Assembly: GCF_000012485.1 (NCBI RefSeq)
Contig: NC_007512.1
Span: forward strand, 931,001-995,000
Source: Pelodictyon luteolum DSM 273
Lineage (GTDB): Bacteria; Bacteroidota; Chlorobiia; Chlorobiales; Chlorobiaceae
DNA length: 64,000 bases
Direction of reading: 5' to 3'
Part shown: one piece after another, positions 1-64,000 of the stretch
Numbering within the stretch: position 1 is the stretch's first letter
How the letters are laid out: each line of letters begins with the position of its first letter
Notes under the pieces: generated by a model
Databases searched by the model: none
Told to the model about the DNA's origin: nothing
Seen by the model: the letters and a program-made list of their open reading frames with translations, nothing else
Made by a program: the position numbers and the translations under genes

Positions 1-166
1 GTACCGTGCACTCGGTGGCGGGTGGCGCTGAAGGGGGTGTGCCGGGGTGAACGCATTTGCCCGTTACGATGTTCTTTAGAGGGAGAGTGTTTGGTATGAG
101 GGCCCCCGGGGTCGGACGATAAGCCCTCCCCTACATCTTTACAGTAATAATCAGAAGGAATCGGTG

Positions 167-967
167 ATGACTCAGGTGGAATACAACGCGACGGTAAGCA
201 GGAAAGTCATGGTAACGCCCGACATCATGATGCTGGCGCTTGTGACCGATACCCCGCGAAACGGAGCCGAAGCCGGCCAGTACCTCCTGCTCGGGCTCTA
301 CGGCAGAGCACCGCGCTCATCGAATTCCCTCCCGGAATACCCTCCGGTCGCCGACGACCACCTCATCCACCGTCCTTACGCCATCGCATCGCTCTCAACC
401 CAGACTTCACAGTTCGAGTTCTTCATCTCGCAGGTGAAATCCGGCGAGCTCTCCCCGCGCCTCTTCAACCTTCAGCCGGCTGACCGCCTGCACGTCGGAG
501 AGAGCATCAAGGGATCGTTTCTCCTCAACGACACACCCGACGGGAGCGATATCATCATGATCGCTACCGGAACAGGCATCGCCCCCTACATCAGTTTTCT
601 CCGCACGCATATTGCCGAGCGCCCTGAAAGCAAGATGATCGTCATTCAGGGTGCGGCGCATCTGGAGGACCTCGGATACTTCAGCGAACTGGCCTTCCTT
701 GAGAAAACCTACCCGAACTTTTTCTATGTCCCCACCCTCACCGACCCCGACAGCAGATGGCTCGGTCAGCGGGCTTCGATAGAAGAGCTGCTTGAAAACG
801 ATTTTCTCCAGAACGGCTTCAACATCACCCCTGATCCGGAGTGGACCCACTTCTTCATTTCCGGCAAGCCCGACATGGTCGTCCGGATATCGCAGTGGCT
901 CGAAGGGTTCGGCTACAGCCGCCACCATCCCGATGCACCGGGTGAGTACTATATCGAAGAGTACTGA
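167..967 (+). CDS. fpr: Ferredoxin--NADP+ reductase, bacterial Fpr-like
   Basis: Plant-type FNR fold flavoprotein moving electrons between NADPH and ferredoxin or flavodoxin in the cytoplasm. The FAD site is visible as HRPYAIAS near residue 70 and the NADP site as IATGTGIAPYISFLR near residue 133; the chain ends in EEY, and about 266 residues is normal for the family. I chose ATG 167 because AGAAGGAA lies 6-13 bases upstream; an in-frame GTG at 164 is possible. It is monocistronic, followed by a hairpin at 982. Green sulfur bacteria usually rely on a thioredoxin-reductase-like FNR, so this would be a second enzyme if the taxonomic guess is right (inference). Confidence 0.9.
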   Translation: MTQVEYNATVSRKVMVTPDIMMLALVTDTPRNGAEAGQYLLLGLYGRAPRSSNSLPEYPPVADDHLIHRPYAIASLSTQTSQFEFFISQVKSGELSPRLFNLQPADRLHVGESIKGSFLLNDTPDGSDIIMIATGTGIAPYISFLRTHIAERPESKMIVIQGAAHLEDLGYFSELAFLEKTYPNFFYVPTLTDPDSRWLGQRASIEELLENDFLQNGFNITPDPEWTHFFISGKPDMVVRISQWLEGFGYSRHHPDAPGEYYIEEY

Positions 968-981
968 GACCTTCCCGACAG

Positions 982-1013
982 CGGGCGGCAGGGCCGCCGC
1001 CCGGGTTCTGTTT
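982..1013 (+). terminator. Probable intrinsic terminator after the FNR gene
   Basis: An 8-bp perfect GC stem CGGGCGGC (982-989) pairs with GCCGCCCG (996-1003) over a 6-base loop, starting 15 bases after the stop codon. The tract that follows (ggttctgttt) is only moderately T-rich, so efficiency is uncertain. Confidence 0.55.
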
Positions 1014-1109
1014 CCCTGCATTTTCTCCTGTATATGATCCGTACTTTGTATATTAAAGTATTGTGGTGCCGCAGTTTCATGAGCAACCGATAACTGGAGG
1101 GAATCCATC

Positions 1110-1340
1110 ATGTTGAAAGAAGCCGCAGGAGCAGCCGGAGGCGCCCTGCTTTTTTCGCCGCTCGCCATGCCGTTCGTCCTGCACGGAGTTGCAGGGCTTC
1201 TGGTCGGCGGCGCAGGGCTCTATGCCGCTGACTCGATGCTCAAGCAGGTCATGGACGCCACCGCGAAGCAGAAAGGACGTCCGGAACCCGCTGAACGTGT
1301 CGTCCAGCACGTCCGGACACCGGGAGAGGAGGGGGAGTGA
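1110..1340 (+). CDS. Small hydrophobic membrane protein, unknown function
   Basis: A 76-residue protein with a long alanine/glycine/leucine-rich hydrophobic stretch over about residues 5-42, enough for one or two membrane helices, and a charged hydrophilic tail rich in Lys, Arg and Glu. The start is supported by ACTGGAGGGA, 9-18 bases upstream of ATG 1110. A terminator-like hairpin follows immediately, so it is probably transcribed alone. I do not recognise the family. Confidence 0.6.
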   Translation: MLKEAAGAAGGALLFSPLAMPFVLHGVAGLLVGGAGLYAADSMLKQVMDATAKQKGRPEPAERVVQHVRTPGEEGE

Positions 1341-1351
1341 AGCGCGCCATC

Positions 1352-1394
1352 GGCGGTTAGCGGCCTGCAGCGCGCAGTCCGCCCTTTTTTTTGT
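1352..1394 (+). terminator. Intrinsic terminator
   Basis: GGCGG (1352-1356) pairs with CCGCC (1379-1383), enclosing a smaller CTGC/GCAG stem, and is followed by a run of eight T (ctttttttt). It lies 11 bases after the stop of the small membrane protein gene. Confidence 0.75.
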
Positions 1395-1461
1395 TTTCAT
1401 GATCCGGCCCAGGGCGTCCATGCCCGGGCTTTCCGGCATGCGTGTTGCTGCCGGCGCGCTC

Positions 1462-2514
1462 ATGAATTTGAAAAAACTCAAGAAGCACATCACCATGAAC
1501 GCAACGTCACGGTTGTTTGCGGCAGCGGCTTTTTCAGTCCTCGCAGCCTGCTCCGAGGGGGGACAGACCCCCCGGTCTTCCTCCCTCCGCAGCGAACCGG
1601 TTGCCCCTGTGGCTGCAGCCAGGGTCGATGACCCTGAACTCGTAGAGCTTGGCAGGAAGCTCTATTTCGATCCGCGTCTCTCGAAGTCCGGGTTCATTTC
1701 CTGCAATTCCTGCCACAACCTCAGCATGGGCGGCAGCGACAACCTGAAGAGCTCCATCGGCCATAACTGGTCGAAAGGGCCGATCAATGCACCCACCGTG
1801 CTCAACTCGAGCATGAACCTCGCACAGTTCTGGGACGGCCGTGCCAAAGACCTGCAGGAGCAGGCCGGCGGCCCGATTGCCAACCCCGGTGAAATGGCTT
1901 TCACCCACAAGCTGGCTGTCGACATGCTTCTCTCCATACCAGCCTATGTCGATGAGTTCAGGGAGGTGTTCGGTGCGGAGGGTATTGATATCAAGAAGGT
2001 CACAAAGGCCATTGCGGCCTTCGAGGAAACGCTCGTTACGCCCGGCTCCCGCTTCGACTTCTGGCTCAAGGGCGACGACAGGGCTCTCTCAGCCGAGGAG
2101 CTCGAGGGGTATCAGCTTTTCAAGTCGAGCGGCTGTACGGCATGCCATAACGGCCCGCTCTTTGGCGGCAACTCCTACCAGAAGATGGGTGTTATCGAGC
2201 CCTATTCGGCAAAAAGCCCGGCAGAAGGACGCTCCGCCGTTACCGGCAGGGATGCCGACCGGTTCAACTTCAAGGTCCCGACCCTGCGCAATGTGGAATT
2301 GACTTATCCATACTTCCACGACGGCGAAGCTGAAACCCTCACGGAAGCCGTTGAAGTGATGGGCCGCATCCAGCTCGGCAGAACCTACAGCGAAAGCGAC
2401 AACCGGAAAATCGTCGCCTTCCTTAAAACCCTCACCGGCAAGCAGCCGGAAATCATGCTGCCGCTGCTTCCTCCCTCCAGCGACAGCACGCCCCGCCCCA
2501 CGCCTTTCGAATAA
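1462..2514 (+). CDS. ccpA: Di-heme cytochrome c peroxidase (CcpA/MauG family), lipoprotein
   Basis: Periplasmic peroxidase of the bacterial di-heme family, reducing H2O2 with electrons from c-type cytochromes. Two heme c motifs are present, CNSCH in the N-terminal domain and CTACH in the C-terminal domain, with family blocks such as FWDGRA and YFHDG. A lipoprotein signal ends in LAACS, so the enzyme should be membrane-anchored. ATG 1462 gives a basic n-region (KKLKK); ATG 1495 gives a shorter signal; neither has a convincing Shine-Dalgarno. The C-terminus is Pro/Ser-rich. Likely role: peroxide defence in an anaerobe meeting oxygen. The gene stands alone. Confidence 0.9.
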   Translation: MNLKKLKKHITMNATSRLFAAAAFSVLAACSEGGQTPRSSSLRSEPVAPVAAARVDDPELVELGRKLYFDPRLSKSGFISCNSCHNLSMGGSDNLKSSIGHNWSKGPINAPTVLNSSMNLAQFWDGRAKDLQEQAGGPIANPGEMAFTHKLAVDMLLSIPAYVDEFREVFGAEGIDIKKVTKAIAAFEETLVTPGSRFDFWLKGDDRALSAEELEGYQLFKSSGCTACHNGPLFGGNSYQKMGVIEPYSAKSPAEGRSAVTGRDADRFNFKVPTLRNVELTYPYFHDGEAETLTEAVEVMGRIQLGRTYSESDNRKIVAFLKTLTGKQPEIMLPLLPPSSDSTPRPTPFE

Positions 2515-2772
2515 GCCTCAAGCGGCCCCCGGGCGCAACCCTTTAAGGAACATATCCTTCCTGGTGGAGCGCCCCCCCCGGTCCTTCAGGTCCGCACAGG
2601 TGCGCCGTAATGGTACCGTCCTGTGTCAGAATGGAGCGTATCGTTTGCTCCATTTCATCTGCCGTGTTTCCTTGCCGTCAGTTTCAGAGGTGTTGGTACG
2701 GGAGTTGCGTAAGAAAGTGTGATCATGCAATAAAGCATCTGTTTTCCCCGGCAACCCTAAACGACTGCACCG

Positions 2773-3348
2773 GTGCTGAACAATTTCTTTTCTTCGAACA
2801 GGAAACCGCATGAAAAAGCTCCACCTCGGGACAGGCCGGGGGAGACGGACGGGCTCGGGGATGACTTTGATTTTGACATTCCATCCGTGGAGGATATCGG
2901 GAAGGATGAATTCACCGCGGATATTCTGCACAACGACAACGATTCATCCATGAACATTCTTGCACAGGGGGCCGTACTGAAGGGAAACATCACCCTTGAT
3001 GGAGAGCTGAAGGTATACGGCAGGATCATCGGCGATATTCTGTCTTCATCAAGTGTGTTCATCGGGGAGTCGGGGATCGTCGAAGGCAATGTCAAGGCGA
3101 CAGGTATGGAGGTTGCGGGTACCTTCAGGGGGAATGCAGAGGTCTCAGGGGAGTTTCTGGTTTCCTCGACCGGCAACATCTTCGGCGACCTGGTCATCGG
3201 AACCCTGAACGTCAACGCAGGGGCAAAGATGAGGGGATCGATCCTGATGAACATCCCCGAACCACCATCTGTCGACATGGCCATGATGGAGCTCGAGCCT
3301 TCCCGGGACTCGATTCCGGAGCATAACGGGCGGGGTGAACATGACTGA
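2773..3348 (+). CDS. bacA: Bactofilin (polymer-forming cytoskeletal protein, DUF583)
   Basis: A self-assembling beta-helical filament protein implicated in cell shape and envelope scaffolding. The core from about residue 55 to 165 shows the repeating hydrophobic/glycine rungs typical of the family (ILAQGAVLKGNITLDG, VYGRIIGDI, VFIGESGIVEGNVKA, GTLNVNAGAKMRGSI). The N-terminus of about 50 residues is charged and probably disordered, and so is the C-terminal tail. The start is a GTG at 2773; an ATG deeper in the frame would cut into the core. The 258 bases upstream of this gene contain no other gene. Confidence 0.9.
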   Translation: MLNNFFSSNRKPHEKAPPRDRPGETDGLGDDFDFDIPSVEDIGKDEFTADILHNDNDSSMNILAQGAVLKGNITLDGELKVYGRIIGDILSSSSVFIGESGIVEGNVKATGMEVAGTFRGNAEVSGEFLVSSTGNIFGDLVIGTLNVNAGAKMRGSILMNIPEPPSVDMAMMELEPSRDSIPEHNGRGEHD

Positions 3349-3535
3349 TCCCGCGCAGTTCCCTGCAATCCCATCGGTGTTGATCCCCGTTACCCGGCGC
3401 AAGGCAGTACAGGATGTTTATGAGGGGCTTCTGAAGGGGAGCATCCATTGGTCTCAGGCGTCCCTGCTTTTCTCTTTTGGTCTCACCATTGCCTGCCGTG
3501 TACCCCGGGAGTGCAGTAAGGGAGCTGAGGGTTAG
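3341..3535 (+). CDS. Small overlapping ORF, doubtful
   Basis: An ATG at 3341 overlaps the end of the bactofilin gene in the ATGA-style arrangement seen in coupled genes and opens a 64-codon frame with no recognisable domain. Composition is unremarkable and no membrane segment is clear. It may be spurious. It is listed because the overlap would allow translational coupling. Confidence 0.2.
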   Translation: MTDPAQFPAIPSVLIPVTRRKAVQDVYEGLLKGSIHWSQASLLFSFGLTIACRVPRECSKGAEG

Positions 3536-3563
3536 CGCATGTCAATGATCCGCAATGAAGACC

Positions 3564-4065
3564 TCATGGAGAATGAGGCTTCTCCGGGACATGTCCATCA
3601 AATGAAAGCGTAAAAAAGGCTTCCTGCGGCGCACCCCGAAGGCTGAGCTTTGGCGTGTTGACGAATCCGAACGGACGGTAGTACCCGGGATGCCCGACAA
3701 GGCAGCACCCTTCGGCATGCATGGCCTTCAGCCTTCTCCAGGCCCTCTGTTATGAGGGCTTTTCCTATACCCTGCCGCTGGTATTCCGGCAGCACCGAAA
3801 CGGGTCCCAGTCCATACCAGCTGGGGGTGCCCTCTGAGATTCCCAGGGGAGAAAAGGCGATATGGCCGATCACCCGGCCATCAGCTTCTGCGACAAGTGA
3901 GAGGGTGAGGGCTTTCGAGCGGCGAAGTTCCGCTATGATGAACTGCTCGGTATGATTGCTGATCTCCAGGCTCTTGAATGCCTCAAGAGTAACCTCTGCA
4001 ACTATGCATCCCTGCCTGAAGGATGTCTGACTCCTCGTAAAGCGCCAAATCGTTTTGTTTACCAA
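3564..4065 (-). pseudogene. GNAT N-acetyltransferase, frameshifted
   Basis: The N-terminal two thirds match the GNAT family closely: AFKSLEISNHTEQFI, GHIAFSPLGIS, WYGLGPVSVLPEYQRQGIG (the acetyl-CoA loop). At about 3733-3740 the frame is lost. The expected family C-terminus (VGHPGYYRPFGF, then APQEAFFTLSF) continues in the neighbouring frame and ends at a TGA at 3564-3566. The original frame instead runs into unrelated residues and stops at 3598. The N-terminus before EVTLEAF may hold a second shift, because EESDI appears in another frame. Either a true pseudogene or a sequencing error; one indel restores a normal C-terminus. Confidence 0.75.
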
Positions 4066-4201
4066 TCAGGGCACCGGGACTGTGCCGGCACAGCCATTTA
4101 CAGAGTATTCATCACTGTTCCTGTTTGCTGAGTGTCGGAGCTAATGTCGGGGTTGGCTTTGCAGTACTCTGCTGGCAGCATGACCCAGCCGATGCATGGC
4201 A

Positions 4202-4224
4202 TAAAAAAAGCCCCGGCGGCTTCC
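4202..4224 (-). terminator. Terminator-like hairpin on the minus strand
   Basis: Read on the minus strand, AAGCC and GGCTT form a 5-bp stem followed by a run of seven T. It lies 16 bases outside the IS-derived element at 4249. No intact upstream gene on that strand is visible, so it may be the relic of a lost gene. Confidence 0.4.
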
Positions 4225-4239
4225 GGAACGGATTTCGTA

Positions 4240-4540
4240 TCCGTCAGTCACTAGTGTCCGGTTATAAATCGAATAAAGACAGCTGAACGAGCGAACCTTG
4301 TGATTTCCCTGGTATCGCTTGACGCACTGACGAAACTGATGCTGCGGTAGGTGCTCAAGCAGCTGAGCAAAGACCGTTTTTCCTGTGTACATCGATCATT
4401 CCTTGTTGACGGATTATGGAATGATCGAAGATAGCTGGCGATTTCAAGTCGGTAATGACTAAAAAACGCCATATTCTATTTTCTTATATGCTTTTACGGG
4501 GGTTTATCCTTTTAATAACCGGACACTAGTGTCCGTCAGT
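4240..4540. mobile_element. IS4-like miniature element with terminal inverted repeats and 9-bp target duplication
   Basis: The element runs 4249-4531 (283 bp). Its ends are perfect inverted repeats of at least 17 bp (CACTAGTGTCCGGTTAT at the left; the complement at the right). The flanks TCCGTCAGT at 4240-4248 and 4532-4540 are identical, which is a target-site duplication. Inside lies only the first part of a transposase gene on the minus strand. This is a non-autonomous, MITE-like deletion derivative. The same end plus transposase start recurs at 42264, so a related full-length element probably exists or existed in this genome. Confidence 0.85.
4279..4392 (-). pseudogene. Transposase N-terminal fragment (IS4-type) inside the miniature element
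   Basis: About 38 codons, starting MYTGKTVFAQLLEHLPQHQF and ending around KVRSFSC, resemble the start of IS4-type transposases. The reading then runs directly into the left terminal repeat, so the DDE catalytic core has been deleted. The fragment cannot transpose by itself. A second fragment of the same start is at 42402. Confidence 0.75.
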
Positions 4541-4773
4541 ATATGTTTTTCGGCTCACATGCATGCAGCGGTTCCTTCCTGCATATGCTTCCGGGAGATC
4601 GGAATCATTGCCGGATCCAGTCGGGATCGGCTCTTTTCCGCACCCCCCCCCCGGAGGCTCTGCTTCGTCAATGACTCCCCGTCGTTCAGAGGCTCGACTT
4701 CGACGCGTACCACACCTCCTTTCATGGATAAATATCAGCCGATTGAGACCGGGACGGCGTAAAGAAGTGGTGT

Positions 4774-4800
4774 AAGCCTCTTTGGCTTGCGTTTTTCTTT
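4774..4800 (+). terminator. Terminator-like hairpin
   Basis: AAGCC (4774-4778) pairs with GGCTT (4784-4788) around a TCTTT loop, followed by gcgtttttctttt. The shape is that of a short intrinsic terminator on the plus strand, but no convincing gene precedes it. Confidence 0.45.
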
Positions 4801-5410
4801 TGCAGAGGGACCGGCAAGATGGCGGCCGGAGCCATCAGACGCTATCCTCATCGTAAAAAACATTTTAGCCGCCATGACTCCCGGATACGTCATCGCTTCG
4901 TGACGCGGAGTTTTCGCTTCCAGCTTCTGGCGTAACATTATTGATTTTGGGTAGATAATATAATTGTCTAATTATTTATGTGGACAGCACTTAATGGATC
5001 TGGTCGTAAATCCATGTAAAAAGCTCCGAAAATCGAGCATAAAAAGTGTTGTTGAGAATGCATCTGGGGAATACAGCCGAAAAGCATGGCAAGGGCGGGC
5101 TCATGCACCGCATGCCAGGTATTCCTCCTCAGTTTCATGCGCCGGCAGCAGTCGAATTCTCGCCTTCAGTCAATAAGTACATAGAACACGGAGAGCGCAT
5201 CAGCGCATCCGGCAGTAACCAGTAAGCGCAGGCGGGACGGTATTTTTTTGCACTGAATCGTCATACTGAACTTCGTTACATATGGATATCACGATCAATC
5301 CGCTTCTGCTGCCTGTCATCAATGGCAATGGCGCATGCACCCCTGAACCCTGCAGCGGTTTCACCGCTATCCTCCAGCGCAACAGGACCGCCAAAAGGAC
5401 AAGGGCGGGC

Positions 5411-5461
5411 GCGTCGGCATGCAGGGTACGGGAGGCCCGGTACACTCCTGCATGCCGACGC
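5411..5461. repeat. Long perfect inverted repeat (hairpin)
   Basis: GCGTCGGCATGCAGG (5411-5425) is exactly complementary to CCTGCATGCCGACGC (5447-5461). The 21-base loop holds a second near-perfect pair (GTACGGG with CCCGGTAC). No T-run follows, so it is not an ordinary terminator. It stands about 130 bases before the first gene of the phage-like module and could be a regulatory hairpin, a recombination site or a replication structure. Confidence 0.7.
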
Positions 5462-5593
5462 ATTCCATGCACGGATTACCATGGACCCGGCACCATTCTC
5501 TCCGTCGGCATGTCGGCCCTCCGGCCAATGAGCCCTTTACCCTTTTGTCAGTCAGTACAATCTTTTCACCCTCAATCAAAGGAGTAACTGCAC

Positions 5594-5890
5594 ATGCACA
5601 CCATGATCAATAATGGAGTCTGGGGCGAGGAGTTGACAACGCCTCTTGGAGAGAATCCTACCAGCAGCACCACCAACAACATCACTTCGGAGAAGATCCG
5701 GAGCTGCAAGAATACCGTTATTGAATTGCTGTACCGGGGCGGAGAGTTCATCATCTACGAAGCGACGCCATGGACCCACACAATTGAAGTGATCGGCAAA
5801 AACAACCCCTTCCGCCATCGCACCCGGGCGGGCGTCATGCGCGCATTTGACAACTGGGTCAAAAAAAACGCAGCCTCCGGCACCAGTTAA
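5594..5890 (+). CDS. Hypothetical protein, first gene of phage-like module
   Basis: A 98-residue soluble protein preceded by AAAGGAG about 10 bases upstream of ATG 5594, so translation is well supported. It contains FIIYEATPWTHTIEVIGKNN and a basic C-terminus (RHRTRAGVMRAFDNWVKK). No known domain was recognised; size and position fit a small accessory or regulatory protein of a prophage. The next gene begins 132 bases downstream after two hairpins. Confidence 0.55.
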   Translation: MHTMINNGVWGEELTTPLGENPTSSTTNNITSEKIRSCKNTVIELLYRGGEFIIYEATPWTHTIEVIGKNNPFRHRTRAGVMRAFDNWVKKNAASGTS

Positions 5891-5945
5891 CCCTGTGAGG
5901 GTATCATACACCCTGCACCGCGTCGGGTCAGGAGAATGTTCTCAA

Positions 5946-5998
5946 GCCTTGCCGGACGCAGCGCAAGGCAACCGCAGTCCGCCGGGCATTGCCGGCGG
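5946..5998. repeat. Two adjacent perfect hairpins in the leader of the replication-like gene
   Basis: GCCTTGC (5946-5952) pairs with GCAAGGC (5963-5969), and CCGCCGG (5979-5985) pairs with CCGGCGG (5992-5998) over a 6-base loop. The second hairpin ends 24 bases before ATG 6023. No T-run follows, so I read them as a leader structure or an attenuated terminator for the upstream small gene, not a strong stop. Confidence 0.5.
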
Positions 5999-6022
5999 GC
6001 TCATTCCTAAAAGGCACAGCAT

Positions 6023-6826
6023 ATGAAAGAAAACTCAACCGGCGGATGGGTGAAGCTCCATCGCCAGATGGCACAGTGGGAATGGTACACCGATGCCAAC
6101 ACCTTCAGGGTGTTCATGCACCTGCTCATTCTGGTAAACCACAGCGACACGACATGGCGTGGCATACCAGTCCTGCGCGGCCAGGTGCTTACCGGTCTCA
6201 ACCGGCTGTCTCAGGATCTGAAGCTCTCAGTACAGCAGATCCGCACCGCAATAGCCCGCCTGGTCTCTACGGGTGAAATAACAAACAGCTCAACATGCCG
6301 GTACCGGGTCATAACCATCTGCAATTACGAGTCTTACCAGAAAAGGGAGGAGCACGTCCGACAGACCCTGCAGCAGACCGGAGCCTTGACAGCCAACAAC
6401 CCTTCAACAGCATCCAAGAATGTAAAGAAGGAGAAGAATGAAGAACCTCTTACGGGGGAGTCTAGGCAGAATCCTGAACCCGGCGTGCTGAATCCGGGAT
6501 TCACAGCGGCTTTCATGACGGAGGTCTGGGCGTTCTATGCCCGGCAGAAAACGCGCACCTACACGAGCCATATGCTCCAGAACATTGCCATCCGCCAGCT
6601 CTACGATATGGCGGGCGGTGATGAAGAGCGCGCAAAGGATGCCCTGCGCCAGACGCTTGCAAACGGCTACCAGGGGTTTACCTGGTATTTCAACCAAAAC
6701 AAGAAACGGGGAGGAACAGATGGATCTTACCAACGCGATGCAGCCTACCGGAGTGCCGGACCCACCAAAGCCGACCACGCTTCCCTCATGCAGCTCCTCC
6801 GCGATCACTCGGCAGGACTGGGCTGA
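6023..6826 (+). CDS. Phage-type replication/replisome-organiser-like protein
   Basis: The first 110 residues match the winged-helix N-terminal region common in phage replisome organisers: WVKLHRQMAQWEWYTDANTF, the helix pair around LSQDLKLSVQQIRTAIARLV, and ITICNYESYQ. A charged linker rich in Lys, Glu and Asn (residues 115-150) leads to a helical C-terminal region of unknown type. In phages such proteins bind the origin and recruit helicase or loader. AAAAGG lies about 10 bases before the start. The 3' end overlaps the next gene by 107 bases in another frame, so expression is probably coupled. Confidence 0.7.
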   Translation: MKENSTGGWVKLHRQMAQWEWYTDANTFRVFMHLLILVNHSDTTWRGIPVLRGQVLTGLNRLSQDLKLSVQQIRTAIARLVSTGEITNSSTCRYRVITICNYESYQKREEHVRQTLQQTGALTANNPSTASKNVKKEKNEEPLTGESRQNPEPGVLNPGFTAAFMTEVWAFYARQKTRTYTSHMLQNIAIRQLYDMAGGDEERAKDALRQTLANGYQGFTWYFNQNKKRGGTDGSYQRDAAYRSAGPTKADHASLMQLLRDHSAGLG

Positions 6827-7250
6827 TCAACCCGGTGAGGGTGAGGTCATGACGGCTCTCATGCAGATCCAGGAGTCCAAGGGGAAATGGTACAGCGAAG
6901 TCATGCAGAAGTTCTACCGGACGGGTGTGGGGGAGCGTACCAAAAAGCACCTTGACGGGCTCGTTATGGAAATACTGCGGATGCGGCCGAGCCGTGCCGA
7001 CCTCGGTACAGCTACACGCCGCATCTGCCATACGGAGTTCCAGGGTACCACCTACATGCCGCTTCCCGACGAGGCGGCCATCATCCGCATCCTGCGGGAG
7101 GTACAAGGGGAGAGTGCCGGTCGCCGCATCGGGACCGAACCCCCGGCTTGGGAGCCACCGCCTTTCGACATGAGTGCGTATGAGGGAATGAGCGATGATG
7201 AAACCTTCGAAGCCCTCCTGGCACTCGCCCGGCTGAAATTCGGGTTCTGA
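6720..7250 (+). CDS. Hypothetical phage-type protein, possible replication partner
   Basis: I start this 176-codon gene at ATG 6720 because GGAGGAACAG immediately precedes it, even though an open frame reaches further upstream. It is helical and charged, with KHLDGLVMEILRMRPSRADL and a final acidic helix (GMSDDETFEALLALARLKF). No family recognised. Its overlap with the replication-like gene suggests coupled translation and a role in the same process, perhaps a helicase-loader-like partner (inference). Confidence 0.55.
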   Translation: MDLTNAMQPTGVPDPPKPTTLPSCSSSAITRQDWADQPGEGEVMTALMQIQESKGKWYSEVMQKFYRTGVGERTKKHLDGLVMEILRMRPSRADLGTATRRICHTEFQGTTYMPLPDEAAIIRILREVQGESAGRRIGTEPPAWEPPPFDMSAYEGMSDDETFEALLALARLKFGF

Positions 7251-7300
7251 AGAATCACGCTGCCCCGGAAGCTGAGTCACCAATAAAACCCCATGTTCTC

Positions 7301-7420
7301 ATGATACCCATCACCGGCACCATGACAGGTTACCCGATCCACATCGTCACCCCGGAGCGCTTCTTCACACCGGAGCAAGCCGTGCGGCATGTCATGCCGG
7401 CTGAGGGAGGAGTGCGCTGA
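7301..7420 (+). CDS. Small protein, 39 residues, translationally coupled
   Basis: A short frame starting at ATG 7301 encodes a peptide with TGYPIHIVTPERFFTPEQAV in its middle. Its TGA overlaps the ATG of the next gene (7420) by one base, and a Shine-Dalgarno for that gene (GGGAGGAG) lies inside its last codons. This is the usual design of coupled phage genes. No function can be assigned. Confidence 0.45.
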   Translation: MIPITGTMTGYPIHIVTPERFFTPEQAVRHVMPAEGGVR

Positions 7421-7626
7421 TGCCGGCCTGGGTTGAATACATCGATGTCGTTCAGGCGGTCCTCATCGTCTGCATCGGCCTCATCGGGTGGTTTGCCTCA
7501 CGGACCCTGACGCTTGTCGACCGCAACCAGACCGAGCTGTTCCGGCGCATGCAGCTGCTTGAAAAAGAGCTGTACATGCTCAAGGGCCTGCATGAAGCGC
7601 ACCGGGCATATCAGAAAAACTCATGA
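7420..7626 (+). CDS. Small membrane-anchored coiled-coil protein, lysis cassette
   Basis: A 68-residue protein with one N-terminal membrane helix (about residues 10-28, VVQAVLIVCIGLIGWF) and a charged helix behind it (FRRMQLLEKELYMLKGLHEA) likely to form a coiled coil. It overlaps the amidase gene by 4 bases. Gene order (this, endolysin, holin) suggests a lysis accessory such as an inner-membrane spanin-like or holin-control protein; this is inferred from context alone. Confidence 0.6.
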   Translation: MPAWVEYIDVVQAVLIVCIGLIGWFASRTLTLVDRNQTELFRRMQLLEKELYMLKGLHEAHRAYQKNS

Positions 7627-8270
7627 CACCGTCCTCCTCCGGCACCCTCTTCGTCATCCTCGACAACGGCCACGGCTCCGACACGCCTGGCAAACGGAGC
7701 CCGGCATGGAGCGACATGGCGCAGCTGTTCGAGTGGGAGTTCAACCGGGCAGTTGTACGCCGTATTGCCATGAGCCTCCGGCAGGCGGGCATCCCGCTGC
7801 ACGTGCTTGTTCCTGAGGATGAGGATGTTTCCGTTACGCGCCGGATCGGGCGCACGAACCAGATTGCCCGTGATGCCCGCGCGGAGGGGCGGCGTGCCGT
7901 CCTGCTCTCGGTGCATGCCAACGCCTCGCCCTCTGTCCGGCATCCGGGGAGTGGATGGGAGTGCTGGACTTCAAACGGGGGGAGCAGGAGCGACCTGCTC
8001 GCCACCATGCTCTACAGGGAAGCCGGGATGTACCTCGGTCGGTACCCTGTACGCACCGACCGCCGGGACGGTGACCCCGACAAGGAAACCGACCGGTTCT
8101 CGCTGCTCAGTAAAACCATCTGCCCGGCCGTTCTTACGGAGAATCTCTTCATGGACAACCACGATGAGTGCCGGTTCCTCGGGAGCGAAGAGGGGAGGGA
8201 TCTCATCGCCCGTGTCCATTTCGAGGCACTCATTGAATACGGCCGTGAGTTCGCCACCAACCATAACTGA
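7623..8270 (+). CDS. N-acetylmuramoyl-L-alanine amidase (Amidase_3), endolysin
   Basis: A zinc amidase that cleaves the amide bond between MurNAc and the stem peptide. Visible family motifs are DNGHG near residue 14 (first zinc His), SVHANA near residue 99 (second His) and VLTENLFMDN near residue 172 (catalytic Glu). At 215 residues it is a bare catalytic domain without signal peptide or cell-wall-binding repeat, as expected of a phage endolysin released through a holin. It lies between a small coiled-coil protein and a holin gene, which supports the lysis role. Confidence 0.85.
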   Translation: MTPSSSGTLFVILDNGHGSDTPGKRSPAWSDMAQLFEWEFNRAVVRRIAMSLRQAGIPLHVLVPEDEDVSVTRRIGRTNQIARDARAEGRRAVLLSVHANASPSVRHPGSGWECWTSNGGSRSDLLATMLYREAGMYLGRYPVRTDRRDGDPDKETDRFSLLSKTICPAVLTENLFMDNHDECRFLGSEEGRDLIARVHFEALIEYGREFATNHN

Positions 8271-8287
8271 ACTGGAGGGACTGCACC

Positions 8288-8743
8288 ATGGCATTTTCTG
8301 TCAACGGAAGCAACGACCCGATAACTGCCCCTATAACCAGCCCGATAACCGGCGCCACCAGTACCCTCACGGCCATTATTGACGATGAACCCGATGCAGG
8401 CGGTGGGGAGATGGGGGAAGGTCTGCCCGGGCGCCAGTATCCAGTTCGGGAGCAGCTTATCATGCAGCATACTCTGAACACGGCGGAGAGAGGGCACGGG
8501 AGTGTCTTTGTCGCCGGTTGGCGACCGTTCGTAGGGTGGGTGTCAGGGCTGGCTTTGGCCTATGCCGCCATCATGGACCCGCTGCTGCGCTTTACGGCTC
8601 GGGTGGTGTTCGGCTATGAGGGGGAGTTCCCCGGGATAGATACGACCCTGACCCTGCAGATCCTCTTCGGCATGCTCGGGCTCGGGGCGTTCAGGAGCTG
8701 GGAGAAAAAGGAATCGGTGGCGCGGAGCTCACTGAAGCCGTGA
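8288..8743 (+). CDS. Phage holin, 3TM-type
   Basis: The C-terminal 90 residues match the 3TM holin family: RPFVGWVSGLALAYA, a second hydrophobic helix around DPLLRFTARVVFGY, and a third in LQILFGMLGLGAFRSWEKK. The first 65 residues are polar and variable, rich in Thr, Ile and Gly. AACTGGAGGG lies 10-19 bases before ATG 8288. Holins accumulate in the inner membrane and open holes that let the endolysin reach the wall. It closes the module; no structural phage gene follows. Confidence 0.8.
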   Translation: MAFSVNGSNDPITAPITSPITGATSTLTAIIDDEPDAGGGEMGEGLPGRQYPVREQLIMQHTLNTAERGHGSVFVAGWRPFVGWVSGLALAYAAIMDPLLRFTARVVFGYEGEFPGIDTTLTLQILFGMLGLGAFRSWEKKESVARSSLKP

Positions 8744-8791
8744 TGCGGGGGGACTGCATCGTGCCATTTGGTTACACTGGCGGTATATGGG

Positions 8792-11700
8792 CTAACCGGT
8801 ACGCCGAGCCCATTCAAGAGCTCTGGCCGGCAGTGGCTGCTCCAGGTCCCATTTAATTGATATGGGCTTTGATCCCTCATGACTGTGGTATTGGAGGGGG
8901 CCGGCAAAGAAGTATGGTGCAGTGAGCCCGTTTGGTGCCTGCTTTCTATTACGAATGAAAAGTAATGGGGTATATCCTTCGCTTCGATGATTGATATAGC
9001 GTAGTCCTGTGGGAGATGAGTCGCTTGTTCGTGTCTGACTTTGCCAGTGAAAGCGGGTGTCGGAAATGGCATAGTCCTCATACATGGTTGTGGGAGAGAA
9101 GTCTGCGGCACTTTTGTTGATATCAGCAAAGAAAATGTCCAGCTTCCGTTCATGAACGTGCAGTAATCCCTCACGTGAGGGTATAGGGTTTTCGAAAGAG
9201 CCCAATCCAAGAGCATGAGCTACCTGTGCCCTGGAGTAGGATCCATGCAGACAAAGGGGGCCCGTCAACTCTGGGAACCGTATTTCAGGTAGGGGGGAAC
9301 GGTTTTCAAGCAGCCAGTTAAACAGCTCCCTGAGATCATGCCGGAGGGCCGGGTGGGACCGGAGATAGCCTTCAACGTCCTGTAGTGTCCCGTTGCCGGG
9401 CTTTTCTTTTCCCCATAACATACTATGCAGAAGACGGGGTGTTTCCTGAGATACTGGAGAAGCACCAATAAGCATTCTGGCTCCGTCGGCAATCAGGTTC
9501 GTGTCATCCATAAGCAGCAACCGGCGGAATCCTTTCGCAAGCGAGTCATTGAAGCGGTCCGGTGCCGGCATGGACGTATCGCCTGTGGCTGTGGCAAGGA
9601 GTTGGTGTGGGAGCCCTCGTTTATACAGTTCATCAGGAGAGTCGATGTTGAGAAAGTTGACAATCTCCTGCAGACCTACCTTTCCCTTTGTGGCTGCGCT
9701 TAATTGGCGAAGTTCCTGAAGAAGCTGGCTTTCGCGGAGCGATGCTGTTGCTACATTTATGTTGTTAATGACGTGCTCTTTAGCCTGTGCTTCGAGGTGC
9801 ACGAAGCACCCTGCTGGCAGGTAGGGCATGTCAGACTCTATTTGTGGTATAAGGGAGAGTTCCGGTCGGCTGGTAAGGGCTCGGAAGCGTCGAGCAAAAC
9901 TGAACTTTCGGTGCTGTGGCGCGATAAAGTCGAGAACTGTCAGGTGAGGCTTTTCATCATGCAGGCGTAACCCCCTGCCGAGCTGCTGAAGGAAAACGGT
10001 TAAACTTTCAGTTGGTCGCAGGAAGAGCACGGTATCGACGGAGGGAATGTCGACGCCCTCGTTGAATAAGTCAACAGTAAAGATGATGTTGATTTCGCGT
10101 GCTTCTAACTGTCGCTGCGCATTATGGCGGAGCTCTGAGGGAGAATTTGCACTGAGAACAATGGCCGGGATGCTGTTGTCCCTGCACCACTTGGCCATGA
10201 ATACTGCATGTTCCACACTAATACAAAATCCTAAGGCCCTAATCTTACGGATATCTGAGACATAGCGATCAACTTGACCCATCACCCATTGCGCCCGAGC
10301 GCTATTGTTGTCAACCAGGTGCCGGAGTCCGCTGACATCGTAACCGTTTCGAGTCCACTGCAGGCTTGAAAAATCAAGCCCGTCCAGATCAGGAATCCCG
10401 AAATAATGGAACGGGGCAAGCAATGCTCGTTCAATTGATTCAGCAAGACGGATTTCATGGGTAAAGGCGCCTCCGAAATCGTTTCGTATATCTTCTCCAT
10501 CACTTCGTTCTGGAGTGGCTGTCAATCCGAGTAGTGAGAGCGGGCGAACGTGGGCGATGAGATGCTGATAAGTGTCAGCAGCGGCATGATGCGCTTCATC
10601 AAGGACCACATAGGCATAATAATCCGGAGGAAGGTGATCAAGTTTCCTTGCGTTCCAGCTTTGAACGGTGCAGAACAAGTGCTCAAAGCTTCGGGGTTCT
10701 GAGCCCCCGGCAAGAATTTCTCCGAAGCTGCCATCTCGCATGACTTGCCGGAAACTTGCTCTGGCCTGTTTCAGGATTTCTTCCCGGTGGGACACATAGA
10801 GGATGCGGGGGAATCCGGAATGCTCCTTTGCAAACCCCTTGTAGTCAAAAGCGGCAACCATGGTCTTTCCCGTGCCGGTTGCTGCAATGACTAAATGCTT
10901 CTGCTTGCCAGCGTTTCGTTCGTTGTGAATGTCATCAAGGATGACCTGCTGATAGCCGTAGGGACGAAGGTCAAAAAAGGGGATCTCGTTTTCATCTGTT
11001 GATCCGCCTTGCTGTTCTTGTGCCAGGGCGTTCTTCAATTCCTCGATGTCGCAAGGGGTGAATTCTCCTCGATCCTCCCAATGGGACTCGAATGTTGCTA
11101 TGGCATGTTCCCAGAGATGGGCCGTTTCATACTGACTGATTTTAGCGGTCCATTCCAATCCCTCGTCCAGAGCAGCTTTTGAGATGTTTGCCGATCCTAT
11201 ATACGCAGAACCGAACCTAGAGTTTCTGCGGAATATGTAAGCTTTTGCATGAAGGCGGGTTCGCCGTGTGTCGTATGATATCCGGACTTCTGTATTGGGT
11301 AGAGCAAGAAGTGCCTCAATGGCTTTTACCTCCGTCGCTCCCATGTAGGTTGTTGTGGCAATGCGAAGCTTCGGCTCTCCATCGGGAGCCGGGGTGGATG
11401 TAAAGGCCTTAAGCGCAGGCAAGAGTGGCAATATTCCCGCATATCTGATAAACGACACAAGCCAGTCGGCTTTATCACAGCTTGATAATTCTTTGATGAG
11501 TTGGGTCCTGAGTGCAGGGCTTCTTGATGAGCCGGTAAGGAGTGCAGATATGGAAAGAGGTGTGTCGGGCCTCGTCGCAATACCTTGGAGTGGAGAGAGA
11601 GGCAGAATCTGAGAGAGAGAGTTCGTGGCGTGTGGACGGACCTCCTGCATGATGGCTCGCAGAACCTCGGGTGAACGGAAGGCTTCGTTGAGGGCCTCGG

Positions 11701-11905
11701 TTAGGTGCTCTGCCTTATGGCCAGCGATCGATTCGGAAATAAACGCAGCTATCTCTCTTGATAACGGTATGGCGACTCTGTGATGAATTTCGTCACGATC
11801 AACTTCAGCCCATTGGGCCCGGTCCAGCAACCCTTCTTCTTCAAGGCGTTTGTGGAGCTTTTCCGTGTGAAGCAGGTCATATAGTCCGGTAGGGAGTTTA
11901 TGCAT
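8792..11905 (-). CDS. PLD-nuclease/superfamily 2 helicase with DUF3427-type C-terminus
   Basis: A protein of about 1037 residues. A phospholipase-D-like nuclease domain lies near residues 140-290 (RLHAKAYIF is the HxK motif; GSANIS follows). A superfamily 2 helicase core follows: IAATGTGKTMVAAF (Walker A), VLDEAHHAAADTY (DEAH), LLGLTATPER (motif III) and QQLGRGLRLHDEKPHLTVLD (motif VI). The C-terminal third matches the DUF3427 architecture. Such PLD-helicase proteins often sit in defence islands and are thought to act on foreign DNA (established association; activity here inferred). I start at 11905 because TGGAAG lies 6 bases upstream; an upstream in-frame ATG at 11989 lacks a ribosome site. 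Confidence 0.85.
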   Translation of the reverse strand: MHKLPTGLYDLLHTEKLHKRLEEEGLLDRAQWAEVDRDEIHHRVAIPLSREIAAFISESIAGHKAEHLTEALNEAFRSPEVLRAIMQEVRPHATNSLSQILPLSPLQGIATRPDTPLSISALLTGSSRSPALRTQLIKELSSCDKADWLVSFIRYAGILPLLPALKAFTSTPAPDGEPKLRIATTTYMGATEVKAIEALLALPNTEVRISYDTRRTRLHAKAYIFRRNSRFGSAYIGSANISKAALDEGLEWTAKISQYETAHLWEHAIATFESHWEDRGEFTPCDIEELKNALAQEQQGGSTDENEIPFFDLRPYGYQQVILDDIHNERNAGKQKHLVIAATGTGKTMVAAFDYKGFAKEHSGFPRILYVSHREEILKQARASFRQVMRDGSFGEILAGGSEPRSFEHLFCTVQSWNARKLDHLPPDYYAYVVLDEAHHAAADTYQHLIAHVRPLSLLGLTATPERSDGEDIRNDFGGAFTHEIRLAESIERALLAPFHYFGIPDLDGLDFSSLQWTRNGYDVSGLRHLVDNNSARAQWVMGQVDRYVSDIRKIRALGFCISVEHAVFMAKWCRDNSIPAIVLSANSPSELRHNAQRQLEAREINIIFTVDLFNEGVDIPSVDTVLFLRPTESLTVFLQQLGRGLRLHDEKPHLTVLDFIAPQHRKFSFARRFRALTSRPELSLIPQIESDMPYLPAGCFVHLEAQAKEHVINNINVATASLRESQLLQELRQLSAATKGKVGLQEIVNFLNIDSPDELYKRGLPHQLLATATGDTSMPAPDRFNDSLAKGFRRLLLMDDTNLIADGARMLIGASPVSQETPRLLHSMLWGKEKPGNGTLQDVEGYLRSHPALRHDLRELFNWLLENRSPLPEIRFPELTGPLCLHGSYSRAQVAHALGLGSFENPIPSREGLLHVHERKLDIFFADINKSAADFSPTTMYEDYAISDTRFHWQSQTRTSDSSPTGLRYINHRSEGYTPLLFIRNRKQAPNGLTAPYFFAGPLQYHSHEGSKPISIKWDLEQPLPARALEWARRTG

Positions 11906-12417
11906 AGAGGCTTCCAGAAGAAATGGGGTGAGTAAGCTCGAAGGAATACGTTGGTTTGTGTTCACTAATAATACGCAAACACTAATCATTTACTATGATA
12001 TGGGCGCCTCAAGGGGTGTCTGTTTCTTGTGTTCCAGCCAGCAAAACTGTAGCGAGGTATCCTATATCGCGGCTTTACTCCCTTCAACCGCTCTTCCGCA
12101 TGCCGTGAGCCAACGACAGGACTGCCTCCATGATTGAGAGGCTCGAGCTATTCCCGCATCGGTACGTGTTGATTTGATTCGAGGGGGGGCGGGTAGGTGG
12201 CATCTGCCCGGCTGAACAGAACCTTTCTGCCGATACGTCCCCTCCATCTCTTTTCATCGACACTGGCTGAACACGAACGGACCAGTTCGCCGCAGGCTCA
12301 CGATGCTATGACCGCAGGAGCTTTGCGGCTGCCGTCATGTTCCAATGGGAGTGGATCCATGCAGATGACACGCTCAATGCTGTTGACAGAACTGCTCGTT
12401 GTGCTGCAGTGCGGGGG
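11906..12417. other. Intergenic stretch between helicase and hypothetical gene
   Basis: About 500 bases without a supported gene. Near 11945-12000 it is AT-rich with the interrupted palindrome GTGTT/AACAC read on the minus strand, a plausible promoter or operator for the helicase gene. The rest shows only short shadow frames. Confidence 0.4.
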
Positions 12418-12993
12418 TCAGTTGTTCGAGAATAAAAGGCCGGTAGGGGAGTCAGGAGGGCCCTGTTCCGGCTGGGTGGCGTTGCTGCTGCTGTCGAGCC
12501 CCGCTTCCAGGTTTCTGTGCCGTGCATGGCTTGCCTTCGAAATGGCAAGTTTCCTGCCTGCTTCATGCCGGGTTTTGTCGTCCAGATGTTCCATCTTTGA
12601 AATATGCTCGAGCAGGGTGTCACGGATGTGACGGTTTTCCTTCCCTTCAGTCCTCTCCACGACCCAGGTCTTCACCTTGGGACGGTGGCCCCATACCCGC
12701 ATGATTTCGACGAGTGCATCGCGACGTACCCTCTCATGTGCGTCGAACAAGGCTCTTCTCATCAGCCATATGAGAGTACCGCCCATCACCTCATCCGAGA
12801 GGGAGATTTCCTGTTCCGCCAGTTGCCGCACGAACGCTTCACACTTGAACTCGCTGCGCTGAGCCATCCATTCCAGCATTGCGGGGTCCCGGCTCCAGCT
12901 GCGTGCCAGGTCGCGGACAGCGTCCCGCCTCCCGCTGTCTGCAGGTTTCTCCTCGGCCATTTTCGTAAACAGCTCCTGTATGTCCAGTCCCAT
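12418..12993 (-). CDS. Hypothetical helical protein
   Basis: About 191 residues, highly charged and helical, with segments such as RDLARSWSRDPAMLEWMAQ and DALVEIMRVWGHRPKVKTWV that resemble HEAT-like helical pairs without a clear family match. The last 35 residues are Ser/Pro/Gly-rich and probably disordered. The start at 12993 is supported by GGAGA 5-6 bases upstream; a longer frame begins at 13032. No recognised catalytic motif. Confidence 0.6.
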   Translation of the reverse strand: MGLDIQELFTKMAEEKPADSGRRDAVRDLARSWSRDPAMLEWMAQRSEFKCEAFVRQLAEQEISLSDEVMGGTLIWLMRRALFDAHERVRRDALVEIMRVWGHRPKVKTWVVERTEGKENRHIRDTLLEHISKMEHLDDKTRHEAGRKLAISKASHARHRNLEAGLDSSSNATQPEQGPPDSPTGLLFSNN

Positions 12994-13072
12994 AATTATC
13001 TCCGGTCTTGTGTTAACGGGTTCTGGATACAATATGCATCAGCATATGGGACAAAGACTGTCCAACCCGCAC

Positions 13073-13573
13073 TCAGGCACTGTTTCTTTTCTGTGAATCG
13101 TCGATTGCCTCGATCGCCCGCCGGCGGAACCCGAGCGGATCGGTGACACGGGGTATCGGTGTGACGCCGCCACCGGTGCCGTTGATGTTCAGGGTCCCGA
13201 ACCCGAGCATGCGGCCGAGTACGCTCTGGTCCACATGGAAGCTCTCAACCTTGCTGTGGTTGAGCTCGATGGTGCTCCGGCGTATGAATCCAAACTTTGC
13301 GATCACCCGTTTCGAAGTGATTGCCAGTTCTGTAGACTGCCTGCGGACGAGGGCCGCAATGCCGTACCAGATGGCGGGAAGGAGCAACAGCTGACCGATG
13401 GATATGGGAACCTTCGCCGTATCCGGCCTGCCGTCCGTATGCAGGACAAGGGCGTAGATCAACAGTCCCGCTGCGGCTGCTGCGAACGCAATGGCCCTGG
13501 AGAAAATAATCCAGTGCAGGCGACCGGTGGCATACAGGACTTCGCCTTCCAGCATGTTGTTGTCGACATATCC
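13073..13573 (-). CDS. Bacterial PH domain membrane protein (YdbS/bPH_2 type)
   Basis: Two adjacent membrane helices occupy about residues 25-75 (FSRAIAFAAAAAGLLIYAL and GQLLLLPAIWYGIAALV). They are followed by a bacterial PH domain: TELAITSKRVIAKFGFIRR, ELNHSKVESFHVDQS, LGFGTLNINGTGGG. This is the standard layout of small bPH_2 proteins, which face the cytoplasm and have no known enzymatic activity. ATG 13573 is chosen because conserved sequence begins just after it; the frame extends to 13615. A TTGTCCTATGCC motif shared with other intergenic regions lies about 90 bases upstream. Confidence 0.8.
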   Translation of the reverse strand, partial: GYVDNNMLEGEVLYATGRLHWIIFSRAIAFAAAAAGLLIYALVLHTDGRPDTAKVPISIGQLLLLPAIWYGIAALVRRQSTELAITSKRVIAKFGFIRRSTIELNHSKVESFHVDQSVLGRMLGFGTLNINGTGGGVTPIPRVTDPLGFRRRAIEAIDDSQKRNSA

Positions 13574-13661
13574 CATGGGGGTCTCCGAGGTTGAGTGAAT
13601 GCATGCTTCCTGCACCCTATGCTCTTCAGCGGTCGGTGGAATTCCACGGCATTAGACCGCT

Positions 13662-13675
13662 ATTGTCCTATGCCC
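13662..13675 (-). promoter_or_regulatory. Half-copy of the recurrent GCATAGGACA element
   Basis: ATTGTCCTATGCC (GGCATAGGACAAT on the minus strand) matches one arm of the GGACA-N5-TGTCC element found at 22744, 36335 and 38970. It precedes the PH-domain gene in the same relative orientation. The second arm is degenerate here (GACCG). Confidence 0.35.
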
Positions 13676-13864
13676 CGATCTACCTTGGTGTAGAATGAGG
13701 GCTGAGGTATGAGGATGTAGAAGAAAGATAGCAGATTACTCTCTAATGACAGCGGATTAACCTACATTCTTTTTGTTCCTCCGCACCCTTCATCAACATG
13801 CATTGCAACTCGGGTCAGCCTGTTCAAGATCCTGGCCCTTGTCGCCCTCACCCGGAGGAACGGC

Positions 13865-13969
13865 ATGCTGGTGACCCATTACGATGCAATCGCCGCTCTT
13901 GCGCTTGAGGGCAAATACTATGACTCGATAAGGCAAGAAAATGAAGAATGGTACGATGAAAGAGACTGA
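13865..13969 (+). CDS. Small ORF upstream of ADP-ribosylglycohydrolase, possible gene remnant
   Basis: ATG 13865 follows CGGAGGAACGGC, a strong ribosome site, and opens 34 codons ending in RQENEEWYDERD. The reading frame also continues upstream without stops in coding-like sequence (LFKILALVALTRR), so this could be the 3' end of a decayed larger gene. It overlaps the start of the glycohydrolase gene by 29 bases. Confidence 0.35.
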   Translation: MLVTHYDAIAALALEGKYYDSIRQENEEWYDERD

Positions 13970-14936
13970 GGGTCTTGTAGCCCGTGCACAGGGCTGCCTG
14001 CTCGGCCAGCTTACGGGAGATGCCCTCGGTGCCCTCGCGGAGTTTGCGGGCCCCAGGGAGCTCCTGCAGCACTATCCGAACGGGCTGAGGGAGATTGTTG
14101 ACGGAGGGGCATACAATACCATTGCCGGCCAGCCTACCGACGACTCTGAAATGGCCCTTGTGCTTGCCGCTACGCTTGCCGGCCGGAAAACCTACAGCGA
14201 GGAGCATGCCATGGCGGCTTACCGCTGGTGGTGGGAGTCGGAGCCGTTCGATTACGGCCGGACCATCATGAGCGCCATGCTGAACATGCACGACCATGAA
14301 AGCCAGGCCAACGGGGCGTTGATGCGCATCAGTCCGCTCGGCATCTTCTGCTCCCGCCATTCGCTCGCTGATGCGGCCCGCTGGGCAAAGGATGACGCGG
14401 CCCTTACCCACCCGCATCCGATCGTTGGTCAGGCAAATGCCCTGTTCGTCATGGCCATAGCACACGCGGTGAAGAAAGGTCCTGCTCCCGCAAAGCTTTA
14501 TCGCGAACTGCTCGGCTGGATGGACACTATGGATATTGACCCGAAACTTGCTTCCGCTGTCCGGAACGCAGCCGCAGCGCCACCGGAAAACTATGGTCAC
14601 CCTGTAGAGGGATGGGTGCTTGTTGCACTGCAGAACGCGTTCTACCAGCTTCTGCATGCCGAAAGCCTTGAGGAGGGTGTTGTCGATACCCTCATGCAGG
14701 GAGGTGACACCGATACCAACGCGGCAGTATGCGGGGCTCTTCTCGGTGCGGTTTACGGCATAGATGCAATCCCGGAACAGTGGAAAGCGGCGGTACTCAA
14801 CTGCCGGCCGGAAGCGGGCATGCCCGGCGTGCACCACCCACGGCCGAAAGAGCTGTGGCCTCAGGGTGCGCTTGAACTGGCTGAGGGGCTGGTTACGGTG
14901 AAGAGGGGCAGAGTGGATACGATGGTGGTGCAATGA
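13941..14936 (+). CDS. ADP-ribosylglycohydrolase family protein (DraG-like)
   Basis: A binuclear-metal hydrolase family that removes ADP-ribose from proteins or nucleic acids. The family motifs are clear: GQLTGDALG near residue 20, PTDDSEMAL near residue 65 (metal ligands), a HPHP segment near 163, and MQGGDTDTNA near 253 (second metal cluster). Length of 331 residues is normal. A purine-rich AAGG lies about 10 bases before ATG 13941; ATG 13956 is the alternative start. A second, internally deleted copy lies at 16155-16664. Substrate unknown; no ADP-ribosyltransferase is visible nearby. Confidence 0.9.
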   Translation: MKNGTMKETEGLVARAQGCLLGQLTGDALGALAEFAGPRELLQHYPNGLREIVDGGAYNTIAGQPTDDSEMALVLAATLAGRKTYSEEHAMAAYRWWWESEPFDYGRTIMSAMLNMHDHESQANGALMRISPLGIFCSRHSLADAARWAKDDAALTHPHPIVGQANALFVMAIAHAVKKGPAPAKLYRELLGWMDTMDIDPKLASAVRNAAAAPPENYGHPVEGWVLVALQNAFYQLLHAESLEEGVVDTLMQGGDTDTNAAVCGALLGAVYGIDAIPEQWKAAVLNCRPEAGMPGVHHPRPKELWPQGALELAEGLVTVKRGRVDTMVVQ

Positions 14937-14937
14937 C

Positions 14938-14977
14938 TGGCTCAATAACGGGGCTCAATAACGGGGCTCAATCGGCA
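14938..14977. repeat. Short tandem repeat
   Basis: The 13-mer GGGGCTCAATAAC is repeated about two and a half times directly after the glycohydrolase stop codon. It may be a slippage product. Confidence 0.6.
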
Positions 14978-15047
14978 CTGTTACCGGCGTTGACGGTTCA
15001 TCCCGCCGGAATAACTGTTCAATTCTTCATGATCGGTGGAGGTCGCT

Positions 15048-15152
15048 ATGCTCCAGAAGGAGCTGCAGAAGCTGGTGGCCGCTATCACGCTGGAGGATGA
15101 TGCGCAGCTGGAGGAGATCAATGGGGAGATTGATGGGAATCAGCCAATTTAA
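15048..15152 (+). CDS. Small charged ORF, possible gene-end remnant
   Basis: GGTGGAGGTCGCT precedes ATG 15048, which opens 34 codons rich in Leu, Glu and Asp (LQKELQKLVAAITLED, then LEEINGEID). The amphipathic helix resembles the C-terminal helices of restriction-modification subunits, but nothing firm supports that. It may be an orphan fragment. Confidence 0.25.
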   Translation: MLQKELQKLVAAITLEDDAQLEEINGEIDGNQPI

Positions 15153-15216
15153 CCTGCTGGCAGGACGAGAATGGAGAATTACTTGACAGGGCTTAGCTTG
15201 CATGCCATATTACCCT

Positions 15217-15537
15217 ATGGAATACAGAATAGGTTATTACAACAGTTCGGTTGAGGCCGGGATTGACAATTGGCCTACTGGTGTGTATGCCAGTTTTATC
15301 AAGATCACCCAAATGATGAAGTCTGCGGGCCCCAATCTTGGAATGCCCTATACCCGGCCATGAGGAAGCGGGTTGTTTGAAATCAGGGCGCGAGGGCCAG
15401 AAGGCATTGGTCGGGCATTCTTTTGTTCAATGATTAACCGCGAGGTGATCATTCTTCACGAAATCATCAAAAAGACCCAAAAGACGCCACCGCAGGACAT
15501 CCTGTTTGCAAGAAAACGACAAAAGGAGATAAAATGA
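15217..15537 (+). pseudogene. higB: HigB/RelE-type toxin (phage Gp49-like) with premature stop
   Basis: The full frame of 107 codons reads as a HigB-family mRNA interferase: LGMPYTRP, then GSGLFEIRARGPEGIGRAFF, then REVIILHEIIKKTQKTP and a basic C-terminus. Codon 49 is TGA (15361-15363), where relatives such as the intact copy at 21131 read Met (AMGNGLFEIR). The toxin is therefore truncated before most of its fold. The frame after the stop is otherwise intact, so the mutation looks recent. Its TGA overlaps the antitoxin start at 15534 (ATGATGA). Confidence 0.8.
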
Positions 15538-15884
15538 TGAGCACTGACGATACATATGAACCGGTATTCTTTGATCCCGGCGAGGTCGCTGCTAAAAAGT
15601 GTGCCACCGATCCGGAATTCAAGGTAGCCTACGATGCCCTTGAAGATGAGTTCGCTGCATTAGCCGCACTCCTTGATGCCAGGGTACATGCAGGGCTTAC
15701 TCAGGCTGAGGTGGCCTCACGGATGGGCGTGTCTCAGCCGGTGCTGGCACGCATTGAATCAAGCCTTGGAAAGAAGGATCATTCGCCCTCTCTTCATACG
15801 TTGAGGCGATATGCTCATGCGTGCGGAATGAAACTGGTGATTCAAATGGTGGAACCAAATAAAAATAAAGCAGTTAACACTTGA
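15534..15884 (+). CDS. higA: HigA-type antitoxin, XRE family
   Basis: A 116-residue protein whose middle holds a helix-turn-helix of the XRE type (LTQAEVASRMGVSQPVLARI, residues about 63-83), followed by the conserved LRRYAHACGMKLVIQ. HigA antitoxins bind the toxin and repress their own operon. The start overlaps the broken toxin gene by 4 bases, with AAGGAG 6-11 bases upstream. The stop codon directly abuts the repeat at 15886. Confidence 0.85.
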   Translation: MMSTDDTYEPVFFDPGEVAAKKCATDPEFKVAYDALEDEFAALAALLDARVHAGLTQAEVASRMGVSQPVLARIESSLGKKDHSPSLHTLRRYAHACGMKLVIQMVEPNKNKAVNT

Positions 15885-15885
15885 C

Positions 15886-16025
15886 TGTCCGGCCATAACC
15901 CCGCCTGTCCTATCCCGCCCGGACAATGGCTCATTTTCCAGTCGATGGTGTTCCTCCAGGGGTTCGGTGACAAGGCGCCACCAGTTCTGCAGCAACCATC
16001 CCGCCAGGTCATATGCCGAACAGCG
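15886..16025. repeat. Copy 1 of a three-copy 140-bp dispersed repeat (gene fragment)
   Basis: Nearly identical to 18741-18880 and 21770-21910. The copy at 18741 lies within the N-terminal part of the ImmA-like gene at 17743-19035, so this copy is a displaced fragment of a homologue. On the minus strand it reads AYDLAGWLLQNWWRLVTEP and then loses frame. Copies 1 and 3 are more like each other than like copy 2, including the CACTTGAC just before them. Confidence 0.85.
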
Positions 16026-16130
16026 AGGGTTTTTTTCAGTTTTCCCGCAAACATCGGCTCTAAGCCCTGCAGCGTAGAGCTTTTCGGCAACCACTTTTAT
16101 TGGGGCGCCGTCAGCAGCAGAATAGCTTTC
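16026..16130 (-). pseudogene. Fragment of a homologue of the gene at 22301-22717 (3' part)
   Basis: Read on the minus strand this gives GAPIKVVAEKLYAAGLRADV, matching GMPIKEVAEKLYAAAMRAEC near the end of the hypothetical protein at 22301. It directly adjoins repeat copy 1, so two different gene fragments are joined here in the order gene end, then ImmA-like N-terminus. Confidence 0.65.
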
Positions 16131-16154
16131 GTGTTATCAGAGAGATGTTGCATC

Positions 16155-16664
16155 ATGTCTGCTTACCGCTGGTGGTGGGGGTCGGAGCCGTTCGTTTACG
16201 GCAGGACCATGATGAGCGCCATGCTGAACATGCACGACCATGAAAGCCAGGCCAACGGGGCGTTGATGCGCATCAGTCCGCTCGGCATCTTCTGCTCCCG
16301 CCATTCGCTCGCTGATGCGGCCCGCTGGGCAAAAGATGACGCGGCCCTTACCCACCCGCATCCGAAGGTTGGTCAGGCAAATGCCCTGTACGCCGAAAGC
16401 CTTGAGGAGGGCGTTGTCGATACCCTCATGCAGGGAGGTGACACCGATACCAACGCGGCAGTATGCGGGGCTCTTCTCGGTGCGGTTTACGGCATAGATG
16501 CAATACCGGAACAGTGGAAAGCGGCGGTACTCAACTGCCGGCCGGAAGCGGGCACGCCCGGCGTGCACCACCCACGGCTGAAAGAGCTGTGGCCTCTGGG
16601 TGCGCTTGAACTGGCTGAGGGGCTGGTTACGGTGAAGATGAAAGCTGTGGCTGTGGTTTCTTGA
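16155..16664 (+). pseudogene. Partial duplicate of ADP-ribosylglycohydrolase with internal deletion
   Basis: From SAYRWWWGSEPF to the end this is nearly identical at DNA level to 14214-14936. It lacks the first 90 or so codons, including the PTDDSE metal motif, and has an in-frame deletion of about 70 codons (original bases about 14446-14655), joining QANAL to YAESLEEGV. The GGDTDTNA motif remains. The last codons differ (VTVKMKAVAVVS). Without half of its metal site it should be inactive. The open frame extends back to 15945 through unrelated fragments. Confidence 0.85.
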
Positions 16665-16709
16665 GCATAGGGACGTTCGCTATCTTCATAAGATGGGGGG
16701 GGAATTGTT

Positions 16710-17282
16710 ATGGATAAGGAATTACAGGGCTCGTCATCAAGCTCTTCCATCAGTTATGGTGACAGGGTTGGGGGCGGGATTGTTTTCTATCTCGATGAGA
16801 GCCGTCGGCATGGTCTTGTTGCCGCACTGGTGGACAGCAGCGTGGACGTTCCTGACCGTTGGGATAAACGTCACTCTGTTGGCCAGTATCGCTGGAGTAC
16901 GGGACAGCGTATGGTGAAGAATGAAACGGATTATGCGTGGCGGCAGCTCAATGCAGCAGACGTCGGGATGGGTCAAGGTGCAGAAAATACACGGAAGATT
17001 CTGTTGAAGTATCCTCCCGGGAGTTTTCGGGGATCTGCCGCAGCAATAGCAGCGGCTTATCGTGGCGGCGGTTTTTGTGACTGGTTTCTGCCAAGCCGGG
17101 AAGAGCTGAACGAGCTTTTCCTTAACAGGTCCTTTGCTGGTGGTTTTGCTGCAACCGGTTATTGGAGTTCCTCAGAAAGCAGTGCAATGTGTGCCTGGTA
17201 TCAGAACTTCAAGAGCGGAGTGCAGTACAATACTTTCGGGAAGGATAATCTCAAGCGGGTCAGGGCTGTCAGGGCGTTTTGA
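16710..17282 (+). CDS. DUF1566 (Lcl-like, C-type-lectin-fold) protein, possible diversity-element target
   Basis: A 190-residue protein. The N-terminal block GDRVGGGIVFYLDESRRHGL and the later FCDWFLPSREELNELF and GYWSSSE are hallmarks of DUF1566 domains. The last 40 residues (ATGYWSSSESSAMCAWYQNF to the RVRAVRAF end) have the layout of the variable region of diversity-generating retroelement targets: variable positions around conserved Trp, Asn and Phe, closed by the constant VRAVRAF tail. No template repeat or adjacent reverse transcriptase is visible. A G-rich ribosome site precedes ATG 16710. No signal peptide; a Ser-rich N-terminus. Confidence 0.8.
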   Translation: MDKELQGSSSSSSISYGDRVGGGIVFYLDESRRHGLVAALVDSSVDVPDRWDKRHSVGQYRWSTGQRMVKNETDYAWRQLNAADVGMGQGAENTRKILLKYPPGSFRGSAAAIAAAYRGGGFCDWFLPSREELNELFLNRSFAGGFAATGYWSSSESSAMCAWYQNFKSGVQYNTFGKDNLKRVRAVRAF

Positions 17283-17464
17283 TGAAAAACCCGTTACGTA
17301 TGCATGTACTGCACCAGAGGCAGACGTCAGGGTTCATGGCCTGCGATTGGTTGGCCGAGGATTATGCGGCCCAAAGCGTGTATCTGAAAGGGACGGAACA
17401 GGGTGAACTCAAATGGCGGGACAGGGTTCTGATTGATGAGCGGGAGCCTCCTGTGGTGCCTTGA
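17282..17464 (+). CDS. Small coupled ORF downstream of DUF1566 gene
   Basis: ATG 17282 overlaps the DUF1566 stop codon by one base, so translation could be coupled. The 60-residue product contains GFMACDWLAEDYAAQSVYLK and a basic/acidic end without family match. It may be a fragment of a larger domain. Its position is where diversity-generating retroelements often hold an accessory gene, but it does not resemble the Avd family. Confidence 0.35.
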   Translation: MKNPLRMHVLHQRQTSGFMACDWLAEDYAAQSVYLKGTEQGELKWRDRVLIDEREPPVVP

Positions 17465-17641
17465 ACATGGCAGTTGAGGGGAGCTTCTCCCCTGATACCC
17501 CCGAAGTAACCGAACAAGTAGGGCAAGTAGCAGGATATGTTTGACGGGGTTGGGGTTTCGGGATATGGAGCAGTGCTCCGTCAGTTCGTCCATATTCAGC
17601 GGTTACCGGTTGTCACTGTTTTAGCTGGATAAAATCTTCAG

Positions 17642-17672
17642 TACCCCTGCCTGCGGCGGGGGTCTTTATTCC
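17642..17672 (+). terminator. Probable terminator downstream of the DUF1566 genes
   Basis: TACCCCTGCC pairs with GGCGGGGGT around a short loop (17642-17663), followed by ctttatt. It ends the plus-strand unit and faces the convergent minus-strand gene at 17743. Confidence 0.5.
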
Positions 17673-17742
17673 GAAGGGAGCGGCCGATTATTTTGAGGGT
17701 GGGAGCCGGAACAGCCATGGCTGGTTCTGGATCCCTGAAAAG

Positions 17743-19035
17743 CTATAACTCGACAGTGTCCGATCGGTCCAGTATGCCTTTATTGATCAGCGTGGATTCT
17801 ATAAGGAGAGGGGAAACATTGAAATAGCCTGCAGCGTCTTCTATTTTCTCATTGCTGAAATCGTTGTCTATAAAGTCGAAGAGCTGAATGGCAGGGCATA
17901 AAAATGCCTGGGCGAATGCCCGTTGAAATTTCTGTCGTGCGGTCCTTGTCGTTGTGACTGGCAGCAGTCGATCAAGGCCTGGTGAGTAGAGTTGATCGGC
18001 AACGACTCTGAGCAGTGCAAACCGGCGGTTTGTCTCGTATGGAGAGCTGAGGGCTGCATCGATCCGGTCAGCATGACCATTGCGGAAACCGATACTGACC
18101 GGGGTTTTCTGGCTGGATCCGTTCAAAGCGCCTTTCCTCATTGAAAACAGATCCGTCAGGTGATGGTTGCTCAGGGGTATCTCGGCAAGTGACCAGTGCT
18201 GTTTGGCACATTCAGCGGCTTTCTCTGCCCGTTCCCATGGCAGCAATGCAGGGTCGATGAGGGCGGTTGCCTTTCTCAGAATATCAGTGTCCGGAATGGT
18301 TACGGGAGTGGCTATGGCATGGGCTTCTTTTGTCACCCATTGCATCAGTGGACTGATTTCAGGTCCGGCAAATGCAAGCAGCTCATTGATTGCTGCATTT
18401 CCTTGAGTCCCGGACATGGTTCGTACTTCATTGACCAGTTCCTCAGGTGCCGACTCTGGATCAAAGCCAAGAAGCGCCTCGATTTCACGCCAGCGCGTGA
18501 TCTCCGGGTCCGCTTGTTCCTGCTGAAGGTCATGGCGGAGATCGTGAAGGAGGCTTGAGCGTAAACCGGTCTCCTGCAGTCTGGCTATGACTGCATCGGC
18601 AAAAGCAAGTACTTCTGTCTTGAATGTATCGACAGGCAATACCCCGTGGATTTCGTTGAGGTACCGCACCATCGCTTTGCTGATACGGGAGGTAGGGTGA
18701 GACTGGACACTCATTTCAAGACCGTCGCTTGAGAAGCAGATGTCCGGCCATAAAAACCCCTGTCCTATACCGCCCAGGCAATGGCTCATTTTCCAGTCGA
18801 TGGTGTTCCTCTCGGGTTCGGTGACAAGGCGCCACCAGTTCTGCAGCAACCATACCGCCAGGTCATATGCCGAACAGCGCATCGATGACCTGACGGTTCT
18901 GGAGGTAATGTCTTCAAGTTCAGTGAGGATCTGCTTGTCAACGGCAATGCTCAGAGCCGCGAAGGTATATCGTTCCGGCCCTTCAGCTGACGGGCGGTCA
19001 AGCCACTCGAAATCGATGGCAAAGGGTCTATCCAT
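17743..19035 (-). CDS. Large protein with degenerate ImmA/IrrE-like C-terminus
   Basis: A 430-residue protein. The C-terminal 130 residues resemble the end of ImmA/IrrE metallopeptidases: RFALLRVVADQLY, then FQRAFAQAFLCPAIQLFDFI, then EKIEDAAGYFNVSPLLIEST. The zinc-binding HExxH expected in such proteases is missing, so catalysis is doubtful. The N-terminal 100 residues contain the segment found as a displaced repeat at 15886 and 21770. Its start overlaps the preceding gene by 8 bases. The pair probably forms an autoregulated module, by analogy to toxin-antitoxin or repressor-protease pairs (inference). Confidence 0.65.
   Translation of the reverse strand: MDRPFAIDFEWLDRPSAEGPERYTFAALSIAVDKQILTELEDITSRTVRSSMRCSAYDLAVWLLQNWWRLVTEPERNTIDWKMSHCLGGIGQGFLWPDICFSSDGLEMSVQSHPTSRISKAMVRYLNEIHGVLPVDTFKTEVLAFADAVIARLQETGLRSSLLHDLRHDLQQEQADPEITRWREIEALLGFDPESAPEELVNEVRTMSGTQGNAAINELLAFAGPEISPLMQWVTKEAHAIATPVTIPDTDILRKATALIDPALLPWERAEKAAECAKQHWSLAEIPLSNHHLTDLFSMRKGALNGSSQKTPVSIGFRNGHADRIDAALSSPYETNRRFALLRVVADQLYSPGLDRLLPVTTTRTARQKFQRAFAQAFLCPAIQLFDFIDNDFSNEKIEDAAGYFNVSPLLIESTLINKGILDRSDTVEL
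18741..18880. repeat. Copy 2 of the 140-bp dispersed repeat, inside an intact gene
   Basis: This is the in-frame version of the repeat, encoding residues about 50-100 of the ImmA-like protein (AYDLAVWLLQNWWRLVTEP, then MSHCLGGIGQ). It is probably the ancestral context; the copies at 15886 and 21770 are orphaned. Confidence 0.85.
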
Positions 19036-19459
19036 TGGTGTTATCCCATCGTTCTACTACAGCTTTTGCAAAGTGATCAGTTGAGGGCATAGGGTAACCA
19101 TGGTATGTTCCCCTTCCTGCATTTTCGAGTTGCGCTTCAACCGCTATCCCGTCTTCAGTAACCGCCCAGATGTTTTGCGGAAATCCCTGACGCCAGTTCT
19201 GGCTTATCATGCCTCGCTTTACTCCATCAAGGAGTAAGCGTTCAGCTTCTGCTTTTTTGAAAATGCCGACTTCATCACAGAGTGACTTGTCGGGCCTTGG
19301 CTGGGATGGAGGCATCAGCCCGAAATCTCCGGGATTTCTTTTGTGTTCCGGATTCCCTCCGTAACTGATGCGGCTTACAATCATGTCAAGAGCATCATGA
19401 TCCAGTGGATCCATAAAGCGCCGCTTGTCATCACTCGCTGTAACGGATAGCATACTCAT
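19028..19459 (-). CDS. Hypothetical protein paired with the ImmA-like gene
   Basis: About 143 residues, soluble. Distinctive segments are ISYGGNPEHKRNPGDFGL, then PPSQPRPDKSLCDEVGIFKK and NIWAVTEDGIAVEAQLEN. No catalytic motif recognised. It overlaps the next gene by 8 bases (two-gene operon). ATG 19459 is preferred over the TTG at 19462. Immediately upstream are three evenly arranged half-sites that look like an operator, which together with the operon structure suggests a toxin-antitoxin-like or stress module. Confidence 0.6.
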   Translation of the reverse strand: MSMLSVTASDDKRRFMDPLDHDALDMIVSRISYGGNPEHKRNPGDFGLMPPSQPRPDKSLCDEVGIFKKAEAERLLLDGVKRGMISQNWRQGFPQNIWAVTEDGIAVEAQLENAGRGTYHGYPMPSTDHFAKAVVERWDNTNG

Positions 19460-19462
19460 CAA

Positions 19463-19492
19463 TTCAATATAACATTGAACGATGCATTCAAT
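19463..19492 (-). promoter_or_regulatory. Candidate operator with three alternating half-sites
   Basis: TTCAAT (19463-19468), ATTGAA (19474-19479) and TTCAAT (19487-19492) form two overlapping perfect inverted repeats directly before the start codon of the gene at 19459. On the minus strand a TATATT lies within it, so a repressor here would cover the -10 box. Confidence 0.55.
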
Positions 19493-19703
19493 AAATATCC
19501 GGGATAGAACTCTTTTTCAATCGCTGTTAGGCGGGGGCGCTTGGTTTTGCTTTTGCCATGATGGCCTGCATCCTGCAGGCGATAGGGGTGGATGGTCCCG
19601 AGCGGCGCGACCGAACCACCGCAGCATCCGAGGTGCCGGCGCGACGTGCTGCCGATCGTCGGGGATTGAGGAGATGACTGGCTCGATGTTTGGTTGTGCT
19701 CAG

Positions 19704-19817
19704 CATTTGGTTTCTGACATGCTGGGTCACTGTTCGATCAGGATGACTGAGGTCTATGCGAAGATCAAGATCGATGCACCGGTCGAACCACCAGAACTTC
19801 TGAGGCGGGTGACGTGA
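19704..19817 (+). pseudogene. Tyrosine recombinase (integrase) C-terminal fragment
   Basis: HLVSDMLGHCSIRMTEVYAK is the well-known end of phage-type integrases: LGH with the catalytic His (or Trp) box, then the region that should contain the catalytic Tyr (the Y in EVYAKI). The rest of the enzyme is absent; upstream sequence is unrelated and Arg-rich. It is a scar of a former integrative element. Confidence 0.75.
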
Positions 19818-19929
19818 GTGAGTGTGTCACCTGGCTCTGTGGTATAGAAGGCGGTTTACGCTTGATTCTTGGAGGATGAACGGGACTGATTATGTCGGGG
19901 CGGTGAGCCTGGGGGTGTCGATTACGACA

Positions 19930-20209
19930 TCATAATTCCAATTCGCTATGGGAACCAAGCCGTACCAGTTCAAGGGTGGCTTCTTCAGGTTTTCGGTAGA
20001 GCAGGATGAGGTCCGGCTTGACATGGCAATCCCGACAATCCTCCCACTGCCCGTTGAGCGGATGGTCAACCACGTTTTTCGGTAATGTCCCATTCTCAAC
20101 CAGAATTTCGAGGATGGGTTTCAGAATGGTATCGAGTTTTTTACTTTGCTGCCCACTCTTTTCTCTTTTGTAGGGACTTGAATTTGCTGGTGTATTTAAT
20201 CGTCCGCAT
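19930..20209 (-). pseudogene. yafQ: YafQ-type mRNA interferase toxin, frameshifted
   Basis: The gene starts 14 bases inside the antitoxin gene, as is usual for dinJ-yafQ. The first 22 codons (MRTIKYTSKFKSLQKRKEWA) are followed by TAA. The family sequence resumes one base out of frame after the run of six A on the minus strand (20137-20142): KLDTILKPILEILVENGTLP, then GQWEDCRDCHVKPDLILLY and RLGSHSELEL. The total length is 280 bases, so removing one base gives a normal 92-residue YafQ with the catalytic His in LGSHSEL. Either a homopolymer indel or a sequencing error. Confidence 0.85.
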
Positions 20210-20459
20210 TGAGATCTTTGAAGAGTTCATCAACGGACCCTGCAGTCTTCAATTTTCTGCTTCGAGCGGCTTTAATGGCCCTGATAGTTTCGTTATTCGG
20301 TACGAGCGGATTGAACGGCAGCGCCTTTTCTGCGATGATCTTTTTCATCAGTAATCTGAGGGCATCGGAAATCGATAAGCCCATTGCGGCCAGAATGGCG
20401 CTCGCTTCATCCTTTGTTTCCGAATCTATTCGTGCTCTTACAACAGTATTTGCGATCAT
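20196..20459 (-). CDS. dinJ: RelB/DinJ family antitoxin
   Basis: An 87-residue ribbon-helix-helix antitoxin. The N-terminus VVRARIDSETKDEASAILAA and MGLSISDALRLLMKKI is the RelB/DinJ signature; the basic C-terminal half should wrap the toxin. It normally neutralises YafQ and represses the operon; here the toxin is frameshifted. ATG 20459 is chosen over an upstream start at 20501 because the conserved domain begins there. Confidence 0.85.
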   Translation of the reverse strand: MIANTVVRARIDSETKDEASAILAAMGLSISDALRLLMKKIIAEKALPFNPLVPNNETIRAIKAARSRKLKTAGSVDELFKDLNADD

Positions 20460-20721
20460 GGTGTGTCGTAGTCTTGTTGTTGATTGGTCATGTAGCCACA
20501 ATGTGGCACGCTTACAGTCAAAATCCTGATTTCCTTATTAAGGAGTGAGGCTATCTTGACTCCCTCCTGACCCTATCCGGCATGAAAGAATTCATCTGGT
20601 ATCCAGGGCGTTCATCGGCTAATCCACAGTCTCATTGCCCTTGCCTTTTGCCCACCTGAGTGCGGAGGACTGTGAGTTGCGTCGCAGGCTCCGATTCCAC
20701 GGCCGTATATTGCTTGATAAT

Positions 20722-20750
20722 GAAAAACCCTCGTGGTTCAGGCGAGGGTT
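20722..20750 (-). terminator. Terminator of the higBA operon
   Basis: AACCCTCG (20727-20734) and CGAGGGTT (20743-20750) form a perfect 8-bp stem. On the minus strand it is followed by TTTCATT. It lies 65 bases beyond the higA stop codon. Confidence 0.7.
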
Positions 20751-20814
20751 GTGAATGCGCATTTCCGAAACATCCTCTCATGCCGGTTCACAACATGAGG
20801 GTTCTGCATGTTAT

Positions 20815-21138
20815 TCAGGCTTCAGCGGACTTCTTCGGTTCAAGTTTAATGATCAGGTCACACCCAACGGCTTCAGCATATTTCCTGAGTGTGGTTATGG
20901 AAGGGGTGTGTTTGCCGCACGCTTCAAGCCGTGAGATGGCACTTTTGGTCGTGCCGATCTTGCTGGCAACCGCGTCCTGTGTCATGCCGGAACGCTTGCG
21001 TGCTGCCAGTAACTCTCTGATCAGGGTGTACTTCGGTTCAAGGGCATCATAGCCTTCCTTGAACTCCTTGCTTTCCATAGCGTTACGCAGGAATTCCTGA
21101 TGGTCGTGCTTTATAGGCTGATAGGTAAGGTCATCCAT
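20815..21138 (-). CDS. higA: HigA-type antitoxin, XRE family
   Basis: A 107-residue protein with helix-turn-helix MTQDAVASKIGTTKSAISRL (residues about 52-71) followed by TPSITTLRKYAEAVGCDLII, the conserved HigA-type end. It overlaps the toxin gene by 8 bases; toxin-first order is typical of higBA. It should neutralise the toxin and repress the promoter. This locus is intact, unlike the homologous one at 15.2-15.9 kb. Confidence 0.9.
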   Translation of the reverse strand: MDDLTYQPIKHDHQEFLRNAMESKEFKEGYDALEPKYTLIRELLAARKRSGMTQDAVASKIGTTKSAISRLEACGKHTPSITTLRKYAEAVGCDLIIKLEPKKSAEA

Positions 21139-21457
21139 GGGTTATCTCCTTCATTCGCTTACGTGCGATCAGTAGTTCTTTTTTGGGTGTTGACTGTGTT
21201 TTTTTGATGAACGCATGTAAAATCACGATCCTTTTGCCCTGCATAAAACAGAAAAAAGCCCTTCCGATTCCTGCTTTCCCCTTTGGGCGAATTTCAAATA
21301 GACCGTTGCCCATCGCCTTGGAGTGGGGCATCCTGAGGTCTGGTCCGTAATCCATCAGCAACTCAATGAGGCGAGCATAATCGATCTTGATGGATTCTGG
21401 CCAGGCCTCAATGTCTTTCAGGATGCGAGGATGGAAGTATTCGATCTCATGGCTCAT
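21131..21457 (-). CDS. higB: HigB/RelE-type toxin (phage Gp49-like), intact
   Basis: A 108-residue mRNA interferase-type toxin: MPHSKAMGNGLFEIRPKG, then GIGRAFFCFMQGKRIVILHA and FIKKTQSTPKKELLIARKRM. These are the conserved RelE-fold strands with basic residues of the active site. I start at MSHEIEYF (21457); the frame reaches 21472. It pairs with the antitoxin gene just downstream. Paralogous to the broken copy at 15217, which shares the GNGLFEIR block. Confidence 0.88.
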   Translation of the reverse strand: MSHEIEYFHPRILKDIEAWPESIKIDYARLIELLMDYGPDLRMPHSKAMGNGLFEIRPKGKAGIGRAFFCFMQGKRIVILHAFIKKTQSTPKKELLIARKRMKEITHG

Positions 21458-21529
21458 GGCACAAGTTAGCAACTATGTAAACCATCTGAAAGGTTTTTTT
21501 CTGGTAAACGTTCAATAATCCTACCCGCC

Positions 21530-21590
21530 ATCGCTTTCAACATTACCGCAGCCATGGATGTGGAGGTGTTTCAGGACAGGGACTGAGCCC
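21530..21590 (-). pseudogene. Possible tail fragment of a reverse-transcriptase-type gene
   Basis: On the minus strand this stretch reads PVLKHLHIHG. The same VLKHLHI ends the reverse transcriptase at 60184 (WVYVLKHLHISG), and the DNA shares ATGTGGAGGTGTTTCAGGACA over 21 bases apart from its edges. Only about 30 bases are clearly shared, so this is suggestive and not proof. Confidence 0.35.
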
Positions 21591-21769
21591 CCGCAGCACC
21601 CGCGTTGCCGGTGCGACCTTATGGTTTTGGTCGGTGACAATGGATGCGAGTGAATTAAATCCCCCAGGTTTTCATGTCCAGCGTCACCCCATCATTAGCA
21701 GTTCATGTGACTGTTTCGCCGTAACTAAGGCGCGGGTAGCCACATCTTGGTGCCAGCTATTCACTTGAC

Positions 21770-21910
21770 TGTCCGGCCATAACCCCGCCTGTCCTATCCC
21801 GCCCGGACAATGGCTCATCTTCCAGTCGGTGGTGTTCCTCCAGGGGTTCGGTGACAAGGCGCCACCAGTTCTGCAGGAACCATACCTCCAGGTCATATGC
21901 CGAACAGTGC
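21770..21910. repeat. Copy 3 of the 140-bp dispersed repeat
   Basis: Nearly identical to copy 1 (15886) including the CACTTGAC before it, and close to the in-gene copy 2 (18741). It encodes fragments of the ImmA-like N-terminus on the minus strand but is not part of an intact gene. A run of eight T follows at 21913. Confidence 0.85.
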
Positions 21911-22064
21911 GGTTTTTTTTCATCGGTGAGTCATCTCTTGTAAGCTGTCAGTGTGAGCCGATGTATCTATGGTGACATGTCGCGTTTTATTTGTGTTCTT
22001 GTGTGTTGTTTCCGTAACCATCCAATAATGGTTGTGGATATTGAATGGGCCGCTAAGATTTCAA

Positions 22065-22100
22065 TAGCCTGTATCAGCTCATCATAAGTCCGCCATTGAC
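22065..22100. repeat. Displaced copy of the 3' end of the gene at 22301
   Basis: These 36 bases match 22292-22327 with one difference. The latter contains the last codons and stop of the minus-strand gene at 22301-22717. The two copies bracket the hairpin array at 22099-22246. Confidence 0.85.
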
Positions 22101-22246
22101 GACTCCCTCATGCGTGTGGGGAAGACCATCAATTTCCTGACAGCAGGGAATTGATCTGAGAAACACCCCCACGCCTGTGGGGGCGATTGCTCTATAGCAT
22201 CACAATTTGTGATCTTATCAGAAACCCCCACGCATGTGAGACGACT
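22099..22246. CRISPR. Degenerate CRISPR-like mini-array (three repeats, two palindromic spacers)
   Basis: Three imperfect repeats are centred on CATGCGTGTG (22109), CACGCCTGTG (22170) and CACGCATGTG (22229), 61 and 59 bases apart. The best-preserved runs from GAAACACCCCCACGC to TGTGGGGGCGAT. Repeat length near 28 and spacers near 33 fit a type I-E array. The repeats have drifted and no cas gene is in the window, so it is an orphan relic. Both spacers are themselves inverted repeats (ATCAATTTCCTG with CAGGGAATTGAT; ATCACAA with TTGTGAT), which is unusual and leaves open a different structured element. Confidence 0.55.
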
Positions 22247-22300
22247 TTGTTCCGGTAAGCGGTATCCAGTATATCAACACTACTCATTCGGTAGCCTGTA

Positions 22301-22717
22301 TTAGCTCATCATAAGTCCGCCATTGACTTCCGTCACATGCGGGCATTCTGCCCGCATTGCAGCAGCGTAGAGTTTTTCGGCAACCTCTTTTATCGGCATG
22401 CCCTCAGGTACCCCCAGGGTAACGGCCACGATGTCGTCGCAGCGGTCATTCTGAGCCTCTTCGAGGGTACGGTCCCATAGTGCCTGTGCCTGGTCGTCGT
22501 TCAGCCGCCCCTCCTCCACATCCTCTTCAGTCACATCGTCCAGCATGGTGTTGCGTGAAACTGTTTTCATCGCCCAACTTCCCGGAGCATACTCCTGGAT
22601 GTAATAGGAGATATAGCCATTATGATACATGCCCTCCCTCCAGTATCCCTCAATGGCAACCACCCACTTCTCCTTCTGCGTTTTTTCCCTGAACGACTCC
22701 AGCCCGTCATTGTACAT
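22301..22717 (-). CDS. Hypothetical acidic protein
   Basis: A 138-residue soluble protein with Tyr-rich N-terminus (GYWREGMYHNGYISYYIQEY), an acidic helix (DVTEEDVEEGRLNDDQAQAL) and the C-terminal segment GMPIKEVAEKLYAAAMRAEC. No family recognised. Fragments of a homologue lie at 16026-16130, and the 3' end is duplicated at 22065. A GGACA-N5-TGTCC palindrome is found 27 bases upstream of the start, and no clear ribosome site is visible, so the transcript may be nearly leaderless. Confidence 0.6.
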   Translation of the reverse strand: MYNDGLESFREKTQKEKWVVAIEGYWREGMYHNGYISYYIQEYAPGSWAMKTVSRNTMLDDVTEEDVEEGRLNDDQAQALWDRTLEEAQNDRCDDIVAVTLGVPEGMPIKEVAEKLYAAAMRAECPHVTEVNGGLMMS

Positions 22718-22743
22718 GTCGAGTGCGGTGATGCTGGGGGGTA

Positions 22744-22763
22744 GGACAACGGCTGTCCTATGG
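22744..22763 (-). promoter_or_regulatory. Recurrent palindrome GGACA-N5-TGTCC with TATGC extension
   Basis: GGACAACGGCTGTCCTATG is identical, base for base, to the copy at 36335. It stands just upstream of the gene starting at 22717. Perfect 5-bp arms and recurrence before several unrelated genes suggest an operator or a shared promoter element. Confidence 0.55.
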
Positions 22764-22881
22764 CTTGAGAAGAGTGTGAGATCGTTCGGGATTTTCGAAC
22801 AACATTAGGGAGCCTCTGCGGCGGCCGTGGATCGGATGACAAGCAGCCTGTCTGGGCCGGGTGTGTTGGTATGTGGCTCTG

Positions 22882-23463
22882 TTATCCAGCCATTACAGGC
22901 AGTGCCCGCGCATTGGCGATGGCTTTTCTCCTCAGAGCGCTCAGTTCTCCGGCAAACGGGTGATGGCGGTTTCCTTTGATGTTCAGCGGAAGGGAGAGCG
23001 TGTTCAGTAGTTCATCCTCGAAAATCCAGGGTTCTGGATGTTCAAGCCATGCAACGAATGCATTCTCTTCAAGCCATTCGTTCAGCCAGGCCTCGCCGGG
23101 GTGGGTGAATGTCATCCGTTTGCCGCTGCCGACGCACCGTAAGGGGAATCCACTTTCCTGAGTAAGGAGTATGCCGAGAGAGCGCCTTAAGGTCGAGCCC
23201 TCCGCATTGCCGCTGTAGTGGTATCGTACCCTGTGCTTCAATGTCTGTGTTGAATCAGGTTTTCCTGCCTTGTCCGGAGAGATTCCCACATAGAGCAGGC
23301 TCATGCCTTCGTGAACGATGCATCCGTCTGTTGGTACAGCGTGCGGGGTTGTCTTGAAAAACCATGCATACACGCCGTTCTCGGTCGGGACGGGGCAGGG
23401 CCTTGAAAGGATTTCATGCCGGGCGTACACCCGCTTGGGCCGAGAGAGCTGCTCAATGCTCAT
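22882..23463 (-). CDS. GIY-YIG nuclease family protein
   Basis: A 193-residue single-domain protein of the GIY-YIG superfamily: GVYAWFF (first motif) and LLYVGIS (second motif), followed by a catalytic-region Arg in LKHRVRYHYSG. Further conserved blocks are LRRSLGILLTQESGFPLRCV and EAWLNEWLEENAFVAWLEHP. Such stand-alone proteins occur among defence and mobile genes; the substrate is unknown. It is not a UvrC or SLX1-type protein because no extra domains are present. Confidence 0.8.
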   Translation of the reverse strand: MSIEQLSRPKRVYARHEILSRPCPVPTENGVYAWFFKTTPHAVPTDGCIVHEGMSLLYVGISPDKAGKPDSTQTLKHRVRYHYSGNAEGSTLRRSLGILLTQESGFPLRCVGSGKRMTFTHPGEAWLNEWLEENAFVAWLEHPEPWIFEDELLNTLSLPLNIKGNRHHPFAGELSALRRKAIANARALPVMAG

Positions 23464-23588
23464 GAGGCGTCATGTCGTTGAGAGGAAAAAGCCCATCCAG
23501 AAGCCATCGCCTCGTGTTGTAATTGAGTATACATTCTGTGGCCGCAAGCCTGGAGGCGGGTTGCCCTAGCGCGTAAAGGAGCGGTTAG

Positions 23589-24374
23589 TCATGTGAGCCG
23601 CTCCAGTCCATCGTACTTGGCATCAATGCCTTTTCCCCGGTACAGGGGGGCAATGTTACCGTTCTCTTCCGCATTGGCATCGAACGATTCATCCAGGCTT
23701 GTAAATACTACCGATGCGAAATTACCGATACTGCCGTCGCCGTACTGGTTGCATGGACCGCTGATCTTGGAGATGTTGTCTGGTTTCCGGGCTTTTTTCT
23801 CCGGGTATCGAGCAGCTCGTACAACGACCCACTCGGGGCCATCGGCCCCTACAAACCATATGGATGGATTGACCTCCGGGTGGCTTTGCCAGGTCATCAA
23901 TTCGTAGCCGTCTTTTTCTATCTGTTCCCGAACTATCTGCACGGCCAAATCATGCAGCTCCCAGTCTGTCATGATGATGGGTTCATTGCTCATCAATGCT
24001 GGCGGATACACGGGTTGCCCTGATTGGGCGTCAAGCAGCCCCCAGCCTTCAGCGACGGGCAGCCATTCATCCTGAGTTTTTTTCATGGGCATGATGCAGG
24101 CGTGGCCGGCACAGCCATTGGCGATGGATAGCAGTCCCTCACGGGTGCCGGGTATGTCGACCTGATAATCGATGTCTTCAACCCGAATGAAAAAGAACTG
24201 ATTCCCTAAGAGGAACGAGAGGTGTTCCAGAAACGGTGGATAGGGGTGTGCCCGCAACCAGCGAATCTGGTCGTCGCCAGTCTGGTTCTGGATATGCTTT
24301 CCGGCTGCATTCCAGCAGCTGATAAAATCCGCTGCAGCCTCTGTCATATCAATGCTGAACATGGGTGTGGGCAT
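23589..24374 (-). CDS. Hypothetical protein
   Basis: A 261-residue soluble protein. Segments include FLEHLSFLLGNQFFFIRVED, a Gly/Cys region (NGCAGHACIMPM) and WFVGADGPEWVVVRAARYP, the last resembling a strand-turn-strand core with a substrate pocket. No known family or catalytic motif was recognised. It stands between the GIY-YIG gene and the restriction cassette, transcribed in the same direction but separated from both by more than 100 bases. Confidence 0.6.
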   Translation of the reverse strand: MPTPMFSIDMTEAAADFISCWNAAGKHIQNQTGDDQIRWLRAHPYPPFLEHLSFLLGNQFFFIRVEDIDYQVDIPGTREGLLSIANGCAGHACIMPMKKTQDEWLPVAEGWGLLDAQSGQPVYPPALMSNEPIIMTDWELHDLAVQIVREQIEKDGYELMTWQSHPEVNPSIWFVGADGPEWVVVRAARYPEKKARKPDNISKISGPCNQYGDGSIGNFASVVFTSLDESFDANAEENGNIAPLYRGKGIDAKYDGLERLT

Positions 24375-24422
24375 GGGGTTTGCGTTCTTTCCTCGATAAT
24401 GCAGTGATTGGTGATGGAGCGT

Positions 24423-24621
24423 GCATTTAAAACAGCGGCAGCGACTCCAGCCCCTTCGCCCTCACATCCTCGTACAAATTGTTTGCACGGCTCAGTTCGT
24501 CATGGAGGAGTATCCTCAGTTCCTGCGGTTCCAGTGCTTCTGCCTCTTCTCCGAACCCCATGAGCCAGCGCTTTACCGCATCAAGTGCCCCGACCTACAT
24601 CTTCAGGATGAGGGACCCGTC
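24423..24621. repeat. Direct repeat (left copy) flanking the McrBC-like cassette
   Basis: 199 bases collinear with 28988-29186 and only about ten differences. The right copy is the 3' end of the WYL regulator gene, so the left copy is an orphan end of a WYL gene, ending abruptly at 24621. Between the copies lies the complete two-gene restriction system. The arrangement would allow excision or exchange by homologous recombination. Confidence 0.9.
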
Positions 24622-24744
24622 GCCGGGCATCAAGTATTCCCCGTGATTATGAATTGATGTCGTGAAACACAAGATGTTAAAATTGCTCGAAAATCGGGGT
24701 GACTGAGTTTTCGCGGGCTAACTCAGCCGAACGGATTCTCCAAT

Positions 24745-27096
24745 TCAGGCTGAACCACAACTATATTTTTCCTGGATTTCTTCCAGTGAGTTGGCTTTCA
24801 ATAAGTCATTGAGCAAAAATAGCCTTAGGCGGAAACTACGAGATTTTTCTGTGGTAGTGAGTCTTGTCAGGGCTGGAACTGATGTTCCGAGTTTAATCAG
24901 CCAGTACAGTCCAGAGTCGCAACTTCTGCTGGGTCCTCCTGCATATTCATCAATCTCCCGCCGGGGTCTAAGCGTTACAGATTCTATTGGATAGATATAT
25001 CTGCACTCGCGTCCGCCTGCACTTTTCGTAAAAAATGCGCAGTATTTCATTTCACGCATAACATATCGTGAGATTTTATGGTTCTGAACGGTGCTTTCGG
25101 GAATATGGTACCATGGCGCTTTTCCGGCCTCGAATTGCTCGACATAGGCCTTTCCCTTATTTGTCTCATAGATGTTGGCCGTGAGAATAAGGTTGCTGTG
25201 TCGGTATACTTTCATACCGCTAGGGGCAATGCGAACCGCTTCTTGCAGGAATAGATTATCGGTCCTGTCTTGTATAAGACCTTCCTGTTTCGGCGCCTCC
25301 CCAAGCTGGCTATGTAAAAAGTTTCTCATCCATAGATTCTTCTGTCCGGGAAGTAGGGGGAATGCACCGATCCCCACTTCTTCGATGGACTCTCCATACG
25401 GGTTTTCAGTAGTGTCTTGTTCAAACCAGCCAGGGTACAAGACAAATGCGCCGATTATCGGTCGGTGCTTGTCGCTTAAGCCATCTTCAGATGCTTGTGA
25501 GATATGGATTAGTGCGTCACGATAACGGTGCATCTGATTTATTGCATCATCGGGTGCTGTATCGACCCCTTTCTGTGGCCAGGCTTTATCTTCATTGAAA
25601 TCGATTCTGTATTTCGCATCAAATATCCAACGAACCTTTTCCCTGGATGGCAGCGTGATCTCAAGAAAAATATCGGGTCGTTGAGTTGTTGTCCATGAGT
25701 AGATTTTACCGAATTCTCGTGGCTTGGTTCCATCGTAGGAGGGTTCATGGGTCAGAACGGCTGTCATTCCATCCGAACGGTCGAAGTGGAATGTTTCGAG
25801 GTCATCCATATGCTTTTCGTATCCTCTTGTTTGTAGCGAGCGGATAGGACTACTCTTTTCATGGAACCCAAGATCTAGGAGGATTCGTCTGATTTCTAAC
25901 AGGCACCAGATTTCATAAAGCTTTGATACTGAACGTACTGATACGGATGCATCACTGCCGAAAAAGTCCAGATAGAGTTTCAGTTGCTGCCAGATCCTAT
26001 AGACTTTCGCATAGCCGGCTCGCTGCTGCAGTACGAGCGATTCCCGCATTTGTCCGTCGAAATGCCCAATTTCTTGGAACAGAGGTTCTGCTGAGAGTTT
26101 TTCAAATGGAGCTGCCAGTTGGTTCAGTTCTTCGAAAAAAGAATCAGAAAGGGTCGCGTTCTCGGGAACACTCTTTAAGGCTGATGTGCGGGCGGTAAAG
26201 AGTTTGATTTTTTTTCTTGAGTGAGTCAGCACCATTTTGACAAACCGGTTCTCCGGCGTATCGAAGGAGAGTTTTCGTTTCTCGATGTGATATCGTTTTT
26301 CAAGAAGCTTCTCTGAGAGATTTTCTTTAATCCGTTCTTCGAGTTTCCCCGTCGTTTTACCCGTTAGCCTGTCGGCCTTGAGCTTCTTTATCTCTGGAAG
26401 AAGTCGGCTGTGGGGAGATCGGCAAATGAGCCTAACGGCAACTGCCAGTTCGTTTGCCAGGGAGCGGAACTGCGCAATCCAGAGTAGTTCGAACGATTCG
26501 TGTTTTTTTCGTGACCTGGCCAATACGGCTTCAGTTCTCTTCGCGATCGAAAAACGCCAGAGCGGGTATGTTGAGTCGATGGTATCGCCGATCAGCTTGA
26601 GATCGTGTTCCATGTCGAGCTTGGTGGGGAAGACGCGGAACGATATCGTGTCGGTGGATGTCGTCTCTTCGCAGTGATAATGCACTCCGATCCGAAACCA
26701 GCCGATATCGTTTCCGAAGTTCAGCAATCCCCTTGCGGATGTCCCGATCGTACGGAAGCTCTTCTCGATTTCGCTAAGCCGGTGAATGATCGGGCGTTCT
26801 TTGTTTGGGATAGAGTCGGCCTTGAATATGAACTCGAACTCATAATCCTTGTTTTCGTAACAGAGGGGTGAGGGGATCTCTATTTCTGAAAAGCCTTCTG
26901 CAACAGGGATTTCCATTTCATCGAAATGGCAAGATTCTTGTCCCTGTAGAGGAAAAGACAGCTTTATGGTTTCGGCCTCAACCGCCCTGTTTCGAGCCCT
27001 TAGCGCAGTCGAGAGCGTTTTTTTTGGCGTTGCATTGTCACGTGTCCAGATGACGAGTTTCCATCTGGAGGTGTCTAGTTGAAAGATGTTCGGCAT
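24745..27096 (-). CDS. McrC-like nuclease subunit (DUF2357 / PD-(D/E)XK)
   Basis: A 783-residue protein. The N-terminal half carries the DUF2357-type beta and helical regions; the middle has long charged helices. The nuclease core lies near residues 470-500: RPDIFLEITLP, then RWIFDAKYRID, giving the D...(D)xK catalytic pattern. Partner genes of McrB-type GTPases with this domain supply DNA cleavage in type IV-like restriction. It starts 7 bases after the GTPase gene stop, so the two form an operon. C-terminal 230 residues resemble the DUF2357 extension with RRE and WLIKLGTSVPALTRL. Confidence 0.8.
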   Translation of the reverse strand: MPNIFQLDTSRWKLVIWTRDNATPKKTLSTALRARNRAVEAETIKLSFPLQGQESCHFDEMEIPVAEGFSEIEIPSPLCYENKDYEFEFIFKADSIPNKERPIIHRLSEIEKSFRTIGTSARGLLNFGNDIGWFRIGVHYHCEETTSTDTISFRVFPTKLDMEHDLKLIGDTIDSTYPLWRFSIAKRTEAVLARSRKKHESFELLWIAQFRSLANELAVAVRLICRSPHSRLLPEIKKLKADRLTGKTTGKLEERIKENLSEKLLEKRYHIEKRKLSFDTPENRFVKMVLTHSRKKIKLFTARTSALKSVPENATLSDSFFEELNQLAAPFEKLSAEPLFQEIGHFDGQMRESLVLQQRAGYAKVYRIWQQLKLYLDFFGSDASVSVRSVSKLYEIWCLLEIRRILLDLGFHEKSSPIRSLQTRGYEKHMDDLETFHFDRSDGMTAVLTHEPSYDGTKPREFGKIYSWTTTQRPDIFLEITLPSREKVRWIFDAKYRIDFNEDKAWPQKGVDTAPDDAINQMHRYRDALIHISQASEDGLSDKHRPIIGAFVLYPGWFEQDTTENPYGESIEEVGIGAFPLLPGQKNLWMRNFLHSQLGEAPKQEGLIQDRTDNLFLQEAVRIAPSGMKVYRHSNLILTANIYETNKGKAYVEQFEAGKAPWYHIPESTVQNHKISRYVMREMKYCAFFTKSAGGRECRYIYPIESVTLRPRREIDEYAGGPSRSCDSGLYWLIKLGTSVPALTRLTTTEKSRSFRLRLFLLNDLLKANSLEEIQEKYSCGSA

Positions 27097-27103
27097 TGCT
27101 TGG

Positions 27104-28924
27104 CTATGCCCAGAATGATGTGTATTGATTCTGCCTTAGTCGGTTCTGCATCCAGTCAATCTTGTCGAGCGACTTGTATCTGCATTCGGGGGGATTGCCC
27201 CCGTTCAGTGATCGGTTCATTAGATCGGGGCGGGTCGAGGTTCTGGAGGTTATGCCCTCCTCGATGTTATCCTTGCTCTTGAATCGCTTTTCGAAAAGTT
27301 CTTTTAGTTTATCCAGGATTCCTGTTTCATCTTCTCCGTTATATTGGAGCTTTTCCGCGTCACCTTCAATGCGGGGCAAAACCTTCTGCATGAGAAAATC
27401 GTCCCACACGGCGGTCAATTGCTTTTCGTTTTCGGGATTGAAGCACTTGACGGCCAGAAGGAGTTCATTCATGGCGCGGTAGGCAAGTTCGAAAGGCGAG
27501 GTTTTCAGAATTCCGTTTATTTCCGTTAGGAATTTGACGGATTCTTTTCCTCCCGGATCAGCAGGTACGGCAGCAAGTTCTTTCTCAGAGCGGATCTGGG
27601 AGAGGGTGGGATAACCGAGCAACTTCGGCTCGGTTTTTGGCTCAAAAAATTCTTCGAATCTGTTCGGGAAAAATTCGGGGAAGTCAATCGTCAGTGCTCG
27701 GTCTATGACCTTGCGGGAAAAACCGTGAGTTGTTTCATCCATGTTTACGGTACCGGCCACGATAAGGTTCGGTGGCAGTGGAATGCCGTTATTATCGAGA
27801 AATGCCTTCCACATCACATCAGCCTCAGATCCACCAAGAGCCGTCATGACAAGGTCAAGGTGCTCTCCGATAATCGGCAGCGAACTGTATCCCTCATCGC
27901 TCCATTTGCGGGACTCGAGGATGGAAAGGTAGTCTGCAAAGTACTGTTCGACTGGCGCAAGGTTCATTTCATCGAGGCATAGCCAAAAGGGGCGTGTGCC
28001 ATCAATAATTTGGTGCAAGGAACCGCCCTTGTCGAAAACCTCTTTCCATGCTTTGACAAGGAAGGAGAGAAACGGGGTGGAGACATATTGTGTTCCGTCT
28101 ATACGGCTTACGTAGCCGAGTAAGTCAGATGGTTCATGCCAGTCGGGACGGACGGCTACCAGTTCGTAATTGTCGGGTTTACGGTGATCCTCCGCACTCC
28201 AGCCGTTTGAGCGTGCAGCCTGTGACCGAACGAAGCGAGTCTTGCCTGTTCCTGAAATGCCTGCCAGGAGTAGGAACGGTTTTGCTAGGGGAATTGGACG
28301 CATTGGTGGGCTTGGGGGCGGTGGAATGATGGTTGTTTTTTTTCTCAGATACTCATCATAGACCGTTAGAATCGCGTTAAGGTCACTAATGATGTTGTCG
28401 TCAGGGGGAACCAGTCCGCGTTCATATAGCTTATAAGCAATAGTGGAATGCTCGTAATTTGTACCAAGCGCATTACCCGCACGTAGGTCGATTTCGTTAT
28501 TTAGGAAAAAATTTGATTCAATGAGCGGGGCACAGAGGGGATGTATCGCCTGGGCTCTTCTATGCAGTTCACGGCGAGCATCGTTTTGCCCCAGTTTATT
28601 TATTAGTGCCGTCACCCCTTGGTTGAAAGTTATGTAAATGCCAGACATGTCTTCCCGAAAAAGAAAGACACAGTATACACCCTCCTGAGTGGTTGTGGTT
28701 TCCCTGTCATCCATCAGGGCAATCCACGGCACTCTAGCCCAATTCCCTTGACCTAAACTGAATTTTACTTGGATGTGTGGTCGGGATTGCACTTCAGGAG
28801 ACTCAGACAGCTCCGTTTTTATGGTATTGAAGTAATGAAAGGTTTGATCTTGGCCGTTGAATGGCCGAGTATTACGGGCTTGGATATATTCGGATAATAT
28901 GCGCTCGATGTTTTGCTGAATCAT
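27104..28924 (-). CDS. mcrB: McrB-like AAA+ GTPase of a type IV-like restriction system
   Basis: A 606-residue protein. Residues about 10-190 match the MrcB/DUF3578 N-terminal domain (VKFSLGQGNWARVPWIALMD, a putative modified-DNA reader). The AAA+ motor follows: LLLAGISGTGKTRFVR (Walker A), FWLCLDEMNLAPVEQYFADY (Walker B) and IVAGTVNMDETTHGFSRKVI, the signature of McrB GTPases. McrB-type proteins form rings that translocate DNA and call in the McrC partner. It is first in the two-gene operon. The cassette is bracketed by the 199-bp repeats. Confidence 0.88.
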   Translation of the reverse strand: MIQQNIERILSEYIQARNTRPFNGQDQTFHYFNTIKTELSESPEVQSRPHIQVKFSLGQGNWARVPWIALMDDRETTTTQEGVYCVFLFREDMSGIYITFNQGVTALINKLGQNDARRELHRRAQAIHPLCAPLIESNFFLNNEIDLRAGNALGTNYEHSTIAYKLYERGLVPPDDNIISDLNAILTVYDEYLRKKTTIIPPPPSPPMRPIPLAKPFLLLAGISGTGKTRFVRSQAARSNGWSAEDHRKPDNYELVAVRPDWHEPSDLLGYVSRIDGTQYVSTPFLSFLVKAWKEVFDKGGSLHQIIDGTRPFWLCLDEMNLAPVEQYFADYLSILESRKWSDEGYSSLPIIGEHLDLVMTALGGSEADVMWKAFLDNNGIPLPPNLIVAGTVNMDETTHGFSRKVIDRALTIDFPEFFPNRFEEFFEPKTEPKLLGYPTLSQIRSEKELAAVPADPGGKESVKFLTEINGILKTSPFELAYRAMNELLLAVKCFNPENEKQLTAVWDDFLMQKVLPRIEGDAEKLQYNGEDETGILDKLKELFEKRFKSKDNIEEGITSRTSTRPDLMNRSLNGGNPPECRYKSLDKIDWMQNRLRQNQYTSFWA

Positions 28925-28987
28925 ATTGCCTGACGTTGATGATGATCTTGATGAATAGCTTTTAAATGTGGAGTTGATGTGGCGTCT

Positions 28988-29186
28988 GCATTTAAAACAG
29001 CGGCAGCGACTCCAGCCCCTTCGCCCTCACATCCTCGTACAAATTGTTTGCACGGCTCAGTTCGTCATGGAGGAGTATCCTCAGTTCCTGCGGTTCCAGT
29101 GCTTCGGCTTCTTCTCCGAACCCCATGAGCCACCGTTTCACAGCATCAAGTGCTCCGACCTTCATCTTCATGATGAGGGAGCCGTC
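28988..29186. repeat. Direct repeat (right copy) flanking the McrBC-like cassette
   Basis: This copy is the 3' end of the WYL regulator gene and includes its last 65 codons and stop. See the left copy at 24423-24621, which keeps almost the same bases without the rest of the gene. Confidence 0.9.
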
Positions 29187-30047
29187 TTTATGTTCTATTG
29201 TTTCTTGAGTCGGGTGCCAGCTTCGTTCGCGTATCCACTGTGCCTGAAAAGGGGTGAAGCGGATGGTGACGTCAATCTGTTCGCTTGAGTGGACAAGATC
29301 GAAGGTCTTTTCAAGGTACTCGTCGATCGAGAATGATTCGGGTACGGTAAAGTGACGCTCCGTCACCGAGAGGGTCCGGATACGGTTCAGGGCGAAGGTC
29401 CTGGTGTCCTTGCGGAGCTCGCAGTAGCCGATGAGGTACCAGGTATCGAGAGATTGTGAGTAATGGAAGAGGTAGGGGTGGATGGTGCGTTCCGTTACGG
29501 CTTCGCTGCTTGCGGCCCGGTATGATGCGCGGTAGGTTATGGTTACCTTCAGTCTGCAGCGGATGGCATCTTCAAGTGTCGCAAACATCCGGGGTTCAAC
29601 AGGCTGATGTGTCGGTTTTTCAATGGAGTATGCCGAGAGCAAGTGATCTGTGGCGGAGCTCTCGGGAAGGTACTGGCGTACCTTGTCGAGAGCCCTGCTT
29701 ACCTCGTTGTAGTAAGGGGTCCCCTGGTACTGCTGAAGGACTTTTGTCGTGGCGATCAGTGCTTCTGCCTCCCTCAGCTCCAGTGTTGTTGCGGCAAGGT
29801 ATGACCATCCCTCTTTCTCATAGTAGTATCCCCGCTTTTTCCGGTCGTAGGATATGGGAGCGTGGAGCAGGTCGCGCATGTAGTCGATGTCGCGCTGTAT
29901 GCTTTTGCTCGATACCTCAAAGTAGCTCGCAATAATTGAGCAGTTCGGGTAGTGGTTGTCGCGCAGCTGCTGGTCGATGTACTGCATGCGGACTATGGGA
30001 GGGCGGGACTGCACCATGTCATCAGCGTTCAGAGGTGGATGGGGCAT
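28992..30047 (-). CDS. WYL-domain transcriptional regulator
   Basis: A 351-residue regulator. The winged helix-turn-helix is at residues about 15-70 (CSIIASYFEVSSKSIQRDID). The WYL domain follows near residues 155-240 (VTITYRAS, then TIHPYLFHYSQSLDTWYLIG), and a WCX-type extension ends the protein (MGFGEEAEALEPQELRILLH). WYL proteins commonly repress or activate phage-defence loci in response to nucleic-acid ligands. It is divergent from the VWA gene and lies just upstream of the restriction operon on the same strand, 67 bases away, so it probably controls that operon. Confidence 0.88.
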   Translation of the reverse strand: MPHPPLNADDMVQSRPPIVRMQYIDQQLRDNHYPNCSIIASYFEVSSKSIQRDIDYMRDLLHAPISYDRKKRGYYYEKEGWSYLAATTLELREAEALIATTKVLQQYQGTPYYNEVSRALDKVRQYLPESSATDHLLSAYSIEKPTHQPVEPRMFATLEDAIRCRLKVTITYRASYRAASSEAVTERTIHPYLFHYSQSLDTWYLIGYCELRKDTRTFALNRIRTLSVTERHFTVPESFSIDEYLEKTFDLVHSSEQIDVTIRFTPFQAQWIRERSWHPTQETIEHKDGSLIMKMKVGALDAVKRWLMGFGEEAEALEPQELRILLHDELSRANNLYEDVRAKGLESLPLF

Positions 30048-30265
30048 ATCTTTAAAGTTACTGTTCTTTTCTGCTTTTCCACCATTTCTTTTACGGTGTT
30101 ATCCGTATTATTCGTGTGCGGGGCAATTCGCACCGCTACGCCATTAGTGAGAATGGTGTTGGCGTTCCTTCATGAAATATGCGGGGTATGGTGGGTCAAA
30201 GGGTGTCCGATACCCCTGCGGTCACCAACACTGCTGCTTTGTTTTTCATCTCTTTTTGATCCGCT

Positions 30266-30287
30266 CGGACGGGTATTGTCCGATGCC
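30266..30287. promoter_or_regulatory. Variant of the recurrent palindrome
   Basis: CGGAC (30266-30270) and GTCCG (30278-30282) are inverted and followed by ATGCCC, as in the copies at 22744 and 36335 (GGACA, TGTCC, then TATGC). It sits in the divergent gap between the WYL regulator and the VWA gene. Confidence 0.4.
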
Positions 30288-30388
30288 CCCGGTTATCCTG
30301 TCACTGCCGGGCACATGGGACGATTGGTTTTATTGTGCCCGCGAGCGTTAGACACCGGTCAACACTATTAATAAAGGGGGACGGAACA

Positions 30389-31036
30389 ATGCACAAAGAC
30401 ACAGAAGGGTATACACACATCACCGTCATCCTTGACCGCAGCGGTTCAATGGATGAAATCCGCGATGATACCATCGGGGGGTTCAACGCGTTCATCGAAG
30501 AGCAGAAGAAGGGGCAGGGCAAGGCCACCCTAACCCTCGTCCAGTTCGATACTGCCGATCCCTATGAGGTGATCCACAGCTTCAGGCCCATCGGGGATGT
30601 GCCGGCATTGACGCCTGAAACCTATGTCCCGCGTGGCGGTACGCCGCTGCTCGATGCATTGGGCCGCGGCATCAACGATATCGATCGGTGTGTCCTGGCG
30701 GTACCTGAAGCGGAGCGGCCGGAGCACGTCATGGTTGCCGTCATCACTGACGGAGAGGAGAACTCCAGCCGGGAGTTCAGAAAGGAGCAGGTCGAGAAGA
30801 TGATCAAGGCCAAGACCGCAGGCGGCTGGACGTTCATCTTCCTCAGCGCCGACCTCAATGCAGTGCAGGAAGCCGTGCGCCTGGGGTTCCACCAGGAGTC
30901 GTCCATCCCGTTCGACAAGAGTCCGGAGGGGGTGTCCTGCTGCATGCAGATGCTGTCGGAAAAGGTGTCCGGCATGCGTTCAGAGCCGAAGGCCGATATG
31001 AATGAGCGCATCAGGGACGCGCGGAAAAGGCTGTGA
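30389..31036 (+). CDS. VWA-domain protein
   Basis: About 215 residues consisting of a von Willebrand factor A domain with a complete metal-ion-dependent adhesion site: DRSGSM near residue 15 (DxSxS), the Thr loop in RGGTPLLDAL and the Asp in VITDGEENSS. No signal peptide, so it acts in the cytoplasm, perhaps as an adaptor for a chaperone or complex. AAAGGGGGACGG gives the ribosome site for ATG 30389; an upstream frame to 30335 is not needed. The neighbouring genes are not recognisable partners. Confidence 0.85.
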   Translation: MHKDTEGYTHITVILDRSGSMDEIRDDTIGGFNAFIEEQKKGQGKATLTLVQFDTADPYEVIHSFRPIGDVPALTPETYVPRGGTPLLDALGRGINDIDRCVLAVPEAERPEHVMVAVITDGEENSSREFRKEQVEKMIKAKTAGGWTFIFLSADLNAVQEAVRLGFHQESSIPFDKSPEGVSCCMQMLSEKVSGMRSEPKADMNERIRDARKRL

Positions 31037-31101
31037 AGACGAACAACAGGAAAAGGATCCGGGCGGGTTCACCTCTCTCCATAATGCAAAGAAGCACCCC
31101 C

Positions 31102-32532
31102 ATGAAGAAGAGAACGGCAGCATTGCTCATTGTCTCACAAGCCGTGCATTCGGGCGGCGGAGTATTCTGGATCCTTTTCGCCATTCTCTTTTCCTGGCCG
31201 CTCTCCTCCCTTGCCGCAGAGAGCAAAGCGGCGGAGGTCTTTCAGCGGGTATCGAAAAGCGTGGTCGTCGTCCATGCCCGTAACGACAGCGGGGATGTTC
31301 TGGTGATGGGCAGCGGCGTGGTGTTGCCCGGAGGCACAGTCGCGACCTGCCACCATGTCGTGAGTGACGCCAGAAAGATCACGGTGGATTACGCGGGCGG
31401 GGAGTATCCCGCCGTTGTCCGGTATTCCGATATCGAGCGGGATATCTGTTCCCTCACGGTTCAGGGGCTGAAAGCTCCGGCGGTGTCCATGGGGAGCATG
31501 GCAGCGCTTGCTGTCGGAGAGCGGGTCTATGCCGTGGGGACGCCGCAGGGTTATCCGTTGACGCTTTCGGAAGGGATCATCTCCGGTTTCAGGGAGGTAA
31601 GAGGGCATCGCTACATGCAGACGACGGCCCCGATCTCTTCGGGATCAAGCGGCGGCGGCCTGTTCGATGAAGAGGGCCTGCTGGTCGGCATGACGACCTT
31701 TTTCCTGAAGGATGCCCAGCAGATGAATTTCGCCGCCCCTGTCGAGTGGCTTGCCGCTTTGCCGGAGGGTCGTGCCGGGAGAGTCGAAAATAAAAGGAAG
31801 GATGAAATCCGGGGGATACGGGCCCGTGCCGAACTGGGTGATGCTGACGCTCAGTATACACTGGGCGCCTGTTACTCGGAGGGGGACGGAGTCCGAAAGG
31901 ATCCCGCTGAAGCTGTAAGGTGGTACCGGCTGGCTGCCCGCCAGGGCAATGCCGATGCACGGAACAGTCTCGGCTGGGCGTACCGGGAAGGCAATGGCGT
32001 GAAGCGGGATTATGATCGGGCCCTGCTGTTGTTCCGTATGGCTGCTGAGCAGAATGAGCAGTATGCACAGAATAATCTCGGCCTGATGTATATGAACGGC
32101 GAGGGTGTGAAGCAGGACAATGCCGAGGCGTTTAAATGGTTCTGCATGTCTGCCGCCCAGGGCAACGGCTACGGCCGGTGCAACATCGGAGAGATGTATG
32201 TGAAGGGCCAGGTTGTGGAGCAGAATTATGAAGAGGCCATGAAGTGGTTCCGTCTGGCTGCCGAGAAGGATGGCAATGATGCTGCGTACTGGATAGGCTG
32301 GCTCTATGAAGAGGGGAAGGGGGTACCGGCGGATCCCGATGAAGCTGCCCGATGGTATCGAATTGCGGCGGGAAGTACCGATCCCAATGGCCTGCTCTCA
32401 ATCGGGGAGATGTATGAAAAAGGCCTCGGGGTTCCGGGCAGCATATCGAACGCCGAAAAATGGTACAGGAAGGCTTGCCGTGCGGGTGAAAAAGATGCAT
32501 GCGAAAGGCTGAAACGACTGGCCGGGAAATAG
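31102..32532 (+). CDS. Secreted trypsin-like serine protease with Sel1 repeats
   Basis: An N-terminal signal anchor (VFWILFAILFSWPLSSLAAE) directs export. Residues about 45-215 form a trypsin/DegP-type domain with the triad His in VATCHHVVSD, Asp in YSDIERDICSLTV and Ser in ISSGSSGGGLFD. About six Sel1-type TPR repeats follow (LGACYSEGDGVRKDPAEAVR, NLGLMYMNGEGVKQDNAEAF and so on). No PDZ domain. Such proteins act in periplasmic quality control or scaffolding. ATG 31102 fits the signal; a GTG at 31033 overlapping the previous stop would add 23 residues. Confidence 0.85.
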   Translation: MKKRTAALLIVSQAVHSGGGVFWILFAILFSWPLSSLAAESKAAEVFQRVSKSVVVVHARNDSGDVLVMGSGVVLPGGTVATCHHVVSDARKITVDYAGGEYPAVVRYSDIERDICSLTVQGLKAPAVSMGSMAALAVGERVYAVGTPQGYPLTLSEGIISGFREVRGHRYMQTTAPISSGSSGGGLFDEEGLLVGMTTFFLKDAQQMNFAAPVEWLAALPEGRAGRVENKRKDEIRGIRARAELGDADAQYTLGACYSEGDGVRKDPAEAVRWYRLAARQGNADARNSLGWAYREGNGVKRDYDRALLLFRMAAEQNEQYAQNNLGLMYMNGEGVKQDNAEAFKWFCMSAAQGNGYGRCNIGEMYVKGQVVEQNYEEAMKWFRLAAEKDGNDAAYWIGWLYEEGKGVPADPDEAARWYRIAAGSTDPNGLLSIGEMYEKGLGVPGSISNAEKWYRKACRAGEKDACERLKRLAGK

Positions 32533-32598
32533 TCGACAAGGGGGAGAACCGGGCTGCTTGCTTGTGTATTTACAACAAACCTAAAGGGGATAACAGCT

Positions 32599-33081
32599 AT
32601 GCCAAACGGAGGACCTGATTGTTGCGGGAATTGCGGCTTCAATAAAGCCGTGCAGGAAATGGCGCATCCGCACCCGGACCAGCAGGAGCGGTTCTGGGCC
32701 ATCTCTTACTGTTCGTTGCGTCACCTGAAGATATCCAATCCGTTCTGGACATACTGCCATAATTTCCGGTATGGAAAGCCGCTGCCTGAACCCGGTGAGC
32801 ATGTCGTAATTGATGGGCGGGTGTTTGGCAGCGGTCTTTATGAAGGCTACGTCCGCATTCCGTGGCATGGGGATACAGAGCCAATAGTCTCAACCCCGTG
32901 CACGTGTGTGATATGCGGGAGAAAAACGAAACGCGGAATCAGTGTTGTCGACGAAGGCCAGCCCATCGGGTTCTGCACCAATCGTCACTACATCGATTGG
33001 TGGAAAACCAGGCATGATGACCAGAATATTTCCTCTGAGGGGCTGGAGACGCCGGAAGAGTTTTACGGAGAAACAGAATGA
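32599..33081 (+). CDS. Cysteine-rich hypothetical protein
   Basis: A 160-residue protein with paired cysteines (CCGNCG at the N-terminus, CTCVICG near residue 100) plus further Cys and His residues, suggesting two zinc-binding sites. Aromatic-rich segments (SNPFWTYCHNFRYG, YIDWWKTRHD) occur between. No family recognised. CTAAAGGGG lies 12-20 bases upstream of the start. It may form a loose operon with the downstream genes at 33216 and 34007. Confidence 0.6.
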   Translation: MPNGGPDCCGNCGFNKAVQEMAHPHPDQQERFWAISYCSLRHLKISNPFWTYCHNFRYGKPLPEPGEHVVIDGRVFGSGLYEGYVRIPWHGDTEPIVSTPCTCVICGRKTKRGISVVDEGQPIGFCTNRHYIDWWKTRHDDQNISSEGLETPEEFYGETE

Positions 33082-33215
33082 GCGATCCCAAGCCCATTCT
33101 CAAGACGGTCGGCTGTTTCTGATGCATGAGTCCATTGACATGCTTGGGTGCATCTGGTGCCCTTCGGAAGGCAGCGAGCGGCCCCTCAAATCCTTAAATA
33201 CGCCAGAATTTTCCA

Positions 33216-34004
33216 ATGAAGACAGTCCCGTTGTTCCATCGCTATATCGGCATCGACTATTCCGGTGCCGCAACTCCGGATGCCAGCCTGAAGGGGATTC
33301 GGGTGTATATGGCAGATCGGCTCTCTCTGCCTGTTGAAGTACAGCCTCCGCCAAGCCCCCGCAAGTACTGGACCCGCATCGGCCTGGCCGAATGGCTGGC
33401 AGTGCGCTTGGGGGAGGATGTGCCGACGATCGTCGGCATTGACCATGGCTTCTCCTTTCCCTTGCGGTATTTCGAGGTCCACCGCCTGGTGCCTGACTGG
33501 CCGGCATTTCTCGATGATTTCCAGAAGCACTGGCCTACCGATGACGCAAACACGTATGTTGATTTCATCCGCGACGGCTCGCGGGGTGAGGGCGAGGCCC
33601 GTTCCGGCAGCGCCCGGTGGCGGCGCATCACCGAGGAGCGGGCCGGGGCCAAGTCGGTCTTTCATTTCGATGTGCCGGGCTCGGTTGCCAAATCGACCCA
33701 TGCCGGACTGCCCTGGCTGCGGTACCTGCGCGAGAGGCTCGGGGACCGGATCCATTTCTGGCCCTTCGACGGCTGGCAGATCCCTGCGGGCAAGTCTGCA
33801 TTGGTGGAAATCTACCCTTCACTATGGAGCAGGGATTGTCCACGGGATGGTCGCACGCCCGACCAGCACGACGCCTATGTGTCAGCCGCCTGGCTGCGTC
33901 AGGTTGATACGGACGGCAGTCTCGGAGAGTTCCTCAAGCCGGACATGATGCCCGGCCAATACCCTGTCGCTCAGCTCGAAGGGTGGATTCTGGGGGTGAA
34001 GTGA
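33216..34004 (+). CDS. DUF429-like predicted RNase H-fold protein
   Basis: A 262-residue soluble protein starting with IGIDYSGAATPDASLKGI and continuing with VGIDHGFSFP and, near the end, ALVEIYPSLW and DQHDAYVSAAWLR. These acidic strand ends resemble the RNase H-like fold of DUF429 proteins, in which the Asp residues would bind a metal. Function unknown. The next gene begins two bases past its stop. Confidence 0.55.
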   Translation: MKTVPLFHRYIGIDYSGAATPDASLKGIRVYMADRLSLPVEVQPPPSPRKYWTRIGLAEWLAVRLGEDVPTIVGIDHGFSFPLRYFEVHRLVPDWPAFLDDFQKHWPTDDANTYVDFIRDGSRGEGEARSGSARWRRITEERAGAKSVFHFDVPGSVAKSTHAGLPWLRYLRERLGDRIHFWPFDGWQIPAGKSALVEIYPSLWSRDCPRDGRTPDQHDAYVSAAWLRQVDTDGSLGEFLKPDMMPGQYPVAQLEGWILGVK

Positions 34005-34006
34005 AT

Positions 34007-34399
34007 ATGGTAAAGAAGAGTGAAGCGGAGAGTTTCCGCGCTTCGGTGCGGGATTTCGACGGGTGGCCGAAGAGCTGGATGGGTGTAACCGAAGATCTCG
34101 CCTACGGCCGGAAGCTGTTGCCCTTTTTCGCCGGTTTTCTGCAGGAGCTGTATGATGAGGGGGTGTCGCGTAAGACCTTCGCAGGGTATCGTGACAACCT
34201 CTGGCTGCTTGGTGGCGCCATCATCGGCGAGGTATCCCTCTATGAGGAGTACCGGGATGACCCGCTGGAGAAGCTCTCTCTATCAGTCGCTGATGGCGGT
34301 ATGCTGCCCGATCATTGCGACCGGATGACCCGGGCCGACATGCAGGCGTTCGAGCGGATGTGCCGCAGATTTGAACGGTATCTTCAGGATTTGAAATGA
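34007..34399 (+). CDS. Hypothetical protein, operon partner of DUF429-like gene
   Basis: About 130 residues, helical and charged (LLPFFAGFLQELYDEGVSRK, FERMCRRFERYLQDL). No family recognised. ATG 34007 is two bases after the previous stop, so translation should be coupled. A terminator hairpin follows 21 bases after its stop. Confidence 0.6.
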   Translation: MVKKSEAESFRASVRDFDGWPKSWMGVTEDLAYGRKLLPFFAGFLQELYDEGVSRKTFAGYRDNLWLLGGAIIGEVSLYEEYRDDPLEKLSLSVADGGMLPDHCDRMTRADMQAFERMCRRFERYLQDLK

Positions 34400-34419
34400 G
34401 AACGGGAGAGCGGGAGCTC

Positions 34420-34442
34420 AAGCCTGACCGGCTTTTTCCTCT
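34420..34442 (+). terminator. Intrinsic terminator of the 32.6-34.4 kb unit
   Basis: AAGCC (34420-34424) pairs with GGCTT (34430-34434) and the stem runs into TTTTTCC. Short but well placed. Confidence 0.6.
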
Positions 34443-34744
34443 GTGATTGCCGGCCTTGCAGCTCCTCCTCTTGAGTATGGAGTGTTTTCTGGAGGGATCA
34501 GCCGCAGTTGACGATCCCGGAGGGTGAAGGGCATATCGCAACCACCCCGGAAGTTTTCATCCGCAATATTCCGCTCCGTTCAGGTGTATAGGTGTGGCAA
34601 TAAGAGTTCGGGGCGGACGGGGTATGGGTTTGCCAGTTGCGTCGGGACCGGAACGATGCCAGCCAAAGCTCCCGCAGGCATCTTCTTTAAAAAAGGATGG
34701 GCCTGTTGGCGGGACACGGAAACGGAACAGGAACACGTATGATC

Positions 34745-35212
34745 CTACAGCCCTGACAGATAGGTCTTCAGCGCCTGGTGTTTTCCCCTTCCGATCTTCT
34801 TGTGGAGGCGGTAGCGGATGCTTTCCATCCCGCGTGTTGTGATTCCTCTGCGCCGTGCGATTTCCCGGGTATCGTAGCCGAGTTTCACGAAGAGGCAGAC
34901 CGTTGCCTCCCTCGGCGTAAGGTTCGGGTGTGCTGCCTGAAGCTTCTTGAGGAATGCAGTGTCCGCATTGGTCAGGAGGGTGTCGAACCGTTCTTCAAGC
35001 TGTTCATGCTCGCTCAGCCGCACCAGGAGGTCTGTCATCGGGCGCTTGAGGTCGGTTGGAATATCGGCCCCATAGATGGCGTCGAGCAGCTGGGTGAGCT
35101 CTGCTCTTGCTCCGCCGGGGTTCTGTGTGGCACGCTCGATCTCTTCAGCTTTTTCTGCTGAGTCTTTTTTCAGTCCGGCGTGTACCTGTTCGAGTTCCGC
35201 TCTGGTGCTCAT
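34745..35212 (-). CDS. Coiled-coil LuxR-type DNA-binding protein
   Basis: A 155-residue regulator. Residues 1-90 are helical and acidic, without a receiver domain. The C-terminal 65 residues are a LuxR/GerE-type helix-turn-helix: PNLTPREATVCLFVKLGYDT then REIARRRGITTRGMESIRYR. The layout resembles the output ends of Bacteroidetes/Chlorobi-type two-component proteins that sense through a separate sensor. The gene is monocistronic, separated from its neighbours by more than 300 bases on each side. Confidence 0.75.
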   Translation of the reverse strand: MSTRAELEQVHAGLKKDSAEKAEEIERATQNPGGARAELTQLLDAIYGADIPTDLKRPMTDLLVRLSEHEQLEERFDTLLTNADTAFLKKLQAAHPNLTPREATVCLFVKLGYDTREIARRRGITTRGMESIRYRLHKKIGRGKHQALKTYLSGL

Positions 35213-35394
35213 GGTTCCCTCAGTGGTTCTGTGTGCATTCCATTGCTACTGCTTTCACTGTATAGTACGAATATTTTATCTTATACTGACAGTGATCCAG
35301 CCCGCCTGCCCTTTCTGGCATCCCCTGTCCTCCCCAGCATCTCCGCTGCTGCAGTATCCATTGTTGAAAATGCAAACCATTTTTCGCCCGGGTC

Positions 35395-35650
35395 TTTGCT
35401 GTGATTCGCCGATGCGGTAGATGGCGCTGTCAATGAAGAGAAAACGGTCACGGGCGAGGTTGAATTCCCGCGCTTCGATGTCGGGGTATTATGTGTGGAA
35501 TTTTGCGATTTCCTCGTCGAGTTGCCGGCTGATGTTTTGTTGAAGGCTCCGGAATGGATGATGGAAGTCCCTGTGGCATGGGTGCTCTCCGGCGCTGCAA
35601 TGCACGCAGGGTGTCCGCATGTAAAAGAAGTGGTTGGGGGCCTGGGCGGT
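35395..35650 (-). pseudogene. Unidentified gene remnant with internal stop
   Basis: On the minus strand a coding-like frame reads NHFFYMRTPCVHCSAGEHPC, then SLQQNISRQLDEEIAKFHT, then a TAA, and continues YPDIEAREFNLARDRFLFID and SAIYRIGES. Upstream and downstream the frame is quickly lost. I do not recognise the family. The rest of the gap 35213-35698 holds no other gene. Confidence 0.4.
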
Positions 35651-35697
35651 GAATCAGCTCGATGAGGGAACGGTGAGTGACGAGGGTGGACGGACAT

Positions 35698-35725
35698 GCA
35701 AAAAGGAGCCCGAAGGCTCCTTTGA
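35698..35725 (-). terminator. Bidirectional terminator
   Basis: AAAGGAGCC and GGCTCCTTT flank a CGAA tetraloop, with T-rich tracts on both sides (TTTTTGC on the minus strand). It lies 22 bases beyond the stop of the PEGA lipoprotein gene. Confidence 0.85.
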
Positions 35726-35746
35726 AGCAATCACCAACCAACCGAC

Positions 35747-36223
35747 TTACATGTGCTTGAGTTCGCCGATCTTTTCCCAGGACTGATCCGGAGTCCGTGT
35801 GAGGGCAACAACAATGGTGTTATCCTGCACCGTGACAGAAGCACGATCAGACTTGCGGAGTTCAGCATTGAGCTGCTCCGGGTTCAGCTTGTACATCGAG
35901 CCGCTGATGGCGTCCACAGCCAATCCGACCAATCCGCCGAAGACGATATTGCCCCATACCCATCCGTTTGATTTTTTCGTGATGGTCATTTCATACGGAT
36001 AATGACCGGCAAGCGCAATCTTTACCGTATGGTTGTCCTTTCTTTTCAAATCAACGGTAAGGGGAGTCGTGCCGATATTTCTTCCGTCAACCGTAACACC
36101 TGCTCCGGTCGGCGTGCTGGAGATGCCGAGATTCTGCGAAGAACCATCCATGATGGTTGCGCATCCCGAAAAACACGGTGCGATAAAGCCCAGCAGTAAT
36201 GCTGTAATGATTGTCCTTTTCAT
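35747..36223 (-). CDS. PEGA-domain lipoprotein
   Basis: About 158 residues. The signal ends in a lipobox (FSGCATI). A PEGA domain follows (ISSTPTGAGVTVDGRNIGTT, then LTVDLKRKDNHTVKIALAGH), typical of extracytoplasmic surface-layer or envelope-anchored modules. A glycine-rich hydrophobic stretch (WGNIVFGGLVGLAVDAI) is common in this lipoprotein family. ATG 36223 is preferred to an upstream start at 36340 because the signal peptide begins there. The recurrent palindrome lies about 110 bases upstream. Confidence 0.8.
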   Translation of the reverse strand: MKRTIITALLLGFIAPCFSGCATIMDGSSQNLGISSTPTGAGVTVDGRNIGTTPLTVDLKRKDNHTVKIALAGHYPYEMTITKKSNGWVWGNIVFGGLVGLAVDAISGSMYKLNPEQLNAELRKSDRASVTVQDNTIVVALTRTPDQSWEKIGELKHM

Positions 36224-36334
36224 GATGATGAGGGTTATGAGTTTAAAAAGCGCAGCCAACCGAAGGAGGCTGCGTACGCAAAGAACGGCACAGGTGACAC
36301 GTGTGTTATTGATGGAATAGTAGGGGGGTGGATG

Positions 36335-36354
36335 GGACAACGGCTGTCCTATGC
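36335..36354 (-). promoter_or_regulatory. Recurrent palindrome GGACA-N5-TGTCC
   Basis: GGACAACGGCTGTCCTATGC, identical over 19 bases to the copy at 22744. It lies upstream of the PEGA gene in the same orientation as the other copies relative to the gene they precede. Confidence 0.55.
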
Positions 36355-36800
36355 ATTAAATAAATGCATCAATTCTCAAATGAGGCCGGCATAGGTATTC
36401 CGCCTACTGCTCTTTGGGGGGGATATTCCTGCCCTGCCGTTGCAGGTTGAGGTTAAGAGGAGCCGCTGAAACCGCTTAATCGATAATGACATGTGCGGGC
36501 GTTTCGATTTTTTTCTGACGTGGCCCCCGATTTCTAGACAGCGGTTTAAGTTGGTAACTGTTCAGCATGGAGGGGGAATAAAATGGGGCGTTTCACCATG
36601 CAGGCGTGGTGGTGCCTATGCGTGGGCATGATTGGTGCCTCTCGGGGAATATCGATGTATTGCTTGCTCAGTTGCGCGCTCTGATGGCTGATGCCCGCAA
36701 AAAAGCAATGCGGGCAGGCACGGGCTGCTTATGGCAAAAAGCTGCTGTCACGACTGGCAGAATCATTGACTGGTGAGTTTGGCAAGGGGTTCGGTGGCTC
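36355..36800. other. Intergenic region with the eroded 5' end of the kinase gene
   Basis: No complete gene. Just before 36801, the kinase frame continues upstream as VWQGVRWL, which is the normal lead-in of a PAC motif, but meets a stop at 36783. The preceding bases look like a PAS remnant one base out of frame. The rest is non-coding and has ATGGAGGGGGAATAAA near 36567 that could be a ribosome site of a lost gene. Confidence 0.4.
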
Positions 36801-38897
36801 ATGTCAAAAGGGACTCCGGTACGGGACGAACAGGGCAAGGTCATCCGATATGCCGGAATAGTTATTGACGTCACCGAGTGGATGCGGGCTGACGGGATGC
36901 GCCGTGAAAGTCAGGCCCGGTTCAAGGCGGTGTTTGAAAGCAATAACGCCGTCAAGCTCATCCTCGATCCTGCCACCGGCAACATCATTGATGCAAACGG
37001 TTGCGCAGAGCGTTATTATGGCTGGCCGGCAGGCCAGCTGCAGTCCATGAACATCAGCCAGATCAATGTGCTGCCATGGGAAGCAATACAGTCGCATCTG
37101 GCATCATGGCAAGAGCACGAAAGCCAGCACTTTGAGTTCCGTCATCGGCGGGCTGACCGTACCATCCGCGACGTAGAGGCTTTCGGAAGTAAAATCAGCA
37201 TCCATGGCAAACCCTACGTCTATCTCATCATCAACGACATCACCGAACGCAAACGCCTTGAATCCCTGATGGCGTTCCGGCTACGCCTTTACCAGATGTC
37301 GGAGACCGCTACTGAAGCGGAGCTGCTTCGAGCAACCCTCAACGAAGCTGAACGGTTGACTGACAGCACCATCGGGTTCTGCCACGTGCTTTCGGGCCCA
37401 TTCTCTCCGGATATGCAGCGGGTATGGTCAACGAACACGATGCAGCACGAATGCCGGATGGATACTGACCAGGGCGATATGGGCGTGCGGATGGCCGGTA
37501 TCTGGCAAGAGGCCCTGCGGGACGGAAAAGCACTCATCCATAATGATTTCAAGTCCCTCAACCGCAACCGCCCGCTGCCTCACGGCCACAGCGACGTGCA
37601 GCGTGAACTGGTTGTTCCCCATATGGAGGGGACTACAGTCACGGCCATTTTCGGTATCGGCAACTGCCCCTACGACTATACCGAAGACGATGCATCCCTC
37701 GTCAACAACCTTGCCGGCTTTGCGTGGGACATCATTGCCCGCAAGCATGCCGAAAGGGCGGAGCAGGTCATGCAGGAACAGCTGAACCAGTCGCAGAAAC
37801 TGGAACTTGTAGGCCAGCTCGCAGGAGGCATCGCGCATGACTACAACAACATGCTTGCCATCACGCTCGGCCATGTGGAAATGCTGCTTGACCAGGTACC
37901 GGAATCCCATCCGTTTTTCAACGGGCTTAAGGCCATTCTGAACTCAACCGAGCGTTCAGTGGCAATCACCAGCCAGCTTTTGGCATTCGCCCGCAAGCAG
38001 ACCGTGCAGCCGGCTGTCGTAAGGCTGAATGCACTGGTTGAAGAGTGCCTCCCGATGCTGCGTGGTGCTATGGGTGAATCCATCGCCTGCGTCTGGCACC
38101 CCGGCCCCGCCATCAACTCCATCTCGATCGATCCCGGGCAATTCGACCAGATCCTCCTCATCCTCTGCTTGAACGCCCGCGACGCCATAAAAGAGAACGG
38201 TACCATTACGATCAACGCCGGTGAGGGTACGACACCGGGATATGCCGTCCTTACCGTCTCCGATACCGGCAGCGGGATCAATGAGCGTCATCTTCCGCAT
38301 ATTTTCGAGCCGTTCTTCACCACCAAAGAGGTAGGAAAGGGGACCGGTCTCGGGCTCTCAACCGTCTACGGGATCGTGAAGCAGAACCATGGTCATGTTG
38401 CATGCAGCAGCGAACCGGGCAAAGGAACAACCTTTACCGTGTCCTTCCCCCTGTATGGTGATTCCGCCGTGGCGGCAACACCCGCCGATGATGAGGAAAC
38501 TGCGGTAGCTGTGGACGACTGCAAGGTCATCCTCATTGTTGAAGACGAGCCGGATATTCTGCATCTCGTCCAGACAATACTTGAAAAAATAGGATACCGG
38601 GTGCGCTCGGCTCCGGATGGCGAAAGCGCCCTCAAGCTGGACCCGCAGGGCATCAGCCTGCTTCTTACGGATGTGGTGTTGCCGGGCATGAACGGCCCTC
38701 GACTCTATGAGCAGATGCGGGCAGCCGATCCCGACCTTCAATGCCTGTTCATGTCCGGCTACGCACCTGAAAGCCTTGATCACCATCAGTCGCTGCAGGA
38801 AGGAGTGAACTTCATCCGCAAACCCTTCAGCATCAAAGATTTTATCAGCCTGGTCCGGCGATCCCTGGACCCTCAGCCATACCCCACCCCCCGATGA
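36801..38897 (+). CDS. Hybrid sensor histidine kinase (PAC-PAS-GAF-HisKA-HATPase-REC), N-terminally eroded
   Basis: About 698 residues remain. Order: the end of a PAC motif (PVRDEQGKVIRYAGIVIDVT), a PAS domain (residues about 35-150), a GAF domain (165-320), HisKA with the phospho-acceptor in GGIAHDYNNML, HATPase with DTGSG and GTGLGLSTVYGIVKQ, and a C-terminal receiver domain with phospho-acceptor Asp in LLLTDVVLPGMNG and Lys in IRKPFS. The reading frame is lost upstream, so the first PAS domain is incomplete and probably more sensors are gone. The remaining parts are intact. No response regulator lies beside it. Confidence 0.8.
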   Translation: MSKGTPVRDEQGKVIRYAGIVIDVTEWMRADGMRRESQARFKAVFESNNAVKLILDPATGNIIDANGCAERYYGWPAGQLQSMNISQINVLPWEAIQSHLASWQEHESQHFEFRHRRADRTIRDVEAFGSKISIHGKPYVYLIINDITERKRLESLMAFRLRLYQMSETATEAELLRATLNEAERLTDSTIGFCHVLSGPFSPDMQRVWSTNTMQHECRMDTDQGDMGVRMAGIWQEALRDGKALIHNDFKSLNRNRPLPHGHSDVQRELVVPHMEGTTVTAIFGIGNCPYDYTEDDASLVNNLAGFAWDIIARKHAERAEQVMQEQLNQSQKLELVGQLAGGIAHDYNNMLAITLGHVEMLLDQVPESHPFFNGLKAILNSTERSVAITSQLLAFARKQTVQPAVVRLNALVEECLPMLRGAMGESIACVWHPGPAINSISIDPGQFDQILLILCLNARDAIKENGTITINAGEGTTPGYAVLTVSDTGSGINERHLPHIFEPFFTTKEVGKGTGLGLSTVYGIVKQNHGHVACSSEPGKGTTFTVSFPLYGDSAVAATPADDEETAVAVDDCKVILIVEDEPDILHLVQTILEKIGYRVRSAPDGESALKLDPQGISLLLTDVVLPGMNGPRLYEQMRAADPDLQCLFMSGYAPESLDHHQSLQEGVNFIRKPFSIKDFISLVRRSLDPQPYPTPR

Positions 38898-38964
38898 AGA
38901 AGGGGGCATGGACTGACTGGCAGCGGCTTAATGAGTGTGCTTCTGATAGATTGTTACGTGCATA

Positions 38965-38984
38965 GCATAGGACAGCTTATGTCC
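38965..38984 (+). promoter_or_regulatory. Recurrent palindrome, plus-strand copy
   Basis: GCATAGGACAGCTTATGTCC, with perfect arms GGACA (38970-38974) and TGTCC (38980-38984) and the GCATA lead found at 22744 and 36335 (there in reverse). It precedes the KilA-N remnant by about 70 bases. Confidence 0.5.
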
Positions 38985-39050
38985 TGTCAGAAGAGCTAAA
39001 GTATTAACCTGAAGGCCGGCCGGTTGTTGTGGTGCTCTTGATGATCTATC

Positions 39051-39334
39051 ATGGCGAAAAATTCAAAGATAGAGGTTTTGAGTACGGAGATATCAGTTCA
39101 AACCAGCCAAAAAGAAGACTATATCTCCCTAACCGATATAGCACGTTACAAGAACCGGGACAGAAGCGATGATCTCGTTCGAAACTGGCTTGGTAATCGC
39201 AATACCATTGAATTCCTTGGAATCTGGGAGCGCCTGAACAATCCTGATTTTAAAGGGGTCGAATTCGACTCCTTTGTCCATGAAGCAGGGGCAAATGCAT
39301 TTACCCTCTCTCCACAGAAATGGATTTCGGCAAT
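39051..39334 (+). pseudogene. KilA-N domain protein, 5' part only
   Basis: The first 95 residues match KilA-N domain proteins: VQTSQKEDYISLTDIARYKN, then VRNWLGNRNTIEFLGIWERL and FVHEAGANAFTLSPQKWI. After this, normal continuation is absent: the frame runs on to 39539 through a RhuM fragment (out of frame) and a maturase fragment on the other strand. The KilA-N fold is a DNA-binding domain common in phages and defence islands. Confidence 0.75.
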
Positions 39335-39380
39335 GTCTACAATCTCGATGTGGTCATTTCGGTGGGGTACCGGGTTGAGT
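39326..39380 (+). pseudogene. RhuM-family fragment
   Basis: In the frame one base away from the KilA-N frame these bases read DFGNVYNLDVVISVGYRVE, the highly conserved segment of RhuM-type virulence/phage proteins. It joins the KilA-N fragment with no spacer, as if by deletion between two genes. Confidence 0.7.
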
Positions 39381-39435
39381 ACACTTACAACAGAATACTC
39401 AGGCCGTTGGCGTGTTGTGCCGGAATCAGCTGTAG

Positions 39436-39480
39436 CGCCCTGGACCGGAACAGGGCGTTATAGCGTGAACGGGGTTTCAT
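39436..39480 (-). pseudogene. Fragment of the start of a radical SAM RiPP maturase
   Basis: On the minus strand the first codons read MKPRSRYNALFRS, against MKPWSRYNTLFRS of the maturase at 61064-62515. DNA identity over about 38 bases is close to 90 percent. Only the first 13 or so codons are present. Confidence 0.65.
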
Positions 39481-39507
39481 GGGGATTGGATGAAGTGTTT
39501 TCTCCAT

Positions 39508-39816
39508 TCAGGCAAGAACACCGATACCTTTTCGACTGATCACATCCAGAAGCCGTTTTGCGGCACCGCCGGGATGTTTTTGTCCCTGTTCCCATTGCTG
39601 AACGGTCGTTTTCCCCACGCCGATAATAGCCGCGAAGGCCGCCTGGCTTACGTGATTGGAGATTCTGATCTCCCGAATCTCTTCTGGCTTGAATGCCTTT
39701 TTCTTTGGAAGGCCGAGGGCTTCCACTTCGCGTAAGGTGACTTCATCCATCGCCCCGACCTCAAACAGGCCTTTTGCCATATCAATTGCTATGTCAAGAA
39801 TCTCGCTCATTCTCAA
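39508..39816 (-). CDS. XRE-type antitoxin (HigA/MqsA-like)
   Basis: A 102-residue protein. The N-terminal 40 residues include REVEALGLPKKKAFKPEEI, then a helix-turn-helix NHVSQAAFAAIIGVGKTTVQ with WEQGQKHPGGAAKRLL, the usual HTH with conserved GxxxPxGxxxxLL end. It overlaps the toxin gene by 23 bases and should neutralise it and repress the promoter. The 3' end overlaps the KilA-N frame of the other strand. Confidence 0.85.
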   Translation of the reverse strand: MRMSEILDIAIDMAKGLFEVGAMDEVTLREVEALGLPKKKAFKPEEIREIRISNHVSQAAFAAIIGVGKTTVQQWEQGQKHPGGAAKRLLDVISRKGIGVLA

Positions 39817-40183
39817 ATATCTCCATATACTCTTTCTTCAATAATAACTGCCCAAGTTGCTCGCTTGTGGCTTCCAGGAATGCCTGTGCGACGAGTTGGA
39901 GGGCTTTTCTCTCTTTGGTGGTTATGTTTGCCTGTTGGTTCTTGCTGAAGGCATAAAGAAATACCACCCGGTTACTGCCCTGCTTTTGGAAGCCAACGAG
40001 AACCCGGTATCCGGACCTTTTTCCCTCGCCTTGTCTGGGGATACGCTTCTTGAAGAGTAGGCCGCCAAGGTCAGCTTCCACATTTCCTGCAACCACCTCT
40101 TCTGCAACTGCCCATATTGTCGCAGCTGGGACCCGTTCGTCCTTCGTCCAACGGCAGAACCACTTATTTAAGAAAACTCTCAT
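39794..40183 (-). CDS. RelE/ParE-type toxin (PF06296-like)
   Basis: A 129-residue toxin with the conserved lead FLNKWFCRWTKDERV, then LGGLLFKKRIPRQGEGKRSG and YRVLVGFQKQGSNRVVFLYA, then FSKNQQANITTKE. These are the features of this RelE subfamily, whose members cut mRNA. Start and promoter are unusually close: an inverted repeat TTGGT/ACCAA abuts the start codon. The pair is intact and should be functional. Confidence 0.85.
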   Translation of the reverse strand: MRVFLNKWFCRWTKDERVPAATIWAVAEEVVAGNVEADLGGLLFKKRIPRQGEGKRSGYRVLVGFQKQGSNRVVFLYAFSKNQQANITTKERKALQLVAQAFLEATSEQLGQLLLKKEYMEIFENERDS

Positions 40184-40203
40184 TTGGTCTAATATATCAC
40201 CAA
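40184..40203 (-). promoter_or_regulatory. Operator/promoter of the toxin-antitoxin pair
   Basis: TTGGT (40184-40188) and ACCAA (40199-40203) form an inverted repeat that encloses TGATATATTAG on the minus strand, a plausible -10 box. It directly abuts the toxin start codon, so the transcript may have almost no leader. Confidence 0.5.
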
Positions 40204-40219
40204 GTGGTACAGAAAAAAA

Positions 40220-41033
40220 GTTTCGACGGGATTTTCAAGTGCTTGGCTGCCCGGTATGGATGTATTCAAGTCCGTGCTCGGCGATGGCGTTCCATTCGAC
40301 CACGATATCGACCTACTCCTTGAGCCAGTCGGAAGCGCGGCGAGGGTTCAACAAGGACGGCGACGGACTGAACGCCATCAAGCTGCTGACACTGTATTCC
40401 TTAAAGGATCGTGAGCCCCTGGCAGTCGCCAAGCAACCGGGCAATCTTCCCGACGTCATCTCCATCGAGCATACCCTGAAGCAGCTCAAGTGCTTTTCCT
40501 TGAGCGCTCCTTGATCAAAAAAGGGGGCGTGGCGGACAGCTGAAGGTCAGCTTCAACGACAAAGCCATACTCGAAGCAAAGCGATACTTCGGCTATTTCG
40601 CGCTTGTCAGCAATCAGGCGATGGACACCTTCACGGCACTGGAGGATTACCGGCGGCGCGAAAAGATAGAGGAGCTTTTTGCCGTGCAGAAGGGTGGCCT
40701 TGACGGATCAATGTCACGCACATGGTATACCGACAACTTGCGGCGACGGCAGTTCGCGCAGTTTGTCTCCTTGGGGTATCATTGCTTCCTGACGAAGAAG
40801 ATCAAGGAACTGCGCCAAGGGCTTCGGAAGAGCGGAAACGGAAAGACCAAGGCGCGTCTGTCGCAGTAAAAAGAAACTGGACAAATGGCATGCAGAGCGT
40901 TCACTTGCACAGATTCTGGACTGGTTCGACTGCATTGAGACAACGCACGTGCAGACTGCCATGGGCAGCTGCCGCTGGTCTACCGAGTCAGTCGCCAGAG
41001 ACAGGCTGTTGCTGGAATATCTGGGTGTGACTT
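40220..41033 (+). pseudogene. Decayed IS1634-type (IS4 family) transposase
   Basis: Pieces of the transposase can be read in changing frames: NAIKLLTLYSLKDREPLAVA and HTLKQLKCFSLS in one frame, then VSFNDKAILEAKRYFGYFAL, ALEDYRRREKIEELFAVQKG and TWYTDNLRRRQFAQFVSLGY in another, then ERSLAQILDWFDCIETTHVQ and RDRLLLEYLGV. At least three frame changes are needed. N-terminal DDE parts are missing. The right end of the element continues to about 41071. Confidence 0.75.
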
Positions 41034-41071
41034 CATTACCTCGTGTACGCATTATCCTACTTTTAGGTTCC
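41020..41071. repeat. IS end shared with 59254-59306
   Basis: 52 bases around GTGACTTCATTACCTCGTG and CATTATCCTACTTTTAGG match the complement of 59254-59306 with few differences. At both places the segment follows LEYLGV or KYLGV codons, so it is the right terminus of the IS1634-type element. Confidence 0.75.
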
Positions 41072-41089
41072 TGCATCCGGAGGAAGGAC

Positions 41090-41389
41090 GGGAACCCGAT
41101 GGCGTTTGCGGGCTTGTGGGACATATGGCAGCCGCCGGACTGGTCTGCGGCGGTGCACTCATGCAACATCATCACCACAGCAGCGAACAGGGAAATGAAG
41201 GCCGTGCATGACCGGATGCCGGTCATCCTTGGTCCCGGGCAGTGGAGGGAGTGGCTTGGAGCCGGAACTCCGGGTGCCTTGAAACTGCTTCAGCCTCCTT
41301 CTAACGGGAGCCTTGAACTCTATCCGGTGTCAACGAAGGTCAACAACCCGCGATATCAGGGCCATGAATGCATCAAGAGGGCTGAATGA
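41090..41389 (+). pseudogene. SRAP (YedK/HMCES-like) protein, C-terminal fragment
   Basis: PMAFAGLWDIWQPPDW, then SCNIITTAANREMKAVHDRM and PVILGPGQWREWLGA, and LELYPVSTKVNNPRYQG are the C-terminal half of SOS-response-associated peptidase domains, which shield abasic sites by crosslinking. The catalytic N-terminal Cys part is missing and replaced by the IS end at 41071, so the gene was truncated by the insertion. The fragment includes the catalytic-region His in VHDRMP. Confidence 0.75.
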
Positions 41390-41428
41390 AAAATATGTGA
41401 AAGACGATATATCCCTGTGTTCCTGCCA

Positions 41429-41454
41429 TCTCATATAATGGTCGTTTTATGAGA
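41429..41454. promoter_or_regulatory. Palindrome upstream of the serine recombinase, candidate crossover site
   Basis: TCTCATA (41429-41435) and TTATGAGA (41447-41454) are inverted around an 11-base AT-rich centre. Serine resolvase sites have such interrupted palindromes directly upstream of the recombinase gene; it could also be its operator. One copy only is visible. Confidence 0.4.
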
Positions 41455-41562
41455 CAGCAGGGATGGGGGCAGAAATGCCCCTTTTTTTGGCCCAATCTGT
41501 CTTATAAATGCGTACTGTATTTCTATAGTCCAACTACCCATAAAAACAAGCCGTTTTCAAGA

Positions 41563-42159
41563 ATGACCGATACAACACCCAAAACCGAGAGACTGATCGG
41601 CTATGCCCGAGTCTCGACGACAGGTCAGGAACTCAACCTGCAGCTTGATGCCCTGAAGCAAGCCGGCATACCTGACAAACTCATCTTCATCGACAAGGCA
41701 AGTGGTGCGAAAACGGAACGGCCGGGTCTCGCAGCCTGCATGACGGAACTGCAGGCAGGGGACACCCTCGTCATCTGGCGGCTGGACCGACTCGGCCGAT
41801 CACTGAAACATCTCATCGAAATCGTCGAAGAGCTGAAGGGCAGGGGAGTAGGGTTCCGCTCAATCAGTGACGGAGGGATCGACACCACCACCGCGTCCGG
41901 CGAGATGGTGTTCAACATCTTCGCTACCCTGGCTCAGTTTGAGCGGCGACTTATTCAGGAACGGACTCAGGCGGGGTTGAAAGCAGCAAGATCCAGAGGC
42001 AAGAAAGGCGGTCGGCCGAAAATCTCAGCGAATGATCCGAAGGTGCAGATGGCAAAGAAGATGAGCAAGAACCTCAGCATCAGCGTTGGGGAGATCTGTA
42101 GCACGCTGAAGATTTCACGTGCGACGTATTACAGGTTTCTGAAGATAAAGGGGGAATAG
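41563..42159 (+). CDS. Serine recombinase (resolvase/invertase)
   Basis: A 198-residue enzyme of the Tn3 resolvase/DNA invertase family. The catalytic domain starts with [12 protein letters not shown] (catalytic Ser), continues with [20 protein letters not shown] and [15 protein letters not shown] (active-site Arg residues), and the long E helix [20 protein letters not shown]. The DNA-binding end is [20 protein letters not shown] with a helix-turn-helix. ATG 41563 is preferred; an open frame extends to 41449. An interrupted palindrome at 41429 may be its site. It is probably part of a former transposon. Confidence 0.85.
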
Positions 42160-42263
42160 ATAATTCGAGAGCCGGTGCTAACCGGTAGTGCTTTCCTCAT
42201 AGCCGATGTGCTACAACTGCATGTATGCACTTGAAGATCTGGTGTATTTTGGCTATATAATAC

Positions 42264-42520
42264 CACTAGTGTCCGGTTGTTGAGAAAAAAATCCCTGCAA
42301 AGCGTTATAAGAGAATAATATACGGCGACTTTTTCTCGTTACCGATTTCAAATCGCCTGCTATCTTTGATCATTTCATAATTCTCAGCAAAGAAATGATC
42401 GATGAATACAGGAAAAACTGTTTTCGCGCAGCTGCTGGAATATTTGCCGCAGCATCAATCCCGCCGGTGCGTTAATCGTTACAAGGGGAATTATAAGGTT
42501 CAGTCATTCACGTGTCTTGA
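42264..42520 (+). mobile_element. End fragment of the IS4-like element with transposase start
   Basis: CACTAGTGTCCGGTT (42264-42278) is the same terminal repeat as at 4249. A transposase start follows at 42402 (MNTGKTVFAQLLEYLPQHQ), and similarity ends after about 38 codons. No second end is seen, so the element is truncated here. The two fragments are about 38 kb apart and oriented with their transposase starts on opposite strands. Confidence 0.75.
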
Positions 42521-42594
42521 TCTTACTCGGAAAACCGTATTATTCTTCGCTTCTTTTCATTTGTTGGTCTGAACCACCGAGAAATCTGCAACAC

Positions 42595-43230
42595 ATGTCT
42601 TATCAGAGCTGTACAAGAAGAGAATTCCTGCTTAAAACCGCTGGGTATGCCTCATTGGCAATCTCCGGATGGATGTTTGGACGACACTTGACAGTTTACG
42701 GACAAGAATGCAGACGTTCTACGGCGCTGGTCTATGCAACCAGATACGGTGCCACGAAAGAGTGTGCGGAATGGATTCTTGCCGGGATGGGAGCTCCTGC
42801 TGACCTTCTTGATATCGAACGCATATCCTATTCCGATGTCCTTTCTGGATATGATCGCCTTATTATCGGCTCAGGCATATGGGCCAACGGAGTAGATCAG
42901 AAAATCTTGGATTTTTTTGAGGCCGGAAGAGGACTTCTTGACGAAAAGCTGCTGGCGACATTTATTGTTTGTGGATCTACCACTGCCACGATCAAAGGGC
43001 GGGCACACATTGACGGGTATTTTTCATCGATGCACAAAACATTGAGTAAGAGCCCATCCTGCAGTAGGGCATTTGGTGGTCGACTTATCGTTGAAAAATT
43101 GAATGATGAGGATCACAAAGCATTAACTGCATTTTATCGTTCTTTTTTGCAAACAGAGTTGCGTGATTGGGATCGTACGGATCCCAATCAGGCCAGAAGT
43201 TTTGGCTCAGCACTTTTCACAAGACTTTGA
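42595..43230 (+). CDS. Tat-exported flavodoxin-domain protein
   Basis: An N-terminal twin-arginine signal (TRREFLLKTAGYASLAISGW) is followed by a flavodoxin-like fold of the HemG type: ALVYATRYGATKECAEWI (phosphate-binding loop), YDRLIIGSGIWANGVDQKIL and the C-terminal LQTELRDWDR. About 211 residues. FMN would be inserted in the cytoplasm before export. Function unknown: an electron carrier or sensor outside the inner membrane. The open frame reaches 42517 but the signal defines ATG 42595. It lies beside the IS fragment and in a region with no operon partner. Confidence 0.7.
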   Translation: MSYQSCTRREFLLKTAGYASLAISGWMFGRHLTVYGQECRRSTALVYATRYGATKECAEWILAGMGAPADLLDIERISYSDVLSGYDRLIIGSGIWANGVDQKILDFFEAGRGLLDEKLLATFIVCGSTTATIKGRAHIDGYFSSMHKTLSKSPSCSRAFGGRLIVEKLNDEDHKALTAFYRSFLQTELRDWDRTDPNQARSFGSALFTRL

Positions 43231-43439
43231 TGTACGGGCTTTTGTAATAATCCTGTTCAGGATACATAAATCTTTCTCATCGCTCATGTTCAAGAAAAAC
43301 CCCATGCCATGTCACGTAAGGTTGTGTGAGCGCGTTGGGGTGAAATTCCGCGTACGATACTCGACCGGCAACAGAGTCTTTTTTCAAGGCCCTGCAGCTC
43401 GACTGGATTTACGCTTAAAAGATTCGTAACAAGGAAAAT

Positions 43440-43555
43440 CTACAGAAGCCCTTGTTTGAGTCTCTCCGCATCTTTTATAACTGGAAGTGGATCCATTCGG
43501 CCTTGGGATATCTCCAGCAGACTACTTACGAGTCGATTACAAATCGAGGTCTCTG
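43440..43555 (+). pseudogene. IS3-family transposase C-terminal fragment
   Basis: LFESLRIFYNWKWIHSALGY then LQQTTYESI is the standard end of IS3-type OrfB (RRHSALGY motif). The frame is fused in phase with the binding-protein gene downstream, though the true start of that gene is at 43605. The rest of the transposase is missing; 43231-43440 has no gene. Confidence 0.7.
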
Positions 43556-43604
43556 GCTTTTTAATCCGTACATTTCTTTCTTGCAACTCCAGTCCCTCGG
43601 TGCC

Positions 43605-44633
43605 ATGCACGAACGCCAGCGATCAACAGGTTCCTTACTGTTCCAGGCATTCAGCCTGATGGTTGTTGTTGCGCTGCTTTCCCTTGCTGCATATCCCTCC
43701 CTGCTCCATGCAGAACCCCCGCTTAAAAAAGCTTCCCTCATTCCTCTCTGGAGCCCGCAGGCACAGTTTGCCGGGTATTATGTTGCCCTTGAAAAAGGGC
43801 TGTACCGCCGTTACGGGGTTGAACTGACTATCCTGAACGGAGGCTCGGGCAATTCGCCAGTCGAGGCCCTCCAGAGCGGCAGGGCCGACTATGCGGTGAT
43901 GTGGCTGACCACGGCGTTGCGGCATCGTGATGCAGGGATACGGCTTGTGAACATAAGTCAGGTTATCCAGCGGTCTTCGATGATGCTGATTTCCAGAAAA
44001 TCCAGCTGGATTGATTCATTGCAGGGGATGAACGGAAAAAAGGTCGGACTGTGGGACGGAGATTTATCGATTCCACCACTGACGTTGTTTTCCCGCAGGG
44101 GCATTACGATCCGTCAGGTACCGCTAACAAATACGGTGAACCTGTTCCTGCGCGGGGGGATTGATGTGACCTCGGCGATGTGGTACAACGAGTATCACGT
44201 GATCCTGAACTCAGGGGTGGACGCCGATGAACTCAATGCGGTCTTTCTGAGCGAACAGGGCGTGAACTTCCCGGAAGACGGGATTTACGGGCTTGAAAAG
44301 ACCGTGAAGGGTGATCCTGCTTTGGCTGCAGCCATTGCGGATGCCTCACGGGAGGGGTGGCAGTATGCGTTCGATCATCCTGAAGAGGCGCTTGATATTG
44401 TAATGAAATATATGCTTCGTGCTCATGTACCGGCAAACCGGATGCACCAGAAGTGGATGCTGAACCGGATGCGCGACATTATCATGCCCGGTGCAGCTTT
44501 CGGCAAACTGCCGTCCGGAACATTGGATCGGAAGGACTACCATGATGCAGGAAATGCCATGCAGCGTGCAGGGCTGATAGGGGGGTATCCGGACTATGCC
44601 GATTTTACCTGGAGACATGATGCGGTTCAGTAA
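43605..44633 (+). CDS. NMT1/THI5-like periplasmic substrate-binding protein
   Basis: A 342-residue ABC-type binding protein. The signal peptide is MVVVALLSLAAYPSLLHAEP. The mature part starts LIPLWSPQAQFAGYYVALEK, the classic NMT1/THI5 entry, with GGSGNSPVEALQSGRADYAV and later GVNFPEDGIYGLEKTV. Ligands in this family are thiamine precursors, nitrate/sulfonates or riboflavin-like compounds; the ligand here is unknown. No cognate permease lies beside it. Its end overlaps the PP2C sensor gene, so it probably delivers ligand information to that sensor (inference). Confidence 0.8.
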   Translation: MHERQRSTGSLLFQAFSLMVVVALLSLAAYPSLLHAEPPLKKASLIPLWSPQAQFAGYYVALEKGLYRRYGVELTILNGGSGNSPVEALQSGRADYAVMWLTTALRHRDAGIRLVNISQVIQRSSMMLISRKSSWIDSLQGMNGKKVGLWDGDLSIPPLTLFSRRGITIRQVPLTNTVNLFLRGGIDVTSAMWYNEYHVILNSGVDADELNAVFLSEQGVNFPEDGIYGLEKTVKGDPALAAAIADASREGWQYAFDHPEEALDIVMKYMLRAHVPANRMHQKWMLNRMRDIIMPGAAFGKLPSGTLDRKDYHDAGNAMQRAGLIGGYPDYADFTWRHDAVQ

Positions 44634-46551
44634 GAGCATTGTCATCCGCATGATTGTGGTGATTACCCTGTGCAGCGCAGGAATTTTCGCCGTAACGCTT
44701 GTCGTCAACTATCTGCAATCACGGAGCATGCTTGAAATGGAGCTTGAAAAGAATGCCCGCAATCTGGCATCTTCACTGGCTAACAGGGTGGACGCAGAGC
44801 TGGTTTCGGTGGCGAAGGTGACGGAGGGGATGGCACGCTCACTCGATACAGCAGAATATAGTCGAGAGGGGCTTGTTTCTCTGATTGGCAGCATGCTTGA
44901 TGCCAACCCGTCGGTCTATGGTTCGGCCATTGCATTCGAGCCTTATGCATTCAATAAGCAGGAGCGCCTCTATGCGCCCTACCTGTTCCGTGACGAAGGA
45001 GCGGTAAAGGCAATCCGTCTTGATGCCTCCTACCGGTATGTGCCGTACCTTTATCAGGACTGGTACCAGATTCCCGTCGAGCTGCAGGCGCCAGTGTGGA
45101 GCGAGCCTTATTTTGACGATGGAGGAGGGAATGCGACCATGGCGACCTGTTCGGTTCCCTTTTATTACTCGAGTGGGGGAAAACAGGATGTTAAGGGTGT
45201 GGTATCGGCAGATATCCGGCTTGATTCACTGACCCAGCTGATTTCTTCTGTCAGAATCCTCAAAACCGGCTATGCGATGCTCCTGTCGCGAAACGGCATG
45301 GTGCTCACCCATCCTGACAGTTCATTCATCATGAACGAGTCCATTTTCAGCATTGCCGAAGAGCGAAGAGATCCTGTGCTGCGGGAGATGGGAAGAAAGA
45401 TGATTGGCGGAGAGTCGGGTTTTGTGCACCATTCCCTGACGGACGAGCCGGGCTGGATGTATTATGCTCCGATCCGTTCGACAGGCTGGACTCTGGCTGT
45501 TGTTTTTCCTGAAGCGGAACTGTTCGAAAATGTAAGGAGCCTGAGCCTGACTATGGCAGGGATTGGCACTGGCGGACTATTGCTTCTTGCGCTGGTTGTG
45601 GCCATGGTCACCCGTTCAATAACCATTCCGATCAGGGCGCTGGCAAGTGCAACGGGGCCGATGGCTTCAGGTAACTTCGATGTGGAACTGCCTGCTGTCC
45701 GCTCGAACGATGAAATCGGCATGCTCACCCGTTCGTTCCGCATGATGGGGGAGTCACTGAAAGAGTATATCCGCGACCTGACGGAAACTACGGCACAGAA
45801 AGAACGGATACAGAGTGAGCTGCAGATGGCCACCGACATTCAGGCGAGCCTCCTGCCCCGTATCTTCCCGGCATTCCCTGAGCGCCCCGAGTTCGATATC
45901 TTTGCATCGATGGATGCGGCCAAAGAGGTCGGTGGAGATTTTTATGATTTCTTTTTCATCGATGACAGTCATCTCTGTTTCCTTATTGCCGATGTTGCAG
46001 ACAAGGGGGTGCCTGCGGCACTCTACATGATGGTTGCAAAGACGCTTCTGAAGTCGGAGGCGCAGCGGTTGAGAGATCCCGGTGTGATTCTTGAGCATGT
46101 GAACAACATCCTTGCCGAAGATAATGAGAGCTGCATGTTCGCTACCGTGTTCTGCGCCATACTCGATACCGCATCAGGGGAGCTGATCTTTTCGAATGCA
46201 GGCCACAACCCGCCGCTCCTCGTCGGTTCGGGCGGTGTGCGTTATCTGGACGTGAAGCCGGGATTCCTGCTTGGACCCGTGCCGGATTCCCGGTACGAGA
46301 CCGAACGCATCACACTGCGCAACGGGGATGTATTCTTCCTCTATACGGACGGGGTCACCGAAGCAAAAAACAGGGAGGATGAACTGTTCGGGGAGCAGCG
46401 CCTGCTGGAGATTCTGCAGGGTGATTTCTCCATGGCGGTGGAGGATATGGTCCATGCCGTCCGCTCCAGAGTAACGGAGTTTGCTGAAGGGGCGGCGCAG
46501 TCGGACGACATCACGATGGTTTCGCTGCAATACACGGGAAATGGCATATGA
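44617..46551 (+). CDS. Cache-HAMP-PP2C (SpoIIE/RsbU-type) phosphatase
   Basis: A 644-residue membrane phosphatase. A first membrane helix (about residues 8-30), a periplasmic dCache-like domain (to about 290: PYFDDGGGNATMATCSVPFY, GYAMLLSRNGMVLTHPDSSF), a second helix (305-330) and a HAMP domain. The catalytic PP2C domain follows: EVGGDFYDFFFIDDSHL, LIADVADKGVPAALYMMVA, FSNAGHNPPLL, YTDGVTEAKN, SDDITMVSLQ. RsbU-type enzymes dephosphorylate STAS anti-anti-sigma proteins, and one lies downstream at 53010. CTGGAGAC precedes ATG 44617. It overlaps the binding-protein gene by 17 bases. Confidence 0.88.
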   Translation: MMRFSKSIVIRMIVVITLCSAGIFAVTLVVNYLQSRSMLEMELEKNARNLASSLANRVDAELVSVAKVTEGMARSLDTAEYSREGLVSLIGSMLDANPSVYGSAIAFEPYAFNKQERLYAPYLFRDEGAVKAIRLDASYRYVPYLYQDWYQIPVELQAPVWSEPYFDDGGGNATMATCSVPFYYSSGGKQDVKGVVSADIRLDSLTQLISSVRILKTGYAMLLSRNGMVLTHPDSSFIMNESIFSIAEERRDPVLREMGRKMIGGESGFVHHSLTDEPGWMYYAPIRSTGWTLAVVFPEAELFENVRSLSLTMAGIGTGGLLLLALVVAMVTRSITIPIRALASATGPMASGNFDVELPAVRSNDEIGMLTRSFRMMGESLKEYIRDLTETTAQKERIQSELQMATDIQASLLPRIFPAFPERPEFDIFASMDAAKEVGGDFYDFFFIDDSHLCFLIADVADKGVPAALYMMVAKTLLKSEAQRLRDPGVILEHVNNILAEDNESCMFATVFCAILDTASGELIFSNAGHNPPLLVGSGGVRYLDVKPGFLLGPVPDSRYETERITLRNGDVFFLYTDGVTEAKNREDELFGEQRLLEILQGDFSMAVEDMVHAVRSRVTEFAEGAAQSDDITMVSLQYTGNGI

Positions 46552-46630
46552 TGTCCAGCAATCGATGCCCCGCTGATTATAAGTAAAGCTGACAGCAATA
46601 ATAAACGAATCCACCCGTAATCAAGACACC

Positions 46631-47413
46631 ATGAATAAATTACGACCTTCAGTATTGGTGATTGTGCTCTTCTCCCTCTTCATTGTGCTTGGCGGATGCA
46701 GCCAGCGGGAGAAAATCACTGCACTGCAGCAGCTGTCAGGAAAAGAGTTCGCCGTTCCTACCGGAACTGTTGCCGACAAGCTGGTGCTCTCAAAACTGCC
46801 CGATGCACGGTTCCAGTACTATAACACCGTTATGGACGGGGCTCTTGCCGTGAAAACGGGGAAGGCGGATGCGCTGGCATATGATGAGCCCATCCTGAAA
46901 AACATTGCCGCAAAGGTCGATGGGCTTGTCATTCTCAAAGAGATGATCACGGTCGACCAGTATGGTTTTGCTGTCCGTAAAGATGACGCCCCGCTCAAGC
47001 AGGCCATCGACAGGACGCTGGGCCAGCTGAAGACGGGCGGGACCGGCACGGAGATGCTGCGGCGCTGGTTTCCTGTATCCGGAAGTCCGGCTCCGATGCC
47101 CGAAATCGCCTCAAGCGGTGACAACGGAATATTGCGCCTCGGCACTTCAAGCGTGACTGAGCCTTTTTCATTTGTTGATGGCAGCGGGATGGTTGTCGGG
47201 TATGACATCGAGCTTGCCCGGCGTGTAGCTGCGGGGCTCAGCCAGAAGCTTGAGGTCGTGAACATGGACTTCGGCGCGCTGATCCCGGCCCTGATGTCCG
47301 GCAAGGTAGACATGATTGCAGCCTGCATCACCATTACCGAAGAGCGCTCAGAAAAGGTACTCTTTTCAGAGCCTTATTATACGGGCGGAATCGCCGCAAT
47401 GGTGGCTCAATGA
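46631..47413 (+). CDS. Lipoprotein with circularly permuted solute-binding domain
   Basis: A 260-residue SBP_bac_3-type protein with a lipobox (LGGCSQR). Order is inverted: the lobe-2 half comes first (LSGKEFAVPTGTVADKLVLS, KTGKADALAYDEPILKN, LRRWF) and the N-lobe half last (ILRLGTSSVTEPFSFVDGSG, VGYDIELARRVAAGL, SGKVDMIAACITITEERSEK, FSEPYYTGGIAAMVAQ). In ordinary binding proteins the N-lobe block begins the mature chain. Ligand family is polar amino acids by similarity. The last four bases overlap the next gene. Confidence 0.85.
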   Translation: MNKLRPSVLVIVLFSLFIVLGGCSQREKITALQQLSGKEFAVPTGTVADKLVLSKLPDARFQYYNTVMDGALAVKTGKADALAYDEPILKNIAAKVDGLVILKEMITVDQYGFAVRKDDAPLKQAIDRTLGQLKTGGTGTEMLRRWFPVSGSPAPMPEIASSGDNGILRLGTSSVTEPFSFVDGSGMVVGYDIELARRVAAGLSQKLEVVNMDFGALIPALMSGKVDMIAACITITEERSEKVLFSEPYYTGGIAAMVAQ

Positions 47414-50382
47414 AGGGGCGCATGCATAGATGGTTTCCGGTCCTTTTTATCCTTGCCCTGCTTTCCGGCTGCGGCAAAGATGCGCAGGAGATCCGCTCGA
47501 TTGAGGATGCCCGCAACGCAAGGATTGGAGTGATGACCGGTTCGACCGGCGAAGAGCTGGCGCTGCAGATGTTTCCTGACGCCGATATCAAGAGTTTCGA
47601 TGACGTCATGGACGCCGTCACCGCGATGATGTCCGGCAAGCTGGATGCAATCGTCACAGCCTATCCCACGGCGCTGCAGGTAACCAAGAAGCATACTGCA
47701 TTCCGTGTCCTCGAAGAACCGCTCCGCAACGAGAATACATGCATTGCCCTGAGGAAAGGCAATCCGGCACTCCTCACTACCCTGAACGGCATCATCGATT
47801 CGCTCCACCAGGATGGTACGCTTGCCGACATGCGCAGGCGGTGGTTTAAAAATGACCTGTCCCCATACGAGGAACGCACGCTTGAGGTGCCGACGAAGGG
47901 GGAGGTACTTAAAATAGGTGTCACCGCCACAAGGGAGCCGATGTCGTTCATGGACAGGGATGCAGAGGTCAGCGGATTCGACGGAGAACTGGCACGCATC
48001 ATCGGCCGGGTTCTCCGCCGGCCGGTAGAGTTCCATAACATGAAGTTCATGGGGCTTATTCCTGCTCTTCAGTCTGCAAAGATCGATCTGGTGATTACCG
48101 GTATGACGGCCACGGCTGAGCGGAAGCGATCGGTTGATTTCACAAAGACCTATTTCGAGAACGCCCAGGTTATGCTGGTCAAGACCGCAGCTCCCCACGG
48201 TGATGGCAAGGTAAGGGTACTGAAGGATATCGACGGGAAACGGGTTGCGGTGCTGTCGGGTTCTGCCGGAGACCTTGCCGCGCGCCGCCGGTTCCGCGAT
48301 TCAGAGTTCCTTGTGATGGAAAATGCAGCCGATGCTGCCGTTGCCCTGAACACCCGAAAGGCAGATGCATTTATCTATGACAGGAGCGTGCTCGAGAATA
48401 TTGCCCGACAAGAGCCGGGGCTTGTGATTCTTGGAGAACCGGTGGCGAAGCTTGAGGTTGCCGCAGCCCTCAAGAAGGGTAATACGGCGCTTGCTTCGGA
48501 GTTGAACGAGGCGATTGGGGCGTTCACAGAAGACGGCACTCTTGCCATACTTAGAAAGAAATGGATCGACGGGGATGGCGGCTCCCTTCAGGAATCGAAT
48601 GCAGGCGGGAGGAAAGGCGAAGCAGAGCTTCGGATGGGGACCTGCGCTGCCCTGGCTCCATTCTCCTATCATGCGAATGGAGAAATCACGGGACTTGACA
48701 TTGAGCTGGCCAGGATGATCGGCAATCGGCTCCAGAAAAAAATCACGCTTGTCGACATGCCGTTCGGAGCCCTGATTCCGGCACTGCAGGCGGGCAAGAT
48801 TGATTTTGCCCTTTCTAACTTCAATGTCACCGAAGAGCGAAAGAAGCTGATCCTGTTCTCGAGGCCCTATCTTCAGAATGACATTTCCGCGCTTGTGCTC
48901 CGTTCAGCCGCTGCTCCCGCGGCACCGGTTTCGGAGGGGGCATCACTTTCAGCTCCTGATCTGAACGGCACGCGGGTTGCCGTGCTGCTTGGTTCCACGC
49001 ATGACACCTATGCACTCAGTCACTACCCGAACGCAACGCTCCTGCAGTACAAGACCCCATCCGACATCATTCTGGCCGTCAAGAGCGGCAAGGTGGACGC
49101 GGGCATATACACAACCGAGACCCTCCGGGAGATTTTCAGGGCAGACCCGTCCCTTGAGCTCAAGGGCGGGGTCCTGTTCTCCGTACCCGTGGCCATGGGG
49201 TTCAATAAGCAGAATGACAGCCTTCGGGAGCAATTCAATGTCTTTCTTCAAGACATCCGTCAAAACGGTGTCTATCGGGATATGGTCGACCGCTGGATCA
49301 CCCGGGGTGAGGATGCAATGCCCTCCATTTCCGGCACAAGGGCCAATGGCGTCCTGAGGGTCGGGGTTGTCAGCGACAAGGGGCTTCCGTTCATGATTGT
49401 CAAAAACAACCGCCTGGTAGGGTTTGACGAGGAGCTCGCAGAACGGTTTGCCGCATATCTCGGCAAGGAGATCAAGACAAGTGATATGGATTTCGGCAAC
49501 TTGATCGCAGCTGCGGCCACGAACAAGATTGACATGATTGCCAGCACGCTCATGATTACCCCGGAACGGGCACTCCAGATCAGTTTTTCTGATCCATATT
49601 ATGAGATTGGGGCAAGCGCTTTCGTCATGAAGACGGGGGAGGCTGAGGCTGTCGCTGGAAACGACGCTCCGGGTGCTGCATACTCCTTCATTCAGCCCAT
49701 TGTGGACGGATTCCAGAATAATATCATAAAGGAAAACCGCTGGAAACTGATTCTCAGCGGACTGAGAGTCACCGTAATCATTTCGGTGCTTTCAGCTCTG
49801 TTCGGCACGGTGCTCGGGGCGGGTGTATGCGCCATGCGCATGTCATCGGCCAAAACCTTGAAGACGCTGGCATCGGTGTTCATTTCCCTGCTTCGGGGAA
49901 CGCCTGTATTGGTGCTGTTGATGCTGATTTTTTATGTCGTGTTCGCATCGGTCTCCATTGATCCTGTGGCTGTTGCCGTCATTGCCTTCGGGCTGAATTT
50001 TGCAGCCTATGTGGCCGAAATTTTCCGGAGCGGTGTGGAGAGCATCGACAATGGGCAGCGTGAGGCGGGGATTTCCATGGGGTTCACCCGGCTTCGTACC
50101 TTCCTGCTCATCATCCTTCCTCAGACCATCCAGCGCATCCTGCCGGTGTACAAGGGCGAGTTCCTTTCGCTCGTTAAAATGACCTCGATCGTCGGATACA
50201 TCGCTGTCGAGGACCTCACGAAAGCAGGCGACATCATCCGGAGCAGGACTTTCGATGCATTCTTTCCCCTCATCATGGTAGCAATACTGTACTTTTCAAT
50301 TTCCTGGCTGCTGTTGCAGTCGATGGCATATCTTGAACGAAGGACGGATCCGAAATTCAAACGGATAAAGACAGCGGTATGA
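47410..50382 (+). CDS. Triple permuted solute-binding protein fused to amino acid ABC permease
   Basis: A 990-residue fusion. A lipoprotein signal (LALLSGCGKD) is followed by three lobe-2/N-lobe units in permuted order: RIGVMTGSTGEELALQMFPD then VLKIGVTATREPMSFMDRDA; RVAVLSGSAGDLAA then ELRMGTCAALAPFSYHANGE; RVAVLLGSTHDTYALSHYPN then VLRVGVVSDKGLPFMIVKNN. The last 240 residues form a HisM/GlnP-type permease with EAGISMGFTRLRTFLLIILP (the EAA loop facing the ATPase). Chain length far exceeds normal fused receptors. Overlaps the neighbouring genes by 4 bases at both ends. Confidence 0.88.
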   Translation: MKGRMHRWFPVLFILALLSGCGKDAQEIRSIEDARNARIGVMTGSTGEELALQMFPDADIKSFDDVMDAVTAMMSGKLDAIVTAYPTALQVTKKHTAFRVLEEPLRNENTCIALRKGNPALLTTLNGIIDSLHQDGTLADMRRRWFKNDLSPYEERTLEVPTKGEVLKIGVTATREPMSFMDRDAEVSGFDGELARIIGRVLRRPVEFHNMKFMGLIPALQSAKIDLVITGMTATAERKRSVDFTKTYFENAQVMLVKTAAPHGDGKVRVLKDIDGKRVAVLSGSAGDLAARRRFRDSEFLVMENAADAAVALNTRKADAFIYDRSVLENIARQEPGLVILGEPVAKLEVAAALKKGNTALASELNEAIGAFTEDGTLAILRKKWIDGDGGSLQESNAGGRKGEAELRMGTCAALAPFSYHANGEITGLDIELARMIGNRLQKKITLVDMPFGALIPALQAGKIDFALSNFNVTEERKKLILFSRPYLQNDISALVLRSAAAPAAPVSEGASLSAPDLNGTRVAVLLGSTHDTYALSHYPNATLLQYKTPSDIILAVKSGKVDAGIYTTETLREIFRADPSLELKGGVLFSVPVAMGFNKQNDSLREQFNVFLQDIRQNGVYRDMVDRWITRGEDAMPSISGTRANGVLRVGVVSDKGLPFMIVKNNRLVGFDEELAERFAAYLGKEIKTSDMDFGNLIAAAATNKIDMIASTLMITPERALQISFSDPYYEIGASAFVMKTGEAEAVAGNDAPGAAYSFIQPIVDGFQNNIIKENRWKLILSGLRVTVIISVLSALFGTVLGAGVCAMRMSSAKTLKTLASVFISLLRGTPVLVLLMLIFYVVFASVSIDPVAVAVIAFGLNFAAYVAEIFRSGVESIDNGQREAGISMGFTRLRTFLLIILPQTIQRILPVYKGEFLSLVKMTSIVGYIAVEDLTKAGDIIRSRTFDAFFPLIMVAILYFSISWLLLQSMAYLERRTDPKFKRIKTAV

Positions 50383-51905
50383 GAAAGCTGGCCATGATAT
50401 CCGCACTTCTTTTCGTTGCAGCGTCGCTGGTAGTCGGAACATCTTTAAACGGCGCAACCCTCCGCTCACCCGATGACCTCAGGCTTGGGCGGATAGGGGT
50501 CCTTCAGGGGACCATCCATGAGCGCTATGCCATGAAAGCCTGGCCTGAGGCGACGATACTCCAGTACCAGTCTCCGTCTGATCTCTTGCTGGCGGTGAAG
50601 TCTGGAAAGGCAGACGCTGCCATTTACAGTGATGACGAACTCATGGTGATGCTACGCCAGAACGGTGACCTTGCCGTTCTGGGGGATGAGCTGCTTGCAA
50701 CCCCGCTCGGCATGGGGTTCCGCTACGAACAGACTGAACTGCGCAGCGCATTCAACAATTTCCTCCGGGACATCATGGCTGACGGGCGGCAGGACGCGAT
50801 GGTCCGCTACTGGATGAAGGACGGCGGAACCCGGATGCCGGCGATTGCAGCATCGGCAGAGAACGAAGTGCTCAGGGTTGGTATTCTCAGCGATAACGGT
50901 ATGCCGTTCTGCGCACTTATCGATAACCGGCTTACCGGATACTCCATTGAACTGCTCGACAGGTTCGGGCTGTACACAGGGCGGAAGATTACCTATGTGA
51001 ATATCGAGTTCGGGAGCATGATAGCCGCTCTTGCAAGCCGAAAAATCGACATGATCGGCGCCGTGATGGCAATTACCCCTGAGCGGCGCAAAAAGGTTGC
51101 TTTTTCCGACCCTTACTATGCACAGGGAGCCCACCTCTTTGCCCTGAAAAAGAACATTGCATCATTACCTCAACCCTCGACAGCCGGCAGTGTAAAGGAT
51201 GGGGAGTCTTTCCTTGCGGGGATTGCCGAAAGTTTCCGGAGCAACATCCTGCTGGAGAACCGCTGGCAGCTCATCCTTGAGGGGTTCCGGACAACCCTTG
51301 TCATTTCCGTGTTTTCCGCACTGCTTGGAACCCTCTTCGGCGCCCTGGTCTGTTTTATGAGAATGTCACGCCTCAACATCCTGAGGGTGTCGGCCGGAGT
51401 TTTCATCTCGCTGCTTCGCGGCACGCCGGTGCTGGTGCTCCTGATGCTGGTATTCTATGTGGTCTTTGCCTCCGTCAACATCGACCCGGTGCTGGTGGCA
51501 GTCATCGCCTTCGGACTGAACTTTGCAGCCTACTCTGCGGAAATCTTCCGGGCCGGCATTGAGGGTATCGACAGGGGGCAGACCGAGGCGGGTATCGCGA
51601 TGGGCTTTACCGGGCCGGCAACGTTTTACTTCATTGTTCTGCCGCAGACCCTGCAGCGCATCCTGCCGGTCTACAAAGGGGAGTTCATTTCATTGGTGAA
51701 AATGACCTCGATTGTGGGCTATATCGCGGTGCAGGATCTGACGAAAGCTGGAGATATCATCCGAAGCCGTACCTTCGATGCCTTTTTCCCGCTCATTATG
51801 GTAGCGGCATTATATTTCTTTCTCTCATGGGCTCTCATGCGCATGCTTGAATACCTTGAAGGCATGATGGCCCCAAAACACCGGAACCGAACCGTTGCAG
51901 CATGA
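50379..51905 (+). CDS. Single permuted solute-binding protein fused to amino acid ABC permease
   Basis: A 508-residue sister of the preceding protein. A signal peptide is followed by one permuted unit: lobe 2 ([38 protein letters not shown]), then N-lobe ([57 protein letters not shown]). The permease half ([40 protein letters not shown]) is closely similar to that of the 990-residue protein. The two permease halves may pair as a heterodimer on the ATPase of the next gene, with which it overlaps by 4 bases. Confidence 0.88.
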
Positions 51906-52993
51906 TACAGATCAAGCATCTTTCCAAGAAGTTCGGGGCACTTGAAGTACTCCGCGATGTAAGCATCACCGTCCGGAAAGGAGAAGTGATTTCAATCATC
52001 GGCCCCTCCGGTACGGGAAAAAGCACATTCCTGCGATGCATCAACCTGCTTGATCGTCCGAGTGGAGGGTCGATTGTCATCAATGGAGTCGATATTCTTG
52101 ATCCCAAAGCCGATGTACCGGCCATCCGCAGGAAGATGAACATGGTGTTCCAGTCCTTTAACCTGTATCAGCATCTTTCCGTGATGGACAACCTGACCCT
52201 CGGTCCTGTGAAGCTGTTGCAGACCGGCAGGCAGGATGCGGAGAAAAAGGCGCTCGAGCTGCTCAAGCTTGTAGGGCTTGCTGAAAAGGCTGACAGTTTT
52301 CCCGATGAGCTGTCCGGAGGCCAGAAACAGCGTGTAGCCATTGCCCGCTGCCTGGCGATGGAGCCATCAATCATTCTGTTCGACGAGCCGACCTCTGCAC
52401 TTGATCCTACCATGGTAAGCGAGGTGCTGGCTGTCATCCGCCGTCTGGCCCGGGACGGTATGACCATGCTCATCGTTACCCATGAAATGAAGTTTGCAAG
52501 GGATGTGTCCAGCAGGGTGCTCTATATGGACGAGGGTGTGATTTATGAGGAGGGGCCCCCTGAGCAGATCTTTGACAACCCCCAGAAGGAGAGGACGAAA
52601 ATCTTCATCAATCGGGTGAGGAGCTTCAACTACCGGATTGCTTCCCCCGATTACGATCTATATGCCATGAATGCGGAAATTGAGCTGTTCTGTGAAAAGC
52701 AGATCCTTCCGCTGAAGTCCCGACAGAGTCTGCAGCTGCTCGTCGAAGAGGTCTTGCAGATATGCGCAGATACCCTGCGCTCCACGGCGATCGAGCTGGC
52801 CATAACCCATTCGGAAAAGACCGGGGAGATAAAGCTTCTGGTCGAGAGCGGAGGAGCAGAGGAGAACATCCTTGAATCGGCAGCCCTGCCGGACGAACTG
52901 GGCCTGACGATCATCCGCAATCTTACCCGGAGCATTGCATACAAGCGGGATGGTGGTCAAAACAGGCTCACATTGATCTTAAAAGAACAATAA
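51902..52993 (+). CDS. GlnQ/HisP-type ABC ATPase with C-terminal GHKL-like tail
   Basis: A 363-residue protein. Residues 1-245 are a polar amino acid ABC ATPase: GPSGTGKST (Walker A), [11 protein letters not shown] (Q-loop), [19 protein letters not shown] (signature), [13 protein letters not shown] (Walker B), [11 protein letters not shown] (H-loop). The last 118 residues are extra and align with the RsbW-like protein at 53352: [20 protein letters not shown] against the N-box helix, [15 protein letters not shown] against the middle strand, [20 protein letters not shown] against the end. The N-box Asn is replaced by Gln, so ATP binding there is doubtful. It may be the docking site for the STAS protein (inference). 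Confidence 0.85.
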
Positions 52994-53009
52994 ATGAAAG
53001 GTGGTCAAA

Positions 53010-53348
53010 ATGGAATTCCAGATACAAAAAGAAACGGCGGCAACGGTTGTTGCTGTCATCGGCAGGATGGACGCCGTAACGGCTCCCGAGTATGAAAAAA
53101 AACTTGCCGGGATGATGGACGAAGGGGAAAAAAATTTCATCATTGATTTCGGCAAGCTCGACTATATCAGCAGTGCCGGTTTGAGGGCTTTGCTCATGAC
53201 TGGCAAAAGAGTCAAAAACCTCGGGGGTCTTATGCTGCTTGCCAATATTGGCGGTGCAGTCAAGGACGTGTTTGCGATCTCCGGTTTCGGAACAATCTTT
53301 CCAATGCACGATACCGTGCAGAGTGCGCTTGGCGCAGCTGAAGAGTAG
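53010..53348 (+). CDS. STAS anti-anti-sigma factor (SpoIIAA/RsbV-like)
   Basis: A 112-residue single STAS domain: VVAVIGRMDAVTAPEYEKKL, FIIDFGKLDYISSAGLRALL and LANIGGAVKDVFAISGFGTI. The phosphorylatable Ser is in YISSAGLR. In its dephosphorylated form such a protein binds a GHKL kinase partner; PP2C phosphatases restore it. AAAGGTGG lies upstream of ATG 53010 and a GTG 53001 is less likely. It stands between the tailed ABC ATPase and the RsbW-like gene, three candidate partners within 2.7 kb. Confidence 0.92.
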   Translation: MEFQIQKETAATVVAVIGRMDAVTAPEYEKKLAGMMDEGEKNFIIDFGKLDYISSAGLRALLMTGKRVKNLGGLMLLANIGGAVKDVFAISGFGTIFPMHDTVQSALGAAEE

Positions 53349-53351
53349 ACG

Positions 53352-53783
53352 ATGATGCCGGAAGAACGGATAAGGGTTGATGCGAAGCTTGACCGGCTTG
53401 AGGAGATAATCGGTTTCGTGGAGGACTGTGCCGATCGGTTCAGGCTGGAAGACTCCCGGAAATTCGGGCTGAACATTGCCGTTGAAGAGGCTGTTGTCAA
53501 TATCTGCAGTTATGCATACCCTGATACTGAAGGCATGCTTGATGTGGCTTGCAGGGTTACGGATGAGTCACTCGTGATTGAACTGTCCGATTCAGGTATC
53601 CCTTTCAACATCCTTACGCTTCCTGACCCTGAAACAGATGCTGCGATAGAGGATCGGGAAATCGGAGGCCTTGGCGGCTATTTCATCCGGCAGTTCAGCG
53701 ATGCTGTCAGTTATACACGAAGGGATGGAATGAATGTTCTGACCCTTTTGTTCCGGCGTGGAGCATCAATAGAGCTGCCATGA
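53352..53783 (+). CDS. RsbW/SpoIIAB-like GHKL kinase
   Basis: A 143-residue protein of the HATPase_c_2 anti-sigma type: GLNIAVEEAVVNICSYAYPD (N-box), SLVIELSDSGIPFNILTLPD (G1-like D-box), IGGLGGYFIRQFSDAVSYTR (G2). It would phosphorylate the STAS protein encoded 4 bases upstream. No sigma factor gene lies in the operon, so its outlet may be the transporter tails instead. The last codons overlap the permease gene. Confidence 0.9.
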   Translation: MMPEERIRVDAKLDRLEEIIGFVEDCADRFRLEDSRKFGLNIAVEEAVVNICSYAYPDTEGMLDVACRVTDESLVIELSDSGIPFNILTLPDPETDAAIEDREIGGLGGYFIRQFSDAVSYTRRDGMNVLTLLFRRGASIELP

Positions 53784-55480
53784 ACACAAAACCACCCAAT
53801 CTGACCTATGGCCTTGAGGACACCCCGCCTTTTCCGGTGAATGTTCTGCTCGGCTTTCAGCACGCGGCCCTTGCCCTGGTGTTCATTGTCTATCCTCTCA
53901 TGCTGGTTTCAGAGGTTCACGGCACTAAAAGCGAAGCCGAAGGGATTGTTACCGCTACCATCCTGGCCATGGCTATCGGGACTTTCCTCCAGTCCCTGGG
54001 CAACAAGGGGATGGGTAGCGGGTTCCTTGCCGTCCAGATTGCCAGCCCGGTCTATCTGCCGGCAGCCATCATGGCAGTCCATGCCGGCGGCTTGGGTCTT
54101 GCCTGCGGTATGACCATTATCGGGGGAATGTTCAGCATGATGCTGTCTCGTTACCTGAAATATCTCCGACCTATGTTTCCTGCCGAAGTGTGTGGCGTCG
54201 GAGTAATGATGCTCGGCGTATCGATGATCGGTCCCGGAGTCGAGCGTGTGATCGGGGGCTCCTCAGTCCCCGATGCCGGCTCCATGATGGTAGCATTCAC
54301 TACCATATCACTTATGGTCGGGTTGAGTATTTGGTCGAAAGGGCAGCTGCGGCTCTACTCTGCCGTAATCGGCCTGCTGGCCGGCTATGCGGTAGCACTA
54401 TGGTCAGGCCTCACTGAACCCCAAAGCGTGAACGACCTCTTTGTCGACGGAGTCCTGACCGTTCCGGTCATTCACCTTCCTGCACTTAGTTTTGATTGGG
54501 TCCTACTGGTCCCGTTCGCAATAATCGCGATGGTCTCATCACTTGACACGATTGCATGCATCATCACCTGCCAGAAAATAAACGAACCTCATTGGGTGCG
54601 GGCGGGGATGAAGTCCATCAGCGATGGAGTGTTGGCCGATGGCCTGGCAACCCTCATCGGTGGCGTTCTGGGTACCATCGGCAGCAATGTCTCTTCATCC
54701 CATATTGCCCTATCATCCGCTACTGGGGCAACATCAAGAAAAATCGCCCGATTGGCGGCGTTGCTCCTGCTGCTGGCGGCTTTTTTGCCCCCTATTACGA
54801 AACTCCTTGCAAATATCCCCGCACCTGTTATTGGTGCGGTTCTGATGTATGCGGCCGCATTCCTCATCGCTTCGGGGATGGAGCTCATTGTGTCACGGAT
54901 GCTTGATACGAGAAGGATATTCATGATCGGCTTTTCCATCATCATTGGCATTGCTTCAATCCAGATGGCGGATGTTATCCATCAGCTGCCGCCCACTATT
55001 TCCAGCATTGCCGGATCACCCTTTGCTATAGCATCGCTCTCGGCAATCATCCTTAATCTTCTCTTCCGGATCGGCACAACCCTCAATGCCTCATTCGCCA
55101 TGGAGCCCCGACTTGAAAGCATTGCCTCCGCGCTGGAGTTTCTGGAAAGCAGGGGGGCCTCATGGGGCGCTCGGCGCGAGGTGATCCGAAAGGCTGAAAA
55201 TGCCGTCAACGAAGCGCTGGAATCGCTTATCATGATGGGTTACGCAGAAGGTCGGCTTGAACTGCAGGTGCGTTTCAGCGAGTATCATCTTGATGCAGTG
55301 CTTCTCTATCAGGGAAAGCCGTTTGTGTTTTCAGGAGTAGCGCATCAACCATCACAGATTGATAATGGTGATGAGGCGCTCATGCGCTTTGCTGCAGCTC
55401 TCATAGGACAATATGCCGACAGCATGACAACCGATATGCAAAACGGGGAGCAACGCATTTCCATGCGCTTCGAACATTGA
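53780..55480 (+). CDS. NCS2 uracil/xanthine-type permease with C-terminal GHKL-like tail
   Basis: A 566-residue membrane transporter. Residues 1-430 are the 14-helix nucleobase-cation symporter-2 core: FQHAALALVFIVYPLML, LAVQIASPVYLPAAIMAVHA, GTIGSNVSSSHIALSSATGA and IPAPVIGAVLMYAAAFLIAS (signature-like). The last 125 residues are soluble and resemble the GHKL-like tail of the ABC ATPase (EVIRKAENAVNEALESLIMM, LELQVRFSEYHLDAVLLYQG, ALIGQYADSMTTDMQNGEQR), without clear ATP-binding residues. Ordinary NCS2 proteins lack this. It ends the gene run. I infer that it is gated by the STAS protein. Confidence 0.85.
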   Translation: MNTKPPNLTYGLEDTPPFPVNVLLGFQHAALALVFIVYPLMLVSEVHGTKSEAEGIVTATILAMAIGTFLQSLGNKGMGSGFLAVQIASPVYLPAAIMAVHAGGLGLACGMTIIGGMFSMMLSRYLKYLRPMFPAEVCGVGVMMLGVSMIGPGVERVIGGSSVPDAGSMMVAFTTISLMVGLSIWSKGQLRLYSAVIGLLAGYAVALWSGLTEPQSVNDLFVDGVLTVPVIHLPALSFDWVLLVPFAIIAMVSSLDTIACIITCQKINEPHWVRAGMKSISDGVLADGLATLIGGVLGTIGSNVSSSHIALSSATGATSRKIARLAALLLLLAAFLPPITKLLANIPAPVIGAVLMYAAAFLIASGMELIVSRMLDTRRIFMIGFSIIIGIASIQMADVIHQLPPTISSIAGSPFAIASLSAIILNLLFRIGTTLNASFAMEPRLESIASALEFLESRGASWGARREVIRKAENAVNEALESLIMMGYAEGRLELQVRFSEYHLDAVLLYQGKPFVFSGVAHQPSQIDNGDEALMRFAAALIGQYADSMTTDMQNGEQRISMRFEH

Positions 55481-55642
55481 ACACAGAAGAGCAATGAGAA
55501 TCCTGATGAAAACAGTTCAGATGCCTGAACATCATGGGTTGGAGATTATCGGTAACCTTACCGAAAGACATTGATCACCCCAATGATCGGGACGGGCTGC
55601 TTAACAAGAATTTTACTATCACTTAAATCAAAGGAGGGAAAC

Positions 55643-55891
55643 ATGTCCGTAGAGCAGGCATAAGCATTCATCAAGAGGATGAAGACAGATGATGCGTTTC
55701 GTGAAAAAATCTTGGCAGTTGAGGATATCGCTGGAAAGATTGCTTTCATCAAGAGCGAAGGCTTTGATTGTACAGGTGAAGAGGTAGACGAGGTGATGCT
55801 TGGGGAAGGCCTCGAGTTTGTCACGGGTGGAGGGCTACGCGAATTGTGGGAGGCGTTTTTAGAACGCGTGACGCGTAATGCTAATTGTTGA
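55643..55891 (+). pseudogene. Nif11-type RiPP precursor 1 with premature stop
   Basis: AAAGGAGGGAAAC precedes ATG 55643. The frame reads MSVEQA, then TAA at codon 7 where sister peptides read AAA (Lys), then AFIKRMKTDDAFREKILAVE and onward through the Nif11 leader to VTGGG and an 18-residue core (LRELWEAFLERVTRNANC). All 83 codons are otherwise in phase. Translation could restart at ATG 55679, giving a leader without its first helix. Core has a single Cys and several acidic/basic residues. Confidence 0.75.
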
Positions 55892-56146
55892 TAAATTTGA
55901 ACTTAGATTAAGGGTATAAGCCCAGTGTTTTTTTTGCATCATTTCTGTGTTGCCAGATCGTCCACTGCAGTACAGGCAAAACGGTACCAACTGGTCATGT
56001 ACCATATAGAGTGTTAGTGTGGGCTGGTTACGTTCCAAGATGCAGTGGGCACTTCTTCCCAAACTTTTTGTCTATAGGATGGGGTCCACTTAAGGTGCTT
56101 GACCTCCTGCCTGAATCCCGTATGACACTTTAACCCCCTTCATCCC

Positions 56147-57091
56147 ATGCCTCTGGATATCAAAGCGGTTCTTCGCAAATATTTTTATTTGCTGCCGGTA
56201 GTCTTTTTTCTTACAGGGCTTGCAACGCTCTATTACATCCAGACTGTATTGAGCGAACAGGATGCGGTAACAGAAATCTCGCTTAATCTTAAAGATGTCG
56301 AAGGCTGGATTGATCACAACGAATCAGCGCTGAAACTTCTGCAGGAAGAGTCGGACGAGCAGTCCATCGCAAAGGCACATGCTTTTGCCTACATGATCAA
56401 CTTGAAGCCAGCTATACTCCATACTCCCGCAGAGCTCGATCGCATTAGAAGTATTCTCAACGTAGACGAGCTTCATGTCGCCAACAGCCGGGGGATACTG
56501 ATCGCGTCCACCATTCCTGACTATGTCGGGTATCGGTATGAGTCCGATCCCCAATCCTCGGCATTTATGCTGGCCATTGATTATCCTGAATTTGCTTATG
56601 CCCAGCCACTCATGCCAAAAGGAGCCGATAAGAGCATCTTCCAGTACACCGGCGTTGCCCGTCTTGACGAAAAAGGAATCGTTCAGACAGGAAATCAGCC
56701 TAAGCGCCTGTTGAAAGCTATGGCTGCTACCGATATTCGCGAGCTGTTGACAGATGTCAGATTGGGGAAATCGGGTAAATTGCTTGTCACTGATCTGGAC
56801 GGGGTTATTCTGAGCGCCAGTGACCGGTCAAGCATCGGCAAGGAATTGCATGAATTTGGCTTTCAACGGCATGAGATAAATGGAACAGAGGGGAAGTTCC
56901 ATACGGCAATAGCGGGGAGGCGCAGCTATTGCGTCTATAGGGTAGCGGGCGACCATATTATTATCGGATTACTGCCGACAAGCGAAATATATGCAGAGCG
57001 GAACATAGCGTTATTGGTCTTTTCAATCACAGGCCTCTTGACCCTCATTCTTCCCGTATGGGCGCTCAATCGGAAATACACGTCTCGATAA
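56147..57091 (+). CDS. Membrane-bound Cache sensor without output domain
   Basis: A 314-residue protein with two membrane helices at the ends (YFYLLPVVFFLTGLATLYYI near residue 15, and ALLVFSITGLLTLILPVWAL near residue 295). Between them lies a periplasmic sensor of the Cache superfamily (VGYRYESDPQSSAFMLAIDY, FQYTGVARLDEKGIVQTGNQ, SGKLLVTDLDGVILSASDRS). There is no HAMP, kinase or methyl-acceptor region. It starts 4 bases before the channel-like gene ends its leader, so it is likely to act with the protein at 57096. Confidence 0.75.
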   Translation: MPLDIKAVLRKYFYLLPVVFFLTGLATLYYIQTVLSEQDAVTEISLNLKDVEGWIDHNESALKLLQEESDEQSIAKAHAFAYMINLKPAILHTPAELDRIRSILNVDELHVANSRGILIASTIPDYVGYRYESDPQSSAFMLAIDYPEFAYAQPLMPKGADKSIFQYTGVARLDEKGIVQTGNQPKRLLKAMAATDIRELLTDVRLGKSGKLLVTDLDGVILSASDRSSIGKELHEFGFQRHEINGTEGKFHTAIAGRRSYCVYRVAGDHIIIGLLPTSEIYAERNIALLVFSITGLLTLILPVWALNRKYTSR

Positions 57092-57095
57092 TACC

Positions 57096-59264
57096 ATGCT
57101 CAGACAGAAGAATATCTCTGGTGTACGCTCAAACAAAATGATCAGGCGCCTGCTGGCCTTGATAATCGCCGTTGCGTTTATTCTGCTTGCCTTGCTTGCT
57201 GGTGAGCTCATCATCAAGCGGTATAACAACCATAAAGCAATCGAAACAAAGGCCATCAACGGGACCATGGCCGATGCGAGGCGTATCGGCATGTATGCCC
57301 GGATGATCGAAGATGTTGCCTTAGACATCGAATCGCTGTTGGCTACCTCGCCAGCTGATACGCTTGATACAAAAGGGCTGATTGAACTTGTATTTCGCCA
57401 CCAAGTGACGAATCCATGGCACTGCACGATAACAATGCAGTTGAATGAACAGGGGAATGCATTCAAGGCGCAATTACAGAGGCCCGACGTCCGCAAAAGC
57501 CTCGATTGCCTTCATATACATATTGTCGAGGCCCCATCGGTTCACTTGCAGCAAGCAGACAGCGGTGAACCCAAACCGCTTAATGGGTGGCAACCGGCCC
57601 GATGGAGCCACGAAGAGCATGCCGAAATGGTGGCATTTCAAAAGGTATTGCGCTCGAAAGGACCCGCTGGGGTTGACATCCCCATCGGCCTGCTCTCAAT
57701 CCGGATGAATCTCAGCCAGCTCAACCAGGTGTTGAATCACCGGGATATGGGCAGTTATGGCTATCGGTTCCTTTTGCAGCCGGATGGACTCACCATCAAC
57801 CATCCAAACAAAGAGCTGCTGCTTACACCGTTCAATTTTCTGGAACACGCCAGCAACTTCTACTCTTTCGTCAATCAGAATAAGATTCAGCAGGCGTTTT
57901 CTGAGCATGAGCCGGTAACCGTTGTCGCCGAAAACATTCTTTCAAATCAGTCGTCACTGATCCGGCTGGAGCCAGTGCCTGAAACGGGATGGTTTACGGG
58001 CATTACGCTTGTAAGGCAGGAGTTGGCAATCCCCGACAGCCACCTGAAACGGCACTACTTCAATGTCCTCACTGCTACAATTGTCCTGTTGCTGCTTTCC
58101 GGAGCCTACTTCTTCATGTATACCATGAAGCGTTCTGACATAGCCATGCTAAAAGACTTTGCGTGGTTCAGTTCTGCAGTGTTCTTGATAGGGTTGGTCA
58201 GCTTATGGCTGCTGCAGATCAATAAAGGCCATGAGTCCCCTTATGCGGACCAATGCATCACCACGATGCCGCAGATTGAGCAGTACATGAAGGCACAGAC
58301 AGAAAGTGCTTGCGATAATGAGCAACCACGCCCGCAGTTCATCCAGGTTGGTGCTCTGATCCGTTCGGCCCGGCTGTCGGAGTCTCTGGAAACCGTTGAT
58401 CTCTACGGAATCATATGGGAGAGAATCCCAAAAGGCATCGATATTGATATAAACAGTGGGGTCAGGTTCCCGGACGAAATCGAGAGCACATTGCAAGAAG
58501 AATACCGTATTGATGAAGGATCATCAACAATTATAGGCTGGTCGTTCAAAACCAAAATCCGGCAAAACTTTAAAACCAGCATCTATCCCTTTGATCAGCT
58601 CAATATCCGCCTGAGAATCCGGCCTCCGCATGACTTTTCATCGATTATCTTTGTGCCGGATATTGAGTCCTACAAGATTATATCCCCCTCTTCATGTACA
58701 CTGGTGGCAGATAATTTCCACATCCCCGGATGGCGGATTAATAGTACCTATTATAATTTGCATGAAAACTCTTATAACATTGATTACGGATTACGAGCAA
58801 CAAATGCCGACCGTCATATTAAGGATGTCCTGCTGAACATGACCTTCAACCGGGACTGGGTAGGAAGTTTCGTCGCGGTCCTGATTCCGATTTTTGTCAT
58901 TCTGGGGATTCTCTATTCGAGTATTCACATGATTACCAATGATGCCGAAACCCGAAAACTGTTCAACTTTGATGGCATGCGTACCTCGGTGATTGGTTCG
59001 ACCTTTACACTGTTTCTTGTTTTCGCAATCCAGAACTTGAGAGGAAAACTCATTCCTGATGAGATCCTGTATGTTGAAAAAATCTATTTCATAATCTACT
59101 TCGCAATTCTGGCAAATATTGCTGTATCCATTGCCATCACGGAACAGCGGAATTGCGTTTTCATTAGATATTGTCACGGATTGTTTTTCCGTTACATCTA
59201 CTGGCCGTTCTATCTCGGAGTTCTCTACGTATTATCGCTCTTCAGTTTTTACTTCATATCCTAA
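57096..59264 (+). CDS. Cache domain fused to pentameric ligand-gated ion channel-like protein
   Basis: A 722-residue fusion. N-terminal helix (about 15-37) and periplasmic Cache-type sensor (to about 330: GYRFLLQPDGLTINHPNKEL, PVPETGWFTGITLVRQEL), membrane helices near 335-380, then a Cys-loop-receptor-like module: IYPFDQLNIRLRI (the Pro-loop landmark), DNFHIPGWRINSTYYNLHEN, four membrane segments beginning FVAVLIPIFVILGILYSSIH, GMRTSVIGSTFTLFLVFAIQ and IIYFAILANIAVSIAITEQR. The last bases run into the IS end, which supplies the stop. The protein could be truncated at its very end. Confidence 0.75.
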   Translation: MLRQKNISGVRSNKMIRRLLALIIAVAFILLALLAGELIIKRYNNHKAIETKAINGTMADARRIGMYARMIEDVALDIESLLATSPADTLDTKGLIELVFRHQVTNPWHCTITMQLNEQGNAFKAQLQRPDVRKSLDCLHIHIVEAPSVHLQQADSGEPKPLNGWQPARWSHEEHAEMVAFQKVLRSKGPAGVDIPIGLLSIRMNLSQLNQVLNHRDMGSYGYRFLLQPDGLTINHPNKELLLTPFNFLEHASNFYSFVNQNKIQQAFSEHEPVTVVAENILSNQSSLIRLEPVPETGWFTGITLVRQELAIPDSHLKRHYFNVLTATIVLLLLSGAYFFMYTMKRSDIAMLKDFAWFSSAVFLIGLVSLWLLQINKGHESPYADQCITTMPQIEQYMKAQTESACDNEQPRPQFIQVGALIRSARLSESLETVDLYGIIWERIPKGIDIDINSGVRFPDEIESTLQEEYRIDEGSSTIIGWSFKTKIRQNFKTSIYPFDQLNIRLRIRPPHDFSSIIFVPDIESYKIISPSSCTLVADNFHIPGWRINSTYYNLHENSYNIDYGLRATNADRHIKDVLLNMTFNRDWVGSFVAVLIPIFVILGILYSSIHMITNDAETRKLFNFDGMRTSVIGSTFTLFLVFAIQNLRGKLIPDEILYVEKIYFIIYFAILANIAVSIAITEQRNCVFIRYCHGLFFRYIYWPFYLGVLYVLSLFSFYFIS

Positions 59265-59355
59265 AAGTAGGATAATGCGTATACGAGGTCATGACGTCAC
59301 ACCCAGATATTTCAGAAACAGCCGAGCCAGTCTTTTGCGACTGACTCGGCAGACA
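59254..59355 (-). mobile_element. Right-end fragment of the IS1634-type element
   Basis: The complement of this segment reads codons ending KYLGV plus the terminal sequence GTGACGTCATGACCTCGTA and CATTATCCTACTTTTAGG, matching 40970-41071. The match begins at the stop of the channel gene, so an insertion once occurred at that spot. Confidence 0.7.
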
Positions 59356-59393
59356 ATTCCAATTCCATATAACGTTAGACCAAGGAGACCCTC

Positions 59394-59660
59394 ATGTCAG
59401 TAGAACAGGCAAAAGCGTTCATCGAGAAGATGAAGACGGACGAAGCATTCCATGAAAAGATTATGGCAATCGAAACGCCGGAAGAAAGATTGAATGCCAT
59501 CGAAGAAGCAGGATTCGAATGCACCGCTGAGGAAATTAACGAGGCGGGTGTGGACGTTGCCGTAGAGATCGGAGGGGGGCTGACGAAAGAAGAAGAGTGG
59601 TATATAAAAAATTGCAAGAATTATTTTAACACCCAAGGTTGTGGGTCTTACGGGAAATAG
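59394..59660 (+). CDS. Nif11-type RiPP precursor 2
   Basis: An 88-residue precursor: leader MSVEQAKAFIEKMKTDEAFH through EAGFECTAEEINEAGVDVAV and the double-glycine-type site EIGGG, then a 26-residue core (LTKEEEWYIKNCKNYFNTQG, then CGSYGK). Core cysteines (two) and aromatic residues are candidate sites for radical SAM or other modification. AAGGAGACC precedes ATG 59394. The final six or so codons overlap a transposase scar at 59641, so the core's end may not be original. Confidence 0.85.
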   Translation: MSVEQAKAFIEKMKTDEAFHEKIMAIETPEERLNAIEEAGFECTAEEINEAGVDVAVEIGGGLTKEEEWYIKNCKNYFNTQGCGSYGK

Positions 59661-59754
59661 CGATAAGCGGGTCAATGCCTGCTGCCTCGCAGGCATTGAC
59701 ATTGGCTGCAGTGTAGTAGCCGGTATCGGCGATCACCTGCGTGACCTTGCCCTG
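59641..59754 (-). pseudogene. Transposase fragment (IS1182/IS5-like DDE region)
   Basis: On the minus strand the frame reads QGKVTQVIADTGYYTAANVN, then ACEAAGIDPLIAISRKTH, the region around the second catalytic Asp (ADTGY) of IS1182-type transposases. It has no flanking parts. The strong hairpin at 59671-59700 comes from these codons. Confidence 0.7.
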
Positions 59755-59849
59755 ACTTCATACACAAATCGCCGTAAACGCAGCAATGACGGGGTGGTGC
59801 CTTGGCATTTAGGCACTACATTTCCCTAAACGAACAAGTATCCCTCATC

Positions 59850-60086
59850 ATGACTGTAGAACAGGCAAAAGCGTTCATCGAGAAGATGAAGACGGACGAA
59901 ATGTTCCGAGAAAAGATCATGGCTAGTGAAGCGCCGGAGAATCGGCTGAAAGCCATTGGTGCAGAAAGATTCGAGTGCACCGGAGAAGAGATTGAGGATG
60001 TTGAGAGCGACGTGGTACAGGGAGCGGCGGGTGGGCGGGTGGGTACTAGCAATATAGCGGGCGCCGACGGATGGGGGGCAATGTGA
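59850..60086 (+). CDS. Nif11-type RiPP precursor 3
   Basis: A 78-residue precursor: leader MTVEQAKAFIEKMKTDEMFR through RFECTGEEIEDVESDVVQGA, a GG at residue 62, then the 16-residue core RVGTSNIAGADGWGAM. It has no Cys in the core, unlike the other two, so its modification would differ. No good ribosome site is seen upstream of ATG 59850, so an upstream frame start at 59802 is possible. It lies 64 bases from the reverse-transcriptase gene, convergent. Confidence 0.75.
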   Translation: MTVEQAKAFIEKMKTDEMFREKIMASEAPENRLKAIGAERFECTGEEIEDVESDVVQGAAGGRVGTSNIAGADGWGAM

Positions 60087-60152
60087 AGTGAACTGTCCAC
60101 ACCTCCGTAACCCCCATCCTTGGGGTATCTTCTCTGCCCGCCTTACCTGTGC

Positions 60153-60185
60153 GATGCCGGAGCTATCATAAACCGCTCCGGCATC
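60153..60185. other. 11-bp hairpin overlapping the reverse-transcriptase stop
   Basis: GATGCCGGAGC (60153-60163) and GCTCCGGCATC (60175-60185) form a perfect stem around an 11-base AT-rich loop. The stem overlaps the last codon of the minus-strand gene. No T-run follows, so it is not an ordinary terminator; it may be a structured RNA end or site recognised by the transcriptase. Confidence 0.5.
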
Positions 60186-61020
60186 AGGTACGAATGGTGG
60201 CTCCTGAGATGTGGAGGTGTTTCAGGACATAGACCCAGTATCTGGTTACGCCGCCTTTGGTGGTTGCCAGTTCGTCCAAACCCCCGAGGAGCCAGCGGTG
60301 CCAACGGGTGACGTACTGCCGGAGCCTCATGATCGAGGCTCCATGCTCATAAAGCCGGCGTGCGTGTTCCGTGATGAGGTGCAGGCTCGTTGCCGAGGGG
60401 CGGAGTCTGCGGTCGGGGTGAATCTGATAACCGAGGAAGTCAAAGCCGTTTTCAGTTCTGCTGATGAATCGCTTCACCGGGTGCAGGGTCAGTTTGAGGT
60501 CGGATTGCACACAATGGACTGTCCGGATGGCGCTTTTGAAGGTATGGCGTGACTTGGCAAGGATGATGAAGTCGTCCATGAACCGCCGGTAGAGGATGCG
60601 CCCTTTCCTTTCCTCTTGCTCCATGGCCTTGTCGAGCGGGTGGAGGTAGAGGGCCCCGAGGAGCGGGCTGATGGCCCCGCCGGCCACCATGCCTGTGCCA
60701 CTCATGCTTTTGTCGGGCAGGTGCAGGTAGTCGGCAACAAGTGCCTGAATGTGCGGGCTCGTACCTGTAGCGGTCAACAGGTCAAGAAGTACCTGGTGGT
60801 CGATGGACTCGTAATAGGATGCGATATCGAACTTTGCCGCCCATGGGTAGTGTCTGGCCTGCAGCCTGACGATCCGCACCGCCCGTTTGACGCCACCGCT
60901 GCCTTTGACATGCATGCAGGTGCTGCAAAGTGTTGGTTGCAGGGTACGCAGGAGGAGCTGTTTGGCGTTTCGCAGCAGTCTCCCGCTTCGGGCAGACCAC
61001 CCTGGCAAACCGGTGCCCAT
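60184..61020 (-). CDS. Reverse transcriptase, group II-like/unclassified
   Basis: A 278-residue RT. Motifs: KFDIASYYESIDHQVLLDLL (motif 3/A), GMVAGGAISPLLGALYLHPL (motif 4/B), ILYRRFMDDFIILA (motif 5/C with the DD pair), LHPVKRFISRTENGFDFLGY (6-7). The opening CMHVKGSGGVKRAVRI is a mark of a group II-like RT family without known intron RNA. No maturase X or endonuclease domain follows. It is 44 bases downstream of the RiPP maturase on the same strand. Its role is not clear; alternative: an element that landed in this locus. Confidence 0.75.
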   Translation of the reverse strand: MGTGLPGWSARSGRLLRNAKQLLLRTLQPTLCSTCMHVKGSGGVKRAVRIVRLQARHYPWAAKFDIASYYESIDHQVLLDLLTATGTSPHIQALVADYLHLPDKSMSGTGMVAGGAISPLLGALYLHPLDKAMEQEERKGRILYRRFMDDFIILAKSRHTFKSAIRTVHCVQSDLKLTLHPVKRFISRTENGFDFLGYQIHPDRRLRPSATSLHLITEHARRLYEHGASIMRLRQYVTRWHRWLLGGLDELATTKGGVTRYWVYVLKHLHISGATIRT

Positions 61021-61063
61021 CCTTATACCAGAGGTTCCGGAGCGCCAGCACCGGCAGCACCGC

Positions 61064-62515
61064 CTACTCCTGGCTGGTCAGGCTTTCAAGCGGGTTCTTC
61101 GCCGCTTCCGCTTTCTTCTCCGGCTGGACCATGCGGTATCCTTTCTCCATCGACGGGGCGCTGCCCTTGCCGAGCACGGCACTGCAGATCTGGTTGGTGT
61201 GCCAGACATCCATGTACAGGTCAAGGTACTGCTCCAGTGACTCCTTCAACGGGGAACAGTAATCAAGGCCGCCTTCGCCGAACTGCTGCACCCGCATCCG
61301 CTTGTTGACGCATCCGCCTCCGCAGACCGGGAACACCTTGCACTCCAGGCACTCGCTGTCGCTGTGGGGGTCGGTGCCGATGGTGTAGCGGGTGAGAAGC
61401 TCGGGGCTGGTGAGGAACGGCTCCTCATGCACCGAGCCGATGACCATATCCTGTTTTCCGACATCTTCCCAGCATTTGTAGAGTTCGCCTTTCGGGCCGA
61501 CCACATAGCCCTGATGGCTGGTGGCGATGCAGGTGTTGTGGGCGCCGCTGCCGGGATAGAACCCGCCGCGCGGGGTGATGCCATCCTTCCTGTACCCGTC
61601 GAACTGGAAAGTGCTCCAGTCGCTGTTGCAGATGCCGCACTGCTGGTCGTAGTCATGGCCCTCAAAGGTGTTCACGTGACCGGGATAGACGGAGAGGTTC
61701 CTGCCCTTGTACCGCCGGAGGAGCTCTTTGTGCAGGGTTACGTATTCATGGCGGTTGGTCTTGTCGACGTTTACGCGCACAGCGCATTGCCCCTTCCATG
61801 ACGAGTCCATCAGGATGTCGATGTTGTGGAGGATCTGCTCATAGGTGGCCCCGCCGTTGCGGAGCGTGCGGCGCTGGTTGTGGGTCTGTTCGCTGCCGTC
61901 GAGGGTGATCTGGACGCTGGTGATCCGGAGGTCGTCGAGCCGCTCGATTTTCGCCTGGTCAAGCAGGTAGCCGTTCGTGATGATGCCGGCATCAGCGTAG
62001 TCAGGGAAGGCTTCGATGAACTTTTCGGTAAGGGTCTCGATGACGCTGAAGGCGAGCGTCGGCTCGCCGCCGTACCAGCTTACCGAGAGGTGTCTTGCAT
62101 CGTTGTGTTTTTTGATGAACGCGATGAGTGCCTCAATCGTCCCATTGTCCATCACGGTGGCGTCACTCTGGCTGTGCTCGAAACAGTACGGGCAGGCGAA
62201 GTTGCAGGCGAGCGTCGGGCAGATGGTCAGGCCGACATAGCCTGTGCTGAAGCAGGCTGCGTTGCGCTGGTAGCCAAGCTCCATCAGCTTGAGCTTTTCC
62301 TCACTCGGTTCAGCAAGGAATCCGTGCTCTTCGAGGGCGGTGATGAATCCCCCGTCAATCAATGGTTCAGCAGCCGGAAGTCCGTTCCGGAGTGACTGGG
62401 CCGCACTTTTGTGCGGTTCGTCGAGCTCGAGCATGATGCCTGTAAGCGTGTTGTGCAGGAACCAGCCGTAGCGTTCGCTGCGGAACAGGGTGTTATAGCG
62501 TGACCAGGGTTTCAT
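61064..62515 (-). CDS. Radical SAM-SPASM RiPP maturase
   Basis: A 483-residue enzyme. N-terminal RRE-like region (SRYNTLFRSERYGWFLHNT), then radical SAM core with ACNFACPYCFEHS (CxxxCxxC for the 4Fe-4S cluster), GGEPTLAFS and ITLDGSEQTHN. The SPASM end is Cys-rich: CNSDWSTFQFDGYRKD, CLECKVFPVCGGGCVNKR, which hold two auxiliary clusters. It would install thioether or C-C links in the Nif11 precursor cores at 55643-60086. Divergent from the HlyD gene; the 112-base gap is AT-rich and probably carries both promoters. Confidence 0.88.
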   Translation of the reverse strand: MKPWSRYNTLFRSERYGWFLHNTLTGIMLELDEPHKSAAQSLRNGLPAAEPLIDGGFITALEEHGFLAEPSEEKLKLMELGYQRNAACFSTGYVGLTICPTLACNFACPYCFEHSQSDATVMDNGTIEALIAFIKKHNDARHLSVSWYGGEPTLAFSVIETLTEKFIEAFPDYADAGIITNGYLLDQAKIERLDDLRITSVQITLDGSEQTHNQRRTLRNGGATYEQILHNIDILMDSSWKGQCAVRVNVDKTNRHEYVTLHKELLRRYKGRNLSVYPGHVNTFEGHDYDQQCGICNSDWSTFQFDGYRKDGITPRGGFYPGSGAHNTCIATSHQGYVVGPKGELYKCWEDVGKQDMVIGSVHEEPFLTSPELLTRYTIGTDPHSDSECLECKVFPVCGGGCVNKRMRVQQFGEGGLDYCSPLKESLEQYLDLYMDVWHTNQICSAVLGKGSAPSMEKGYRMVQPEKKAEAAKNPLESLTSQE

Positions 62516-62627
62516 GGCCTCATGGGGGAAAGGAGATTAACATTTTTTTCAGCCTGTTATATAGTCATAAATTCAGTATTATCACACGGTAATGAACACT
62601 TGCCCCGTGCATCCAGACTGACCCCCC

Positions 62628-63746
62628 ATGGCAGTAGAATTCCGTAAGGAAGCCCTCAAAAAGCTCAGTTCGCCCGATGACCTCGACCGCCTGATGCCGG
62701 TGACGGACCGCAGGGGGTGGATAGCCCTTGCCGCCGTTGGCGTCTTCATCGCTTCAGCCGTTGCCTGGGGCATACTCGGGGCGATTTCCACCTCGGTCGA
62801 CGGAAAGGGGATCACCATGGCCACCGGCGCCATCCGCACCATCACGGCCCGTACCGGCGGAGTTGTGTCCGGCTTTACCCTTAAAGGGGGAGAGCCGGTG
62901 CAGATTGGGCAGGTCCTTGCCATCATCGAGCAGCCTGAACTCAAGCAGCTGTTCCTTGAAGCGTTCTCCAAGCATGAGTTCCTGGCCTCCCATCAGGAGG
63001 AGAAGAGCGAGTTCATCAGGCAGCAGATCATCCTGCAGGAAGACAAGGTCGCAAAACTCAGACGTCTGTATGAAGAGGGGCTGGTTGAAAAGGCCCTCCT
63101 GAACGCGACCGAGCGAGACATCATGGATTTGAAGAACAGCCTCTACGCCCTTGATGAAAGCCTTGCTGAAGCAGTCCGCCAGCTTGAAAAGTCCCGGGAA
63201 GACTACAAATGGCGTTCCGCCCTCATGGCCCCGTTCAGCGGCATAGTCACCGAAGTGCTTGCCGGAAACGGCGATCAGGTTGCCGCAGGGCAACATATCC
63301 TCCAGATCGAACCCATCGGTGAGGGAACGGAAGAGTCTCTCCGCCTTGACCTCTATGTCGCTTCAGGCGATGCCAAGAAAGTCCGTACCGGCATGCTGGC
63401 CTATATCTCACCCTCTACCGTCAAGCCTGAGCAGTACGGGTATATCGTCGGCCGTGTTTACTCGGTGAGCGACTATCCCGTCTCTGTGGAAGCCATCGCC
63501 ACGGACATCAAAAACCAGCAGCTGGCAGCCGATTTCGCAAAGACGAGCCCTCCCTACAAGGTAAAGGTGCAGCTGCTCCGCGACCGGAGCACCCCGAGCG
63601 GCTACCGGTGGACATCGGGCAAGGGGGCGAACACGACCATCACCTCCGGCATGCTCTGCGGCGGCAAGATCATAGTGGAGGAGAAACGCCCTGTGGAACT
63701 GGTGGTTCCCCTGCTGAAGAAGTTCGTATCCGGCGAAGGCAGCTAA
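62628..63746 (+). CDS. NHLP/NHLM-type HlyD membrane-fusion exporter protein
   Basis: A 372-residue adaptor. A membrane helix near residues 28-52 (WIALAAVGVFIASAVAWGIL) follows the conserved lead FRKEALKKLSSPDDLDRLMP that is typical of NHLP bacteriocin secretion proteins. A biotinyl-lipoyl-like hairpin domain (GGVVSGFTLKGGEPVQIGQV), a coiled-coil arm and the C-terminal barrel (LMAPFSGIVTEVLAGNGDQV) complete it. It would carry Nif11 leader-cleaved peptides through the envelope with an ABC peptidase and a TolC channel, the latter starting at 63782. Confidence 0.88.
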   Translation: MAVEFRKEALKKLSSPDDLDRLMPVTDRRGWIALAAVGVFIASAVAWGILGAISTSVDGKGITMATGAIRTITARTGGVVSGFTLKGGEPVQIGQVLAIIEQPELKQLFLEAFSKHEFLASHQEEKSEFIRQQIILQEDKVAKLRRLYEEGLVEKALLNATERDIMDLKNSLYALDESLAEAVRQLEKSREDYKWRSALMAPFSGIVTEVLAGNGDQVAAGQHILQIEPIGEGTEESLRLDLYVASGDAKKVRTGMLAYISPSTVKPEQYGYIVGRVYSVSDYPVSVEAIATDIKNQQLAADFAKTSPPYKVKVQLLRDRSTPSGYRWTSGKGANTTITSGMLCGGKIIVEEKRPVELVVPLLKKFVSGEGS

Positions 63747-63781
63747 CCTCCTAACTTCTCCCATACCAAGGATTCAGGTCT

Positions 63782-64000
63782 ATGCCCCGCATCCCCCAGG
63801 TCATTCAGCTAAAGAGCGCCCTCAGCATAGCCATGCTGGCCGTGTGTATGGCGCTTCTGCCCTTTCCCGCAGCTTCCGTGCAGGCGGGGGAGGGCATCAG
63901 CATGCTGCAGAGCGTCAGGATAGGCCTCGAGCACTCTCCGGCCGTACTGACGGAGCGGCAGGCACTGCGGATCAGCCTGTCCACGCTGGAGGACGCCCGG
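63782..64000 (+). CDS. TolC-like outer membrane efflux protein, partial
   Basis: The first 73 codons of a gene cut by the window end. A signal peptide (SIAMLAVCMALLPFPAASVQ then AGEG) is followed by MLQSVRIGLEHSPAVLTERQ, the usual first helix of TolC/OEP proteins. AAGGAT lies about 10 bases before ATG 63782. It follows HlyD by 35 bases and should be the outer-membrane channel of the peptide exporter. Confidence 0.75.
   Translation, partial: MPRIPQVIQLKSALSIAMLAVCMALLPFPAASVQAGEGISMLQSVRIGLEHSPAVLTERQALRISLSTLEDAR

Follow-up and report, generated by a model that had tools for sequence, protein, structure and literature searches.

We provide evidence that an operon of Pelodictyon luteolum DSM 273 rather likely encodes a partner-switching phospho-relay that acts on an importer in place of a sigma factor. 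PP2C, STAS and GHKL proteins together form the RsbU-RsbV-RsbW switch, which normally controls sigma factors. Here the switch genes share an operon with an ABC importer and an NCS2 permease, and the importer ATPase carries a C-terminal tail that is related to the switch kinase. The genome consists of a single contig of 2,364,842 bases; the window denotes the whole stretch of 64,000 nucleotides that was analysed (C1:931001-995000), and positions refer to it unless marked otherwise.

The operon spans 43452-55480 on the + strand (Table 1). Pfam confirms the one-strand run of Cache-PP2C, transporter, STAS, RsbW-like and NCS2 genes that the initial annotation had described from position 44617 onwards. 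However, the operon probably begins upstream of that position with the NMT1 gene, since this gene overlaps the PP2C gene; its own true start probably lies downstream of the first TTG at 43452. The genes had been said to overlap mostly by 4 bases. Such overlaps are real, but occur at four of the eight junctions (SBPa/permease 1, permease 1/2, permease 2/ABC and RsbW/NCS2), the others reading -17, +79, +16 and +3. Similarly, two of the three supposed binding/permease proteins are indeed fusions, but the third is a binding protein only. The binding domains encoded at 46631-51905 are circularly permuted, with the N-terminal part of lobe 1 placed behind its C-terminal part and lobe 2: residues 113-227 of PDB 6svf match residues 32-147 of the lipoprotein, and 6svf residues 9-101 match its residues 165-257. 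Among homologues the number of binding-domain copies per permease varies widely (245 to over 1250 aa).

Table 1. Features of the operon in window coordinates.
Feature	Position	Strand	Evidence
NMT1/THI5-like periplasmic binding protein	43452..44633	+	Pfam NMT1 1.4e-35; overlaps PP2C gene
dCache-HAMP-PP2C phosphatase, RsbU/SiaA type	44617..46551	+	Pfam SpoIIE 3e-53, dCache_1 1.6e-21, HAMP 1.6e-10
SBP_bac_3 binding lipoprotein, stand-alone, family 3, circularly permuted	46631..47413	+	PDB 6svf
Tandem permuted binding domains fused to amino-acid type permease	47410..50382	+	Pfam SBP_bac_3 in four stretches, BPD_transp_1 1.6e-19
One permuted binding domain fused to permease	50379..51905	+	Pfam; PDB 4yms_D 3.9e-35 over residues 297-495
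ABC ATPase gene, whole	51902..52993	+	
ABC ATPase domain, amino-acid importer type	51902..52621	+	Pfam ABC_tran 7.5e-35; GlnQ-like, under cut-off
Probable GHKL pseudo-kinase tail, C-terminal on ABC ATPase	52622..52993	+	Pfam HATPase_c_2 E 0.002 (under cut-off); hhalign to operon RsbW
STAS protein, RsbV/SpoIIAA type	53010..53348	+	Pfam STAS 3.7e-19
RsbW-like kinase, ATP motifs intact	53352..53783	+	Pfam HATPase_c_2 2e-25; PDB RsbW 6m36 1e-10
NCS2 permease gene, whole	53780..55480	+	
NCS2 nucleobase permease, membrane part	53780..55090	+	Pfam Xan_ur_permease 4.9e-42
Probable RsbW-related tail, C-terminal on NCS2 permease	55091..55480	+	hhalign to operon RsbW

The ABC ATPase extends about 123 residues past its ABC domain. 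This tail shares 27-31% identity with operon RsbWs (BLAST), and a profile-profile comparison with the operon RsbW gives a probability of 96 and an E value of 2.3e-9 (hhalign). A PDB search with the tail profile alone returned no GHKL match and a fold search was required: the predicted model of the tail of a 55%-identical relative matches SpoIIAB, RsbW and UsfX with TM scores of 0.73-0.75 (Foldseek). As judged from this model, the ABC tail is a GHKL fold of the anti-sigma kinase (RsbW/SpoIIAB) type, which upholds for this protein the earlier description of the tails as GHKL-like. The N-box Glu is invariant in ABC tails, the catalytic N-box Asn is missing in all of them and a gap of about 10 residues is found at the ATP lid. 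Given a retained Glu, an absent Asn and a short lid, the tail is a probable pseudo-kinase.

For the NCS2 permease the same description holds in part. Its tail resembles the operon RsbW at the profile level (hhalign probability 89-94, E 2e-6 to 2e-7), and an HMM of the tail matches the operon RsbW at 21 bits and no other RsbW of the genome. The Glu is kept and the Asn lost, in a register judged by eye. The case is nevertheless weaker than for the ABC tail, as the model reaches a pLDDT of 51 with no fold match and direct comparison with the ABC tail is weak. From these profile matches, the permease probably carries a second RsbW-related tail. An NCS2 permease with the same type of tail is also encoded in an Ignavibacteriales genome (L198 15341-18832), adjoining a 5TM-LYT PP2C and a STAS gene.

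The switch proteins themselves agree with the RsbUVW type: the operon encodes a SpoIIE-type PP2C, a STAS protein with a phospho-acceptor Ser and a GHKL kinase with intact motifs. Ser55 of the STAS protein aligns with Ser58 of SpoIIAA, which we take to be the numbering of the phospho-acceptor there, and Ser54/Ser55 are invariant in 13 homologues. In RsbW, Glu46, Asn50, Asp80, Gly82 and GGLG are invariant in 11 homologues, so that the N, G1 and G2 motifs are intact. The best NCBIfam match of the Cache-PP2C is SiaA (1.4e-27, under the cut-off of that family). The genome has another partner-switch module, composed of a receiver-PAS-PP2C, two STAS and an RsbW, inside an exopolysaccharide cluster (L063 3096-10336; C1:1539095-1546335).

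The initial annotation saw no sigma factor beside these genes, and a search with Sigma70_r2/r3 profiles found none of the SigB/SigF type in the operon or the genome, including any that could serve elsewhere as sole partner of the RsbW-like protein. Sigma70_r2 has three matches in the genome and Sigma70_r3 one, the latter in a 359-aa RpoD-type protein; the two remaining matches are short, one of them being read as ECF-type. A hidden second sigma factor as output was therefore rejected, RpoD alone having region 3. As the cognate sigma factor is absent, we do not file the operon as a sigma-controlling switch.

The gene order, on whose recurrence the initial annotation had made its reading depend, is shared by other genera and phyla. 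Scanning 84,980 species genomes yielded 105 relatives, of which 80 were kept; these come from more than ten phyla or classes, and the nearest among the found loci is a Pelodictyon (Chlorobium) luteolum MAG. In many relatives STAS directly follows the ATPase gene, often together with RsbW and with Cache-PP2C and NMT1 genes close by; in others RsbW is convergent, the switch genes are divergent or PP2C is fused to RsbW. The tailed ATPase occurs with STAS/RsbW/PP2C in Chlorobiaceae, Geobacteraceae, Methylococcaceae, Nitrotoga, Burkholderiaceae and Hydrogenedentes, and with STAS alone in Verrucomicrobia and Acidobacteria. Because the same set is found again across phyla, it is more than a chance assembly. 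Among 30 well-flanked loci outside Chlorobiaceae, 11 (0.37) have a STAS gene within about 10 kb, against a rough expectation of 0.06-0.10 if STAS genes were as dense there as in this genome (binomial p 9e-5 or lower). The NMT1 gene adjoins Cache-PP2C in 14 of 48 well-flanked loci. On the ATPase tree the STAS label changes at least 14 times (24.7 in shuffles) and phyla are mixed, on which grounds gain, loss and horizontal transfer look frequent. Elsewhere, RsbW-like domains are found in proteins of 492-493 aa adjoining STAS (L197 237-1715, L199 7492-8973); in that of L197 Pfam also finds a GNAT acetyltransferase domain.

A whole second copy of the operon, 96-100% identical, lies beside argH/argG (G000 C1:1180296-1190762; L008 4297-14763), with its NCS2 gene cut to a 72-aa remnant comprising the first 41 and the last about 32 residues. 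A related MAG (L026) has only the argH/argG-type copy, and another Chlorobium (L029) has a similar NCS2 remnant of 98 aa. To see whether the window copy is a local insertion that the nearest strain lacks, its DNA flanks were searched, with no match. Just upstream of the operon, a serine recombinase at 41449-42159 (Pfam Resolvase 1.2e-46) may be related to the duplication. Downstream, 57096-59264 encodes a membrane protein of 722 aa that weakly matches Cache and for which a PDB search finds only Cache proteins; a YPFDQL motif, seen by eye ahead of several membrane helices, recalls Cys-loop channels.

Linkage to the switch is not universal. In all 20 of 20 genomes outside Chlorobiaceae without a linked STAS gene, STAS is present elsewhere, in 13 of them above 110 bits. 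Of 12 such unlinked regions that were inspected, most have RsbW, PP2C or NMT1 beside STAS. That many genomes encode STAS and RsbW away from the transporter would fit an arrangement in which the transporter is the sensor, its ligand occupancy or turnover being passed through the tail to STAS, with STAS and RsbW acting on another target in the cell; transporter-coupled signalling does exist. Against this, no gene for a separate output accompanies the module, a Cache sensor is already present in the operon and the genome has no output of the SigB/SigF type. We regard the transporter as sensor as unlikely, and the partner-switching relay with the importer as output remains our preferred reading.

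Chlorobium itself provides a more demanding comparison. The tailed ATPase is present in 36 of 65 Chlorobium genomes, with gene surroundings of two kinds, class A (STAS and, for the most part, RsbW, PP2C and NMT1) and class B (binding protein, permease and ATPase only). Class B genomes keep the tail in their short operon, and no STAS above 65 bits was found in them, five having none at all. This shows that the tail is not used only for the STAS switch and can persist without it. Erosion of the GHKL similarity of the whole tail in STAS-less lineages was considered and not seen, as similarity to RsbW does not differ with the presence of STAS (p 0.67). In the same comparison, the N-box EE motif is present in 13/13 against 16/22 (post hoc, p 0.06). 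Both the persistence of the tail and its unchanged whole-domain score speak for a tail that makes no contact with STAS and serves as an appendix by which the ABC ATPase dimerises or is stabilised, the operon merely carrying the switch genes. Nonetheless, tail and switch stay associated through rearrangements in different phyla, and modelling and covariation, set out below, also argue for contact between the two; an appendix is thus quite improbable.

In one relative (L112) the tail and STAS share a reading frame, and we modelled this tethered read-through with AlphaFold2, reading stops as Gly and using an alignment of nine homologous read-throughs (10 rows in total). Both domains pack against each other (pLDDT 85, pTM 0.79) with a disordered linker; in our judgement, two independent domains of such size would be expected to score clearly lower. 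STAS is thus predicted to dock on the ABC tail, the pairing with GHKL-like tails that the initial annotation had put forward for modelling. Partial distance correlations corrected for the ABC domain are weak for tail-STAS (0.30, p 0.04), and reach 0.30 for RsbW-STAS (p 0.005); for tail-RsbW none is found beyond the ABC domain (-0.08). This pattern is as expected if STAS is the shared partner. The tail is homologous to RsbW and RsbW-type kinases form dimers, but the missing tail-RsbW covariation and the packing of STAS on the tail make it very unlikely that the two form a GHKL-GHKL heterodimer through which the kinase is anchored at the transporter and STAS serves merely as its substrate.

The partner-switching relay would then operate as follows. 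RsbW would phosphorylate STAS on Ser55 and so prevent it from binding its partners. The Cache domain would sense a periplasmic signal, perhaps supplied by the NMT1 protein (conserved adjacency is what links the two), and PP2C, once activated by this signal, would dephosphorylate STAS. Free STAS would dock on the pseudo-kinase tail of the ABC ATPase, and probably on the NCS2 tail too, whereupon transport would change. We infer that RsbW and the tails compete for one STAS, as we do the direction of control and the signal. Given the apparently dead kinase-domain copies on the importer and probably on the permease, and the recurrence of this wiring among many unrelated bacteria, direct switching of transport on or off is probable. 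Since a conserved tailed ATPase persists in some Chlorobium lineages that have no STAS, we lean very slightly towards STAS as a brake on transport over STAS as an activator. More tentatively, and with somewhat less than an even chance in our estimate, this may be a widespread, horizontally moving system in which one phospho-switched STAS is the shared brake or key for several transporters with their own pseudo-kinase docking domains (NCS2 permeases as well as ABC importers), and uptake would be set by a periplasmic sensor within seconds and without transcription.

Compared with known systems, PP2C, phospho-Ser STAS and GHKL kinase in one operon are as in RsbU-RsbV-RsbW and SpoIIE-SpoIIAA-SpoIIAB; in contrast to these there is no sigma factor, and the third partner would be a pseudo-kinase domain on the transporter ATPase and probably on the permease. 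Regulatory C-terminal domains on the ATPase are also seen in the MetN, ModC and OpuA importers, and binding domains fused to the permease in GlnPQ. The regulatory domains of MetN, ModC and OpuA bind small ligands; to our knowledge there is no GHKL domain among them, nor one that responds to a phospho-switched STAS. The nearest precedent for STAS acting on an ABC ATPase is MlaB-MlaF, in which the STAS protein MlaB binds MlaF, the ATPase of a lipid transporter, and controls it (PMC7367683). There, however, the C-terminal extension of MlaF is an unrelated handshake tail and no kinase or phosphatase is known for MlaB, whereas here STAS is predicted to bind a GHKL domain that belongs to an importer of the amino-acid type. 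Among Cache-PP2C relays with an output other than a sigma factor, SiaABCD of Pseudomonas comes closest; it has a PP2C of similar architecture and a phospho-switched partner, its output being a diguanylate cyclase and no transporter (PMC7647112, PMC8457831). SypA-SypE and BtrU-BtrV-BtrW also represent STAS/kinase partner switching outside sigma control (PMC10120452), but with biofilm formation and type III secretion as outputs. Within the literature accessible without subscription on the GHKL/STAS/ABC combination and related partner-switch topics, as well as on circularly permuted binding proteins and SiaABCD, we found no description of such a system.

Partner switching is known for freeing sigma factors or a few other regulators, and the probable transporter output is what differs here. 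The finding bears on the question raised for MlaFB of whether MlaB is phospho-regulated and whether such STAS-ABC control is more widespread (PMC7367683). A degenerate kinase domain fused to the engine of an importer would place nutrient uptake under post-translational control by a periplasmic signal, and its presence predicts which ABC importers of environmental bacteria are switched by STAS.
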